60,666 nucleotides of DNA from Chrysophaeum taylorii (Eukaryota > Sar > Pelagophyceae > Pelagomonadales > Pelagomonadaceae), in contig JAQMWT010000236.1 of assembly GCA_029834535.1 (NCBI GenBank), positions 1 to 60,666 on the forward strand, in the 5' to 3' direction. The notes under the pieces were generated by a model, which had not been told where the DNA came from, did not search any database, and worked only from the letters and a program-made list of their open reading frames with translations. The position numbers were made by a program, and so were the translations under genes. This document shows positions 1 to 60,666 of this stretch, one piece after another (position 1 is the first letter of the stretch; each line of letters opens with the position of its first letter).

Positions 1-893
1 CGGTTATGCATCCTCGAGATAAACGTCGAAGACTTTTGATCATCTGGGCGACAGGCCAGTTGGACAAACGTGAGCTTGCCAAGTAGAGTGGTGAGAGGAA
101 CCATGTGAATGGATGAACTTTGTCCATATCAGAAGATGCCCTCCAGTTTTAATGACCGTGTTGATGTGAACATCGGTGTGAGATTGGGACGTACCTGCAT
201 TAAAATGGGGTACTCTTCGAACAATGCATCAGTTTAGCCTGACAGTCCAGTGATATATAACCATCAGCTGTACGCGTTATGCGCATGTCTAAGAGAGTAT
301 GGACTTCCTCGAAGGTGTCGACTGAGTATTCCTTTTTCAGGGCTTGCTGGAACTCACGACGTAGAGTTTCCGAATGCAAGTAATGACGACGTCGTCTACT
401 GAGAGCGTGCAAATTAGAAATGTAGCGTCAGCTTGGACTTTAGCGTAAATGCAGTGTCTGTTCGAAATCGTGTATAGCCTAATGAATCAAAGAAGCCGTT
501 TATGGTTTGATTCCAAAGGGCAGGGCTCTGACGTAATCCATAGAGAGATTTAAGTAGCTTTGGGAGACGACGGCCTTGGTATTTAGTATCTTCGGGATCG
601 AGAAGGTAGATGCCTTGTGGCAGTTTGACATAGACATGAGAGTCGATGGGAGCTTGAACAAAAGCGTTAGGTACGTCGACATGGTAGACGGAAGTCGCAG
701 ATGAGCTGCTAGCGCCAGAACACAACGGATGCCAGTAAGCTGTGCCATAGGCTGAATGTGTTGAAAAATCGGTGCCCAGAGAGGCTAAGAATCCTCGTAG
801 GACCAGGCGTGCTTTATGTTTAATGTACTGACCAGCAGCGTTGGTTTTTATACGTAGGACGAGGCGGGTGTCAATAGGCTTTGAGTTGACCAT
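1..893 (-). pseudogene. Copia reverse transcriptase (RVT_2), frame-broken, 3' end outside window
   Basis: The frame 893-414 shows the copia RT N-terminal signature: KARLVLRGF, then a DVPNAF segment, the LPQGI stretch and the KSLYGLRQSPALWN block typical of RVT_2. The catalytic box appears as SVDDVVIT at about 391-399 but in a different frame from both flanks, and the usual Tyr of YVDD is replaced by Ser. The frame then changes again to 412-200, which carries the region leading to the usual LLGM motif (here LLDM). Beyond this, a third frame still reads like the LIG-LxFL-A-RPD motif near the end of copia RT. These frame changes indicate a dead copy. RNase H is not in the window. Confidence 0.8.
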
Positions 894-1618
894 TGGCAGC
901 GCTAGTTTAAAGCAGCCAAACTTAAAAATATCAAAAATTCTCTTTGGAGATGGCGGCGACGTAAGCTTTGCGATCAGCGTCTGAGAGAACCTTTGAGGCA
1001 GTTCAAACTCATATTCATCAATTTTGATATCTTTGGCTTGAATCTTGTATTCGTCCGAACCAACGTGCTGGGGTCATGAGTCGTCGTCAGATGAGTAATC
1101 GCGTAGAAGCGACATTATCGTGCGGATGAGCGTGATCGGGATCTTCGACGAGTTGAAAAAGCAACTAGTAGAGGAGCATCACCAAGGTGGCCTCAATGTA
1201 ATGCGATTGCACGGTGGTATAGTCTTCGAGGCGGAGAGATGAGGCTCGAGGCACCATAAGAAGCGTCATTATGATCCAAAATGAGTGGGTGCGTGAACAA
1301 GCATAAACATATTGAGCGGGAGGAACTTGAAAGATGCGTGAGCATGTTCAGAAATTAATGAACGAGAGCTTGAGGAAGGTGAAAGTCGGCAAGGTTGACG
1401 TCGTCCGCAGAATGTGAACATGAGGAGCATCCAGGCGATGGGTGGCTATGGCTCCTATGGCACATAACTGAAGAGAGAACTGTGAAATCGCTTTGTGCAA
1501 TGGTGATGAAGTGATGGTGTAAATTCTTCCTCTGGAGGTATAGCCGTCCAGTGTGATGCCATGAGCAGATAAGGGAGTGAGGGTGGGGTCGCAGAAAAGT
1601 TTGTACTGCTTGGAGAGG

Positions 1619-3940
1619 TCATACTGAAGTCGGCAAGCGTACCACCGCTTGTCTATAAGCGGCAACAGTAGGCGAGGCAAAGACGAGTAAGAACATCCTT
1701 GAGATTGGTTTTGCGACGAGGTTGAGGGTGATGAGGACCACGGGTGAGACGTAGGACATCCTGGGAATAGAGAGACCGATAAGATGGTAAAAGTGGCAAC
1801 GTGTTGGAAGACACTTCAGATGTAGGTGTGGTGGCGGAAGTAGCGGGTGCAGAAGCAGCTGGAGCACATGCGGGAGCGGGAGAGGGAGCATGGAGATGAG
1901 AAGAAGGAGTCCCCCTCTCATGGTCAGTGTCGGTAGGCATAGCATTCCCCCTCTGCGCCGCATCATTGGGGTGCTGTGAACAGAGAAGGGAATGTCGGGT
2001 GAAGGTGCGGGAGGTGGATGCTGTTCATAATCAGAAGGAGATTTAGAAATAAGATGAGGAAAAGTCAGTTTAGAGGAAACACGGACTTGGCCGTTTTCGG
2101 GATTAAGGACAACATCGGCTAAATGATTAACATGGGGTGTTACTAAAGGGTTTATAACGTTAGCACCACATAAGTAGATGTAGGGACGACATCGGGGTTC
2201 ATATTTATGAAATTCGTTAGGTTCCAAATGCAGATAACAAACAGAACCAAAAGGTTTGAGGTAGTCCTGTTGGGGAACATTACATTGGTCTAACAAAACT
2301 TGTTGGGGGCTTAGGACTTTATTGTAAATACGTTCGAGGGAAACGTTAGGGACGAGATTATACGATTGGATGGCATGTATAACAGCCCACGGGTAGTGTG
2401 TGGTGCCGGATCTGTTAAGGGGTGACCTTTATAGGATACAATAAGCATATGCCGGAGTCGTGTAGACGCGGCAGTGGCTATGTGACCAACAGCGGCTTCT
2501 ACTTCATGATTAAAGACGTGTAAGTAAGGGGGGAACGCGGACATGTTAATACCATGTTCCACACGAAAGGGGGTTGTTACATGCTGAGATAAATAGGGTT
2601 TAAAGGAATCACAATAGATTTGTTTGAGTTGTACATGAACATAAGTAGAGCAAAAATTGCGGACAAACTCAAGGGCGTTAGATAATTCACTGGAGTTAGT
2701 GCTACGACAAAAGTACACTAGCAAAAATTTAGAAATGAGACACTTAAAAACAATGATGTGTCGAAAGGATCCCCATTCAGAGAGAACGGATACGCAACCA
2801 CCGTTACATGCCCAGGCTTCACCAGGTTGAAAAATTTTTTCGAATGATGGTTGCTTGGTAAGGTGATGTGGATGAGGAAAGCGTTTTTTATGAATCGTAC
2901 AATCCACACAGAACTTACGGTAGGGTACGTCAGATGGGTGGTGTCCAGGACTGGCAATAACCCGAACAGCTTTTATAGCTTGAGAATCACTAGAATGGTG
3001 GATGTTGTGAAAATTGGTGGCTCGTTGTTGCGCATCTCGAAATGCAAGGGCGCCCCTGGCATGAACTTTCTTATCGAAGGGCGCATGCTTCTCATGGAGC
3101 TGTCTTGGCGTTATAAGAGGAATTTGTTTTTCTTTAGTAGGAGATGATATATCTGCGGATGAGGTGTTAGAGAGGAAGACATGAGCTACTGAATCGAGAT
3201 GAAAAGATGGAAGTTCGTGGTTAGAAGCAAGATTATCACAACATGTGAGTTTTTTATTGGAGATGTAGAACATTGTAATGGAACTCTGGTGTAATAATAA
3301 AGATGTATCTGTTGGGAATATATTTGTGAAGAAGGTTGACCTATAGTTTTTGGTTAGAGAGGCATGATCAGGGTCAAACGATGGTGATAGCGTTAATTTA
3401 CGCAAGTCATAGACAAGCTGACACAAATGTTTATAAATTATATGATATGTTCCAGCTGGAATAGCATTAGCGATTATGTCACAGCATAGGTCCGGGGACA
3501 AAGACAAAAGAAAATTGATTTGGTACGCTGTGAAGTTATTGGCGCGTGCCAATTCGCGAGTTGAGTAGTGTCGAATGCGATCGAGTCGTGGATCGTACAC
3601 GAGCATGTTAGCAAATCCACGAAAGGTAGGAGTAGGAGTGTATATAGAATGAACTTTGGCACCCATCTTCCTATCGCTTGATGTAATAAAGCCCAGATAT
3701 CTGCTTTGGGGCAGATGCATGTCACTTAAAGCAAACATTTTATCGATAAATTCGAGACGATTTTCCTGAGGGTAGAAGACAAAAGAATCGTGAAATACAG
3801 GAGAAGTACAGGTGACCAGTGCTAGTACTAAACGACGCGTGTCTTGATTTTCATCATTATGATGGTATGCTTGGCAAAGCCAAAGAAAACCAGTAACAGG
3901 TTCGAGAGAAGCAGCCTTATCAATTCCGGGCTAGAAACTG
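1619..3940 (-). pseudogene. Copia integrase with C-terminal domain, frameshifted
   Basis: An open frame from about 3.9 kb through 3738-2311 contains the HHCC zinc-finger region (paired His in NIHH and PGHH, then FCVDC) followed by a DDE-type core. The first acidic position is occupied by Asn (WACNGG) where copia integrases carry Asp. The second Asp (IYCDS) and the Glu (FNHEVEA) are present. At about 2.31 kb the frame ends, but an adjacent frame (2296-1619) continues with the usual copia integrase C-terminal sequence: LLDQCNVP, then YLKPFGSVCYLHL and PYIYLCG. This is a clear frameshift rather than a new gene. Loss of the first catalytic Asp plus the frameshift makes activity unlikely. The remaining sequence to about 0.9 kb is a poorly conserved linker before the reverse transcriptase. 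Confidence 0.75.
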
Positions 3941-5068
3941 TTATGTCTCCGCCTGTATGTCTTCCACCGGTGATGTAAATGATGGAGGAAGTAGAGGATT
4001 TATTAAAAATAACCTGTGAGATGGTTGGTTAGATTCGATAGTTGTAATACTAAAGGACACAGGTAATGTGATAGATTTAGGGAATAAGCGTCCCATAGTA
4101 TTATAGAGGAGCACGAAAGCCTTGAGTTCAATAGGGGATCTCATGCAAGCAAGTGGTTTTATTGAATTAGTCAAGAATCCCTGGCGAAAGTTGGAAATGC
4201 CCTCCATTTCATCTTGACTAGGATGTTCGACTGTTTTATTAGAGTGCAGACGAAGGAACAGCATAGTTAAGGTTTCAAGCTCGGTCACAGTTAAGCGCAC
4301 GGATCCTGTACGACAAAAAATGTTGTGGGTTTTAGGTGTGGACACGAGTGGTATGTCGGGAAAGACCTGCGTCCAAGGTTCGTCGACTATTAACTTGCGA
4401 CTGATGGAATTAGCGTGGTCTGCAATGTCCAGAAAGGAAGTGACTCGTTTGTTAGGCCAGGAAAGCAGATCAAGATGGCCGGTGTTATATTTGCGTGCAA
4501 CGAGGATCCATCTTTCTCTGGCTTGATAATCTCCACACAGATAGCATGGAAATCGGTCACATATATCCACCGTATAGTGCATCGTTGAGAAGATGCGATT
4601 AGCAACTCGCATGTGGTCTTCATACGATGCGGGGTGTGGTGGTGTCATTTCCATGAAAAGAACAAGCGGCTTTAAAAGCTCAAGTACACTTAGAGCACTT
4701 GGAAACAAGGAAACATCCATATCACGCTCGAAGGTGGAAATGGATCTCCCATTGACTATGTTGCGACTTGTGCATGGTGATGTCAGTTCCACTATATCGG
4801 TGTAATATCGTGCACGTTCAGCGTCCGATGCTCGATGGAGATATGTCAGAAACTTGGGTAGGGATGGGAAAACTTCGATGGAATTACCAAAACGTCTTCG
4901 TAGCATGTGCGTGAGATTGTCGTCGCTCTCAACAAGAACTTTAACGTTGATGTTGATTTGCAAGTCATTAGAAGCGCAAGCCAAGAAGGCAGGAGTGGAC
5001 ATCCCAGAGCAAAGTAGAGTTACAGTAGGTGTTCGTGGGCTAGGAGACGAAGTTACTGTGTGAAGCAA
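3941..5068 (-). CDS. C5 cytosine-DNA-methyltransferase-like domain embedded in the copia polyprotein
   Basis: This 375-residue open frame lies between protease and integrase. It shows the ordered motifs of C5-methyltransferases: a motif I-like strand and glycine turn (VTLLCSGMS, residues 16-24), an acidic SAM-ribose position (LVESDD, 45-50), motif IV with the catalytic cysteine (DIVELTSPC, Cys99), a motif VI-like MEM with Glu140 in place of ENV, and motif VIII (YQARER, Gln182/Arg184/Arg186). A motif IX-like segment (RLTVTELETL) follows a variable stretch that could be the target-recognition region. Motif X is weak. The domain has no stop inside it, unlike its integrase and RT neighbours. Retrotransposon-borne DNA methyltransferases are known from dinoflagellates and charophyte algae; self-methylation of the element is the role proposed there. 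The assignment rests on motif spacing read by eye. Confidence 0.68.
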   Translation of the reverse strand: MLHTVTSSPSPRTPTVTLLCSGMSTPAFLACASNDLQININVKVLVESDDNLTHMLRRRFGNSIEVFPSLPKFLTYLHRASDAERARYYTDIVELTSPCTSRNIVNGRSISTFERDMDVSLFPSALSVLELLKPLVLFMEMTPPHPASYEDHMRVANRIFSTMHYTVDICDRFPCYLCGDYQARERWILVARKYNTGHLDLLSWPNKRVTSFLDIADHANSISRKLIVDEPWTQVFPDIPLVSTPKTHNIFCRTGSVRLTVTELETLTMLFLRLHSNKTVEHPSQDEMEGISNFRQGFLTNSIKPLACMRSPIELKAFVLLYNTMGRLFPKSITLPVSFSITTIESNQPSHRLFLINPLLPPSFTSPVEDIQAET

Positions 5069-5086
5069 ACGTGTGGTAACCTTGCG

Positions 5087-5749
5087 TCATACGGGAGGTG
5101 GGAAATGCTTGCGTATGTAAGGCAGCTGCGAATGCATTGACTCCAGGATGGTTTTAAGCCATGGGACGTAAATTACGCGTTCCATGAGGGTGGAATATAG
5201 TTTAAGCATTTCGCGTTGTTCATTAAAAGCACATAGTCTGAACTGTAGTGAGCGAAGTTCCATTTTACGCGCCTTTGCTTGTTGTAGCGAATAAATTGGT
5301 AGAGTAGGCAACAGGTTATTAAGCCTAAACAAAGTAATCTTGACATTATCATCAATTTTACTCTGGATAGATGATTGTCCTTTAAATTCAACACCATAAA
5401 GATGTATACCAAATTTATCTTCTCCCCATTGAGTCATACTGATGATGTGCAGATCGGGATCGTTATGGTCGTTTTGCTTGGGTAGGAAAAGCGCAACGTC
5501 TAGCTTTAAATATCCCACATTTGGATGCTTTGGGAGAGCGGGAATGACAGTCCTTATAATCATAGCATGTGTGATACTCTGCGTATCCGTAGCAGTCTGG
5601 ATAACAGGTGATAAGGACTCGGGTAGCTTTACGACGTGGATAGGATCAGCATAACGTTTAAAGTTAATTACATGTTGAGAAGCACAAGTGTCAGCATATC
5701 CTGGCGTAGTCATTAGCGGCAAATTGTACTCGTTGTACAGTTTAAGCAT
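5087..5749 (-). pseudogene. Retropepsin-like protease region of the copia element
   Basis: Near the start of this 220-residue frame is ADTCASQHV (about residues 19-27). This matches the copia-type aspartic protease signature D-S/T-G-A-S-x-H except that the glycine is replaced by cysteine. It lies directly downstream of the gag region and upstream of the methyltransferase frame, as expected for the protease in a copia polyprotein. The rest of the frame has no other motif I can name. The Gly-to-Cys change in the flap-side signature may reduce activity. The frame stops 18 nt before the first Met of the methyltransferase frame, so in the intact element the two parts were probably continuous. Confidence 0.55.
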
Positions 5750-5982
5750 TGTTGCATAACAGGCATGTGTTCAGCTTTGACCAAACACGCACTGTGTCAT
5801 GAGACGTTGCGTTTGTTCGGAAGGCACAACGACGAGTGTAAAACCTGTGTTTAATTTTGGTAGCAACACAGGGGGATCTGTACCATCTTCATTATCTTCG
5901 TTGGGTAGATTATTGGGGAGCTCAGAGTGCGAGGAAGTTTTCCGAGCTTGACGACGAACGATAGCATTCTGAGCTTTAGCAC

Positions 5983-7332
5983 TTATGTGCTGCAATAGCG
6001 GCTGAGGGATGTTATCGATTTCATCATCTTTAATGGACAGAAAGGTGTGGAACATTTTCTCTGTATCAGCAGCCCCCCTCTGCTCCGCATCACTGGGGGG
6101 CGCTTCAGGAGCAGATGTTTCAGTTTGATACTTTTCTTCTTATCGGTTTCTAAGAGGTTCACAATGGTATTGGACATAGTATCAACTCGAGATAAGTAGA
6201 GAAGAACTTGGGTGGCTTCGTCAGGATCTAAGGACTGTGTCGAAGCTTGAGAAGCGGTTGTCCAGAGGGTACTCAGCAAGCTTTTCATTTCCTCCTGTAC
6301 CATTTTAGAGTCGGTAGAGGGGTTGGGATTCGCTTTCTGTAATTTACCAAACAGGTGGCGAAGACGATCAACTTGATAAGTAGCCCGGTCCATAAGAGAC
6401 ATATTAGAGCGTGCATTACGGTTAGAGGAGGGTGAGTAGACAGGACGATCAAAGCTGGTACCTTTGACGTTATAATTTGAAGGTGGACGATAGTACGACG
6501 TGTCACGAGGTAAAATTGTCGATGCTTTATCTTTTGCATTACGAAGCTTACGAGCGTTGAAGCCAGACTGTCCAGCTACAGTAGCTAACAACGAGTAAGC
6601 GTTGTTTAGAGAGTCGTGGGATTGATGAATAGTATCCATCAATAATACCTTAGGTGGTTTGGTAGCGGTGGTACCAGGGATGTAAGGGATCCAGGAAGCG
6701 GGTTTATCCAAGCGTCGGAAAAAGGAAAACTTTGTTTCATTGTATATCTTTAGCAAGAACTCCAATAACGGACGAACGTCGTTAGGATCAACTAGCTTTA
6801 ACAATTCAGGATCGTGAATCGAGTTGTTCCCAGAGCGTGTCTCGTAGAGTTTACACCATTCCAATAAAGATTGAGAATAGCGCTCGTGATCCGAGGGATT
6901 AGCATATAGACGGTAAATCTCCTCGTGAGCTTTAAGAGTGATTATGGAGTTATTAAATTGGATTGATGCTTCATCATTATTTAATTGCTTTGCCTGAGAT
7001 TGGAAAGCAAGGAGTTGTTCGACAAATACATGGACATACCAATTAACATTTAAAGACATTCGATTAAACTGAGATTTAAGCTCAGTAACATCTGTACAAG
7101 ACACTGTCTCATAATAATGGTAAGCTAAAAGCTTTACTGCACGTAGTTTATTAGGATGTGCAGTAAGTGCATATATCTTCTTTAATTGAGGCCACATAGC
7201 GAGTGCGGGTTTGTCTTGTGATTCCAGATTAAAAAATGTGTACAAGAAACCAGCATAAGCTTCGCAGTGTTTGATCCAGTCGGTATTAGATGGACCTGTA
7301 AAGGATATGTTAGTTAGAGATGAATCATACAC
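5983..7332 (-). CDS. Gag-like protein of the copia element
   Basis: This is a 449-residue open frame at the 5' (right) side of the element, rich in Leu, Asn, Ser and Tyr and without recognisable enzyme motifs. It includes a long helical part (residues about 20-220), a basic Ser/Arg/Tyr-rich stretch (about 250-330) that may bind RNA, and a final segment running into another frame. I see no CCHC zinc knuckle. A shorter open frame at 7814-7539 in the same orientation probably represents the true N-terminus, separated by a frame change at about 7.3-7.5 kb. Identification as Gag comes from position upstream of the protease and from composition, not from a recognised motif. Confidence 0.5.
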   Translation of the reverse strand: MYDSSLTNISFTGPSNTDWIKHCEAYAGFLYTFFNLESQDKPALAMWPQLKKIYALTAHPNKLRAVKLLAYHYYETVSCTDVTELKSQFNRMSLNVNWYVHVFVEQLLAFQSQAKQLNNDEASIQFNNSIITLKAHEEIYRLYANPSDHERYSQSLLEWCKLYETRSGNNSIHDPELLKLVDPNDVRPLLEFLLKIYNETKFSFFRRLDKPASWIPYIPGTTATKPPKVLLMDTIHQSHDSLNNAYSLLATVAGQSGFNARKLRNAKDKASTILPRDTSYYRPPSNYNVKGTSFDRPVYSPSSNRNARSNMSLMDRATYQVDRLRHLFGKLQKANPNPSTDSKMVQEEMKSLLSTLWTTASQASTQSLDPDEATQVLLYLSRVDTMSNTIVNLLETDKKKSIKLKHLLLKRPPVMRSRGGLLIQRKCSTPFCPLKMMKSITSLSRYCST

Positions 7333-7819
7333 AATTGATTTAGGGAATCGGGTATCTAATAGATTGAGGACACGTTTAACATCCTCATTTAATTCGGGAC
7401 GAACGAGATTGTATGACTCTTGGTAAAAAAGTCGTTCGAGATTATTACGAACATCAACTGTTAGTTGATGTGATGAGTTGACGTGCCAAGTTTTAAGAAG
7501 ATCAGGTAGGGCATCTTCATCAGGTAAGTTTAAATCGCTTACTTGTTCAGCTTTCCATTGAGTGAAGTTGATATCAGCTTCTTGTTCAAGAAGTTGGTTA
7601 TACTCCGGAGCATTCCGGGTGTAAGCTTCATATGAATCTCGAAGCAGAATAACGCGTCCACGTATGGACTTGTCATATGCCTGCGAAGCACCTCAATTTG
7701 CAAGCTCACCTTGGTTGAGTTGTCTTGCAAACGCAATCCTGCGTTAATTTCATCAACGAGGATTTGTTCTTGTTTGTAGATATCCGTAGTGGATATTGGT
7801 TTTTGTTTTGACATGGTTG

Positions 7820-8535
7820 TGACCTATTAAGGAATAGGTTATAGGATTGATAGACATATTCGACACGTAAGAATGAAGGGTTTCTCGAGTGCCCGGGTTA
7901 TATGTACAGTACGCTGTTTTAAGCGTGGGCTTATTTACAAGACCAAACAAATCAACATGCTATTTAAAAACAGGATGACTTGAGACTGAAGAATGGATTA
8001 ATTCTCGAGCAGTCAGTCTTTTGTTGGGGAATAGAAGGAAAAACCCGTACAAGTTTCCGCGGCTTGTGTAGGAAAAAATTTAATTTTATTGGCTATGCGA
8101 GTGCATATGACCAGTGACCGACCCAACTCGGTCACAAACCAAATTAACTGATGGGCACATACCGTCACACAACAAATATGTACAGTAGACCACCGCCAAA
8201 CACATTGTCGCATTGTACTCGTGATCAGGCGCAAATTGATCACTCCATTTATACGTACAACACAGTTGGGCTGACACACCTACGCATCTGGGCCCATAAC
8301 CTGGAGAGATTTGACCCTCTCCGGGTGCATGGTAGAGACTGCGTGCAGTCTTAGGCGTGTACAGACTATTCCGCTTGTCACATGCTACTACACAAGGTAG
8401 GGATTTAAGCCCTAACTCCTTAAGAACATTAGTCCCATAGAAGCGTTTACACTGACAACGAAAAACGAAGCCTCTGTTAATTAAACAGAAAGCCCCGTAC
8501 CTGACGGTACGCACCTGGAGGCCTACTCCATGTTG
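7820..8535 (-). other. Leader and putative 5' LTR of the copia element
   Basis: No convincing coding sequence is present. Reading the minus strand towards Gag, an AATAAA-type signal lies near 8.08 kb, followed at 8022-8027 by the minus-strand sequence CCAACA, a plausible LTR 3' end of the TG...CA type. I could not find a matching TGTTGG at the right-hand end, and the 3' LTR is outside the window, so the LTR limits remain unproven. Confidence 0.35.
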
Positions 8536-8539
8536 GAAA

Positions 8540-9166
8540 AGAGCTTCAGACAGGGTTCTTCATAGTCACGAAAACATATAATTGCGGAAGGGTAAGGAAG
8601 GAAGGAGGGAAAGCCGTATTACGGAGAGAAAACCCTCTTGTAGAGATAGGTGTGAAATGTTCCAGTGTCGCACACACAATAGTGTAGCTCTCTGGAGGGG
8701 GGGTTGTTCGTAGTTCGGTTTCTTTGAAGGACCAGCCAAGCGGGCGAATTTTAGAGGGTGGGGTATGCAGAACAAACGACGCGCCTTGGGCGGCTCTACG
8801 CGAAGCTAATTGCGAAGATCCAATTCGACCGCGTGTAATAGTTTCTAGTGCACGGCTAAAATCGCCCCGTCAGACGTTAACTAACTATTACCACAGTTTA
8901 TTAGAACTCGACTTATTATTAATAATCGGGACATTTAGATACGAGAAGACCATCGAACAGACGTCCGTGAGGCTGGAAACGGTAGACGTTTTTCTGGAGC
9001 TCAGAGAGCCCATGTTACCCACCGGTAGTCCGGGAACTGCTTCAGGTAGTGCAAAAGGGGCCCGGCTTCAGATTTATGACCCGATGCGGGACCTAGTTTT
9101 ACTTACACGCTCCCTCTCCGAGCTGACGGCAAAATTTTTGTCTTTTTTCTTTTCTTTGGCCCCGGA
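8540..9166. other. Stretch without recognisable genes, right of the copia element
   Basis: Several frames are open for up to about 200 codons, but none has a recognisable motif, and the longest plus-strand frame runs on into the tandem repeat that follows. I see nothing here that I can support as a gene. Confidence 0.4.
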
Positions 9167-9378
9167 AATAAATGGCCGAAGGCCGCGCACCGCGGTCGGA
9201 GACCGTAGCCCCCCGAGAAAAAAAAGCGCGCCCCTGGTCTCCTTTATGTGGCCAGGGGCCGCAAAACGCGGGGGGTTCGGGGGGACATGGCGCCACCCGA
9301 AAGTAACTTTTTAATAAGTGGCCAAAGGCCGCGCGGGGGGTTCGGGTTACGCAGCCCCCTGAGAAAAAAAAAAAGAAT
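9167..9378. repeat. Three imperfect tandem copies of a ~71-77 bp hairpin-forming unit
   Basis: Units begin at about 9173, 9250 and 9321. Each starts with a short inverted repeat of the form TGGCCnnnGGCCGC. The second and third continue with a run of G then TTCGGG, and the first and third end in GCCCCC(C/T)GAGAAAA. The GGGG and CCCC arms can pair, followed by an A-rich run, giving a terminator-like shape. No coding potential is apparent. Confidence 0.6.
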
Positions 9379-9965
9379 AATAAACGGTTTTTTCCACTTC
9401 AGTTCCTTTGAAACAACAAGACCGAAACATTGAGACAACACCCAAAAGGCTGATGACTACTGCTCTGGACGTCGCCGCCACGCGCGCAAAGCTGCTGCCG
9501 GAAGTGCGGGATTATGACGGTAACGTTCGTAGATGCGCGCAGCGCTTTACGGCGTCGCCAACGACCCAGTCTTCATCGCCCAGCTCGATCGCGCCTGGAG
9601 ACTCCCAACTTCCGTCTCCGACATGACGCGCATCACCCAAGCTGAGATGAAGTCGAAAAAGGGCGCAGGCCAGTCCACTCGACTTCGTGCCCAAGGCCGT
9701 CGCCAAACTCAAGGGCAACGACGTCACATAGACCAAGAGATTACCTCAATCCTCGGTGGAATTTTCGGCGTGGCAGAGACCATGGGCGACAAAGCGGCCC
9801 ACGTCTAGGCTTTGAAGAACACCATTAAGGCCAAACCTGACGCCCTCAGCGCGTTCCAGTCGGCCGCTACCGGCACGCTCGGCCCATACGCCGAGCCCAA
9901 CGACGACGACGACGACAAAAAAATAGGCGGGTTCTTGATTAATTCATGATGCGCTAACCGCACCT
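9379..9965 (+). other. Possible decayed coding fragment
   Basis: From an ATG at 9453 a frame with reasonable amino-acid texture runs about 26 codons. Coding-like texture then continues in two other frames to about 9950 (for example a VFIAQLDRAWRLP segment and a FQSAATGTLGPYAEPNDDDD ending), with in-frame stops between the pieces. This looks like a broken gene or repeat-borne ORF. I do not recognise the family, and it could be chance in GC-rich sequence. Confidence 0.25.
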
Positions 9966-9974
9966 TCTGATCCT

Positions 9975-10165
9975 GCGCCTTGCGAGTGCGTTCGTCCCCC
10001 CGGCGTAGGTTGGCACCTGTTCGGCTCGCGGGCGGGCCGGGTGGAAGGCGGAAAAACGTTTTTCGCAGCTGGACGGGGTATGGCCGGGGGACGCAGAAGG
10101 ACATGTAAACGACGAGATGGTTGTCAGTCAAATCGCGGTCTCCCACTGTCGCATGGCGACAGCCG
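9975..10165 (+). repeat. Copy of an interspersed repeat shared with 11.8-12.1 kb and 41.4-41.5 kb
   Basis: This segment matches, at high similarity and in the opposite orientation, the blocks near 11.93-12.13 kb and 41.37-41.54 kb. Shared landmarks are GGCGTAGGTTGGCACCTGTT, a GGGCGGGCCGG stretch and GGGTATGGCCGGGGG. Translated, it encodes the common peptide GWHLF-SRAGR...GRGMAGG. It also shares a downstream GTTGTCAGTCA/CGCATGGCGACA segment with the 11.9-kb copy. It lies immediately upstream of the sulfotransferase gene and probably derives from the LINE family described at 50.8-51.6 kb. Confidence 0.65.
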
Positions 10166-10298
10166 TCAAACAGACGCTCCTCAAACAGACGCTCCTCTTT
10201 CTTCCACTCGGCGGCGGCGGAGAATCTTTATTTTAATTTTTTTCAGAGCACTTTCCAGTCATGCTTTGCCCGAAACAATATACCAACAAAAACAGTTT

Positions 10299-11489
10299 AT
10301 GGTAGCCAGGGTCCTCGCTGTCGTGATCGCGCTAGCCGAGGAGCGTTCCGAGGAGTACACGAAGTGCTATGGCGGCGTCGGGCGGTTTGTCCGCGACGGT
10401 CAGGTTTTGGAGGCATACGAGTGGCGCGACGAGAGGCGACGCCAAGTACTTTCAAGCGGTCCGACACAGCGTCCGGTGCAGTGGCTCGAGGTGCACAAGT
10501 CGGGGAGCACGGCGCTCAAGGAAGTTTTGCGACATGCGCTCAAGGAGCAGGCGGTCGTGTCGTCGACGGCGCTGCCGCGGCCGAGGCGTACGGTGCACCT
10601 CGCGGTATTGCGCGAGCCGATGAGCAGGTTGTTCTCCGAGTACAACTACCACTGCCAGCAGGGGAACGAACCCATCGAAATCGCGTTGATTCACTTGTAC
10701 GTCGCCGAGGCTCGGCTTCGCGAGGGCGGGAACGCGACGAGAAGGGTCGAATGCGCTCGCGCGCAGGCCGCGATTCGCGTTCTTTTGGACATCGCGCGCG
10801 ACGCGAGAATGGCCCAAAGCATCACGGGGCGCGAGGCGTTCACGACGCACTGTCGCCTTGTGTGGCCCGCGACGAGAGCGAGTGGTGGCACCCATCGCCG
10901 AAAACGCGTTGGTCTCGCGAGACTCGCGGGGACGATTTCGCGTCTCTTCCCTCGGAAGCGGAACGAAACCGCGCAGCCGAGGAATGCGAAAAATTACTGC
11001 GGCCTCGACTTCGAGGAGTACGCGGGCTTCTTCGCGGGGATGTACACGCACCAGCTCTCGATGGCCATGGCCTGCGCGGGCTGTACGGTCATCGCGCCGC
11101 TCTGGCGCCACTCGTGCGACGTGATGCCGAGCGCTCTGCCGCCGACCGACGTCCTTCTCGAAGCCGCGCTCGCCTTTCTCGTCGGCGCCGTCGCCTCCGT
11201 TCCGCTCGAAGCCGGCTTTTCGGCACTCCGAACCTATGTCGACAAGGTCTTCGACCTCCACCAGCTCGAGCCGAGCACCTCCGAAGCGATCCAGAAGCAT
11301 CTCAACCACGTTTCGCACGAGGCCGCGCCTTCGGCCCTCGCACTCGCCAGGGTCAAGCAGCGCAATCCCCTCGCACAGACCGACGACCTACTCTATCGCG
11401 CCATCGTCGACCACTACTGTGCCGACCTCCAGGTTTTGCGCTTGACGTACATAGACGCTTCCCATCTCTGCCCCTCCTCGACTTATTAG
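10299..11489 (+). CDS. P-loop sulfotransferase-like protein
   Basis: The 396-residue product has the two PAPS-binding signatures of cytosolic/Golgi sulfotransferases: a 5'-phosphosulfate loop VHKSGSTALKEVL (residues 65-77, Lys67 and Ser/Thr positions intact) and a 3'-phosphate motif LREPMSRLFSEYNY (Arg105, Ser109). It would transfer sulfate from PAPS to a carbohydrate or protein acceptor. The spacing resembles the heparan-sulfate 2-O / dermatan type, but the acceptor cannot be told from sequence. A short hydrophobic N-terminus (VARVLAVVIALA) could be a signal anchor placing it in the Golgi. The same frame is open upstream to 10041, but that part overlaps the interspersed repeat, so the Met at 10299 is the better start. 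There is no obvious intron. Confidence 0.7.
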   Translation: MVARVLAVVIALAEERSEEYTKCYGGVGRFVRDGQVLEAYEWRDERRRQVLSSGPTQRPVQWLEVHKSGSTALKEVLRHALKEQAVVSSTALPRPRRTVHLAVLREPMSRLFSEYNYHCQQGNEPIEIALIHLYVAEARLREGGNATRRVECARAQAAIRVLLDIARDARMAQSITGREAFTTHCRLVWPATRASGGTHRRKRVGLARLAGTISRLFPRKRNETAQPRNAKNYCGLDFEEYAGFFAGMYTHQLSMAMACAGCTVIAPLWRHSCDVMPSALPPTDVLLEAALAFLVGAVASVPLEAGFSALRTYVDKVFDLHQLEPSTSEAIQKHLNHVSHEAAPSALALARVKQRNPLAQTDDLLYRAIVDHYCADLQVLRLTYIDASHLCPSSTY

Positions 11490-11784
11490 ATGTTGTAAAA
11501 AAATACCTTCCGCTGCTGCTGCTGCTGCTTTTGGAGAGGAGGCGGAGGAGGACCTGCTTTCAACAACGTTTACGACTTTGGTGCTCATCACTAAGGGAGC
11601 GAGCCGCCCATGGGGCTAATGGAGCGCGTGCATATACGGAGAAAGGGAGTTTCACTGATCATCAGTGCAACAACAAGGCGGGTCATGCATACTGTGGCAA
11701 TAATGAACGTTGGTTGTGCAAAGATATGTAGTAATAAGTGTGTGGTAAAAAGGAAACATTCCTACCTGGGTATGAATGAAAGAA

Positions 11785-11815
<31 letters not shown>

Positions 11816-12303
11816 TCAGACCTCTCCCGAGCATCATGGGAGCCAGGCCGGACCGACAGGAGCCAGTCCGGAATCACGGGCCTGTAGACGAGGAGCGCTG
11901 AAAGGTCGGTCGGCGGAGAGTGACCATCAAGCTTGTCGCCATGCGACGAGGAGACCGCGATGTGACTGACAACCAACTCGTCGATAACCTTCCGTCTTCG
12001 CCCCCCGGCCATACCCCGTCCCACTGCGAACGTTCCGGCTGCCAACCGGCCCGCCCGGGAGGCGAATAGGTGCCAACCTACGCCGGGAGGGCGGATGCCC
12101 TCGCTAGGCTCAGGATTCATGAGGCACCGTCCTCCATCGCAACCACGCGGTCGGCGATCAGGGTAGAGAAAGAAAGAAAGAATCCGAGAAAAAAGTGTGT
12201 GATTTCGTGTACTATACGTAGTGATAACTTGAAGTACCGTTGTTATCGGGAGTAAATTGGCGAAATTACCACAGGGCGGCGGGCGCGCGCGTCCGGCTGA
12301 AAA
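11490..12303 (-). repeat. LINE-family 3' fragment with (AACT)n tail, minus orientation
   Basis: A tandem ACTA/AACT run at about 11790-11815 is the reverse complement of the (AGTT)n-like tail of the LINE at 51.6 kb. Reading the minus strand into it, the last codons encode SVRPGSHDARERSEVS, matching the C-terminal peptides of the copies at 40.4 kb and 51.6 kb. Further right (about 11930-12130) is the GWHLF...GRGMAGG block shared with 10.0 kb and 41.4 kb. The remainder up to the kinase start, and 11490-11780 after the sulfotransferase, shows no gene apart from a short CTG run at about 11513. Confidence 0.65.
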
Positions 12304-14712
12304 ATGATGATGGACACGAAGGAGGAGGAAATGGAGGAAATGATATTGAGTTTGGACGTCCCGGCGGCGGAAAAGGAGGAGAATAAAGCGAAGAGGGACA
12401 AGTTCGAGACGGTGGCCAGGGAGCATGTGCGCGGTGTGATCGGGAGGTGGCCGGCCGTGGGCGTCGCGGGGTGTGTTGTGGCGGCGCTGCTGCTAGGGAT
12501 GTTCGTGAGCCTGGGGGGTGTGACGATCCAGTATCTCGAGAGCGGGGAGTGGGTGCACCGGGTCCTCGTGAAGCTGCGGCAAGTCGATCACGATCTCATG
12601 GTGAGTCATTTTGCCAGGGTCCAAGACGAGCTGTGGCTCTACGTGCGCGAATGCACGAACAACACGAGCGCCGAACCGTCGGCATACTTGAGCGAGCTGT
12701 TTCCGCAGCTGAGCGAGGTCGAGGAGAAATTCGAGTCGTTCGCGAAGGTTTTCCGTCGGGCGAAGCGACGGGTGCGAGATTTGCGGTCGACCGAGCGGGA
12801 GTTCGAGGCGTACGAGGCGGCGTTCTACGACGCCGTCAAGCTGTGGGACGCGGAGGCGCTGGAAGAGGAGGCGTTCCCGCAAGCGCGCGTCGTCGCGGAG
12901 GTGACCGTGGAGTACGATGCGAGCTTGGAGAGACTCACGGATGCGATCGACAAAGTGCATACGCGAACGGAGTTGTGGTTGAACGCGTTGTCGACGACGA
13001 CGATCGTCGCGTCGTCGATCGTCCTGTCGTGCCTCGTGTGGGTGATTTTTCGGGCGCGCGAGGTGTACAAGACCAGGACGGCCGCGGCCGTGCGGGCGAA
13101 GGTTTCTCTGTTGTACAGCTTGGCCGTCTCGGCGGTCGTGGTCGACGCGAACGCGAAAACCGAGAAGAACGTGATCGCGTACGCGAACCCGTGCGCAGCC
13201 CAGACGTTCGGTTTTAAGCACATGGTCAACGTTCCGCTCGCCGACATCATCCCCAACGCGCCGCCGCTCAACGTGGTGTACGATTCTGGCAAGCGCCAGA
13301 TCGTCCGCGGGCGTCACGCGTCGGGCCGCGAACTGCGGCTCGCGTTCACGGCAGCGAAAGAGGAGGAAGCGGAAAGCGAGCGGTACATCCTCGTCATCCA
13401 GGACGTGACCGAGCTCTTCAACAAGACCGACGAGCTCAAGATCCAGAAGAAGGTGCTCTCGCAGTTTACGCACGAGCTTCGAAACAAATACACGCCGGCG
13501 GCGCACACGCTCGAGCACGTCCACTCGATGATTTCGAAAGCGCCGTCGCCGGCGTGGCGAGAGATCTTCGACCTCAAGGGCGAGATGGCGCTCAGCATCG
13601 CGCTGCTGCACGAGGCCGACACGCTCATCGAGACGCGGCTCCAGCTTCACCGGATCTACGCCGGGACCTACTGCACGACGCCCAACCTCGAGACGATCGA
13701 GATTCTCGAGCTTCTCGAGAGCCGCGTCAAGGTCGCGGCCGCGGTCGTCGACGCCGACGTTTCTTTCAAGGCGGTCGTGTGTCGCGAGAGCAACCTGAGT
13801 CCGGGGGCCTGCGTGCGCCTCGACGCCTGGATGTTCGCGCACATCGCGAACAACTTGCTCAGCAACGCGCGCAAGTCGACGGCGAAGGGCGAGGTCTCGT
13901 TATCCTTCATCGGCGAGGAAAACGGCCGGTTGTTCTTTTCGGTCCGCGACACGGGCCGCGGCGTCCCCCCCGAGATCGTCAAGCGGTTATTCCGCGAAAA
14001 CGTCGCGACGGCCGACGTCCGGGGCGTCGGCCTCGGGCTCATGTCGTGCAAGACGTTCGCGTTGGCGATCGACGGCGACGTCTGGCTCGAGAAAACTACG
14101 GTGGCGACGCCGAGGACGCCGCGAGGCGGCACCGAGTTCCGGTTCTGCTTGCCGGGCAAGGTGCTCCTCGCGCCCGACCCGCGAGAAGACGCCCCCGCCC
14201 ATCGTCGAATAGTCCAATCGCTGCCGTCGATCGCGCGCGTCTTTATCGTCGAGGACAGCGCCCTCATCCGCCGTACGATCGTAGTCAAGATGAAGGCGGT
14301 TGCCAGGAGCGTCGACGCGACCTGGACCTTCGAGGAGCACGAAACTGTCGAGAGCATATTGCCCTCGATCACCGCCTTCGCGAGCGAACCCAACACGATC
14401 GTCACGATAGACCAGAACTTGGACGCCAAAGGCGGCCAGTTGCGAGGGAGCGACCTCATCCACGCCCTCGTCGACGCAAACTTCAACGGCGTCGCGATAT
14501 CCGCGAGTGGCGACGAGGCTACGGCCACAGAGCACCTCGATCTCGGCTGCGATCTAAGGTGGGGCAAGCCCTTTCCACCTCTCGACGATATGCGCGCCAC
14601 GCTCAACACCGCCTTCGCCCTCAAGGAACAACGACGACAACAACAACAAGCCACCACCACCACCACTACCGCTACCGCTACCACCGTGCTTCGGGCTCCC
14701 CGCGTAAGATGA
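12304..14712 (+). CDS. Membrane hybrid histidine kinase with C-terminal receiver
   Basis: The 802-residue protein has two membrane helices (about residues 48-70 and 232-252) flanking a roughly 160-residue helical sensor region outside the membrane, then a PAS-like segment (about 270-370). The kinase core follows: H-box FTHELRNKYTP with phospho-acceptor His390, N-box HIANNLLSNARKS (about 513-525), G-boxes DTGRGVPPEI and VGLGLM. The receiver has VFIVEDSALIRR, phospho-acceptor Asp703 in TIDQN and Lys755 in WGKPFPP. The expected chemistry is ATP-dependent His autophosphorylation and intramolecular transfer to Asp. No separate phosphotransfer protein is encoded nearby. The C-terminus is Gln/Thr-rich low-complexity from CAA/ACC repeats. 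The signal sensed is unknown. Three ATGs stand in a row at the start, so the exact initiation codon is uncertain by two residues. Confidence 0.88.
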   Translation: MMMDTKEEEMEEMILSLDVPAAEKEENKAKRDKFETVAREHVRGVIGRWPAVGVAGCVVAALLLGMFVSLGGVTIQYLESGEWVHRVLVKLRQVDHDLMVSHFARVQDELWLYVRECTNNTSAEPSAYLSELFPQLSEVEEKFESFAKVFRRAKRRVRDLRSTEREFEAYEAAFYDAVKLWDAEALEEEAFPQARVVAEVTVEYDASLERLTDAIDKVHTRTELWLNALSTTTIVASSIVLSCLVWVIFRAREVYKTRTAAAVRAKVSLLYSLAVSAVVVDANAKTEKNVIAYANPCAAQTFGFKHMVNVPLADIIPNAPPLNVVYDSGKRQIVRGRHASGRELRLAFTAAKEEEAESERYILVIQDVTELFNKTDELKIQKKVLSQFTHELRNKYTPAAHTLEHVHSMISKAPSPAWREIFDLKGEMALSIALLHEADTLIETRLQLHRIYAGTYCTTPNLETIEILELLESRVKVAAAVVDADVSFKAVVCRESNLSPGACVRLDAWMFAHIANNLLSNARKSTAKGEVSLSFIGEENGRLFFSVRDTGRGVPPEIVKRLFRENVATADVRGVGLGLMSCKTFALAIDGDVWLEKTTVATPRTPRGGTEFRFCLPGKVLLAPDPREDAPAHRRIVQSLPSIARVFIVEDSALIRRTIVVKMKAVARSVDATWTFEEHETVESILPSITAFASEPNTIVTIDQNLDAKGGQLRGSDLIHALVDANFNGVAISASGDEATATEHLDLGCDLRWGKPFPPLDDMRATLNTAFALKEQRRQQQQATTTTTTATATTVLRAPRVR

Positions 14713-14721
14713 ACGACGATT

Positions 14722-14765
14722 TTCACTCACTCACTCACTCACTCACTCACTCACTCACTCACTCT
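14722..14765. repeat. (ACTC)n microsatellite
   Basis: About ten uninterrupted ACTC units lie in the 3' intergenic space between the histidine kinase stop and the CDC123 stop. Confidence 0.9.
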
Positions 14766-14774
14766 TAAGCCTAC

Positions 14775-15567
14775 TCACATCCTCGTCGCATCCTGCTGCT
14801 CGGCGTTGGCGGCATCGCGGTGGTGGTGGTGGTGGTGCTGCTGCTGATTATCGACGAGGTCGACGAGGCCGTCGATACCACCCGCCGCGGCGAGGTCGAC
14901 CACGTCGCGCGGGGCGCGAAAGCGGGAAAGTTCGCTCGCCGTGACGCGCGGCTTGGAGCAGCCGGGTACATCGTCGATGAGCCGAAGCTCCACGGCGCGA
15001 GGGTCGGTCGGGGCCTCGGGAAACGAAGAGAAATCGCTGCTCTTCGGCGGCGCGGCGATATCGTCCCACGCGAAGAGGAGCGGATCGGTCGGCGGGCCAA
15101 AGACGTTGAGGTCGACGAGCCACGTCCGCCTTAGGTCCAGAACGACGTCGAAGACAAAGTCCGTCGGCAGGAGCGCGTCCCCCCTCAAGTATTCGTCGAA
15201 ACAGGAGGCGAGGCGCGTCGCGACCAAAGCACAGTTCGAGTCGTAGCGCGCGTCGACCCTGCGCTGGCACGCGGCAACGAGACTGCGGCCTCGCACGAAA
15301 CACCGAAACTCCGTCGCCGGGTCGATCCGCCGCCACTCGCGCAGCGCGAGCGTCGGTTCCTCCGCGAGCGAGAGGTCGTAGGCCGCGAACTCGGACGCCT
15401 TGAGGAGCGAGAAGACGTCCGTTGCGCGACGACACTCGAGACCCCCAATTATCCAGTGCGCGTCGCGCGGCGCGCTCCAGTTGAGCTTGGCGAACGCCGC
15501 CCCGCCGAGCGACGCGATCTCGCGCTCGATTCGACCTTCGAGTTCAGCAAACTCGGGACGCACCATC

Positions 15568-15627
<60 letters not shown>

Positions 15628-15776
15628 TCTTTGTCGGTCGCCGTCTTCGGCAACACCATCGGCCCCTCGCACCGCAGGTACGCCACGAACTCCGCCGGTA
15701 GCTCGACGAGCCGCGTGCGAAACGTCCATGTCGCGTGCCGCGAGACCCACGACGTGATCGACACCGAATCTGTCAT
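14775..15776 (-). CDS. CDC123: CDC123-family protein (eIF2 assembly factor)
   Basis: The 333-residue product matches the D123/CDC123 family, an ATP-grasp fold protein that in yeast and animals promotes assembly of the eIF2 translation-initiation complex. Visible signatures are LPAEFVAYL (about 26-34), KLNWSAPRDAHWI (about 97-109), SLLKASEFAAYDL, EFRCFVRGRSLVAACQR (about 160-176) and the metal/ATP site VDLNVFGPPTDPLLFAWDDI. An uninterrupted run of about 20 Asp (residues about 50-69), encoded by a pure GAC repeat, is inserted between the N-terminal strand and the KLNWSAP block. The C-terminus carries short Gln/His runs. The start codon lies 13 bp from the start codon of the divergent lectin-like gene, so the two must share a promoter or overlap in their transcription starts. 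Confidence 0.88.
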
Positions 15777-15789
15777 TCAAGGGTTTAGG
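15777..15789. promoter_or_regulatory. 13-bp spacer between divergent start codons
   Basis: The CDC123 ATG (complement of 15774-15776) and the ATG of the lectin-like gene (15790) are separated by only 13 bases. Any promoter must therefore lie inside one or both coding regions, or one start is mis-assigned. Coding content on both sides is convincing. Confidence 0.5.
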
Positions 15790-16470
15790 ATGAAGTACGT
15801 GCTTGTCGCGGCCTACGTGACGGGCCTCGCGATGTTGACGGCGACAAAGCACCACGAGGCAATCCGCATCGGATTGATCCACCTCGGGCTCCTGACCGTC
15901 GACGGCTCGGCGGTGGAAATCGAACGCTGCCTGCCGCTCATTCCCTTTGGCCGCGGCACCAAGCTCCACGCCGGCCAGGGCCTACGCAGCTGTAGGGGCC
16001 TCTGCGAGGACTGCGACGCCCACTACCTCGCGATGCACGAGAATGGCCGCCTCGCGCTCTACCACGGCTCCGACGCCACGGCCAAGGTGAGGGTTGTTGT
16101 CGCATATCATCAGCATCTCCCTCCTCCTCCTCCTCATCCTTAGGTTATCTGGCAAGCCAACTTGCGGCCGTGGTGGCGCAAGCACGCGGTACCGCCCTGG
16201 GTTTTGCGCCGGGAACCGACGACGAGCCGCTCCTTTGGCATGGGCAGGTACTGGGCCACGATCGGCGAATCCGACCTCCACATCGGCCTCGGGGACGACG
16301 TCGTGTGGCGGCGCAACCTTTCCAAGTGCAAACGCCTCGTCGACAGGATCGTCCCGCTCAGCAACGCGACGGCTCTGCATAGTATTGCGCCCCCACTTCG
16401 GGCGGCCGACCCTCCCCTCATGCTCAATACCCCCCCCGAAGCCTCCCAGCTTGTGAGAAGCCCCTCCTAA
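15790..16470 (+). CDS. Secreted bulb-lectin-like protein (two exons)
   Basis: The model is join(15790..16086,16144..16470), 207 residues. The 57-nt intron begins GTGAGG after AAG and ends CTTAG, preserving phase 0. The N-terminus MKYVLVAAYVTGLAMLTATKH is a good signal peptide. The body has the rhythm of the D-mannose-binding bulb lectin fold: LHAGQGLRS, then YLAMHENGRLALYHG followed across the splice by VIWQANLRPW. This parallels the family's LxxGQxLxS ... YxLxMQxDGNLVLY ... VWxxx pattern, and a weaker second cycle is YWATIGESDLHIGLGDDVVWR. The classical QxDxNxVxY site is degenerate (His-Glu-Asn-Gly-Arg), so mannose binding is doubtful. The cysteines could form disulfides, consistent with secretion. 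Confidence 0.55.
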
Positions 16471-16506
16471 AACTCATCATTCATTACCCTACTACTACTG
16501 TAGTAG

Positions 16507-16788
16507 ATGCCCGACAAAGACGACGACGATGATTTTCTCTACGCCGCCCTCGAGGTCCCCGGCGGGGCGAGCAGCGTCGAGCTGCAGGACAAGCTGAGGG
16601 AGTCCGAGCGGATGCGAGCGGCGCTGCAGGCTGCCCTGGATCGTGCCAACTCTGAGAAGAGCGAACTCCAGAAAGTTAACCAAATCCTTGAACGAAATAT
16701 TGGTGTGCTCTTCAACACGGCCAAAGCCGAGATCGACAGGAAAGATCGAAGAATCGAAGAACTCGAACGACGACACCAACCGAATTAG
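16507..16788 (+). CDS. Small acidic coiled-coil protein with a FLASH-like NI-x-L-TA-EI-RKD motif
   Basis: The 93-residue product starts DKDDDDDFLYAAL and continues as a heptad-patterned helix. Its second half reads NQILERNIGVLFNTAKAEID and then RKDRRIEEL. This resembles the N-terminal coiled-coil motif of FLASH/CASP8AP2 (NIS-L-TAR-EI-RKDEEI-L), which in animals dimerises and takes part in histone pre-mRNA processing. The short Asp-rich LY-containing start is also reminiscent of that protein. The similarity is short and helical, so homology is tentative. It begins 36 bp after the lectin-like gene stop. No membrane or signal sequence is seen. Confidence 0.55.
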   Translation: MPDKDDDDDFLYAALEVPGGASSVELQDKLRESERMRAALQAALDRANSEKSELQKVNQILERNIGVLFNTAKAEIDRKDRRIEELERRHQPN

Positions 16789-17155
16789 TGCCTTGCATGT
16801 CGGGCCCCGATGAAGGAAGGAAGGAAGGAAGGAAGGAAGGAAGGTAGGTAGGTAGGAAAAACAAAGCCCGCCACACTCGTCGGTGGTGGTGGTGGTGGTG
16901 GTCGTCGTCAAGTTTTAGAAACGTGGGACGTCGTTATACTAAGAGCCAGGCGGTCAGTTTCCGTATTGTGAAGAGAGAATAATCATCCTGGAGCATCGCA
17001 TCGTCACGGCAGCACCGAAGACGAGGAGGAAATGATCCGGGCTCTCGTAGTCGGTCCGGTCCGTCCCAAAAGAGAGCGAGCGAGCGGTCGGTAGGACGAT
17101 GGTCGCGGTCGGTTCGGACGATGTCCTTTGTTCGGACGCTTCCTTGCTTGCTTGC
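16789..17155. other. Intergenic, simple repeats
   Basis: Contains a (GAAG)n/(GTAG)n run at about 16812-16857 and a GGT/GTC run near 16883-16910. No gene seen. Confidence 0.6.
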
Positions 17156-18313
17156 TTAGACCCAGACTTTTTCTTTGCGCTCGGCGATAGGGGCTGGGAG
17201 GAACTCGGCGTAGTTATGGAGGGCGCGGAGTCCGTCGCAGTACGAGTCCATAGGAAGCACGGAAAAGGGTTCTTCAATCTGGACGCCGAGCTCGTCGATA
17301 CCGAACATCAAGGTGGCGATGGCCATGGAGCCGAGAACGATGGGGGCGGTGCCGAGGCCGGCGGAGAGGAGCGCGGAGGGCACGAAGAAGAGCCAACAAA
17401 AGAGGAATCGAGCCGTGAGGCGCGTGTAGACGAGGGGCATGGGTGTTTTCTGGATGCGGTCGCACATGCCGCCAAAGTCCGAAAAGGTAGCGATGTTCTC
17501 GTCGACGCGGGCCTCCATTTGCGGCGTGAGACCTTCCTCGGCGACGCAGCGCGTGAGGAGGCGGCAGACCTCGACGGGGCGGTGGGGAGCCGCGAGGACT
17601 TCCTTGGTATTCTCGGGTCCAATGAGCGACGTCAGTTCAGATTGTAACTTGTCGTCGACCGTCGCGTGAGGCGCGATGTGGTCCGACGGATTCTGGAGCG
17701 TGCCCTTGAGGCAGTGGGCGTTGAGGGCGTACCCAAAGGCAACGGCGAGCGCCGAAAACCGGCGGGCGCGGTCGGTGTCGCGGAACCAGTGGGCCTGGCG
17801 CGTCATATCGCGGGTTTTATTGATCACCGCGCCCCAGATCTTGCGGGCCTCCCACCAACGGCCGTAAGCCTGGTTCGTCCGGAACGTGATCAAAAGGCCC
17901 ACCGCGGGCGCCGTCAGCGTCAAAGGCAGCGCCGGGATCCCGAGGGTCGCGATGCCAGCGGCGCTCAGGCCAGCGACGGTTCCGGCGACGATGCCCAACA
18001 GTACGAGCTCGAGCGCGAGCCCCCGGAGCACGCCCGACTGGATGGCCGTCAAGATCGCGCGGAAGTACCGCTTCGTACTCCGGTGCTTGCGCCAGTTCTC
18101 CGCGCCGTACACCGTCCGCCGAAACGCCCGCGACGCCTCCTTGTAGTCGTCGAACCGGTCGAACAACTGCCGCGCGGGAGATGCGAGGGCCCCGTTCACT
18201 GCGCCACGCGGGGTGACCACCTGCCTCGAGGGCCGCCGGATGCTGAGCCCCTCCGCGGGGGACCGAAACGCGCGAGCCCCCGTCGCCAACAGCACCCATA
18301 ACATCGCGCCCAT
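17156..18313 (-). CDS. Plastid-targeted bestrophin-family anion channel
   Basis: The 385-residue protein shows the UPF0187/bestrophin signature set: WRKHRSTKRYF (about 74-84), FRTNQAYGRWWEARKIWG (about 143-160), CDRIQKTPMPLVYT in the C-terminal half, and ELGVQIEEPFSVLPMDSYC near the end. It has four or more hydrophobic segments. Family members form pentameric chloride or bicarbonate channels. Plastid versions sit in thylakoid membranes, where they tune proton motive force or supply bicarbonate to carbon concentration. The N-terminus MLWVLLATGARAF reads as a signal peptide ending before Phe16 and followed by a Ser/Arg/Pro-rich stretch, the bipartite targeting pattern of secondary red plastids. 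A thylakoid or plastid-envelope site is therefore inferred. There is no intron. Confidence 0.88.
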   Translation of the reverse strand: MGAMLWVLLATGARAFRSPAEGLSIRRPSRQVVTPRGAVNGALASPARQLFDRFDDYKEASRAFRRTVYGAENWRKHRSTKRYFRAILTAIQSGVLRGLALELVLLGIVAGTVAGLSAAGIATLGIPALPLTLTAPAVGLLITFRTNQAYGRWWEARKIWGAVINKTRDMTRQAHWFRDTDRARRFSALAVAFGYALNAHCLKGTLQNPSDHIAPHATVDDKLQSELTSLIGPENTKEVLAAPHRPVEVCRLLTRCVAEEGLTPQMEARVDENIATFSDFGGMCDRIQKTPMPLVYTRLTARFLFCWLFFVPSALLSAGLGTAPIVLGSMAIATLMFGIDELGVQIEEPFSVLPMDSYCDGLRALHNYAEFLPAPIAERKEKVWV

Positions 18314-18999
18314 GTTGCAGCCGATCCGACGTCACTTGAGTGACCGAAACTGACGTGGAGATCTAGCGTCAACACCTCTCTGAGATGACACGACACACCA
18401 AGCGTGGCGCGGGATGGTCGTGACATAATTAATAGAGATGCAAACGCGGCTACTACATGATAAGAAGAAGAAGAAGATGATGATGATGGTGTTGCCCCAG
18501 GGGAGAGAAGCGACTACATCGAGGCGGCCGCACGCGTGCGGATCATACTACATAGTTGCAAAAGGTGGTGGTGGTTGGTTGGTTGGTTGGCTGGTTGGTT
18601 CGACGCGCTCGCCCTAGCGCAAAATCAACAATGAGTCGCTCACTCACTCGAGGAGAGAGGATGTCAGTCCCCCCGCGGACGACGAGACGGTGTGGTCCGC
18701 CGCAGGAGCGCGAAATGATTTCGCCGGTGCACACACGAAGGTGGTGCGGTCGTCGAAGGGGTACTCGCGGGGGGGGGGGAACACGTGAGCGCGTAATTGC
18801 TGCTTGTTGTTGTTGTTGTTGTTGTTGTTGTTATTGCGAGAGGGGGCGAGCGATGACGGGAGGCGCGCGTCAAAGACAACAAAAAGGACAGACATGAGGG
18901 GGTGTCGAGACCGATCGTGTGCTCGACGGATAGGGACAACCACGCACGTCGCGCTTTTTTGCCTCGGGGATTGTGGACACCAGGTCGCCGTCGTCGTCA
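18314..18999. other. Intergenic, simple repeats
   Basis: Contains short GAA/GAT runs (about 18460-18490), a GGTTGGTT run (about 18570-18600) and a TTG run (about 18803-18832). Frames open here look like shadows of these repeats. No gene seen. Confidence 0.55.
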
Positions 19000-20372
19000 T
19001 CAGACGCGAAAGCCGAAGACCTCCTCGAGCTGTTCGCAGGACGTAAGTCGGTATTTCCTGGCCTGGTCCATCGCCTTCTCGCGTTGCTCTCGGGTTCTCA
19101 GGATTCTCGCCTGGTAAAAGAGCCGGCGCTGCTGCCTGAGGGAAAGAAGAAGAGTCAGACAACGTCCAAAACCCAAAAAAAAAGCACGCACTCCTTCTGC
19201 GAGTAGCAGCTGTAGCGCAAGGTGGTCTCAAACTCGTCCTTGACGAGCTGCTCGACGCGGGCGAGGGCGTACGAGTCGCGGGCGTGCTTGGCCTGGAAGC
19301 CATCGGCGACGTAGTAGGGAATGTCGCGCGGGACACCCCGCGTCTTAGTGGCGCGCTCGATATCGTACTTGCCCTTCTTCTCGAGGGAGAAGGGCGGGTC
19401 CTGGTACTGGCTCGGGTAGGTCCACATTGAGAGGACGACGAGCAGCAAGAGCGGGATGACCTGGAGAAGCTGCTGGATCTGGTTGGGGGGTGCGGCCGGG
19501 CGGCGCTGGCGCCTGTGTGCCTGAGCGCCGCGATGAGCGCGCGGGTCGATCCCGAAGAACATGTTGAAGATGTCCTCGGGCGAGACGTCGTCGTAGAACT
19601 CGGCGCCGTGCGGTGGGCGCCGGGGATCGCCGGCGCCCTCCTCGCCGTACCCCAGGTCGTAGGATCGCCTCTTCTGGGGGTCGCTAAGCACAGCGAAGGC
19701 AGTGCCGATCGCCTTGAAAGCTTCGTCGGCGTTTTGAGCCTTGTTCTTGTCGGGGTGGAACTTGAGCGCGAGCTTCCTGTACGATTTTTTTATCTCGTCC
19801 TCGCTCGCCGACTTGGACACGCCTAAAACCTCGTAGTGGCCCCGGCGCTTCTTTTCCAAGATCGCCTGCACGGCCCGCGCCTGCTCGTTCGTCGAACTCG
19901 CCGCGTCGCTCGTCTGTCGACGCGGCATATCGCCAGAACTGCCGTTCGTTCTGGGCGACTGCTCCGAGCCCGACTGCTGTGCGGCGTACCCTCGTTCCGC
20001 GCGCCTGAGAACATTCAGAGGTGGTGAAAAGACGACGTCGAGCGCGTCGCGTACGTCTTGAGCTCGGCTACCCCGGGTAGCGCGCCGTTTGCCTGTCGCG
20101 CGACTCTCAAGACTTCTGCGGGTGCTCCTCAAACGCGCCAGTCGAATGCTCTTGTCGCAGAACTTGATGCACAGCGCGAATTTACCTGCGACGGCGTGTT
20201 TGAACGCCGACGAGGAAAAACAATGCGCCCTACGTTCGGCATAGAATCCTTGTGCTCGCTCGTAGCATCGCGCGGCCTGAGGAGAGGGCACCTCACCCAC
20301 GCTTTGTTGCGCGACGCGCCTCATCCCGGTTTGCAACGTCCATGCCGCCGCTTGAAACGGTGGACCAACCAC
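19000..20372 (-). CDS. ER-membrane J-domain co-chaperone, DNAJB12/B14 type
   Basis: The model is complement(join(19000..19135,19192..20372)), 438 residues. The J-domain is at about 178-245 with the HPD tripeptide at 206-208, followed by a Gly/Arg-rich stretch. A single membrane helix (about 305-325, [13 protein letters not shown]) leads to a DUF1977-type C-terminal domain ([18 protein letters not shown], then [22 protein letters not shown]). A 56-nt intron (GTGCGT...CTCAG) joins this to [20 protein letters not shown], completing the domain. Such proteins recruit Hsp70 to the cytosolic face of the ER for membrane-protein quality control. The N-terminal 130 residues are uncertain: an alternative splice reading across 20.0-20.15 kb gives KSIRL joined to [18 protein letters not shown], which fits the family better than the unspliced frame. 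The start codon is therefore tentative. Confidence 0.8.
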
Positions 20373-20529
20373 GCCGACTCGAAGGAGATCGTCTCAAGGA
20401 CACACCACACCTCGTCGCCACGTCTCGCGCGCAGTGTACCACCGAGGTAAGGGTTCGGCGATCGACTCCTAGCCTCGGCCGCCCCGATCATTACACTTTT
20501 GGCGTTTCAAGGCGTGAATCTCTGTGAGT

Positions 20530-20935
20530 CTCAAGGGGAACGGGGAAAGTCGCGGGGACGGGGAAGAGAAGGTGCGGGGAGCAAGGAAGGTGCGGGGACG
20601 GGGAAGGTGCGGGGACGGGGAAGAGAAGGTGCGGGGAGCGAGGAAGGTGCGGGGACGGGGAAGGTGCGGGGAGCGGGGAAGGTGGCGGGGGCGGGGATGT
20701 GGCGGGGAGCGGGGAAGGTGCGGAGGCAGGGAAGATGCGGGGACCGAGGAAGGCGCTGGGTAGGGAAGGTGCGGGGAAGGGAAGGTGCGGTGGCGGGGAG
20801 ATGGCGGGGACGGGGATGTGGCGGGGACGAGGAAGGTGCGGGGGCGGGGAAGGCGCGGGGAGAGAAAGTGCGGGGGCGGGGAAGGTGCGGGGCGCAGGGA
20901 AGGTACGGGGCGCAGGGAAGGTGCGGGGACGGGGA
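20530..20935. repeat. G-rich minisatellite
   Basis: About 400 bp of imperfect tandem GGGGAAGGTGCGGGGACGG-like units (roughly 12-20 bp each) with nearly all guanines on the plus strand. Runs of four G recur closely enough to form G-quadruplexes. The long open frames in both orientations are consequences of the repeat. Confidence 0.9.
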
Positions 20936-21157
20936 TTTATTTCCCCCTTTCGACTCTCGGGGCGTGATAAAGTTTAGAGACAAGCGAAGATGCGGCCGCC
21001 AGCCAACTAGGTCGTCGTCACTACCTAGTGGTCAATCAACTTCGAGGGAGGGAGGGAGGGAGGAAGGAGCGTCGCCGATTTTTGCTTTGAGGTGGCGAGG
21101 GGGAGCCGCCGCCGTTTCTTGCGACGGACCTCATTCTCAGTTGTGTCAGTCACACTC

Positions 21158-21857
21158 TCACCGCGGTCCTGCTGCGCCTTGTTGTTCCGATGCCCGCGCG
21201 GCCTGGGAACTTTGATCGACGATGGGGTGATGATGACTCACGGCGTCGGTCGCGATCAGCTTCGCGCCTGAGGAGGAGAGAGGTAAGCAGCTCCCGAAAA
21301 CGGATCGCACGTGCTATGGGATCGATGACTTCGATGCGACCTTGGAACCCGACGATCATCGCAGCGTCGCGTTCGGCGGGCTTGGAAGCGGGGTAAGGGA
21401 GCCTACGGTACGAGCTCACACGGAGGGAGTGGCGACTCACTCGGCGGCCTGCTCGATCGCCGAGACCGCGCCTTCGATGGCAGCCGCCTGGTCGCGGTTC
21501 CAACGCACCGCGTTCGCTCACTTGTTGGCCGTAGATATCGGCGAGGTTCGAAAATTCTATTAATTCGTCGGAGAGCATGCACTTCTTGAGAGTGTCGTTG
21601 GTCGTCGCCGATCGCATCTCTTCGGCCACGGTGGCGAGCTGGTGCCGCGCCTCGAGGAGCTGGGCCCGCGCGATCGCGATGGCGACCGTCGCGGCCTTGG
21701 CGTTTGCTTTGATGGCAACCTTGGATCGCATCGCCTGCCCGCCCTCGTCGAGAAGCTTCTTTCCCTCGACCAACCTGCGAGGCACTGTCGAGGGAGAGAC
21801 AAAAAATTGTTGGGCTCACGTCTCGAAGCGCCTCCGGGTCGCTTCGAGCGCCTCCAT
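21158..21857 (-). CDS. Conserved-looking helical protein in five exons, unknown function
   Basis: The hand-built model is complement(join(21158..21267,21302..21402,21441..21487,21522..21774,21820..21857)), total 549 nt, exactly 182 codons plus stop. Introns are 34, 38, 34 and 45 nt; the first-transcribed three start GTGAG and the last starts GTTTT. All end in AG, and the frame is kept across all four. The product starts MEALEATRRRFETLVEGKK and is Ala/Glu/Arg-rich and strongly helical (residues about 1-110: KVAIKANAKAATVAIAIARA, then ATVAEEM). A second helical part follows (AAAIEGAVSAIEQAAE, then AAMIVGFQGRIEVIDPIARA). There is no signal or membrane segment. I do not recognise the family. Its start codon lies 80 bp from that of the divergent glycosyltransferase gene. 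Confidence 0.6.
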
Positions 21858-21937
21858 GATGATGATGATGATGGTGGTCACCAAAGAAAACCCACCAACC
21901 CTTACTTACCCGCGGCGGCGTTCCCAACGCCGCGGCA

Positions 21938-24637
21938 ATGTTTTTCAAGCGCCTCGCCGTTGTGTTCTGCGGCCACCCGCGCTCCTTCTTGGACCCCGAG
22001 ATTCGTCGGAACGTTCTGCGTCTCGGTGTCGGGCCCTTATGCGCCGACGCGACCTGCGACCTGTTCGTCTTGGTGTCTCGCACCGACGCGAGCCTGTTCG
22101 ACGAGACGGCGCCGTCGCGCGTCCGCGCGCGCAACGTGACGGCCGCCGAAATTCGGGGGATGCTCAAAGGGTACCGCGCGACGGTGCGCGATGTTGAAAA
22201 CCCGCCGCCGACGCCCGCGAGGGCAGCAGACTGTCCCTACCCGAGGCCCGCCTCGGCGCTCGGATACGAGCTCGCCAACGCCGCGGCGGCCTTTGCTATG
22301 GTTCGGGAGTCGGATGGAACGTACGACGCGATCGTACGCATGCGGTTCGATGCGGTATGGGTTCGACCAGCGCCGAGCCTCGCTGCCCTCCTTGGAACTA
22401 CCACCAACGAGGTGATAGTCCCGCGCCACCACTTCCCCGTCAACAACCACTTCGCCGTCGTGCCGTTTGACCTCGCGGAGGCCTATTTCGAGGGGCCTCT
22501 CGCGCTCTGGGCGTCGTGCGACGTCGCGTGGGCCCCCGGCAAGATGCTCGACAATCCGGAGGGCCTCTTGTTGAAGAGCCTGCTCGACCGGAACGTCGCG
22601 ATTCGCAGAATCGACCTCTATCTCACCATTTATAGGCCCGGAACGGGGGGCGGCGCCGAATGCGTCCGGCTGCGCGCCTACGGCGGCACCGTCGCCGCCG
22701 AGTGCGCGTGCGGGTTTCCCTCGGTCGACCCGGCCAAACACAGAAGCAACCTACGGGAGGACGCCGGCTTCTTCTACACGTTCGACAACGTATACGGCGA
22801 CGCCGGCAACAAGCTCCAGATCGCGGTGTCGGAGGCTACCTACCGTGACGACGTCCGCCGCGCGTGCGCCGGCTTGGACCCGCCGGATCCGTGCCTCGAG
22901 CACGAGACGGCGCTCGCGCGGGCTTTTGAGGTCCTCGCGGCCTCCCGAGCCCGTCGCAACATCTTGTGGGACGACAGCTTCATCTCTTCCTCCAAGTTCG
23001 CGGGCTTCGCGATCGACACCCTCGACCAATGGAACGCCTGGGTGCGGGACCCCCACCGCTTCTTCAGGGTAAATATCGACGAGCTCGAGACGGAGCTCGA
23101 CTCCTCTGACGAAAAAGAAGACGACTGCTGCGCGCCGCTCGAGGAGACGGTCGTCGTCGACGCCTCTGTATTTCAGCTTCGTTTCACGCCGACGAATGCG
23201 ACCATCGATACCCAAATCCACGCGCTCTGCGCCGCGAGCGACCTCGACGACGCGAACTGCGCATTCTTGTTGTCGCGCGCTCGCGATCGATGGCGCCGAG
23301 AACGACGCGACTGTCCGCCCCCCGCGGGAGACCCCGACGCCTCGTGGCCACCACCACTGCAAGAACAAGAAGAAGAAGAAGAAGAAGAAGAAGAAGAGCA
23401 CACGCACGACGACGGAGGCGCACCAGCTCCTTCTTTTCGCGCGCCGGCGCCGCTCGACTGGCTCGAAGAGGCAGCGCGACGCCGGCCGGCGCCGCCGTCG
23501 AAGACTATGGAACCGCCCGCGTGGACGCCGCCGGCGCGCGGACTCGCGGCCAAGTTGGCCGACGAGGTGACGGCGCCGTGGCGCGGCCGGGGCGTCACTC
23601 GCGACGAGGTCGAGCGAGCCGAAGCCAGCAGCCCGGATTGCGTGCTGCTGCAAGTGATCGACGGCGCCGTCAGAGTCCGCGCGAGCGCCGAGAAGCGCGC
23701 CGCGTGGAACGCGAGCTCTCTCTCGCGGCCGTGGCGCGCCCGTCGACGCCGCGCAGCCGTCGAGCTCGTCGCCTCGGTGGCTACCGCGATCGGCCGAGAC
23801 CTCGAAGTCGCGTTCTGCCCGACCGACTGCGTCGTCGGGAGCACGGGGACGTTTTACCGGCACCACGACGCCCACGTTCACGCCGTGCCCGCGCTCACGT
23901 TGGTTGGGTGCGCCGGCTCGCACAACATTCCGTTTCCGGTGTTTGGAAACGTCCGCGGCGGCGACCTCAACGAAAGCGTCGCCAACTGGGACCGCCTCGC
24001 GACCTCGACGCTTGCGCCGAATCGAGACCGGTACCCACCATGGGTTGACCGCGACCCTCGCGCCATTTTTCGCGGCCAGACCAAAGGCCAGTCGTGTTGG
24101 CGGCGACGAAACGACGAGGGCGTCGGCCCTCAGGTCGCTTCTTTGGATCCCGCGTGCGGCCGCCGCAGACTCCGCGTCGTCGCGTCGCGACGGCCTGACC
24201 GCTTCGACGTCGACTACGACCACGTCCCGCTTCTCGCCCAGGAGAGGTACCGATACCAGATCTACGCGGAGGGCCACTGCGGCTGGTCCGACCGCCTTCG
24301 TTATTTGTTATTTCTCAACGTCGGGCTCTTCTTCCAGGAGACATTTTGCCGCGAATTCTTCGCCCTCGGGCTTCGGCCGTGGGTCCACTACGTTCCGCTC
24401 GACTACCACTTCGACAACCTCGCCGCCGCCCATTCCTGGGCCCAAGAACATCCGCGCGAAATGCAGCGGATCGTCGCCAACATGAACGCCTACGCCGAGG
24501 CGATCCTCTCTGCGGCCGCCATCCGGGCCTACGCGGTCGCCGTTTTGACCGACCTCGCGATCGCCCTCTCCTACACCCCACGCCCGCGCGACGCGACTCT
24601 CGCCGTCCAAGACTATCTAAATCTTGTGGACAAATAA
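21938..24637 (+). CDS. Two-domain glycosyltransferase with CAP10/GT90-type C-terminal half
   Basis: The 899-residue product has two recognisable halves. Residues about 5-270 resemble nucleotide-sugar glycosyltransferases: RLAVVFCGHPRSFLD at the start, then YDAIVRMRFDAVWV, a strand-D-x-x pattern typical of GT-A folds. Residues about 640-890 carry the CAP10/KDELC/POGLUT (GT90) signature: AIFRGQTKGQSC, YRYQIYAEGHCGWSDRLRYLL (about 770-790), FFQETFCREFFALGLRPWVHYVPL and FDNLAAAHSWAQEH. GT90 enzymes transfer xylose or glucose to proteins or polysaccharides. A Glu-rich run (about 480-490, GAA repeat) separates the halves. No clear signal peptide is visible, which is odd for a GT90 enzyme, so an upstream exon may be missing. 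The stop codon is 8 bp before the next ATG. Confidence 0.72.
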   Translation: MFFKRLAVVFCGHPRSFLDPEIRRNVLRLGVGPLCADATCDLFVLVSRTDASLFDETAPSRVRARNVTAAEIRGMLKGYRATVRDVENPPPTPARAADCPYPRPASALGYELANAAAAFAMVRESDGTYDAIVRMRFDAVWVRPAPSLAALLGTTTNEVIVPRHHFPVNNHFAVVPFDLAEAYFEGPLALWASCDVAWAPGKMLDNPEGLLLKSLLDRNVAIRRIDLYLTIYRPGTGGGAECVRLRAYGGTVAAECACGFPSVDPAKHRSNLREDAGFFYTFDNVYGDAGNKLQIAVSEATYRDDVRRACAGLDPPDPCLEHETALARAFEVLAASRARRNILWDDSFISSSKFAGFAIDTLDQWNAWVRDPHRFFRVNIDELETELDSSDEKEDDCCAPLEETVVVDASVFQLRFTPTNATIDTQIHALCAASDLDDANCAFLLSRARDRWRRERRDCPPPAGDPDASWPPPLQEQEEEEEEEEEEHTHDDGGAPAPSFRAPAPLDWLEEAARRRPAPPSKTMEPPAWTPPARGLAAKLADEVTAPWRGRGVTRDEVERAEASSPDCVLLQVIDGAVRVRASAEKRAAWNASSLSRPWRARRRRAAVELVASVATAIGRDLEVAFCPTDCVVGSTGTFYRHHDAHVHAVPALTLVGCAGSHNIPFPVFGNVRGGDLNESVANWDRLATSTLAPNRDRYPPWVDRDPRAIFRGQTKGQSCWRRRNDEGVGPQVASLDPACGRRRLRVVASRRPDRFDVDYDHVPLLAQERYRYQIYAEGHCGWSDRLRYLLFLNVGLFFQETFCREFFALGLRPWVHYVPLDYHFDNLAAAHSWAQEHPREMQRIVANMNAYAEAILSAAAIRAYAVAVLTDLAIALSYTPRPRDATLAVQDYLNLVDK

Positions 24638-24645
24638 ATAGATAG

Positions 24646-26429
24646 ATGGAAGTGCGTCCTGTTGCGGCGGAGATTAATGCCGTGGAGATCTTGAATTGCT
24701 CGGTGCCGGCGCTCTTGGCGTCGCCGGCGCAGCAGGAATGCATCCGCGGTCTCCTCCGCGAGCACGGGTTTTTGTTGATGCGGGGGGTGGCCTCTCTGAG
24801 TCCCGGCGAGGAGGAGGCCTTGATGAAGTTGTTCCCCTACGACGACGTCGCGGCCGTTCGCGATGTGTCGGGGCCGTACCACGCGCCGGGGACGGGTATC
24901 ATCGAAACGGTCCGGAACGGGGTGACCGTCGGGGCGGCGCGGTGGAAAATACCGGCGCATCCGGTAATACAGCTCCAGGGGAACGGCGCCGTAAAGTCGC
25001 ATTACGGCGTCGAAGACGGGTGGCTCGCGTCGCGGTGGGAAACGCGCGAGTGGCACACGGACGGGTGCCACGACGTCCCGGCGTCGACGTGGCCGCCGGT
25101 CGCGACGTCGATGTACTGTTTCGCGACGCCGAGCGAGGCCGGCGAGACGCTCTTCGCGAGCGGGCGGCGTATCCTCGACGCCTTGAGCGAGGATTTGCGG
25201 GACGTCGCGTTGCGGCTCGACGCGGTCTACGACCTCGCGTTGCGACCGATGGAAAAAGACGGCTGCCGGGCGGCCAGGTCGTCCGGGGTTGTTCCCGGAG
25301 AGCTCACCAACCAGTTTCCGATCGTTATTCTCGACCAGAAGAGGAGACCGAGCCTCTACGTCGCGCCCGCTTTCACGCGATATCTCGTCGATGCCGAGAC
25401 GGGCGAACGGTGGACGCCCGAGGCTTCGCAGGCGTTTTTGGGTCGCGTGCTCCGGGCGGGAATGAAGTCTATTTACGCGCACTTCTGGAACCCGAACGAT
25501 TTTGTCGTCTGGGACAATCGCCAGATGGTGCACTCGGCTACGCCGTCGGACCTCTACGAGGGCCAAGCTCGGCTCTTCCACCGCGTCCGCATGTCGTCGC
25601 GCGTCCCGATCGTCGCCGCGCGGCGGAGAGATGAGGGTGGTGACCTTTCGCTCTACTACGAGTGGTTTTGGGCTCTCGAGCAGCTCCTCGCGCGCGGTTC
25701 GATCCTCCTCGGCGGCTCGGCCAGCCTCGCCTCGACGACCGGCGGCGGAGCGCTCGTCTTGCTGCCGCTGCTGCTGCTGCCTCGGAAGAAGAATAACGGT
25801 CTACCTCTTCGCGTTTCCCACGCTCTGAACCTCGTCGTCCGCGCCCGTAAACTACCCGCGGTCTGGGACTACGAGTTCTGGGCGGGGCTGACCGATCTCT
25901 CGGTCCTCGCGGACGCGCTGCCCGCGCTGCGCGCGCAGTGGATCTTCTTGTACTACGCGACGGCCTTCTACAAGCTGACGACGAGCTTCCTTAGTACTTC
26001 GACGAGCTGCGCCCCAATCTTTGTCTTGTCGCTCCTCGACTCGGTCGCGCCCCGAAGAGGTCCTTGTTGTTCTTCTTATGTCTTGCGGTGGCTCAACCGC
26101 CTGTCGGCCCCGGCCACCATCGTCGTCGAGCTCGCAATCCCGACGCTTCTCTGGCTTCGCCCGCCGGCCGGCGTGATCCTCGCGGCCGCATTTCACCAGC
26201 TTATTGCTCTCGCGCCCCCCCCCAACAACGCCGGCGGCTTCAGCGTTGCCGTCGCCGTCCGCTTAACCCTCTTCCTGAAACCTCGAGAAAAAGTGGTTTC
26301 TAAGACAGGAGCTCTTTTTGCTCTCGTCTTCGTCACGCTCGCAACCGAGCTCGCCCACCGCCGCGGCGGCGACTGGCCGCTCGCGGTCGCGACGCTCATG
26401 AATGTCCTTCTCGTCCTAGCGGCACTCTC

Positions 26430-26460
<31 letters not shown>

Positions 26461-26979
26461 TGCACTCGAAAACGACGATTTTGGAATATTAAAAACGGAA
26501 CCCTCCTCGCGCTCGCGTTTGCCTACGTCGCGCTGCCCATCCTGGGCCTCCAAGATATGGGGGCGCCGACGATGTTCGCCAATCTCAGGGTCTACGGCGG
26601 TTCGAACCACGTAATCGCCCCGACGTCACTTCTCGTCCGCCCCAAGCTTCTCCGTCTCGAGGTCTCGACGTCTCGAACCATCAACGAGATCCACCCGAAC
26701 GAGGTCGCGCACTCGAAGCGCCTCACCGCCTGGCTCCGCACCTCGGGTCATTCGGGACGCCAGTTCGCGCCGTACGTCGCGAGGGCCGTGGGCATCACCT
26801 TTTCCCCCAATCGCACCTCCCTCGCGACGCCCCTTCTCCTGCCTGATCTCGAGCTCCGCCGTCTTCTCGCCGAGGCAAATGCCAACGGCGAGACCGACTA
26901 TCTCATCCAGTACACTAAGCTACCCTCGGGCGACCGAGTCTTCTTTGACGCCGCGACCAACACCTGCGTCCTCTCGTCG

Positions 26980-27012
<33 letters not shown>

Positions 27013-27138
27013 TCATCCGAGTGCGCGCCCGACGAGCCGCCCCTCAATCCGGGCCTTCCCTGGTGGCAACGCAAAACTTTGCTCTTCTTCTCCTTCCCCG
27101 TCGACGCCGACGCCCGCGAACTCGGCTGCGTCTCCTGA
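24646..27138 (+). CDS. TauD/TfdA-like Fe(II)/2-oxoglutarate dioxygenase fused to a multi-pass membrane domain
   Basis: Residues 1-325 form a TauD-type dioxygenase: EWHTDGCHD with iron ligands His137 and Asp139, distal ligand His296 in WDNRQMVHSAT, and the 2-oxoglutarate Arg in FHRVRM (about 313). The chemistry expected is hydroxylation coupled to decarboxylation of 2-oxoglutarate; the substrate is unknown. From about 340 to 660 there are six or more hydrophobic helices, including DYEFWAGLTDLSVLADALPA and IFLYYATAFYKLTTSFLSTS. This resembles the HTTM/VKGC-like membrane domain of vitamin K-dependent carboxylase relatives. A soluble tail of about 170 residues follows, including FANLRVYGGSNHV. 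Short poly-Gln and poly-Ser tracts come from CAG and TCA repeats. I know of no standard protein with this arrangement. The ATG lies 8 bp after the glycosyltransferase stop codon. Confidence 0.7.
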
Positions 27139-27339
27139 CGCCTCACGAGTCGTCGATCGGGTGGGAATCCATTATCCTTATTATGAGAAGAACAAAGCCG
27201 CTGCTGCAAAGCTGCAAAGCTGCTGCTTCTTCTTCTTCTTCTTCAAGCGACGACGACGACGACGACACTGGCGGGCTCGAGATCGGCGCGATACGTAAAG
27301 AAGGAACTGAAGTAGTTTTTTTTCTCGGGAGTGAGGAGG

Positions 27340-28803
27340 CTACGTATACCACTGCGTGCCTTTGAGGGGGTGGTGCGTACGAACGACCCCCCCCTCGTTG
27401 GCGACGGCGGCGGCGTGGTCTCTGTCGACCTTGGCTTGGAGCTTGGCCTCGAGGTAGGCGGCCTGACGCTCGTCGGCCCGCAGGTTGGCCTTGGTGGCCA
27501 TCTGATCGCGGACCTCGAGCATGTTTGCTTTGTAGACAGCCTGGCGTCTCGCGAGCTTTTCGTCCTCCTGGCGATCGAGGTCTTCGCGCTGGCGTCGCAA
27601 GGCTTCGACCTCGGCTCTGCGCTCCGCCTTTTCGTCGATCAGAGCTCGACGCTGGCGCGCGAGCTGCTCCTGGCGACCAGCGTTAACCTGGGCCATCAGG
27701 TAGGCGCGGGCCTCGGCCTGCTTGCGTTGCTCGTCGTCCTTTTGCTTCCAGATGCGGTTCTCGATCTCGAGGCGCTCGGCGGTAATCTTGGCGTCGTCTT
27801 CCTCCTGCTTTTTCGCAAAACCGTCGAGGTACGACTTGTAGCGGCGAGCCATTTCCTCCTCGTTTTCGGCTTTGGCCTCGTCGCGCCGATTCGCCTCCTC
27901 CTCGCACTTGAGCGCGTAGTCCAGCAACAAGAGGTCCCTGCGCTTTTCCTCCTCGGCTCGGCGCGTTCGCGCGGCCTGCTGCGCGCGATTGAACTCCTGG
28001 ACGCCGAGACCCCGGTCGCGGGCCTCCTCCCGCGCCTTGTGTGCCGCCTCCTGGTCGGCCGCCCTCGCACGTCCCAAGTCCGCGAGCTCCTCGGCGTCCT
28101 CCTGTTCTCGCTTGCGACGACGCTCCTCCTCGCGGCGTCGTCGGTCCTCGACTTGCTCCTCGAGCGCCGTCTTCACCTCGCGCGCGCGCGACCGCGTCCC
28201 GTCCACCTTGGCCTTCTCGTCCTCGTCGGCCTGCTTGAGCCGCGCCTTCCAGTCCTCCACGTACCGCGCCTCCTCCTCCTGCGCGGCCGCCCGCGCCAGC
28301 GCCTTGGCCGCCGTCTGCGATTCTCGCTCGGCCTCGACGACCTTCGCGACCGCTTCCGAGTCTCGCGATCGCACGTCGTCGCACGCGGCGCGCCGCTGCC
28401 GCCGGTAGCACTCGGCCACGTATTCCCGCCGCTCCTTCTCCCGCTTCTCGGAAAGCAAGCGCGCGCGCTCGGACAGCCGCGCCTTGCGCATCTCCGCCGT
28501 TTCCCCCGCCTCGCGCGCCGCCGCCCGGTACGCGGCCGCCTCCTCGTTCAACAGCGCCGCCAGCCGTAGGCGCCGATCCGTCAAATCGCGCCGCCGACGC
28601 TCCTTCAACGCATCCACCCGCCGCTCCCGCTGCGACTTTTCGATCACCGCCTCCGTCTTATTTTCCCACAGAGCGCGCTGCGTCGTCTTCACCACCTCCA
28701 AGTTCCGACGAACCGTCTCCTCGATTCGGCTCTCGTATTGCCGCCGCTTCTCCATCTCCTCGATCGGACGCGACCCGCGACGCTGGTGGTGGGGACCCCT
28801 CAT
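27340..28803 (-). CDS. CFAP53: CFAP53 (CCDC11)-like ciliary microtubule inner protein
   Basis: The 487-residue protein is almost wholly charged coiled coil of the trichohyalin-plectin-homology type. It carries the CFAP53-like stretch AEMRKARLSERARLLSEKRE (about residues 103-122) and the preceding RLRLAALLNEEAAAYRAAAR. It ends with the short HHPLKGTQWY tail typical of such proteins. CFAP53 lies inside the A-tubule of axonemal doublet microtubules and supports cilium stability and beating. MNS1 is a related alternative, but the N-terminal block fits CFAP53 better. There is no intron in the open frame. A second inner-tubule protein candidate is encoded at 51.7-52.0 kb. Confidence 0.78.
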   Translation of the reverse strand: MRGPHHQRRGSRPIEEMEKRRQYESRIEETVRRNLEVVKTTQRALWENKTEAVIEKSQRERRVDALKERRRRDLTDRRLRLAALLNEEAAAYRAAAREAGETAEMRKARLSERARLLSEKREKERREYVAECYRRQRRAACDDVRSRDSEAVAKVVEAERESQTAAKALARAAAQEEEARYVEDWKARLKQADEDEKAKVDGTRSRAREVKTALEEQVEDRRRREEERRRKREQEDAEELADLGRARAADQEAAHKAREEARDRGLGVQEFNRAQQAARTRRAEEEKRRDLLLLDYALKCEEEANRRDEAKAENEEEMARRYKSYLDGFAKKQEEDDAKITAERLEIENRIWKQKDDEQRKQAEARAYLMAQVNAGRQEQLARQRRALIDEKAERRAEVEALRRQREDLDRQEDEKLARRQAVYKANMLEVRDQMATKANLRADERQAAYLEAKLQAKVDRDHAAAVANEGGVVRTHHPLKGTQWYT

Positions 28804-29020
28804 GCTTTGCGCTTCTTATGAGGGAGGAGGACCCGCCGCCGTAACAAGTTCGTTGGTTGCACCGTCTTGTTAAACAAACAAACAAACAAACAAACTCGGA
28901 TTCGAAAGATTTGTTCCTTTCCCAACAACAAATCAACAACAACGGTCGCCTAGGGTTCGGAAAAAGAGAAGAAGAAGAATAGGGGGTATTGATTGATTTG
29001 ATTTGACTCGAGTCAAGTCA
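28804..29020. other. Upstream region of CFAP53 with GTTT-type repeats
   Basis: Contains an (AAAC)n run at about 28873-28895 and otherwise no recognisable feature. Confidence 0.5.
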
Positions 29021-29083
29021 TTGTAAAACGACCAGCAGGTAGGCAGTCAAGTCTTGACTGCCTACCTGCTGGTCGTTTTACAA
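29021..29083. repeat. 63-bp near-perfect palindrome
   Basis: Two 31-bp arms (29021-29051 and 29053-29083), beginning TTGTAAAACGACCAGCAGGT and its reverse complement, flank a single T. I found no mismatch by eye. It can extrude as a cruciform or, if transcribed, fold into a perfect hairpin. It sits in the divergent spacer between CFAP53 and the 29.3-29.8 kb gene and is followed directly by a GAC repeat. Confidence 0.9.
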
Positions 29084-29312
29084 CGACGACGACGACGACG
29101 ACGACGACGACAGCGACGACGAGGATAGCAGTACGTAAGGCGGACTACTCCCCACTACGACCCTCGCCTCCTATCCTCGAGAAAGACGAAGTCTCCGTCC
29201 GCGGAAGTGCGACGAAGCTAGAATATAGAAGAAGAATGAGGTCGAGGACGATAATGCCGCTAACTTTGGAAGGGGAAAGCCGATCGACCACGCGGAAGAA
29301 GGAAGAGTCGTC

Positions 29313-29831
29313 TCACACAAAACTATTCTCCGGTACAAGGTTGAGGAGGAGGAGAAGAAGCGAGGGGCCGTACAAAAAGGTATACGCGGCGCATAACGCG
29401 GCCGCGAGGAGCGCGATAAAAAGAGCACACCGGGGGAGGTTATCGCGAGGCGAGGGAACAGGCCCCGAGATAACGGTTTGCGTGGCACGCGTGACCGCGC
29501 GGGGCACCTCCCGCTCGTCGCGACGACGCTGCGGCGAGCGGAGGCCGCTCGGCGGGATCCGCGTCAGACCGCTCTTGACGGCCTCGAACTCGAGGCGGAG
29601 TCTGAAGTTTTCGTTTCGACTGCATTGCGAGAGTATATTATTATTATTATTATTATTAGCAACGAAAAATCAAGGTACTACTACTCACGCGGCCCACAAC
29701 TCGTGCTCGAGGGTGGTGCGAGGTGCCGTGCGCGCCCTTCGAAGAAGGCGCGAGCCATCGACGAGGAGACGTCGCTTTCCCGAGTCGTCGTTGTCGCGGT
29801 GGCGCCTTCCGTTGGAGGCGGCGGAGCGCAT
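29313..29831 (-). CDS. Small tail-anchored membrane protein (two exons), unknown function
   Basis: The model is complement(join(29313..29619,29689..29831)), 450 nt, 149 codons plus stop. The 69-nt intron begins GTGAGT, contains an AAT repeat and ends TGCAG, with phase 2 preserved. The product starts MRSAASNGRRHRDNDD, is Arg-rich, and has a coherent stretch across the splice (LEHELWAARNENFRLRLEFE). It ends with a hydrophobic segment (CALFIALLAAALCAAYTFLY, then LLLLLLNLVPENSFV). The single C-terminal helix suggests post-translational insertion in ER or mitochondrial outer membrane. I do not recognise the family. The start codon is 72 bp from that of the divergent ARP2 gene. Confidence 0.55.
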
Positions 29832-29903
29832 CGCATCGTCACCTCTTCTTCTCGAATCTCAACGGCTCGTTTTTAACGGGTCTCAGAGTGCGAGAGGAGG
29901 GAG

Positions 29904-31082
29904 ATGGTGTCGCTCGGCGACTCGCACTGCGTCGTGTGCGATAACGGGACGGGGTTCGTGAAAGTGGGGTACGCGAGCGAAAATTTTCCGCGATCTATAT
30001 TTCCGTCGATGGTCGGGCGGCCCATCCTGCGTGCCGAGGAGGCGATCAGCGAGGGCGTGATGCTCAAGGAGGTGATGTGCGGGGACGAGGCCGCCGCCGT
30101 GCGCATGTCGCTGGATTGCACGTACCCCGTCGAGAACGGGATCGTGAAGCGCTGGGACGACATGGAGTTGTTGTGGAACTACACCTTTTACGAGAAGCTC
30201 GGGATCGAGCCCAAGGACTTCAAGATCATGCTTACCGAGCCGCCGATGAACCCGACGGCGAACCGCCGCAAGCTCGTCGAGACAATGTTCGAAACCTACG
30301 GGTTTTCGTACTGCAACGTCTCGATCCAGGCGATGCTGACCTTGTACGCCCAGGGTCTCCTGACTGGCTGCGTCGTCGACACGGGCGACGGGGTCTCGCA
30401 CGTCGTTCCGGTATTCGAGGGTTTCGTGCCTCCGACCTTGATTCGCCGCCTCGACGTCGCGGGCCGGCACGTCACGCGATACCTCATCAAGCTCCTTTTG
30501 CTCCGCGGCTACGCCTTCAACCGCACGGCCGACTTCGAGACGGTGCGCCAGATGAAGGAGAAGTTTTGCTACGTCGCGCACGACATTTCCGTCGAGCGCC
30601 GACTCGCTCAGGAGACCACGGTCCTCGAGGAAACCTACACGCTTCCTGACGGCCGCGTTATCAAGCTCGGCCGCGAACGGTTCGAAGCTCCAGAATGTCT
30701 CTTCGAGCCCTCGCTCATCGACGTCGAGAGCAAGGGCATGGGCCACATGGTCTTCGACATGATCCAGGACGCCGACATCGACACGCGCGCCGAGTATTAC
30801 AAGCACATTGTCCTGTCGGGGGGGTCTTCCATGTATCCGGGCCTTCCCTCGCGCCTCGAGCGCGACATTACCCAGCGCTACCTCAAGGACGTCCTCAACG
30901 GAAACGAAGACCGCCTCAAAAAATTCAGAATGCGCATCGAGGACCCCCCGCGTCGCAAACACCTCGTCTTCCTTGGGGGCTCCGTCCTCGCCGACATCAT
31001 GCGGGAGCGCGCCGAGTTCTGGATGACCAAAATCGAGTTCGAAGAAAACGGCATCGACAGGACCCTCGCCAAGTGCCACTAA
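29904..31082 (+). CDS. ARP2: Actin-related protein 2 (Arp2/3 complex)
   Basis: The 392-residue protein is a full-length actin-fold ATPase. It has the phosphate-1 loop ([13 protein letters not shown]), phosphate-2 region ([18 protein letters not shown]) and adenosine loop ([20 protein letters not shown]). Arp2-diagnostic sequences include [31 protein letters not shown] and [13 protein letters not shown]. It nucleates branched actin filaments together with Arp3 and the ARPC subunits, none of which are encoded in this window. There is no intron. The divergent partner on the minus strand is the tail-anchored protein. Confidence 0.95.
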
Positions 31083-31431
31083 CGCACCGATCCTAAGCTC
31101 TCTACTACATTCCTATCCTCCTCTGGCTGGCGCTCGACTCACCCACCCACCCACCCACCCACCGACCGACCGACCGACACGCGGCTTCACTGCTGCTGCT
31201 CCTTGCTGCTGCTTGCTGCTCCTCAAGTCCTCATCGACGATCAGCGGTCTACCTAGCTAAATACGTCCACTCAGTCTCAGTCTCAGTCAGCCCCCCTCTC
31301 ATCTCATTCTGAAGTAACAGCATAATGATAACCCTTGTAGTAGTAGTATGGGAAGGTTTGATAATAATTAATAAATATATAAACAATTAATTACTTACCC
31401 TTGTGTGCACGAACTAACTAACTACTAAGGA
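31083..31431. other. Intergenic, simple repeats
   Basis: Contains (ACCC)n then (ACCG)n at about 31140-31180, CTG repeats and an AT-rich end near 31330-31390. No gene seen. Confidence 0.6.
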
Positions 31432-31968
31432 ATGGTTAGGTTCGGTTCGTCGTTGATGTTGTGGTTGTTTTTCGCCGCCGCTGCGTTTGGATTCGTCGCG
31501 CCAAGGGGACATCGCGCCCCCCCGCGGGGTGTCATCCTTGGAGCGAAAACCGCGTGGGAGAGGGAGTACAAGGCGTACGTCCGGCGGAACGGGTTCCTGC
31601 TGACGGGGATGTCCTGGGTCGGGTTCGAGGAACTGGGGCCGGGGTGCATCGTCGCCAACCGCGCGGAGGGCCCGCTCGACGACGACACCACCGAAGAGGC
31701 CCTCAAGTCGATCTACGTCCCGGAGGACAAGTTCGTCGCCTCGGAGGACGGCTACGACGCGAGCGGGCTCGAACAGATCCTGAAGAGGGTTCGAACCTAC
31801 GACCCGAAGCGCGAGTTCGTCGTGGTCTTCTCGCACGACGGGGTCATGGGTGCCGACATCGTGACCCCCTCGATGCCGCCCCCGAAGGTGGCGACCCTGG
31901 CCGAGTTCCAAGAGGTGGCCGCCCAGACCAAGACGACGACGACGGCGAATAATAAATTATATCCGTAA
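31432..31968 (+). CDS. Plastid-targeted protein of unknown function
   Basis: The 178-residue product begins with a hydrophobic signal (LMLWLFFAAAAFGFVAPRGH). Its AFGFVAP junction matches the ASAFAP-like cleavage motif of complex red plastids and is followed by a basic transit-like stretch. The mature part has a compact mixed composition with YKAYVRRNGFLLTGMSWVGF and a hydrophobic strand FVVVFSHDGVMGADIV. I recognise no family. Import into the plastid stroma is inferred from the N-terminus alone. The stop codon lies 14 bp from the stop of the convergent U-box gene. The C-terminus is a Thr-rich tail from an ACG repeat. Confidence 0.65.
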   Translation: MVRFGSSLMLWLFFAAAAFGFVAPRGHRAPPRGVILGAKTAWEREYKAYVRRNGFLLTGMSWVGFEELGPGCIVANRAEGPLDDDTTEEALKSIYVPEDKFVASEDGYDASGLEQILKRVRTYDPKREFVVVFSHDGVMGADIVTPSMPPPKVATLAEFQEVAAQTKTTTTANNKLYP

Positions 31969-31982
31969 AACAAAAAGAAAGA

Positions 31983-33704
31983 CTAGGCGGCGTGGTCGTG
32001 GTCGTGCTTGTACTTGTCGATGAGGGCCTTGAGGGCGCGGTTCGGGACGACGGCGCGCGAGGCGAGGCGGACGTTGGTCTGGGGGGACCTCCCCTGGGTT
32101 TCGAGCCAGCGCAGGATGGCGGAACGCTCGTAGGTGTGGCCGTCGGCGCAGACGACCGGGTCGGACATGAGGGCGAGGGTGATGGGGCAGGTGAGCTCGT
32201 GGGGGGCCGGCGGCGTCGCGTCGTCGGCGGCAGCGGGGCGGGGGCGCGGGGGGAGCGCGCGGGTCCTCGTCACCTCTTCGTCGGTAACGCCGTCGCCGTC
32301 GTCGTCGTCGTCAAAGTCGAGGAGGAGGAGGTCGGCGCGCGTAGCGTGCGGATCGCGGCGGCGGCGGCGCGGCCTGCGCTCGGCGCGGCGCTCGGCGCGG
32401 TCGGCGCGGTCCTCGACGACGCGCACGTGCTGGTTGAGCTCGTCGAGGCGCCTCGAGAGCGTCGCGATCGCTTCGCGGCGCTCGCGGGCTTCGACGACGA
32501 GGGCGACGCCTCGCTGCGCCGAGAGCCGGAGCGCGCGCGCGAGCGCGGCCGCGCGCAGCCGCTCGGATCGGAGGGCCGCCTGCGCGACCGAGAGCCGCGA
32601 GGCCCGCCGCGCCTCGTCGTCGTCGTCGCGTCGCGGTTTTCGGCGCCGTCGCCGAGGCGCGACGCGCGGCTGCCGCGGAAAGAGCGCGCGGTCGAGGTCG
32701 GCCGCCCGCGCGCGCAGGGCCCTTTCGACCAGCGAGAGACCGTCGCGGCTCCGCGGCGGCCGCGTCGCGTCCGAACTCGAGGAGGACGCGGCCGCCTCGT
32801 CGTCGGCGGGATCGCCGCCGACGATCGCCCGGTACGCGCGCGATATCCTCACCTCGAGCTTGGCCGCGCGCCGCGCGTCCCCCTCGCATATCGCGCGGTC
32901 CAGGTCCCGCTCGAGGCCCGCCAGCACCCCCGCGAGCCCCCCGCGCAGCGACGCGAGGGTTCCGGAGAAGTAAACGTCGTCGGCCGGCCCCTCGGCGCTC
33001 GTCGACGACGCCGCTTCGCATTCTTCGCTCGTTTCGTCGACGCTCGACTTGGACTCGCCCTCGTCCACGTAGTACTCGCTCAGCACGCACGCCGCCATGC
33101 GCGGCGAGGCACCCCGCTGCAGCGGCCTCCCTGCGAGCGCGCCGAGCGACGCGCCGTCGAATATTCTCGCGACGCGACGCGCGTCCTCCGCGCGTTCTAC
33201 CGTCACGAACGCCAGAGGCTTGGAGGCCGCGACCCCGGGGTCGAACGGCACGCACACCTCCACGCCCCCCCGCCCCGCGCGCCTCGCCACCTCGCGCAAA
33301 GACGCCCGCAGCGACGACACGAGCGACAACGGGACGCGCGGCACGCGCGACACGATCACCACGTTCGACGCCGACGCCGCGTGCTCGCGCTCGAACCTCG
33401 CCATCTCCGTCGCGTCGGGCCACGGAAACGCCCGCGCGCGCTCCACGCTCGGTCCCGCGTCGCTGCTCACCTCCTCGTTGCCGACCAGTGGACCGCCCTC
33501 CTGCAGCGCCTCGAGGGCCTGCCGGATCGCCTCCGCCTCGCCCACCGCGCTCGACTCGCCGCTCGCGTCGCTCGCCCCTTGCTGGCATCGCTCGATCCGC
33601 AGCAGCCGCGGCATCCTCTCCTCCCCAGACGTCTCTTCCTCCTCCACCCTCAACTCCATGGCTGGCTGCAGACTCTCATCGATTGCGCGTCTGGAATCAA
33701 TCAA
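31983..33704 (-). CDS. RRM-like plus U-box E3 ubiquitin ligase
   Basis: The 573-residue protein ends in a U-box (about residues 505-570): LTCPITLALMSDPVVCADGH followed by TYERSAILRWLE and NRALKALIDKYK. This recruits E2 enzymes without zinc. The N-terminal half has an RRM-like fold (about 125-215, NVVIVSRVPRVPLSLVSSLR, then LAFVTVERAEDARRV) most like the RRM of eIF3 subunit B. The middle is Arg/Ala-rich and helical with Asp runs. RNA-binding and U-box modules are joined in few known proteins (for example cyclophilin-type or PUB variants), so the substrate is unknown. The frame begins at a Met at 33704, but a start at MELRVEEEE (residue 16) is also possible. Confidence 0.7.
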   Translation of the reverse strand: MIDSRRAIDESLQPAMELRVEEEETSGEERMPRLLRIERCQQGASDASGESSAVGEAEAIRQALEALQEGGPLVGNEEVSSDAGPSVERARAFPWPDATEMARFEREHAASASNVVIVSRVPRVPLSLVSSLRASLREVARRAGRGGVEVCVPFDPGVAASKPLAFVTVERAEDARRVARIFDGASLGALAGRPLQRGASPRMAACVLSEYYVDEGESKSSVDETSEECEAASSTSAEGPADDVYFSGTLASLRGGLAGVLAGLERDLDRAICEGDARRAAKLEVRISRAYRAIVGGDPADDEAAASSSSSDATRPPRSRDGLSLVERALRARAADLDRALFPRQPRVAPRRRRRKPRRDDDDEARRASRLSVAQAALRSERLRAAALARALRLSAQRGVALVVEARERREAIATLSRRLDELNQHVRVVEDRADRAERRAERRPRRRRRDPHATRADLLLLDFDDDDDGDGVTDEEVTRTRALPPRPRPAAADDATPPAPHELTCPITLALMSDPVVCADGHTYERSAILRWLETQGRSPQTNVRLASRAVVPNRALKALIDKYKHDHDHAA

Positions 33705-33775
33705 TCAATTTCGAGAAGAATAATTGTTTTGTTTTTCGCGTGCGACGCCGTCTAAAAATATATACGTCTCCAACT

Positions 33776-34722
33776 CTACTTAGTCTCCGCACGGAGGCCC
33801 CAGTGGGTCGCGAGCGCGTGGTACTTGGCCATCGTCAGCATGGCTATCCCGTTTCGGAAGCCGCCGCACACGATCCCCGGACCGGCGCCGGCATAGAGGC
33901 CGCGGACGCCGCCGAGGAAGGCGAGGCGCTCTCCTACGGAGGCCCCGGCCCGCGGTCGACCCGCCTGCGCGAGATTCTTGAGGGTCTCGAGGGGCCAAGC
34001 CAAAGCGTACGACGCGCCGCACACGAGCGTCACCACAATCCACTGGCCGTAGAGCGTGTCGAACCACGAGGTGTGCCGTCGAATAGCGTCGTAGGGGACG
34101 AAGATAAAGGTGAGCATCGCCGTCGTCCGAGCGACCTGCGTGCCCGCGCCGCGATAGATCTCGCCCCATTGCCACGGCCGGCCCGTCTGCCGCATAACCT
34201 TCGCGTACTCGATCGGCGATTCGAAAATCGCCCGAAAAACCGAGCACGCAACGGACGAGACGACGACGAGCGGCCGCATCCCGAGGAGCTCGGCATGCAA
34301 AATTCGCCCGACCGTTGTCGCCTTCGGGTCGACCGCGTCGAGCGCCGTGTACGTCGCTTCGTACGACGACATCATCGCCGATCGGTACACCGTCGAGCCC
34401 CAGAGCGGCGGGATGCAGCCTCGCGCGAACGCGCCGAGGCCAGCCTCGCGCCACATGCGCGACGCGACCGCGAAAGTCGACAGCCCGCGATACCGCGCGT
34501 CGAGCTGCATCGCCGCCTTGATGTTGTCCAGCGGATGCCCGGACACGGTGTGGCTCAACCCGTACAGAGCTCCTCCGACGACAGCAATCTGGCCCTCGCG
34601 AATCCAACTGGAAGGAGGACCGTTAGTTGCTTATTGCAAACAAACAAAACACAACACAACACAACACAACACAACACAACACAACACAACACAACACACC
34701 TCGCGCGTTTCTGGGTGTGGGC
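33776..34722 (-). CDS. Mitochondrial carrier family protein (two exons)
   Basis: The model is complement(join(33776..34607,34697..34722)), 858 nt, 285 codons plus stop. The first exon is only 26 nt (MAHTQKRA). The 89-nt intron (GTGTGT...TTCCAG) is largely an AACAC/TTGTG repeat. The protein has the three-fold carrier layout. Repeat 1 is GGALYGLSHTVSGHPLDNIK with the PLDNIK form of the Px[DE]xx[KR] motif. Repeat 2 has SPIEYAKVMRQ and repeat 3 has WPLETLKNLAQ. Basic residues close each motif. It would exchange metabolites across the mitochondrial inner membrane. The substrate is not evident; the motif set is compatible with ornithine/carnitine-type carriers. Confidence 0.75.
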
Positions 34723-34943
34723 CATACGTCACGTCGTCGAGCTAGGGTAAGAGAGAGTCGTCGTTGCCTCGAATGATATGTATCCGAAAAGCACTAGCAG
34801 TAGCAGTAGTAGTCCCCAGAATTCTATTCATTCGTGCCACTGGTGCCTTCGGTCTCTTCTTCTTCGTCTTCTTCTTCAGCAGAGATCGATCCCCCAACCA
34901 CGGAAGGGACGTCGGAGATCGCCCCATAAACACGTACGACCAC

Positions 34944-36521
34944 ATGGCGGAGGATGCGGAACAACTGTCGCCCGACGCCTTGTCCCCCTTCAGATCCTGG
35001 GCACGAAGCTACTCGAAGGAACTCATCGTCGGGAAAGTCGTCGCGACCGTTAAGAAGGGAACGTCGGACACGTTCCATGCGGCAGTCAATGTCGCGGACC
35101 AGTCGACACCGCTCAATCTTCGCCACTCAACCCTCACGGTGAAAATGTTGACGATGGCCGTGCTGTTCGCGGCGTTCTGCGCCGGCCTCGTCTGGAGCAT
35201 CCTCGAGAACGTTAAGTGCACGGCGAAAAACGGCTGCCTGTCGTGCGCGATCCTCAACGAGGAGTCGAAGGACATGTACGACGGCGTGAAGAACGTTGCT
35301 GAGAGAGTCCAACTCGGCATCCTCAACCAGGTGATGGTGTCGTCGTGCACCAAGCTCAACATGGCGGCCAAGAGGAAGGTCGTCGAAAAGCTGCAAATCT
35401 CCGAAATAGAGTGGGACACGATCATCGAAGACATGGTTCAGATGAATCTCTACTTCACGGAGAACGATTGCGAATACAAGTCGCCATGCAACAAGCACCA
35501 ATGGAAGAGCTGCGGCGAAAGCGGCGATTCGTACGACGCCTACGGCTGTACCCCAAATGCCCATGGTCAGTGCCTCTGGGCCAAGGGCGAAGACGACTCT
35601 GTCAACGCGAGCCAAATTCTTCGCGGCATTCTCTCCTCCGTCGAGCGACGTGCGAAGATCATGCACGACTTCGAGTACGACGAGGACGACGTTCTCGTCA
35701 ACGTCAAGGCATCCGCGTACAAAAAGGACTACTCGTCGTTGCGCCAGTACATGGTCCGAGAGCTTGGTTACACGGGCGTCAAAAAGAACCTCGAGTGGAT
35801 CCACATCAAGGAAACGATGATGATTGTCTGCCACATTCGTTCGCTCTGGACGTTCGCCAGTCGTCTTTACGTCGCCTCCAAGCTCGGAGCCTACGTCGCC
35901 ACCGGCTGCAATCATGCGATGATCGACGGCCGCAAACTCAGCGCGATGGCCGTCGCTCGAGCCGTCGGCTTGTTCCTCGAGGCGGATGATGGCGAAGAAA
36001 AGAACCTCTGGGCCGCCTACTTCGAACCGATGCTCGAGAACGTTGGCCTCGACGTGCCTCGCATCATCGAACGCTGCGGCAGCGATCCAAATCTTCTCCA
36101 ATTCAGCGCAGACAGGTTCATCAACGAGATCGATTCTCCCGTCGCATCGGAAGAAATCCCCGGGATCGCCACCTGCGATTATGTTGCGGCGTCTGGGCTC
36201 ACTCGATTTCCGACCAAGGCGCCAACGACATCGTCCACGCCGGCGTCCGATGATAAAAATCTTCGCACTCCTCGTGCTCGAGTCGTCGTCGAGGACTCGG
36301 TGTCTGTCTGCACAGGTCGGGAGCGAGGCGACGAATACAAGATGACTACTATTCTGGTGGCGGGAAATACGACGAGGACTACCTCAGAGGCACGAACGAC
36401 GACGACGATAACTCCGGTTGGTACTCGGCGTAGTTTCAGACTCGCGATATATATCAGGCGACACATCTTATTGGTGCCGTCGCAGAAGATGGTGAGCCGC
36501 ACTATTTATGACCAGGAATAA
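34944..36521 (+). CDS. Cys-containing single-pass membrane or secreted protein, unknown (3' part uncertain)
   Basis: From the Met at 34944 (MAEDAEQLSPDALSPFR) the protein has a membrane helix at about 66-90 (MLTMAVLFAAFCAGLVWSIL). Then comes a large extracytoplasmic part with paired cysteines (CTAKNGCLSC, CEYKSPCNKHQWKSC) and helical segments. It ends in a PTKAPTTSSTPASDD linker of the Pro/Thr-rich kind common in stramenopile extracellular proteins. The frame is open further upstream (to 34764), but that part is pyrimidine-rich with an acceptor-like TTCTTCAG and is probably 5' UTR or intron. After about 36.25 kb coding texture moves to other frames (a DDYYSGGGKYDEDY-containing stretch at about 36.33-36.43 kb). 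The true 3' end is therefore doubtful, and it may be joined to the next entry. Family unknown. Confidence 0.55.
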   Translation: MAEDAEQLSPDALSPFRSWARSYSKELIVGKVVATVKKGTSDTFHAAVNVADQSTPLNLRHSTLTVKMLTMAVLFAAFCAGLVWSILENVKCTAKNGCLSCAILNEESKDMYDGVKNVAERVQLGILNQVMVSSCTKLNMAAKRKVVEKLQISEIEWDTIIEDMVQMNLYFTENDCEYKSPCNKHQWKSCGESGDSYDAYGCTPNAHGQCLWAKGEDDSVNASQILRGILSSVERRAKIMHDFEYDEDDVLVNVKASAYKKDYSSLRQYMVRELGYTGVKKNLEWIHIKETMMIVCHIRSLWTFASRLYVASKLGAYVATGCNHAMIDGRKLSAMAVARAVGLFLEADDGEEKNLWAAYFEPMLENVGLDVPRIIERCGSDPNLLQFSADRFINEIDSPVASEEIPGIATCDYVAASGLTRFPTKAPTTSSTPASDDKNLRTPRARVVVEDSVSVCTGRERGDEYKMTTILVAGNTTRTTSEARTTTTITPVGTRRSFRLAIYIRRHILLVPSQKMVSRTIYDQE

Positions 36522-36578
36522 GGAGATGCTCCCGCAGACGATAGCGAGCCGTACTACTACCACCACCCTGATAGAAGC

Positions 36579-37490
36579 GTGCCTCCGAACAACGACGACG
36601 ACGACGACGACGACGACGACCACGACGGGGGGGATCATTCTAATCCGCTGACATCGCGGCCGTCGGGTAAGCCGGAGAATGGGCCAATGAGACCTTGGGC
36701 TTCGAACCGGGCGTCGGACCGAGCGTCGGAGTTTGTCGACGACTTTTTTGTAAACTATTACTTCGACTACGAATACGCGTCGACGCCGGTGCTATACCGC
36801 GAGGAGAGTCTGGAGGCGACCCGCGGTCGTCTGGCGGCGAACAACAAGTTGATGAAGCCGATCCCAGTCCCGGGAGAGTTTTGCAGCGCGGGCTTTCCAC
36901 AACTCCAAATCAGACCGTTTGCTGTGGCTTTGAGCTACAACGAATCGGCCGGTGGCAATTGCTTCACGCATCTCGGCCAGCACCTCGTCTACTCGCTCTA
37001 TTTTCTCGAGGAATCTCCTTGCGGCTACTCGAACGAGGCATTCCAGTTCCAGACGTACGGTGCTCCCCAAGACGCGGTGTTCACGTACATCGCCATCCAA
37101 AAGAATCAAGTCAGCAAGGTCTCGTACAACGCGGAGCGGTGCATGGCGTATACGCCGTACAGCAAACTCGAAGTCCGCGCGGTCAAGCACGCTTGGTCGT
37201 CGTGCGCGCCGCTCGGTACCAAGTCCTACGAGGCTCGGGAACACCAGCCACCTCTCGATGTCGCAGCGGCCGATGAGGGAACATCACATTACGAGCGAAC
37301 AAACGGCGACGTTCGAGCCAACGTTGGAGGCGTCAACCTCGGTTATGACGCGTCCGAGAGCGAAACGTGCGGTCCATACCAGCAACTCGGAAGCACCCCC
37401 GATCACTTATCCGGGCTCTGGCTGGTGTGCATCCACAAGACAAAGATCGAGACGATCGCAAGCATCTGGGCTTTTGCAGGCTTCTGGTGA
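36579..37490 (+). CDS. Secreted-type protein or C-terminal exon of the preceding gene, unknown
   Basis: This is a 303-residue open frame. Upstream in the same frame, coding texture begins at about 36.53 kb (ADDSEPYYYHHPDRSVPPNN), so the printed Met is probably internal. A poly-Asp run is followed by a folded-looking region with cysteines (GEFCSAGFPQLQIRPFAVAL, ESAGGNCFTHLGQHLVYSLY, ESPCGYSNEAFQFQTYG, CMAYTPYSKLEVRAVKHAWS). The Asp/Tyr/Gly-rich linker before it resembles the broken stretch at 36.33-36.43 kb. This suggests that 34.94-37.49 kb was one long protein with a low-complexity linker, disrupted by indels or by introns I could not place. No domain recognised. Confidence 0.45.
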   Translation: MPPNNDDDDDDDDDHDGGDHSNPLTSRPSGKPENGPMRPWASNRASDRASEFVDDFFVNYYFDYEYASTPVLYREESLEATRGRLAANNKLMKPIPVPGEFCSAGFPQLQIRPFAVALSYNESAGGNCFTHLGQHLVYSLYFLEESPCGYSNEAFQFQTYGAPQDAVFTYIAIQKNQVSKVSYNAERCMAYTPYSKLEVRAVKHAWSSCAPLGTKSYEAREHQPPLDVAAADEGTSHYERTNGDVRANVGGVNLGYDASESETCGPYQQLGSTPDHLSGLWLVCIHKTKIETIASIWAFAGFW

Positions 37491-37514
37491 TGTGATGTGA
37501 TGTGATGTGATGTG

Positions 37515-37919
37515 ATGAGCCGAGCCCCCCGTGGCGTGTTGATTGACTTCCGACGCAGGCTAACGGGCGCCGGCATCTTCCTCGCCGTCCTCCTTAAGGT
37601 GCTCCTCCCGAAATCGACGGCGGTCGAGAACAGCCGTGGGAGTAGTTTACTCTTGGGAGCGGTCGATGCTGCCGGTGGCGTGGCAGACGACGTGGGTGTC
37701 GACCTGCCCGACGCGCCCGACGGACCATCGCTCACCCTTCCGGCGCCAAAAAATGATATACCGCCAGCAGCGCCAGGGTTGCGCACCGACAAGATGAAGC
37801 GGCATGGCAGACGACGTGTCCAGGTGGTGAGTGCTAAGGAGACGTTTGATGATGACACCGGCGCCTGTCATGCCGCGAAAGAAGATTATGTCGTGGAGGC
37901 AAAGGAGGAATCGTGCTAA
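37515..37919 (+). CDS. Possible small protein, weak
   Basis: This is an open frame of about 134 codons beginning MSRAPRGVLIDFRRR with one hydrophobic segment (AGIFLAVLLKVLLP). It starts just after a (TGATG)n tandem repeat at about 37489-37516. The opposite strand is open over the same stretch, so coding is unproven. From 37920 to 38238 I see no gene, only a GTC run at about 37921. Confidence 0.25.
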   Translation: MSRAPRGVLIDFRRRLTGAGIFLAVLLKVLLPKSTAVENSRGSSLLLGAVDAAGGVADDVGVDLPDAPDGPSLTLPAPKNDIPPAAPGLRTDKMKRHGRRRVQVVSAKETFDDDTGACHAAKEDYVVEAKEESC

Positions 37920-38238
37920 AGTCGTCGTCGTCGTCGTCTCGCATTTCAAAGTTTATTATTTTATCCACAACTACCACTACTGGCGAGAGTGTTATTAGCA
38001 ATCTTGTACGACGGCCTCCTTGTCATTATTAAAGGCACACGGTGTGAAGACGCTCCATGATCGACTAATGATGATCGGAGGGACGAGCTCCGAGTGTAGA
38101 GCTCGAGGACTATACTATTTCATGACTCTGCGGGCGCTCCAGAAGACCTCGCCCGTCGCAGCAGATCCTTCGATGTCGGGGCAGCATATGTAAATCGAAT
38201 ATAAATCGAAGCGTCCGGGAGGGAGTTTCATTATCGTG

Positions 38239-39396
38239 CTAGGGGGGTTGTGGCGCAGCACTCCTGTCGTCGTCCTCCTCGTCGTCCTCGTGTTCTCCAG
38301 CGTCGTCGTCGTCGTCGATCGGAATGTTCTCCTCCTTCTTCTTCTTCCTCTTCTTCTTCTTTTTGTTTTTCCGCTTGTTCTTCTCGCTGTCGGTGGTCGC
38401 AGCGTCGTGGGCAGCCGTGATCATTTCGAGCTTTCGGCGCGCATCCTGGAGTTTATTATCGTCCTGGCCCTCGAGCGAGATGGCCTTCTCCAAATCGGCG
38501 ATGGCGTCTCTTGGACGGCCGAGATTTTCGTAGGCAGCAGCTCGTCGCACCAGAGCCTTAAAGGAGACGGGCTCGCCGACGTCGGCGTCGATGGCTAGGG
38601 CTGCGGCGCAGTCGGCGACGACGCGCGCGTGGTCGCCGAGGCGCTCGTAGGCCGCGGCGCGGTTCCGGAGGAGCGCGGCACAGCGGATGTCGGCGGCGGC
38701 CGAGTACTCGTCGATCGCGGCGGTAAAATCGCCGGAACGAAACTTGGCGTCGCCGGCGGCTTTTCGGTCCCGCGCGCGCTCGATGTCGGCGCGCTCGGGG
38801 CCCTCGCAGGTATCGAGCGCTTTGACGAAGTCGCCGCGCGCGACCAGGGCCTCGCGGCGCTTGGAGGCATCGTCGCGCGCGAGGCGCTCGCGCCGGTCGG
38901 CCTCAGTCGCGCGGAGCTCGTCGAAGTTCGGAAAATAGGCGGAAAACTCGGGATGCCGCTTGTTCCAGGCGACACTCTCCCCCGCGAGGCGGCGACGCTC
39001 GGCGTCGCTCGCCTCGACGGCCCCCGTCGTCAGCTCGTCCCCCAGCATGAACGAGAGCACGCCCTTGAGAATCGTCGACACCTGGAGCGCCGGGTTCCAG
39101 GACTCGGGGTGAAAATCGCTGATCGACAGGCAGATCTTCGTGTTTGTCGCGAACCGCCCGCTCGGGGTCACTACTGTGATCGACGGCGGCATCATCGGAT
39201 ACTCGGACGGAAACTTGAGCCGGCCCCAGTACCACCCGCCCCGGTACACCGTGTCGTCGGGGGGCGCCACCAAGAACGACCACACCAGGATGTTCGACTC
39301 CTTGTGACTCGCCCAGATAAATTCTGGACGATCTTTTTCGATCATGACCACCTCCTTCCGGAGCCGCCGGGCAGCTTTGCTGGTAGACGACGCCAT
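38239..39396 (-). CDS. UBE2J-like ubiquitin-conjugating enzyme fused to TPR repeats
   Basis: Residues about 8-155 are an E2 core of the Ubc6/UBE2J class: the PSEYPMMPPSITVVTPSGRF loop and TKICLSISDFHPESWNP, with catalytic Cys89 and the SxSDFHP(E/D)xWNP signature specific to this class. Ubc6-type enzymes normally end in an ER membrane anchor and act in ER-associated degradation. Here there is no hydrophobic anchor. About residues 210-320 instead form a TPR array (KAAGDAKFRSGDFTAAIDEY, CAALLRNRAAAYERLGDHAR, KALVRRAAAYENLGRPRDAI). A Lys-rich then Asp/Glu-rich tail follows. TPRs could bind a chaperone C-terminus or a membrane receptor in place of the anchor. The architecture is seen directly; the partner is inference. 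Confidence 0.85.
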   Translation of the reverse strand: MASSTSKAARRLRKEVVMIEKDRPEFIWASHKESNILVWSFLVAPPDDTVYRGGWYWGRLKFPSEYPMMPPSITVVTPSGRFATNTKICLSISDFHPESWNPALQVSTILKGVLSFMLGDELTTGAVEASDAERRRLAGESVAWNKRHPEFSAYFPNFDELRATEADRRERLARDDASKRREALVARGDFVKALDTCEGPERADIERARDRKAAGDAKFRSGDFTAAIDEYSAAADIRCAALLRNRAAAYERLGDHARVVADCAAALAIDADVGEPVSFKALVRRAAAYENLGRPRDAIADLEKAISLEGQDDNKLQDARRKLEMITAAHDAATTDSEKNKRKNKKKKKRKKKKEENIPIDDDDDAGEHEDDEEDDDRSAAPQPP

Positions 39397-40394
39397 TTTG
39401 ATCTGTTGTCGCAGTACAAGCAGATTCGACCATAAACCCCTCTACTTGGGTCTGCGGGTTTTTTGGGTCGATTTTCCGAGGATGACTCCGGGCGAGCCTG
39501 TGTGCCACGCACACACACGGCGACGAGGATGACGAGTCCAATTTCGGCGCCCTACGTGCCGCTATAGCGGTCGGAAGCGACTCAAGTCGGACCGCAGAGC
39601 GACCTCGATACGCTAGGGGACTGTTCGTTGTCCTCTCGCCACGCTTTTCGCGTGCCGACGTCATCACCAGAGTCATGCATATAGCTAGTCAGCGACGTTA
39701 TCCTCCTCCTCCAGAGTCAGAGCGGATAGAATTGACGCGTCGATCGCGTGATGGCAGGAGTGTTTGCGTTTGAGACGCGCAGCCTCTCTATGTCGCTCGA
39801 TTTTGGCGTGTTCGAACTCGGCGGTGCCCACGTCCTCGGAGCGGTAGAGACGAGTTTGTGCTCGCGGGCGACAAGAGAGAACCGCACGAGCCGGAGAGGC
39901 GGAAGGTTTTGGGGGCCAATGCTGTCGAAGACGCGCTCACGTTGTCGGCGCGCCATCTCACTTTCTGACGTCCTCGACCTCAGGAAGAAAATAAATTGTC
40001 CGAGTTCCAGAAAGAAGCCTTGGTGCTGCTTGCCAATCTTGATCGTCTGGAGAGCCAGAGACTGGAACCACTTGACGCCGCCGCGCTCAGACAGGAAGAG
40101 CGTTTCAAAGAGCGCTTGATTGTCGGATCGATCACGAGGTCGACATCGTTGTCGCCGTCGTCGTCGTCGTAAACGTCGGGATCTGGGACGTTGATCGCTC
40201 CTTGGCGAAGCTTGTCATGCCTGTCACAGGAGTTGTAAAACCCGTGGAGCCACGCGCTTCGTTCGTGGAGGCCATCAACAGTTGCAGGAGTGTCCAGAAC
40301 CACTTCCAGTACATGCGCAGCCGACCTGTTATCACGCTCTTCGCCTCCACGCGCAACCAAGCGGCACAGGCGAAAATCAAGCGACACCGCAAAC
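39397..40394. other. Upstream region of the E2 gene and decayed coding fragments
   Basis: No intact gene. From about 39.83 to 40.14 kb, plus-strand texture that looks coding runs in pieces (DEFVLAGDKREPHEPERRKV, then after a stop KLSEFQKEALVLLANLDRLE). An acceptor-like CCTCAG stands between them at 39.98 kb. I do not recognise the source. It may be a broken gene or transposon passenger. Confidence 0.3.
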
Positions 40395-40480
40395 CCTCTT
40401 TAACTAAACTAACTTCGGACCTCTCCCGGGCATGGGAGCCAGGCTGGGCCGGTAGTAGCCGGTCCAGGATCACAGAGCAA
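40395..40480 (-). repeat. LINE-family 3' end fragment, minus orientation
   Basis: A short AACTAAACTAACTT tail is followed, on the minus strand reading back, by codons for ILDRLLPAQPGSHARERSEV. This is nearly identical to the C-terminal peptide of the LINE at 51.6 kb and similar to that at 11.8 kb. Confidence 0.7.
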
Positions 40481-41102
40481 AAAATTCACACAGTTGGGGT
40501 AGAAGCTTGGGAAGAAACCGCAAACCCTCTTTACCCGCATACTTTACTCCCTAACCCTCAAGCTTTTCCCTTACCACTTGATTTTTTCCCTTACCACCTT
40601 ACATATAGGGCCGGGGCGGCACAGGGCTCTGGTTGAAAAAAAAAAAAAAGTTAGAGAGGGGAGGGGGGGGTTAAGAGCGCTGCTGGTGACTACGACGAGC
40701 TCGTTTAGCTCCCCTGCAACTCTTGCGGCATACGGCGTGGCGCAGATGATAACTATCGCGTTCGTCCTCGCTCCTCGCACAGGGCCGCGAGGGCATCACG
40801 TTGGGCATCTCGGGTGGCCTCCTGAGCAGCAAGCCGTTCGCCCGTCGAAGGCTGCGGCGCCGAGGGCTTGAACCACTTGACCCTGGCATACTTGTATTCG
40901 AACTGGTCGAGGAAGGCGTCGAGCTTCTTCGAGCCGATCTCGACGTAGTTGACCGGCCGCTACAGCTGCTCACCGCCGTTCAGCTGATTCTTGAACTTCA
41001 TGACAAGCCGATTCTTTTAATTCTCGCGGGCGTACTTTTGCTTCTCGCTCGCTCCTCGCGCCCTCCTCGTGTATCTGGCAGCTGTCACCACTAACTAATA
41101 AA

Positions 41103-41603
41103 CTAAAGGCCGGCCCAATGCATGGGGCGTCGACTATTTACTCCCAGCACCGTGGCGCGTGCAATCAGAGTCGCCGGGCGGTCAGAGGGCACGTAGATGG
41201 TCTGTCGCCAGTTGCCACGGTCTTGAGCGAGGGAGTCCCATATCCTCGTGCTTATGTAAAATATTCGGAGTGCCTTGATGAGACTCGGCCGTACGTGAAC
41301 TATCTTCGCCTCGTTTTTGAGACCGCGGACATTCGGACTCACTGTCCACTTCGTCGTCAACTTCCTTCCACGCCCCCCGGCCATACCTCGTCCCGCTGCG
41401 AACGTTCCGGAAGCCAACCGGCCCGTACGGGAGGCGAACAGGTGCCAACCTACGCCGGGAGGACCGATGCCCTCGCAAGGGAGGCGAACAGGTGCCAACC
41501 TAGCCGGGAGGACCGATTCCTTCACAAGGAGCGGGTTCAGAAGGCACCGTCCTCCATCTCGAAAAGCATGGCGCTGCAAGAGACTTAAAGGTTGAGTGTA
41601 CAA
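41103..41603 (-). repeat. LINE-family C-terminal fragment with internal duplication, minus orientation
   Basis: Minus-strand translation gives GPPGVGWHLFASRTGRLASG and GRGMAGGRGRK, the block shared with 10.0 and 11.9 kb. It continues to KALRIFYISTRIWDSLAQDR and GNWRQ, which parallels KALRKCDIPINSWHDLTQDR in the 51.5-kb LINE. A roughly 50-bp segment containing GGCGAACAGGTGCCAACCTA is duplicated in tandem at about 41435-41520. The stretch 40481-41102 between the repeat fragments, and 41604-41973, hold no gene I can support. Confidence 0.6.
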
Positions 41604-41973
41604 TCAGGGTAAGGGTCAAGAGCGCGTCATTTATCATCTTTTTTGGCATCGCGTGCGGCGAGTCGCGAACGACAAGGTTCCCAAAACCGAGTTCTCTAGA
41701 CGAAAGGGCCCACAGGTAGCCCGTAAGGAAAGGGGCAAATGAATCCAATCTTCTAGAGATCCCGTGCCGCGCTTCGTGCCCCTTGGCGGCGCCGAGTCCG
41801 TGTTCTGTTTCGGAACGTGCTGACTCAGTAACAAAATCCTTCTTTAAACTTCTCAGAACTTCTCTTAATTTCAACGGTCAAAATGTCTCCCTAGTAAGTA
41901 GAATTTACTCCTTACCACTGAACTCACCAACAACTCGCCCTGCAGTATAAAATTCCACCCTCACAATCCACAC

Positions 41974-44900
41974 TCACAAGGTGGCGAGGGCCTTCAAAGT
42001 GGCCCGGCGGATGGGCTTGGTGAGGGGCTTGGCGTAGAGCGCGTCGACGGTGCTGCTGAGGCGAAATTTGAGGTTTTCCTCGTTCTCGGCGAGGAGGGCC
42101 GCAACGAGGCGCCAGAGGCAGGCGCCAAGGTAGTGGTCATCGCGGATGAGGTCGTCGATCGCGCCGAAGGCGATCTTGTGTAGGACGCAGTCGCTCTGCG
42201 CGACGAAGACGCCGGCGCTGCGGACCCGCGTGGCGAGTTCTTCGATGCCGATGAAGCTCCCGGGGCCGAGCTCGGCGAGTCGAAACGCGAGGGCCCAAGG
42301 GTTGCGACGTCTGCGGAAGGTCGGGGAGGCGAGCTTGGAGAGGTGGCCGCCCGTAGTCTGCTTAGGGTCGTGCTTGACCGCGATGCGGCCGGTCGAGACG
42401 ATGTAGAGGGCGTCGACGACGGGGTCGACGGGCTCGCCGGCGCGCGCGCGGGACATGAGGGCGTGTCCGCTCGGGAGCCGCGCGAGCTTCGCGCGCGAGG
42501 CGAGCGCGACCTCGAGGCACGAGAGGACCTCGGGGCCGTCGGGTGCGGCCATCAGCATCGTACGCGCGAGGCCGAACCGGAGGGCCTCCCTAAAGTTGAA
42601 GGTGTCTGTCCGCGACAGGACCGTCGCGGCGGCAGCTCGCGGCTCGCCTTGCCGCGGCCGCCGCCGCTGCTGGTGCTGCTGGTGCTGCTGCTGCTGCTCG
42701 GGGAGGTCGTGGGTCATCAGGAGGCCCGCGACCTTGCTCGTCGTCTCCGAATCGCCGTCGGCGCGCGGGGGAATCCTCGTCGTGGACGTAGACATCGTCG
42801 TCGTCTCGGCGGAGCGCCTCGCGTGCACGGGAGCCGCGTAGAGGGACGAGTGGCGCGCGCGGGTGCGGCGGATGCCAAGGAGAAGGCGGTCTTCGCAGGA
42901 TTCGACGGCGCGGTCGAGGTCGGGAGCGAGGGAAACGAGGCGCGTCGCGGCGGCGCCCCGGCGGCGGAGCGCGTCGCGGAGGGGCTCGGGGCAGGCGGCG
43001 AGGTAGCAGGCGGGGCCGTCGCGGTCGAGGTCGCGCGGCTGGTGGGTCGCGGCGACCTTGGCGCCGACCTCGAGTACAGCGTCGATCGCGCTCGCGTCGG
43101 CGCCGAGGCAAAGGCAGCAGTCGATCGCCACGAAGACGCCGCCGCCCCGGCTCGACGCCGTCGAGGCTTCGTCTTCCTCGAGCAAAGCCGCGACAAAGTT
43201 GATAACCTTGCGGCCGTTCCCAAAGAAGAGGTACCCCTGTAGCACGACGACGGCGATGCGGTCGCCGGTCGCGTCGAGCGTGTCGCGGTCGACGGCGTCG
43301 CGCGCGCGATTGCTTCGGAACGTCTGGGCGGTCGCGACGTACTTGACGACGGGCGCGTAGTAGTTGGCCCAGGCGAAGAGCGCGACGCTCGCGACCGCGC
43401 CCGCCGAGACGCCCACGGCGAAGCCGCGCGCCAAGCTTAGCGAGACGATGCCGACGATCACGCCGACCTCGGCGGGCTGGAGGTACCGCGCCGGGATCGC
43501 GACCCAGCTGTGGAGGATGAAGAGTCCCTGCGAGGTGACGAGGCCCGCGTACACGAATCGGGGGATCGCGACGCGCCACGTCATCAGGAAGGACGCGGGA
43601 AAGGCCGACGCCGCGACCGCGAGAACGAGCATCACAATCCCCGGAAGTTTGGACGACCGCGGCGCGCCGACCGCCTTGGTCAGCACGCTGAGCGACACCT
43701 GCTGCGCGAGGATGGCGGGGAGGCCCGCTACGCACGCGATCGCGTTCGCGAGCCCGACCAGCACCATCTCGCGGCGCGTCGACCCCATCGTGGTGGCGGC
43801 GGCGGTGGTGGTGGTTGTTGTCGTCGCCGCATCGTGCGTCGCGTCCTCCGAGAGAGTCCGCGCGCGGCGCGTTGCGCGCGCGTGCTCTTCGCGCAGCGCC
43901 TCGTTCGTGAGTTCGCCCTGCGACGGCATCTCGGCGTCGTCGGACGCGGGTCGTCGGTGTTGGTTGGTGTCCTTGGTGGTGGTGGTGGTCGACGTGGCCC
44001 TGACGGCGCGGCGGAGCGCGGCGTCGAGGACGGGCGCCTTGAGGACGGCGAGGACGATCATCGCGAGGGCGGGCTCGATCGCGAGGGAGACGGCCGAGAG
44101 GGCGTCCCTGGTGCGGTGGCGGCGGCCTCCGGTAGTGGTGGTGGTGGAAAAAAACGTGCGGCGCAGCACGCGGTACAAGGGCGGGAGGCCCTGGAAGGCC
44201 TCGGAGCCGAGGGCCGGCGCGGGAAAGAACCAGGCGTCCCCGCGGCACGCGAAAGTCGCGACCGCCGTAGGCGCGAAGACGCACGCCGCGAACCGGAGCG
44301 CGGTCGAGTTGCAGACACTCTGGACGGCGACGTCGAGGGCCGCGACAGTCACCGAGAGGCCCAGCGCGAGGACGCGGTGGCCCCAGGTCGCGGTCGGCGG
44401 CGCCCCGAGGCGTGCGGCCGATTTTACGAGACCTGCGCCGATCGACGCGAGGAGGCCGCCGACGACGGGAAACGGAAGGAACTCCGCAAACCGGAGGAGG
44501 CCGTACCGCGAAAGTCCGAGCACGGCGACACCCGTCACCAAGGCGCCCACGGTCGACACCAACATGAACACGCACATGGCGGCCTCGGCGTCCTCGTTGG
44601 CGTCCGCGTACGCTCGGCCGACCGACTCGGCGATTTGCGCGAGCATCGGCGCTACCGCAAGATCCGGTCCTATGGGCATCGGGTACCAGAGCCGCGTCAG
44701 CGCGAGGTAGGGCGATCCGATGACCACGTAGCTCAGCATACCGAGGCGCGCCAGCTCGGAGGTCATCCTCGCGTCCATCCACGGACACGGCGCCGACACC
44801 GACGACGCGAACGTGCACACGAACACCGTTGCGAAGAAAAAACCCGTCACCCCACCGCACACGTCGACCACTTTTTCGCGCCGGGACCGCAGCACGCCCA

Positions 44901-45114
44901 TCGCCCACCGCGCCACGCGCGGCGGTGTCGGGGTCGCTTGCAACAACGGCGCGCGTTCGCTAGCACGGCCCTCCTCTTGCAACGCCGGCGCCGCCGTTCC
45001 TGCGGCAACTGGCGCCGCCTCGAACATGCTCCGTAGCGCCGCTGCAGGGGGGGGCTTCGCCGGCGGCTCCACGTCCTCTGGTGGAGGTTCGAACATCGCG
45101 CGAAGAGACGCCAT
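41974..45114 (-). CDS. SulP-type anion transporter with STAS and cyclic-nucleotide-binding-like domain
   Basis: The 1046-residue protein (start at 45114, MASLRAMFEPPPEDVEPP; the frame is also open upstream to 45273) has a tandem LRxMFExxP repeat at its N-terminus. About a dozen hydrophobic segments between residues 75 and 650 match SLC26/SulP transporters (PFPVVGGLLASIGAGLVKSA, then GLANAIACVAGLPAILAQQV). A STAS-like domain follows (IAVVVLQGYLFFGNGRKVIN, then VFVAIDCCLCLGADASAIDA). A C-terminal cNMP-like beta-roll comes last (DALYIVSTGRIAVKHDP, then RLAELGPGSFIGIEELATRV). This layout resembles fungal YGR125W-type and bacterial SulP-cNMP proteins, where vacuolar or plasma-membrane anion transport is regulated by the C-terminal domains. 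His/Thr, Gln and Arg low-complexity insertions lie in loops. Ligand is unknown (sulfate, bicarbonate or nitrate). Confidence 0.82.
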   Translation of the reverse strand: MASLRAMFEPPPEDVEPPAKPPPAAALRSMFEAAPVAAGTAAPALQEEGRASERAPLLQATPTPPRVARWAMGVLRSRREKVVDVCGGVTGFFFATVFVCTFASSVSAPCPWMDARMTSELARLGMLSYVVIGSPYLALTRLWYPMPIGPDLAVAPMLAQIAESVGRAYADANEDAEAAMCVFMLVSTVGALVTGVAVLGLSRYGLLRFAEFLPFPVVGGLLASIGAGLVKSAARLGAPPTATWGHRVLALGLSVTVAALDVAVQSVCNSTALRFAACVFAPTAVATFACRGDAWFFPAPALGSEAFQGLPPLYRVLRRTFFSTTTTTGGRRHRTRDALSAVSLAIEPALAMIVLAVLKAPVLDAALRRAVRATSTTTTTKDTNQHRRPASDDAEMPSQGELTNEALREEHARATRRARTLSEDATHDAATTTTTTTAAATTMGSTRREMVLVGLANAIACVAGLPAILAQQVSLSVLTKAVGAPRSSKLPGIVMLVLAVAASAFPASFLMTWRVAIPRFVYAGLVTSQGLFILHSWVAIPARYLQPAEVGVIVGIVSLSLARGFAVGVSAGAVASVALFAWANYYAPVVKYVATAQTFRSNRARDAVDRDTLDATGDRIAVVVLQGYLFFGNGRKVINFVAALLEEDEASTASSRGGGVFVAIDCCLCLGADASAIDAVLEVGAKVAATHQPRDLDRDGPACYLAACPEPLRDALRRRGAAATRLVSLAPDLDRAVESCEDRLLLGIRRTRARHSSLYAAPVHARRSAETTTMSTSTTRIPPRADGDSETTSKVAGLLMTHDLPEQQQQHQQHQQRRRPRQGEPRAAAATVLSRTDTFNFREALRFGLARTMLMAAPDGPEVLSCLEVALASRAKLARLPSGHALMSRARAGEPVDPVVDALYIVSTGRIAVKHDPKQTTGGHLSKLASPTFRRRRNPWALAFRLAELGPGSFIGIEELATRVRSAGVFVAQSDCVLHKIAFGAIDDLIRDDHYLGACLWRLVAALLAENEENLKFRLSSTVDALYAKPLTKPIRRATLKALATL

Positions 45115-45660
45115 GCTTGCGTGGCGTCTTCTTATAATTACCCTATCCAAATAACGACCGACCGAGGGTTTTAAAGGGTCGACGACAAGTCGACCGCTCT
45201 TGGGGGGGGGTGGGAAAGGGGGCCATACCATAAATACTAGGTAAAACCCGTTTTTTCCCGGCCGGTTATTCACTTTTCTCCAGTTAATGATATGTGTGTG
45301 TGTGTGTTATAATTTGAATAAAATCCACCGTTGGTAAAATAAACTAGTTTTACATCTTACAAGCCTCAGAGTTACTGTCATTGGCCGAGCCGTTCCAACT
45401 TCTGATGTGCTTCGCTCCTTTCACGTGCCTCCTGCAGCCCTCTCTTCGAAAATGATCGCTTCGCTGGATGGGGAGGCACCAGCCTGTCCCAGTGACACGC
45501 CACTGACACACCACGCACGCGCCACGCACGCGCCACGTCGCCTATCCTGACACTAGGTCACATGCCACGTTCACTTCATACACATATGACACTCATGCGT
45601 TAAGAACTACCGTCATTGGCCGCGCCGATCTAACCTGGTTTGATCCAAAAAAAATAATAA
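45115..45660. other. Upstream region of the SulP gene
   Basis: AT-rich with a short TG run near 45295-45308 and a CACGCACGCGCCACG-type repeat near 45505-45540. No gene seen. Confidence 0.5.
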
Positions 45661-46500
45661 TAAGGGTAAGTTTGGTTTTTGTTGGATCTTTCGATACAAA
45701 TCTTCGCAGGCAGTTGGTTGGGTTGGATTATCATTTTCGCGCGACGCGTCTCCTGGTTGGTTTGGTTTGATTCATTTCTTAGCCGACGTGCGCTTTTTTT
45801 GTTGGTTTGGTTTGATTTATTCTCTTCACCGACGCTCGCCTATTTTTCTTTGTATATATTATTTTGTCTCTTCGCCGACGCATTCCTGAACCGAACCTGG
45901 ACGAGACAGCTTGAGCTGCGCGCCGGGCGGAGTTTGAAGGACCTGTTCGACTAGAAGTGGCTGACCCAGGACATGTACGACGCTGCTGTCGAGGAAATCC
46001 TAAAGAAATCTGCTGCAGAGCCTGCGCCGCCGCAAGCGCCAGCACCAGCAACGGCAACGGCACCAGCGACGACAACGGCGGCGGCGGCTCCGACTGCAGC
46101 CGTTGCACCGTTTACAACGAAGCGACATGAAAAACCGTCATTGAATTGAATCTGTCTTTCTTGGTCCCAGGGCGGGTGCTAGAGCGCCGGCTGTCGCCAA
46201 GCCGCCGTACGAATGGGCGGAGAGCAACTCAGATCGTGTTCATCATCGCCATGCCAAGATTTTTAGCCACAATGACGCACGTCTCTCTGAAGGAACGGCG
46301 CACGTGTCTTGAGGGCCCCGGAAGACGACGCGACCGAGAACGCTGGATGTTGGTTTTGGTTGGTTTTACGGTTGGTTTGGTTGGATTGGTTGGATTGCCC
46401 AGGTTGATTGCGTTCGTCTGGTTAGTTGGGTTTGATTTTCTAGGGTTTAAAAATTCCGCTTGGTTGTTTAGGTTTGATTTTCTAGGATTGTAATTTTTCG
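45661..46500. repeat. TTGGTTGG-rich tandem repeats with an embedded decayed ORF
   Basis: Units of about 45-60 bp ending in GTTGGTTTGGTTTGATT and beginning CCGACG recur at about 45.74-45.88 kb. Related GGTTGG/TTTGATTTTCTAGG units recur at 46.35-46.49 kb. Between them (about 45.88-46.15 kb), plus-strand codons read RTWTRQLELRAGRSLKDLFD, an in-frame TAG, then KWLTQDMYDAAVEEILKKSA and an Ala/Pro/Thr-rich tail. This looks like a dead gene of unknown origin. Confidence 0.5.
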
Positions 46501-46722
46501 GGGCGTTGGAACGGCCATCTAGAAAAACACGTATAATAATAACTAGGGGGAGGCAACACTTCAATTAGGGGACCTTGCTCTTATTACGAAGAAGAGTGTG
46601 GATAGATTCTTCTTCGTCGTCGCATGAACACTGCACTACCTGCGGAGGCGCGGTAAGGTGGGGCCCTGACTGAGGCCGCAGGACCACACCAACCTCCCAA
46701 GGTCATAAGAATCCTGTTCTGC

Positions 46723-48468
46723 ATGGCGTTTTCGTCTTCTTCGCCATGGTGCGGCGTTGAGAGCGGGATGTGTTGCGAGTCCGAGGAGAGGGGCGACGAT
46801 ACGTCGCCCCCCCGCGAGCTCAAGACCCCAGGGCGCGGCGTTCGTCGTTCAATGGATACCCACAGCGACGACCGCAAGCGGCGGCGGCGGCGCCGAAGCG
46901 GCGGCGAAGGCAGCGAACTCAAGGAGGGCGCGGACGAAACCTTGGAGGCGAGGCTGTCGCGAGTCGCGCGCGACGTCGCCGACCTCAAGCGGCTCCTGCG
47001 GCGCCACCACTGGCTCGACCTCCGGAAGAAGCCGAGTCTCGGCGACCCCGACGGCGCGCCCCCCGCGCGACCCGCGATCGAGGCGGAGGAAGAGCCGCAA
47101 AAGAAGCTACTCGAGTGGCGAGCCGACTACCGCGAATGGCTCAGACTCCCCCAGGACCCTGGCGCGATCACCGTCGAAGACATCGAGAAAGATTTTTTAC
47201 AGGGCGTCGTCGACGCGATCGACGAGCCCTCTCTCTACCTCCTCGCCGCGACCCCGGACACCTTCGCCTGGTTCGCGGTCGGCGAAGGCCGCTGCTGCGC
47301 CGGCTGGCGCTTGATGAGCACCCGCACCCTCATCATCACATTCCTCGTCGCTCTCCTCACCTTCCTCACCTTCTTCCTGCCACTCGCGATGCTTGCCAAC
47401 TTCTACAAGCGAAACCTCGACTGGTCCGATTTCAGCGTCGACGTCGACGAGACGAACGCGTTCAAGCGGACGAGACACCGCGTCTACCTCCAGTGGGTCA
47501 GCGCGGCGCTCCTCTCCTACGTCCTGTACTCGTCGCTCAGCGTGCTACAGCAGATCAAGGTCTTTAGATTCTTTTTGCTCGGGGACCTCCCCGGCCAGCT
47601 CGCCGCAAAGCGCGAGAAACAACAGCAGCAGCCGCAGCCCCCCGAGAAAGAACAACAGAACCAAACTATCAGCATGTTGGTGTCGAGGACCAAGGTCGTC
47701 CTGCGAGATCTAGTGCTGGGCACGGACAAAAAACTCGCTCGCCCCTTCCTCGTCCTTGGCGTCGTCTCCAAGATCTCCTCGCTTCTGTGCCTCTTCCAGC
47801 TCACGTACTTGATATTCCGGACGGGCTTCACCGCCGTCGAGATGATTTTGAACTCGGTCGCCCTCCAGTTCCTCCTGGATGTGGACCGCATCCTCACGGC
47901 CTCCCTCAAGAATACCATCGTGATGCGCCGGTATTACGCCAACGCCATTGCCTACCTCCGCGCCGAGGCCGAACTCGTCGTCGCGACTCCCGACCTCGTC
48001 AGGAGCATGACCGAGCCCGTGCTCTTCAACTTCCCCGAACTCGTCCGCAATGCCCTCACCAACCAAGTTGCCGAACGACTTATCGCAAGGTATCCGCGGA
48101 CCTTTTCCTGGCTTCGCACGCACGCGAGATACGTACCAAACCCCGATGCGCACCTCTTCGACCGTCACGGCGACCCCGTCGAACCCGCCGAGTGGCAACG
48201 CGTCCAGCAGTTCCGCCGCTGCTGCCGCTCCGAGCTCGGCCACCGAATGCTCAGCCGATTCATCTTCGTCTATGGCGGCCTCATCGTTCTCCTCCAGATC
48301 GGCGGCAACCTAATATGCAGCCATAGCTTCATATGTCGCCCTTTCGAGAACCGCGGCGGCGGCGGCGGCGGCGACAACGTTGTTGTTGAAAATGAGCCCA
48401 CCATAGCTCCGGTGATGATGAGCCCCAACAACACACCGACCGCACCCGTCGTCGACACCTTGACCTAA
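46723..48468 (+). CDS. Multi-pass membrane protein, unknown; relative of the 48.9-50.5 kb gene
   Basis: The 581-residue product (an alternative start is Met44, MDTHSDDRKRRRR) has an Arg-rich and helical cytoplasmic N-terminus (LEARLSRVARDVADLKRLLR). Five or six membrane helices follow, including TRTLIITFLVALLTFLTFFL, YLQWVSAALLSYVLYSSLSV and SKISSLLCLFQLTYLIFRTG. A conserved-looking segment is VEMILNSVALQFLLDVDRIL, and the last helix is MLSRFIFVYGGLIVLLQIGG. Gln- and Gly-rich insertions come from simple repeats. The segment resembling N-S/T-x-A-x-x-x-x-x-D-V-D also occurs in the neighbour that converges on it (NTLATLLIIDVDN), so the two are probably an old duplicate pair. Function unknown; an ion channel or transporter role would be a guess. 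Confidence 0.65.
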   Translation: MAFSSSSPWCGVESGMCCESEERGDDTSPPRELKTPGRGVRRSMDTHSDDRKRRRRRRSGGEGSELKEGADETLEARLSRVARDVADLKRLLRRHHWLDLRKKPSLGDPDGAPPARPAIEAEEEPQKKLLEWRADYREWLRLPQDPGAITVEDIEKDFLQGVVDAIDEPSLYLLAATPDTFAWFAVGEGRCCAGWRLMSTRTLIITFLVALLTFLTFFLPLAMLANFYKRNLDWSDFSVDVDETNAFKRTRHRVYLQWVSAALLSYVLYSSLSVLQQIKVFRFFLLGDLPGQLAAKREKQQQQPQPPEKEQQNQTISMLVSRTKVVLRDLVLGTDKKLARPFLVLGVVSKISSLLCLFQLTYLIFRTGFTAVEMILNSVALQFLLDVDRILTASLKNTIVMRRYYANAIAYLRAEAELVVATPDLVRSMTEPVLFNFPELVRNALTNQVAERLIARYPRTFSWLRTHARYVPNPDAHLFDRHGDPVEPAEWQRVQQFRRCCRSELGHRMLSRFIFVYGGLIVLLQIGGNLICSHSFICRPFENRGGGGGGDNVVVENEPTIAPVMMSPNNTPTAPVVDTLT

Positions 48469-48657
48469 TGGTGGAGACAACAGCGCTACGCCTTAACCGG
48501 TGGTCCACCCCCCGCAACGGAGAGGGAACCGCATTTTATTGTCCGCCCTATCACTGACCTATAACGCGACGACAACTTGTAAAAATAGGCGAATGGAAGG
48601 GGGTGTCACTGCAAAGAGACCTGTTTGTTGTCTCGAGATTTGTCGGCTTCAAGGGGT

Positions 48658-48690
<33 letters not shown>

Positions 48691-48893
48691 GAAGAGTCCT
48701 CTTGTCTTGAGATTGGTCGGCTTCTCTCTCGAGTTACTAGATGTGGATCTCCTAGGTGGGCTGAAGTCGTGTCTGGCGAGCGCGATCGTTCTTGGGGCTC
48801 ACAAACCAAAAAAAAAAAAAAACCGTGCGCAAAACCAAACATCGCCATATGAATGCGAGGATCCCTCGTGAAGAGGATGAACTCGTCGATAGT
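48469..48893. other. Intergenic between convergent membrane-protein genes
   Basis: Contains a (CTG)n run at about 48663-48692 and an A-run near 48808-48822. No gene seen. Confidence 0.6.
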
Positions 48894-50503
48894 TCAAACC
48901 GTTTCCACAGTAACTGTCGAACCCTCCTCCATCGCACGCTTGCGCTTGTGTGCTTCTTGGGCGGCCATACGTCTGAGCTCAACATCGGCGTAATTGGTCG
49001 TTTCTGCGCGAAGCCTGCCCGCAACGAAGCATCCGGTGGCGACGACAGTGAGCGGTATGCACAGAGAGAGAAAGATGAGATATTTGAGTTGCGTTGTTCT
49101 CATGCACCACCCTACGGACGCGGGTTTTGCGTAAAAAAAACATCGCGTCGAGTGACACGTCGTCGCCAAACGCGCTAGTCGAGAGACGCACCGGAGTAGA
49201 GCGAAGCGGCGGCGACGAACATCAGGGGGATAAGGGCGAGCCCGCCACAGATGAACCAGATCTCGTCGTCGAGGTAGGCCCAGACGCCGTTGTTGTGCGG
49301 GCCCGATTCACTTCGTGCCAAGTCCTGGCGCCCGAGGAAACCAAGTGGTGGGAGTTCCTCAAACGCGAGCTTGATAGAACTCGTCGTCAGATAATCGTAC
49401 CTACATCGTATGATCGAAACTGCTTCACTTTCAATTCATCGCTTTTTCAGGCGCACGCCCACACACACACAAAGCGCTCCATGTATGGACACGGCACTGT
49501 CGTACGCGTAGTTGTCTACGTCGATGATGAGCAGAGTGGCGAGGGTGTTGAGGAAGATATTCTCGTTCGACTCGGCGTAGACGATGTATCCTGACGAATA
49601 GGTGAGCATGACGATGGCGATTGTCAACTTGGGAAAGATGAGGAAGGCGTGCGCAAAGCACCGATAACCGTCCGTGATGCCCGTGGCGAGGCAGTAGACG
49701 GTGTTTTCCGAGTTGACCGATGTGATGCGGCGCATGGCGAGGTACGTGTGGTTCTTCTCGGCGATGGGTCGATGAAGCTCTTCATCCCATCTTGGCACAG
49801 CGCGAAGCCAACGGCGAAACGACAAGGTCTCCAGAAGCTCGGTCGAAGCAACCGAGGCGAAGAGAACGCATATGCACATAAACCTGAGGAGTCCCGCGCC
49901 CCGCTTACAACTCTTCCCGCTCGACATGACGATCTGGTGGAGATACCACGTGAAAACAACCTGGGCCGTCACGGTGAGTAACAGACCGACGTATTGTGGG
50001 ATGACGGCTGCGACGCGGAGGTTTGATCGCGTGTCGAGCAGCGGCGCGATGAGGGCCGCCGACCACGCATTCGGTGTCAGCGTGATGCTGAGCGATCCTC
50101 GGTTGGCTTGGATCATCGTCCAGTGGCTGAACGCACCCCCTCGCTGGCCAGCCTTCGGTCGATCCGTCAAGGCGTCCTGCGACACGGGCAGATGGTCGAG
50201 CTTGGCGATGCGTCTCTCGAGCTCCTTGAGCTTCTCAGCTTGGGCGATGAACTTCGCCGATTCCCAGGCTTGCGCCATGTCGAGCAACGATGGTCTCGCT
50301 GGCGCTGTTGTAACGGGTGACGCTGCGCGCACCTTCGCGCGACGACGGGTCAAGTATCGACTCCCGTTTCCAAGAAACTTGAGCACTCGCCCACGCCCCG
50401 TGGCTCTCGCAGATCGTCGGCGAGATACCACATCCACGGGGTACTTGAACTCTTCGTGGGTGCTTCCTTCGGACGATTGTGATATCCAGTCCTCCTCGTC
50501 CAT
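48894..50503 (-). CDS. Multi-pass membrane protein (three exons), unknown; relative of the 46.7-48.5 kb gene
   Basis: The model is complement(join(48894..49111,49192..49400,49491..50503)), 1440 nt, 479 codons plus stop. Introns of 90 and 80 nt end in TGTAG and CCGTAG, and both phases are preserved. The first donor (GTCCAT) is weak. The protein starts MDEEDWISQSSEGSTHEEFK, has a basic then coiled-coil cytoplasmic region (LKELERRIAKLDHLP), and then membrane helices (YVGLLLTVTAQVVFTWYLHQ, LIFPKLTIAIVMLTYSSGYI, NIFLNTLATLLIIDVDNYAY). Exon 2 adds WFICGGLALIPLMFVAAASL, and exon 3 a last helix (YLIFLSLCIPLTVVATGCFV) and a charged tail. No known family is recognised. Shared motif and layout with the neighbouring gene suggest duplication followed by divergence and intron loss or gain. 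Confidence 0.65.
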
Positions 50504-50829
50504 GATGGCGATGGGACTGACGAGCAACGTCGGCGCCCTTCGCTTTCTTTCTTCAAGAATAGTGTGTGTACCTTTTCACCCAATGTTCACCCAATAGGTA
50601 CCCAACTCGTAACATAATACATTTTGAATTACTTACTTTGTAAAATATTTCGCAAATAATTTCCGTGCCTGGGACCGTGCCTGGGACAGATTCCAGACAG
50701 ATCGAATCCCTCTCGGCACAAAAAAAAAACGCCTCTGATTCGTATCTGAACTCAAAAACGCAAGTCGTATAGGGTCGAGGGCGGCGGCCGCCATAACAAA
50801 TATAAAATCCTTCGGCGCGGGTGCGCAGC

Positions 50830-51640
50830 CATAGGCGCAATTCCGGACCGGTGGATCTGGTCGAGCCACATTTCGCCGCCTTCCGATATTCGTCGAAGCG
50901 AGCAGCTCAAGTACCTCGGCTCGGTCCTCTCGCGCGACTTGACTGCCGCGACGACTCAGCCGTCGACGCGCGGATCAAGAAGGCGTTTTTCTCAAGCCTT
51001 CGGTGCCTTGCGGGACTGCATCTTCGCGCCTCGAAGTCCGTCTCTGCTCGCGCCAAGCGCCTCGTCTACGTCTCGCTCGTCCTGGCCATCCTCCTTCACG
51101 GTGCGGAATCGTGGTGCCTCACCGAGGTCCTGTTCCGCGGGCTGCGGTGCTTCCACGGTGCTTCCACGCGCAGTGCGTCCGCGCCGTGTGTCGTGTGACC
51201 CGGAAGCACACCTGGCTGCACCACGTCTCAACGGAGATCCTGCTGCGGCGCCTCGGCCTCGAGTCCATCGACGTCTTCATCACGCGCCGCCAGCTCCGCT
51301 GGGCCGGTCACGTCGCCCGCATGCCCTTCTCCCGACTCCCTCGCAAGATGCTCTCGTCTTGGGTCCGCTCAAAGCGCCCACCGGGGTCTCCGCGGATGAC
51401 GTACGGGAGGACGCTCGCTCGCCAAGGCACTCCGGAAATGCGACATCCCCATCAACTCGTGGCACGACCTCACACAAGATCGCGCGCGGTGGTGGTGGTC
51501 CGCCATCAACGCCTTTTCATCCCTCGCCTCTACCCCAACTGCGCGATTATGCTCTGGGATCCTGGGCCGGCTCCTGCCGGCCCAGCCTGGCTCCCATGCC
51601 TGGGAGAGGTCCAAAGTTAGTGAGTTAGTTAGTTATTCGT
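50830..51640 (+). pseudogene. 5'-truncated LINE (non-LTR retrotransposon), C-terminal end of ORF2
   Basis: Translating in three frames gives the familiar post-RT region of non-LTR retrotransposons. The pieces are VDARIKKAFFSSLRCLAGLH, LLHGAESWCLTEVLFRGLRC, then after frame changes RRQLRWAGHVARMPFSRLPR, KALRKCDIPINSWHDLTQDR and a last peptide ending LLPAQPGSHAWERSKVS. After the stop is an AGTTAGTGAGTTAGTTAGTT tail. RT and endonuclease are missing (5' truncation at about 50.83 kb) and frames are broken, so the copy is dead. The tail and C-terminal peptide recur at 11.8 and 40.4 kb. Between 50504 and 50830, upstream of the preceding gene, no other feature is seen. Confidence 0.8.
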
Positions 51641-51653
51641 CGAAGAGACATCA

Positions 51654-51997
51654 TCAGCTCGAGAGACTGAGACCTTTCGCGGCCAACTCGGCTTGATATT
51701 CTTGGTACTGTTCCTGGTAAAAGTGCTTGAGCCTCCGACGGCGAGTGTTGAGGAGCTCGGTGTCGAGGCTGAACATTTCGGTCTGGGCGGCCTTTTGCTG
51801 GCGGGTCTTGGCTGCCGCCGTCACCTTGGCTGCGCCCTTCGCCATGAATTCGGCGTTGCGCGCTACAAACTCGGTTCGGTAGACATGCTCCTTGGCCTGA
51901 ACAAAACGGTTCCATCGTCGGGAATCCACCGTACCTCGTTGAGTTGGGCTTCTCGCTGGAGATACGCTTTCACGTTGGCGTCTACTGGTGCGGCCAT
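51654..51997 (-). CDS. CFAP141-like small ciliary protein (two exons)
   Basis: The model is complement(join(51654..51896,51935..51997)), 306 nt, 101 codons plus stop. The 38-nt intron (GTACGG...TTCAG) lies in phase 0. The protein begins MAAPVDANVKAYLQREAQLN and ends with RRRRLKHFYQEQYQEYQAEL and AAKGLS. That C-terminal pattern (L-x-x-x-Y/E-x-x-x-Y-x-x-EL-x-x-x-GL) and the length of about 101 residues match CFAP141 (human C1orf189), a microtubule inner protein of axonemal doublets. Identity is tentative because several small inner-tubule proteins share this helix motif. The stop codon lies 14 bp after the LINE tail. Confidence 0.6.
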
Positions 51998-52463
51998 CTT
52001 GCTAATAACGCGCTTGGTGATGAGAGAGGGCAAAAGCTATGAGGGGGGGGGCAAGGGTTTTTGTGGATTGTGTGGAGCCCTGACGAGGGTTTAGTAGGAG
52101 TAGTATACTCGAAGGCAAAAAAGGAGACGTCGGCGATGAGGGTTTAGGAGTAAATAAACTCAGAAGTTTGAGGCAGGCAGGCACACTGTGTCAGCGAGCG
52201 CTGGTGCTGACAAATTGCAGTTCAGATTGGCGGGGGTCCGAGCGTCGAGCGTAAGGGGGTGATTGGAAGGAAGGTCGTTGACGCGCGCCGGTTGTAGGAT
52301 GTGAAGGCCGAGCGCGAGCCTCCTTCCGACAACCAAAACCGGCCCGAGGATGTAAGGGTAAGGGGAGTCTCAAACGATAGAAGGAGAGAGGGTTTTTGTT
52401 TACCACAATAGCGCCCGCCAGGCCCTAATATCTCAAAAAAATGAAGATGGTGGCGCTATTAAG
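51998..52463. other. Divergent spacer upstream of the CFAP141-like and LRR-WW genes
   Basis: No gene seen. Low-complexity pieces only. Confidence 0.5.
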
Positions 52464-55400
52464 ATGATCCCGTACACGCGCGCGTGGAAGGCGCGGAAGC
52501 GGCACAAGGCCTTGACGCATCGGTGCGTCGGGCGCGATGCCTACGCACCATTTCGGCGGCTTGTGCTGGCGCTTGCGACGGAGCGGTCGGTCGAGCTTGG
52601 ACCGAAAGCGCTTAAGGAGCTCGACAAAGCGCTCATCAGAAGTCGCAAGGCACCGACCCAGAGCATCGTGGTCAAGTTGAGGAACTGCGGGCTCGAGGAC
52701 GCGCAGGCCCTCGTGGTCTTGGAGGCGCTACGGTCGTCGCCCGCGGTCGACAAGCTCGATTTGCGAGGGAACAACGTGGGTCGCGCGACGGTGCGAGCAG
52801 CCGTCGATTTGGTCGAACGGCAGATTGCGGCGACCCTCAGGCCCCTGACGCCGGCGAGGCTCCGCGACGACGCGGTGGCCAGGCGCTTCCACGGCATCCT
52901 CGCCGACGATACGGTCGGTCGGACGTGTTGTTTGCGGCGCGTTAAGGTCGACGCGGACGCGCGGCGATTGCGGCAACTCGAGGTGCTCGCGCCGCGGGTC
53001 AACGAGCGCCTCGCGATTCGCCACGCGATGCTAAAAGCGTGCGCCACCAGGGGCGGCCTGAGCTGCGACCGCGGCACGGCGACGCTCAGCAGCGCCTCGG
53101 ACAAGCTCGCCGCGGCCGTCGAGGCGTTCGAGGCGACCGCGGTCGACGCGTCGCGCGTCGACGCGCGCGGCTTCGATGCCATCGGCGACGGTCTCGAGGC
53201 CTTTGAGAGCTTCGTGTATTCGCGCCTCGAGGGGGGCAAGTCGCTGCTGGGTGCTCCCAGTCCGGAGGACCTCGCGCTTCTCGGACCCATCCTCGAAAAG
53301 TATTCTCGGACGACGGACGTCGCCGCGCCGCCAGACGTCGCGGGTGACAGAGGCGACCTGTCTCCGCTCTGCGCGCGCTCGGAGTCGGCCTTCGACGACG
53401 ACGATAGCACGCTCGTCACGCCCTACGCGTCCACGACGCTACAAGACGACACCTCGCTCAACGACGACGAGGAAGATGAAGAGGACCAACCCGGACGCGA
53501 AGAAGAAGAAGAAGAAGAAGACGTGGACCAAGCCGAAGAGGAGGAGGACCAATTCGGCGACGAAGCAGCTGCCGAAGAAGAAGAAGAAGAAGAAGAGGCG
53601 CTGCCGTCGGTGCGAGACCGGATCTTCAAGGAAAAGCGGCGGGTCGAAGAGCTGTCGGACGGCGAGACGGAGGACGAGCCGGCCGAGGCGAAGGAGGCTG
53701 ACAACGTGTATCCGGCGTCGGATGGACCGGAGGAGTCGGTGGTGTCCGAGGTCCAAGTGGTGTCGTCGAGCGCGTTACGGCAGAAGATGGCCGACGTCGC
53801 GCGGTCTGATTTGCCGTTGAGCCAGCGGCTCGCGGCGCTCGAGCGCGAGCTCCCGTCCGGCGAGGAACTCGGCGACGACGACCTCTGCGACGACGACCTC
53901 TGCGACGACAACCTCTCGCCGCCGCCCGCAAAGGTTCCCGACTCGCACCCGATGGCGCGGCCACCGTTCCGGCTCACCCCCGCGTCGCTCCGGGCGGCGG
54001 CCGAGCGCGAGGGTCGCGAGCTCGCCGAGACGAGTCGGTCGGTCGATCGCGCGAAGCTGGCGTTCGATTCGTTCGTCGAGTCGCGCGCCCTGACGACGCC
54101 CGACAACGACCAGCTGCGTCCCGCCGCACGGTGCGTGGAGGGGCGACTGCATCTCGCCGACCGCAGCGTCGTCGGCGCGACGCTTCTCCCCGAAATCGAC
54201 GCGGCCCTGATGGCGCGCGACTCGTCCTACGCGAGGCTCGCGTCGCTCGACATCTCGGGGAACAGGCTCCGGTGGCTCCCGGTCGAGGTCTTTGCGCGCC
54301 TCGTCTCCCTCGAGGTCTTGGACTGCTCGGACAACCAGCTGCGGTGCCTCGCACCCGCGTCGGCCCTCCCTTACGACGACGACGACGACGACGACCATTA
54401 TTGTGATAAAGGCTCTCCGTCCCGGCGCGAGATGCACTCGCTGCCGGGGACGCTGGTGCACGTGGACGCCTCAAATAACAAGCTCGAGACGGTGCGGGGG
54501 CTCGAGGCGTGCGCGTTCCTGCGCGTCGTGCGGTTGGCACACAACGCGATAAAGGAGGTGCGCGGGCTCGAGCACCTTTCGCGCCTCGAGGAGCTCGACC
54601 TGTCGCGAAACAAGATATCGAGACAGACGGCGCTCCGGCCGCTCTCCTGCAACCACGAGCTCCGGTTTCTCAGACTCGCCGGGTGTCCCGTCGACGACGA
54701 CGACGACGACGACCAGGAGCACCTCGACCCCCAAGCGCTGATCGTCGCGACGCTTCTCGCGCCGCGCGTTCCCGCCGCGAGGCCTAAACGGCGGTCGCGG
54801 CGCAAGGCGAGAGCGTTCGTCGTCGGGCTCCTGCCGCAGTTGAGCGAGCTCAACGGCGAGCCGATGCCGAGGTCTGCGATGGCGACGCTCGAGCGCGCGC
54901 GACGACGTAAGAGCCTTCTCGGACGCGACGAGAGTGCGACCAGGCCTCCTCATCCTCCTCGGATTCGACGGCAGCGGGACGCCGACGCCAAGCGCGCCGA
55001 GTCGGGGAAGAGCGCCGTGCTCCGGCGGCGGCTCGCAGACTACAATCTCGGCGGCGGCGAAGCATCGCCCTCGCGCGGCGGCCGGGAGTCACCCCAACCG
55101 TCGCGGGCCGAGCAGGTTAGGACGATGGACGCGCTCAGCAAGGACCTCGCCAAGCCCGCGCGGAAAAAGGTCGAGCCGACGGGGCGGACGCCGCGCGTCT
55201 TCGGCCAGCCGTGGACCGAGCCGCCGCCCCCGCCGCCCACGACGCGCCTGCCCAAGGGTACGGCGCGGCGCTCGAGCACGCCATCGAATCGCAGCGACCG
55301 CGCTCTCTCGCGGACTGCGGCGTCGCGGCGCGACAGTCTCGACACGATCGCGACCGAGGAGACGGGGATTAGTCCGCGGCGGCGTCCGACGACCCCGCAA

Positions 55401-56534
55401 AAGACAAGGAAAAAGAAGAAAACCCCCGCCACAAACCAGGACGCCCCGACCGAGGTCGTCGTCGACGCGGCCGCGCCCCCGACGCTTGCCGAGCCGGTCC
55501 CGTTCGAGCTATGGCTCGACGACCTCGTCCGGCACTCGAGCAACGCCGAGCGCGCCGTGGACGTCCTCAAGAAGCTCCGAAAGGCGAGGGCGGCCCCGAG
55601 CAACGACATCGCGCCGTCGGACCGCGAGAGGCTCGTCCAGCCATTCCGCGAGACGCTCGCCCGCCTGACCGCGCTCGCGACGACGCCGCCGCCCGAGACG
55701 GCCCTCGAAGCGTGCGTCTCGGCCCCCGACCAGCTCAAGCTCGCCGCGCTCTCGTGGGGCCGGGCCCGCGCCCTCGTCGCCCAGCTCCGCGTCCTCGTCG
55801 ACGCGCTCTTCGACGACGCGGCGGCCCTCGACGCGTCCACCGTCTCGCCCGAGACGCCCGCGCTCGCCGACCGCGCCCTCAAGCACCCCCTCGCCAACCT
55901 GGCCATGCGCCTCGAGGTCGAGCTCGGCCGCATCAACGAAACGTCCAAACCTGCGGACGACGACGACGACGGCGGCGGCGGCGGCGGCGGTAATACTCCC
56001 GATCGGGAGGCGGCGGTCGCGCCCGTGCGCTCGCGCCTCGGCTCGATCGCTTCCTCAGTCCTCTCGACGCCCGCCCGCCGCCCATCGCTCTCGAGTTTTG
56101 CGCCAAGTCCAAGGGCGAGCCGGTCCATCGACGACAAAGACGACGACTCGGCCGCAACGGTTCGCAAACCGGCGTCCCCGCCGCCGACACCCGCCGACGA
56201 CGCGCCCCTCCAGGAAGAAGTCATCCGGGAGGAGGAGGTTCCGGGGAGCGTTGATGATCCGGAAGTCATCCAGGAGGAGGAGGTTCCCGGAAGCGTTGAT
56301 CCGGCCCCAACGGACGCGCCGTCGGAGGAGGAAGATTCGACGGTCGCGCCGAGCGAGTCGCCAGCGTGGCGAGAGGGGTACGACAACACGTACGAACAAT
56401 TTTTTTATTTCAACGACAACACCGGCGAGTCGATCTGGACAAAGCCGTCGGGGCCCTTCAAGCCCTACGAGGCGAGCACGTCGAGCGACGACGACGACCA
56501 AGGCGACGAATTCACCGCCGCCTCCTCGCAATAA
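52464..56534 (+). CDS. Large leucine-rich-repeat protein with C-terminal WW domain
   Basis: The 1356-residue single-exon protein starts MIPYTRAWKARKRHK and has an isolated LRR-like unit (SIVVKLRNCGLEDAQALVVL, SPAVDKLDLRGNNVG; residues about 65-110). Long acidic low-complexity tracts follow (about 310-390, GAA/GAC repeats). The main LRR array is at about 590-800 (LASLDISGNRLRWLPVEVFA, LVHVDASNNKLETVRGLEAC, LEELDLSRNKI) with a cap-like LPQLSELNGEPM. A disordered basic/Pro region follows, then a helical stretch (about 1010-1160) and a WW domain near the end (about 1299-1335: GYDNTYEQFFYFNDNTGESI then W). WW domains bind Pro-rich ligands. The SDS22-like LRRs and disorder suggest a scaffold, possibly at basal bodies or axonemes, but this is inference. 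Simple-repeat expansions are frequent. Confidence 0.75.
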   Translation: MIPYTRAWKARKRHKALTHRCVGRDAYAPFRRLVLALATERSVELGPKALKELDKALIRSRKAPTQSIVVKLRNCGLEDAQALVVLEALRSSPAVDKLDLRGNNVGRATVRAAVDLVERQIAATLRPLTPARLRDDAVARRFHGILADDTVGRTCCLRRVKVDADARRLRQLEVLAPRVNERLAIRHAMLKACATRGGLSCDRGTATLSSASDKLAAAVEAFEATAVDASRVDARGFDAIGDGLEAFESFVYSRLEGGKSLLGAPSPEDLALLGPILEKYSRTTDVAAPPDVAGDRGDLSPLCARSESAFDDDDSTLVTPYASTTLQDDTSLNDDEEDEEDQPGREEEEEEEDVDQAEEEEDQFGDEAAAEEEEEEEEALPSVRDRIFKEKRRVEELSDGETEDEPAEAKEADNVYPASDGPEESVVSEVQVVSSSALRQKMADVARSDLPLSQRLAALERELPSGEELGDDDLCDDDLCDDNLSPPPAKVPDSHPMARPPFRLTPASLRAAAEREGRELAETSRSVDRAKLAFDSFVESRALTTPDNDQLRPAARCVEGRLHLADRSVVGATLLPEIDAALMARDSSYARLASLDISGNRLRWLPVEVFARLVSLEVLDCSDNQLRCLAPASALPYDDDDDDDHYCDKGSPSRREMHSLPGTLVHVDASNNKLETVRGLEACAFLRVVRLAHNAIKEVRGLEHLSRLEELDLSRNKISRQTALRPLSCNHELRFLRLAGCPVDDDDDDDQEHLDPQALIVATLLAPRVPAARPKRRSRRKARAFVVGLLPQLSELNGEPMPRSAMATLERARRRKSLLGRDESATRPPHPPRIRRQRDADAKRAESGKSAVLRRRLADYNLGGGEASPSRGGRESPQPSRAEQVRTMDALSKDLAKPARKKVEPTGRTPRVFGQPWTEPPPPPPTTRLPKGTARRSSTPSNRSDRALSRTAASRRDSLDTIATEETGISPRRRPTTPQKTRKKKKTPATNQDAPTEVVVDAAAPPTLAEPVPFELWLDDLVRHSSNAERAVDVLKKLRKARAAPSNDIAPSDRERLVQPFRETLARLTALATTPPPETALEACVSAPDQLKLAALSWGRARALVAQLRVLVDALFDDAAALDASTVSPETPALADRALKHPLANLAMRLEVELGRINETSKPADDDDDGGGGGGGNTPDREAAVAPVRSRLGSIASSVLSTPARRPSLSSFAPSPRASRSIDDKDDDSAATVRKPASPPPTPADDAPLQEEVIREEEVPGSVDDPEVIQEEEVPGSVDPAPTDAPSEEEDSTVAPSESPAWREGYDNTYEQFFYFNDNTGESIWTKPSGPFKPYEASTSSDDDDQGDEFTAASSQ

Positions 56535-56590
56535 CGACAATAACCACCGGGGTCGAGTAGCCGTTGGGTAGCCGTTGGGTACGTGTGACG

Positions 56591-57879
56591 ATGGCTGCGC
56601 GAACGCGAAAGAAGCCTGTGATCCGGCACGACCGGCCGAGGGGCAAGGTGATCGGGATGCGTGCCGATGGGCGGCTCGTGCGCGAGGGTGAGAGCGTCGA
56701 GGGCGAGTGGCGTCCGCTACGGACGCGGAGCGAGCCACGGCACCACAAGTCGCCGCCGCCGCCGCCCCCGCCGTCGTCGTCGTTCGCGACGATGCTCGCC
56801 GAGGCCGACAAGGCAGCATACGGGTGTGGGCGCGAGGGCGGCGGACCCGACCCCTCGACGGAGGCCTCGGCGACGACGGCCCAGCTGATCAACCGCGCGG
56901 CATACTACCGACGTCTGATAGACGAGGACCGGGACGAACTCTTAACCCTCGTCGAGGTGCCCAAGGTGCTGCCAGCTCTCGACGTGGCCGTGCGTCACCT
57001 CGCACGGCGCGACATCGCCGCGTCGCGGATCGCCTACGCAGCCCTCGCGGCGCCCGCGGCCCCGATCTGGGCCAAGCGCCGAGAGGCGCGCGCAGCGCTC
57101 GGCGCGGGTGTTCCCGAGGTCATGCCGCGGCGCCTCGACGGCCCCGCCGGCGCCGCCTGGCTCGACGCCGACGGCCTCGTCGACGACTGGGTCGCCTACG
57201 CCGACGTCGACGCCCTCCCCCCTCGCGAGGCGCTCTACTCGTCCCGGAGGCGCGTCGCCAAATGGCGTTCGCCCGACGCGCCGCCCCCCCTCTCGGCGCT
57301 CCGTGTCCTCCGGCTCCTCGGCACGCGACCCCCCTCGCGCCTTCCCGACGACGACGACGCCTCGACCCGGGGCGGCGCGGCCCTCGACGACTATGGCTAC
57401 CGCTGGGGCCAGTCCCTCTCCGAGCTCTGGGTCCGCCTCCCGCTTCCCCCGGGCGCGACCAAGGCCCACGTCGACTGCCTTCTCAAGCCCCGCCGCCTCC
57501 ACCTCGCGGTCCACCTCGACACCCGCCTCCTCGCCTCGCCCGTCGGACGCGCCCTCGGGGCCTCCCCCCACACCCTCGCCATCCTCGACGCCCCGCTCTT
57601 TGATCGCGTCGACCTCGCCGCTTCGGGCTGGTTTATCGAAGAGGCCCGGACCCCGAGACCTGGTCCGTACTTTCAATCTTTCTTTTTGTGCCTTCCCACC
57701 ACTCACTCCAAGCACGCGCAGGTCCCCTCGGCGACGTTTTGCACCCGGCCATCGTGCTCACGCTCGCCAAATCCTCGCGCCGCTGGTGGACGCGCCTCTG
57801 CGACGGCCATCCCGCCATACGCCCCCGCGACTTTCCCTTCATGGTCGATTACGGCAACGAGGCCGACGAGATCACCTAG
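56591..57879 (+). CDS. CS-domain (NudC/p23-like) protein (two exons)
   Basis: The model is join(56591..57662,57722..57879), 1230 nt, 409 codons plus stop. The 59-nt intron starts GTCCGTAC and ends GCGCAG, with phase 1 kept. The N-terminal 270 residues are basic then helical and unrecognised. Residues about 268-395 form a CS beta-sandwich: YRWGQSLSELWVRLPLPPGA, HVDCLLKPRRLHLAVHLDTR, LDAPLFDRVDLAASGWFIEE, then across the splice LHPAIVLTLAKSSRRWWTRL. This is the NudC-type order with the terminal Trp pair. Such domains bind Hsp90 or client beta-propellers. The ATG is 56 bp after the LRR-WW gene stop on the same strand, with a duplicated TAGCCGTTGGG between them. Confidence 0.72.
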
Positions 57880-58249
57880 TTCCTGCTCATGGTGTGACAA
57901 CGACGACGACGACGACGACGACGACGACATTTTGTTGTTGTTGTTGTTGTTGCTGCTGCTGCTGCTGCTGCTGATCTCGACGCCAGTCTTTTCTTTCTTT
58001 TCTGCGGTGGTGGTGGTGGTGGTGGTGTTCCCATGGGGAGGAGGGGTTCGATCGAACCGGACGCGAAAGGCTACTTCGGAGCAGTAGGCCTGATTGATTG
58101 ACTGCCGCCGCGCAAGTGGTGGAGAAGGAGGGCCAACTCGTGGTGTGCCAAAGATGCGCGCCGATTGGGAGGAGATCAGCAGCAGCAGCAGGAGACGCAG
58201 CTGGTAGGGCTCTTCTGTACACTAACCTTCGAGACAGCGCGCCACCGCG
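57880..58249. repeat. Cluster of trinucleotide microsatellites
   Basis: Contains GAC (about 57900-57928), TTG (57932-57951), CTG (57952-57973) and GGT (58007-58026) runs within 130 bp, and CAG near 58180. No gene seen. Confidence 0.8.
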
Positions 58250-59908
58250 TTAGAGATAGGAGAGGACGGCCGTCGCGGGGGCGCGCTCCCAGAAGTCGCC
58301 GTCCTCGAATTGGAGGTCGACGGCCGCGTCTTTGGGATACAGGCCAGCAATCGTCGCAGTGTATGGCCCTTCGATGTCGACCCACTTGGCCTTGACCTTG
58401 CGACCGACAACGAGGTCGCGCGAGAGTGGCGGCGGACCGACGAATCGAGTCGAAAACTCGGTCGTGGCCCCTTGGTCGTCGTCGTCGTCGTCGTCGTCTT
58501 GAGCGTCCGGGCACTGCGCGGTGAGGCGTCCCGGATTCACTCCGGAATTTTGCTTGGGATTGCCGTCCGAGCGGATCTTTCTAACCGGCTCGACGCTTAG
58601 GACGTCGGCCGGCTCGGAGTCGCCGTCGCAGCGGCGACGCGATTCGTCTGTCCGGTTTTCGACCAGGCCCTGTTCCTTGACCTTGGGCGGCGGCGCGCCG
58701 AGTTCGCGCAACCGGAATGCTTTGGGCGCCGTCTCGCCGTCGAGCACGACGTAGGCCAAGTCGGCGAGCGCGGCGTAGCCCGAAATTGAACCGAACGCTG
58801 GCGTTCCGCGTCCCTTGAACTTGACGACCGCGCGCTTTTCCTTGTTGCGCGTCACGGGAGCCTTGTCCGTCGGGGGATCCTCGACGGATCGGAGGGCGTC
58901 GAAGCGGCACCGTTTGATCCTTCGTCCGTCTTCGAACCGAACCGTTCGCCAGCCTCGATTGATGGCAGTGATGATCCCCACCTCAAATCCCGACTCCGTG
59001 ACGACTCGGGCTCGCTTGCCGACGGCAAAGGCCGATTTCTTGTCGTCCGCCGCGGGCGGGAGCCCATCGCGTTGTTGTGTTCCCTCCTCGCGCTTGACGA
59101 CGACGACACGCTCGACTCGAGCCGAAGACGACGACGACGAGACGAACAGGAGCTCGTTCTCTTCGAAATGTCTTGGCTTGAGGAGCACGATACGCGGTAA
59201 CCGTTGTGCAACAACTTGACGATCGTCCCGACGCCGAGCGGCGTCAGGAGCTCGTCGCCGTGGCGCGACCGCACGATCCGGACGCGCGATCCCTTGGTGA
59301 ACTTGTCATACGGGCGGCGCGCTGGATCTTCTCTCGACGCCTCGTCTTCTTTGTTAGTCGGACTCGGAGACGGCGCGACAGAATCCGGCGCGGCGACTCG
59401 AGGCTTCTTCGCGGGCCGCAGCCGGCTCTCGAACCAGCCGTTTTCGGCCAAGATTCGCGGAATGGCGACGATGTCGAGCGCCCGCTTGGCCGTCGCGGCT
59501 TCGGCACCCACCCACCGCAGCGAACGTAGCTCTGCCGATCCGACGCGCGCGGCCAACGCCTCGAACGGCTCCTCGAGGTCACCAGGCGCCGGCAGCGCCG
59601 ATGTCGCCATCCGTACCCGCCAGGCGGGCCAATCCAGCCGCTTGATGATCCCCCGTGCCCCGTTTGCACCGACCTGCGAACAGACATATTTTATCAACCG
59701 CTTTTCGAAAGAGACGACGACGCACGTGTGGCATCGCCTGCATGTGCCGCGCCTCCGACCGAAACCGGAACCCGACCACGGCGCGGCGCCCCGAGGCCCT
59801 CGGCGGCGACACCGACTCACGATCCATGCGAGTCATCGAAGCAAAATCCATCGAGGTGGTGGTGGCTTCTTCTCTGGCTTCTCTGGCTTCTTCTCTTTTC
59901 GTTCGCAC
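58250..59908 (-). CDS. Protein with several Tudor-like barrels; apparent frame change near 59.20 kb
   Basis: Exon 1 (59726-59908) carries MDFASMTRMDRESVSPPRAS and RRAVVGFRFRSEARHMQAMP. A 52-nt intron (GTGCGT...CGCAG, phase 0) leads to 59673, where the frame continues (GANGARGIIKRLDWPAWRVR). Three SH3/Tudor-like barrels are visible: KFTKGSRVRIVRSRHGDELL then GVGTIVKLLHNGYR; FAVGKRARVVTESGFEVGII then AINRGWRTVRFEDGRR; and VVGRKVKAKWVDIEGPYTAT then DAAVDLQFEDGDFW. Between the first and second barrel the coding frame changes at about 59.19-59.20 kb without a plausible intron. This is a sequencing indel, a very small intron or a real mutation. Tudor-like barrels bind methylated Lys/Arg or nucleic acid; a chromatin role is inferred. 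The first Met is uncertain. Confidence 0.6.
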
Positions 59909-59981
59909 GGCAAAAAAACGGCGGGATTAATGAATGATGAAAAACGAATTTATGATGATGACCGTTAAGAGAGAGTTATTA

Positions 59982-60666
59982 TTATTGGTGATAATACCCT
60001 GCTTCGACGAGGGGCGAAGGGGTGCCACGCCACCAACGGCGGTGGCGGACGAAGGCGGTCAGTTGCTTCCCCGCCGCGGGTTCCTTCTCCTCTTGGACTC
60101 TTGAAAAGATCCGGAAGGCGCGAACGCGTGTCGGCGAGATGAGCTCCATGACCATCTCATCCTCGCTGGTGAGGATGCGGCGGTCGACGAGAGCGCCCGC
60201 GGTCGAGTTGACGGAGGTGACGAGGACCTTCTTGTCCGGGCCTTCCCACTCCGTCCGCTTGGTGATCGGATCGCCGCGCGCGTCGGAAGATTCGATCGGC
60301 CTCGCGCCGACGGTGAACAGCTCGCACTTCTTGCCGAGTCTATTGACGACGCACACTTCATACTTGGTGTTGTCGCCATCGGGCCACCGACCTGCGGGGA
60401 CAGTCCAAAAGGAAGTCTGCGCACTCACGAATGCGATGCTCGACCGTCGCGCGCGTCGCGAACTTCCGGTGCGTGGACGAAACGTTTAGCGACTCGAGGT
60501 ACCTGCAACGCCATCATGCCGCGTCACTTTAGGACGCACTCGTCGAAGTTGACCGACTTGGCCAGCTTCCACCGACCACTAAAGTCCTGGCCCAACTCGA
60601 ACCCTGCCGCGCCTCTCTCGTCGCGCTTCTCCCGCCGCCGATCGACGATCACCAGCGTCGTCGTCG
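59982..60666 (-). CDS. Fatty-acid-binding-protein/lipocalin-like protein, 5' end outside window
   Basis: The partial model is complement(join(59982..60391,60429..60502,60540..>60666)). Introns are 37 nt each (GTGAGT...CCGCAG and GTGCGT...TTGCAG), and the frame holds across both. Residues read GFELGQDFSGRWKLAKSVNF, then DEYLESLNVSSTHRKFATRA. This closely follows the FABP N-terminal pattern F-x-G-x-W-K-L-x-x-S-x-N-F-D-E-Y-L-x-x-L-x-V. The strands CELFTVGARPIESSDARGDP, KKVLVTSVNST and RVRAFRIFSRV fit the remaining beta-barrel. Members carry fatty acids or other hydrophobic ligands in the cytosol. The C-terminal 35 residues extend beyond the usual fold. The sequence upstream of DFSGRW (LVIVDRRREKRDERG) suggests a longer N-terminus than classical FABPs. 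Confidence 0.6.

What the first reader, a model, noticed from the sequence alone, without database searches (positions are those of the whole stretch)
3941..5068. C5 DNA-methyltransferase domain between protease and integrase of a copia retrotransposon
The open frame carries the ordered motif set of a C5-methyltransferase, including the catalytic SPC (Cys99) and the Q-x-R-x-R motif VIII, inside a copia polyprotein. Retroelement-borne DNMTs have been described in dinoflagellates and charophytes. A copy in this alga, inserted between protease and integrase, would be an additional or independent capture. This frame has no internal stop although the flanking integrase and RT are broken, hinting at stronger or longer selection on it. 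An element that methylates its own cDNA could hide from, or regulate, host silencing.
Basis: partly seen in the sequence, partly recalled or inferred. Interest (0 to 1): 0.88.

Follow-up and report, generated by a model that had tools for sequence, protein, structure and literature searches.

The report
Algal copia elements carrying DNA methyltransferase
A family of copy-and-paste mobile elements in an alga carries, inside its replication polyprotein and behind a conserved stop codon, a very divergent enzyme of the kind that methylates cytosine in DNA, which offers a way to ask why mobile elements would mark DNA chemically.

The parts
3944..5086 (-). C5-methyltransferase-type domain, N-terminal part of the Pol frame of a copia-type element; 381 aa in this copy, ended early by a one-base deletion near codon 362
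4772..4777 (-). Motif IV Pro104-Cys105 (candidate catalytic nucleophile)
   Evidence: C105 invariant in the alignment of 25 sequences that includes a DNMT2-like host gene; P104 nearly invariant
4649..4651 (-). Motif VI Glu146 (E-M-T-P-P-H in place of E-N-V)
   Evidence: nearly invariant, invariant in A2
4511..4525 (-). Motif VIII Q188-x-R190-x-R192
   Evidence: invariant in A2; R192 invariant in A4
5087..5089 (-). Conserved in-frame TGA between the gag-protease frame and the methyltransferase-Pol frame (candidate readthrough stop, context TGA-CGC-AAG)
   Evidence: 33 of 33 copies read; all 100 listed perfect-flank sites of 201 sites genome-wide; family B 71 of 72 perfect-flank sites
5087..5770 (-). 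Protease region (candidate: motif D-T-C-A-S at 5678-5692; no Pfam hit)
5983..7692 (-). Gag-like frame upstream (by position only; no Pfam hit)
8302..8696 (-). 5' LTR (about 86% identical to the LTR pair found in copy L036)
1619..3930 (-). Integrase region, broken frame; SH3_retrovirus domain at 5.2e-6, 26.7 bits against a cut-off of 27; rve visible weakly in copies L026 and L040
414..1073 (-). RVT_2 (copia-type) reverse transcriptase fragment; the element is cut by the contig end
   Evidence: PF07727 1.7e-20

Best explanation
This is a copy of an LTR retrotransposon of copia type whose Pol polyprotein begins with a divergent C5-cytosine methyltransferase domain: LTR, gag, protease, TGA, methyltransferase, integrase, reverse transcriptase. 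Shown by sequence: the layout in two families, the catalytic residues, purifying selection, near-identical copies, and retention of the TGA. Inferred: gag-protease is made in bulk, a minority of ribosomes read through the leaky UGA-C context, and the methyltransferase is therefore made only as part of Pol and packed into the particle with integrase and RT. Inferred with less certainty: it methylates cytosines of the element's own cDNA (or nearby host DNA) before or at integration, so that new copies arrive already marked, which could moderate host response, lower damage from expression, or protect the cDNA.
Confidence: 0.66

Rival explanations
1. The domain is an RNA m5C methyltransferase (DNMT2-like use of the same fold) that marks the element's genomic RNA or tRNA primer instead of DNA.
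Against: Matches to DNA enzymes are as good or better (ZMET2, DNMT1, HhaI); it sits beside integrase and RT in Pol, where DNA is made.
Confidence: 0.2
2. The MTase-Pol frame is made without readthrough: by a spliced RNA, reinitiation or a separate RNA, and the TGA is simply the end of gag-protease.
For: No RNA structure was found; a stop is needed under this reading too, so TGA conservation does not exclude it. One of two family B copies with upstream sequence has a further stop upstream in that phase (L025).
Against: The two frames are in the same phase with one stop codon between them in 20 of 21 family A copies and in family B copy L056; TGA rather than TAA/TAG is kept; the first ATG of the window's MTase frame lies inside motif I (residue 29).
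Confidence: 0.25
3. The domain is a degenerate methyltransferase kept for DNA or SAM binding, or for a structural role, without catalysis.
For: Divergent motifs I and VI; below Pfam's cut-off.
Against: Catalytic Cys, Glu and QxRxR are kept across families with 48% identity and in transcriptome relatives.
Confidence: 0.12
4. The MTase frame is a host gene caught by chance in a few broken elements.
For: None beyond the single broken copy in the window.
Against: 108 matches, RVT_2 at a steady distance where both were listed, 201 junction sites, strong selection.
Confidence: 0.01

Closest known systems
KnitGypsy-Dnmt3 (Klebsormidium nitens; PMC5890265, part 3 and passages seen)
   Same: LTR retroelement with a C5-MTase inside the Pol frame, intronless, several copies, purifying selection on the MTase (Ka/Ks < 0.2)
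   Different: Gypsy there, copia-type here; theirs came from a PF00145 survey and is placed near Dnmt3, ours is below the Pfam cut-off; the parts seen mention no stop codon before it. Families D/E of this genome are the closer parallel in layout
SymbioDIRS-Dnmt3 and SymbioLINE-Dnmt (Symbiodinium; PMC5890265, parts 1 and 3 and passages seen)
   Same: Retroelement-borne C5-MTases in hundreds of copies; SymbioDIRS-Dnmt3 domains methylate CG de novo in yeast
   Different: DIRS and LINE carriers; this genome has no tyrosine-recombinase match (PF00589). The same paper says Symbiodinium Copia elements lack any DNMT domain
Gag-pol readthrough of gammaretroviruses and UGA-C readthrough of some RNA viruses (recalled, no call)
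   Same: One in-frame stop between an upstream Gag unit and Pol, same phase
   Different: Here the protease lies before the stop and the first domain after it is a methyltransferase; no downstream RNA structure detected
DNMT1/CMT (ZMET2)/DNMT2/HhaI fold group
   Same: Predicted fold and catalytic residues
   Different: Very low sequence similarity, no accessory domains found, unresolved target-recognition region

Membership tests
C5-cytosine methyltransferase (PF00145) | Catalytic PC motif (IV), Glu of motif VI, QxRxR (VIII) in order | tested here: met
C5-cytosine methyltransferase (PF00145) | Pfam score over the curated cut-off for the window's frame | tested here: not met
   family B member 13.1 bits against 22; relatives P0002 20.2 and P0003 41.8 bits
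C5-cytosine methyltransferase (PF00145) | Rossmann-like class I fold closest to C5-MTases | tested here: met
   model of moderate confidence, from an alignment that includes recognised DNMTs
C5-cytosine methyltransferase (PF00145) | Canonical motif I (FxGxG) and ENV of motif VI (motifs recalled) | tested here: not met
   LLCSGMS and EMTPPH instead
C5-cytosine methyltransferase (PF00145) | 5mC activity on DNA | not testable with these tools
   needs expression and bisulfite or nanopore data
Ty1/copia LTR retrotransposon | RVT_2 reverse transcriptase | tested here: met
   1.7e-20; 1.9e-42 in L027
Ty1/copia LTR retrotransposon | Integrase encoded before RT | tested here: met
   L026: rve 778-874 (E 0.011), SH3 962-996, RVT_2 from 1419 (E 0.0069) in one frame; each score is below its cut-off in that copy
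Ty1/copia LTR retrotransposon | Paired LTRs with target-site duplication | tested here: inconclusive
   the LTR of L036 matches in 17 of 21 held sequences, L036 included, 15 on the same strand and 2 reversed (L021, L038); one pair seen (L036, 91%) without a duplication; 3' ends of most others lie outside the DNA held
DIRS element | Tyrosine recombinase | tested here: not met
   no PF00589 match in the genome at E<=0.1
Programmed stop-codon readthrough | Conserved single in-frame stop in a leaky context | tested here: met
   that UGA-C is leaky is recalled
Programmed stop-codon readthrough | Stimulatory RNA structure downstream | tested here: inconclusive
   0 of 48 predicted pairs covary; z -0.8 to +0.5 in four copies
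Programmed stop-codon readthrough | Fusion protein made | not testable with these tools
   needs a reporter or proteomics

The most novel reading that the evidence does not exclude
In one alga, LTR retroelements of both superfamilies carry unrelated lineages of C5-methyltransferase: copia-type elements (families A, B) with a methyltransferase read through a conserved UGA at the head of Pol, and gypsy-order elements (families D, E) with another before RT. Arming retroelements with a cytosine methyltransferase would then be a repeated, selected strategy within a single genome and not a rare accident.
Probability: 0.62. Interest if true: 0.76.

Novelty: new variant of a known kind. Interest (0 to 1): 0.68.

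Why it matters
Cytosine methylation usually silences mobile elements, so elements that bring their own methyltransferase are a puzzle. This adds a carrier type (copia) beside the LINE, DIRS and gypsy carriers of the 2018 paper, shows the domain under selection in elements with near-identical copies, and suggests that its dose is tied to Pol by a stop codon. One genome with two methyltransferase lineages in two element types allows a direct comparison: are these elements methylated, in which context, and before or after integration?

Full report
What is there. The window is one whole contig (C236) of a 70.8-Mb assembly. The host is an alga: 63 light-harvesting-protein matches at E<=1e-15; its name is not known to me. 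On the minus strand the element runs from a 5' LTR (8302-8696) through a gag-like frame (5983-7692), a protease region (5087-5770, motif D-T-C-A-S), a TGA (5087-5089), the methyltransferase frame (3944-5086), a broken integrase region with an SH3_retrovirus domain (5.2e-6, just under the cut-off) and an RVT_2 fragment (1.7e-20), and is then cut by the contig end. Gag and protease frames carry no Pfam hit in the window or in L027 and L040, so they are named by position and motif.

The carrier. Integrase (rve, E 0.011), SH3 and the start of RVT_2 lie in that order in one 1464-aa frame of copy L026, the copia order; L027 gives RVT_2 at 1.9e-42. Comparing 108 family A places and 86 of 117 family B places with the 150 listed RVT_2 places, RVT_2 lies downstream on the same strand in 19 of 20 and 28 of 28 pairs within 8 kb; 10 of the A pairs lie at 4.14-4.28 kb and 18 of the B pairs at 4.18-4.30 kb. 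In the family B copy on C42, the MTase and RVT_2 are each reported in a 1691-aa frame, at a distance divisible by three. The MTase frame runs on into the integrase region in 18 of 22 copies examined; the window copy, L002 and L040 each carry a separate one-base deletion near codon 362 and L037 a stop there.

The stop codon. In family A the codon before the methyltransferase frame is TGA, in phase with it, in 20 of 21 copies. The 21st, L039, has the TGA too but a local shift. With 12 further copies the TGA is present in 33 of 33. The stronger one: the 100 listed sites all have perfect flanks, and the same 100 match the TGA version with no mismatch. In family B, 165 sites match; 72 listed ones have perfect flanks and 71 of these have TGA (exception on C10). 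Family B copies read TGA-CTA (L054) or TGA-ATG (L056), in phase with the MTase; L056 is in phase with the upstream frame too, while L025 has another stop upstream and a shift. On a tree of 26 copies fourfold sites changed 1.57 times on average, so three unchanged bases have a chance of about 0.01-0.02 by neutrality. UGA followed by C is a leaky context (recalled). No RNA structure was supported: 0 of 48 predicted pairs covary, z between -0.8 and +0.5 in four copies. I read this as readthrough that ties the methyltransferase to Pol; splicing or reinitiation stay possible.

Selection. Pairwise median dN/dS with domain borders set by me (4 of 33 loci gave no data): MTase 0.089, 0.075, 0.077 for low, middle and high dS; protease region 0.115, 0.071, 0.054; integrase region 0.201, 0.137, 0.090; RT region 0.296, 0.247, 0.143; gag 0.242, 0.146, 0.096. 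Between subfamilies: protease 0.033, MTase 0.058, integrase and gag 0.078, RT 0.125. The MTase is thus as constrained as a working Pol domain, more than RT and less than the protease region at depth. Fewer stops and frameshifts in the MTase are no evidence, because copies were found by it. Copies L029 and L030 differ by 0.18% over protease and MTase, so activity seems recent.

Other methyltransferase elements in the same genome. PF00145 gives 124 matches at E<=1. Seventeen small stretches were read, four of them family B. L041 is a DNMT2-like gene (PF00145 4.1e-19; the DNMT2 label is my reading) and L042 another DNMT in a 2086-aa frame. Family C (L043-L046) is a distant relative of A and B: an AB profile finds it at 7.8e-13 in a tiny set, and hhalign aligns it through the C-terminal part with P 0.0042 but probability 8% only. 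Its carrier is unknown. Families D and E (L047-L053) are 38% identical to each other and not detectably related to A-C. RVT_1 lies downstream in 13 of 14 pairs within 8 kb, ten of them at 1628-1712 bases, and rve downstream in 15 of 16 pairs, 13 of them at 3385-3564 bases. RT before integrase is gypsy order, and the genome has no tyrosine recombinase match. The RT and rve lists are capped, so these pairs are a part only. The assignment of rows to C or D/E beyond those read rests on the span of the profile matched.

What is known. I saw parts 1 and 3 of 7 and passages of de Mendoza et al. 2018 (PMC5890265), and passages of PMC12344493 and PMC9998398. The 2018 paper describes LINE and DIRS carriers in Symbiodinium and a gypsy carrier in Klebsormidium, de novo CG methylation in yeast by the DIRS-borne domains, Ka/Ks<0.2 for the gypsy-borne one, and states that Symbiodinium Copia lacks a DNMT domain. 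The 2025 paper writes 'LTR Copia and DIRS' while citing the 2018 one, so a copia carrier may already be in print or this may be a slip. I cannot claim priority: three searches returned lists and eight failed. In these listings and passages I saw no description of a copia Pol with a methyltransferase after a UGA.

Verdict. It is a new variant of retroelement-borne DNMTs.

Noticed in passing
G000 families D/E, e.g. L047, L048, L051, L053 (one search list): A second C5-MTase lineage, not detectably related to the first, in elements of gypsy order (MTase, RVT_1 at about +1.66 kb, rve at about +3.55 kb).
   Followed up: partly
L043-L046 (C4, C120, C582, C314): Family C: C5-MTases with PCQ and ENV motifs in open frames, distant relatives of families A/B; carrier unknown.
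   Followed up: partly
L042 (C621:16900-18000): A DNMT with a PF00145 N-terminal half inside a 2086-aa open frame; possible host enzyme or another large element.
   Followed up: no
G000:C696: One contig carries eight listed RVT_1 matches in 565-716-aa frames, perhaps group II intron maturases of an organelle genome.
   Followed up: no
window 24646-27138 and 21872-24637: Adjacent + strand frames with TauD-type dioxygenase (3.2e-30) and glycosyltransferase family 90 (4.9e-25) domains.
   Followed up: no
window 9970-10053 and 12033-12116: Inverted repeat, 84 bases, 85% complementary, 1979 bases apart, with long open frames between the arms.
   Followed up: no
L025:2102-3997: A family B element fragment abuts a family A element, so elements seem to nest in each other.
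   Followed up: no
G000:C88, C539: Arrays of five light-harvesting genes each, with equal or nearly equal scores.
   Followed up: no
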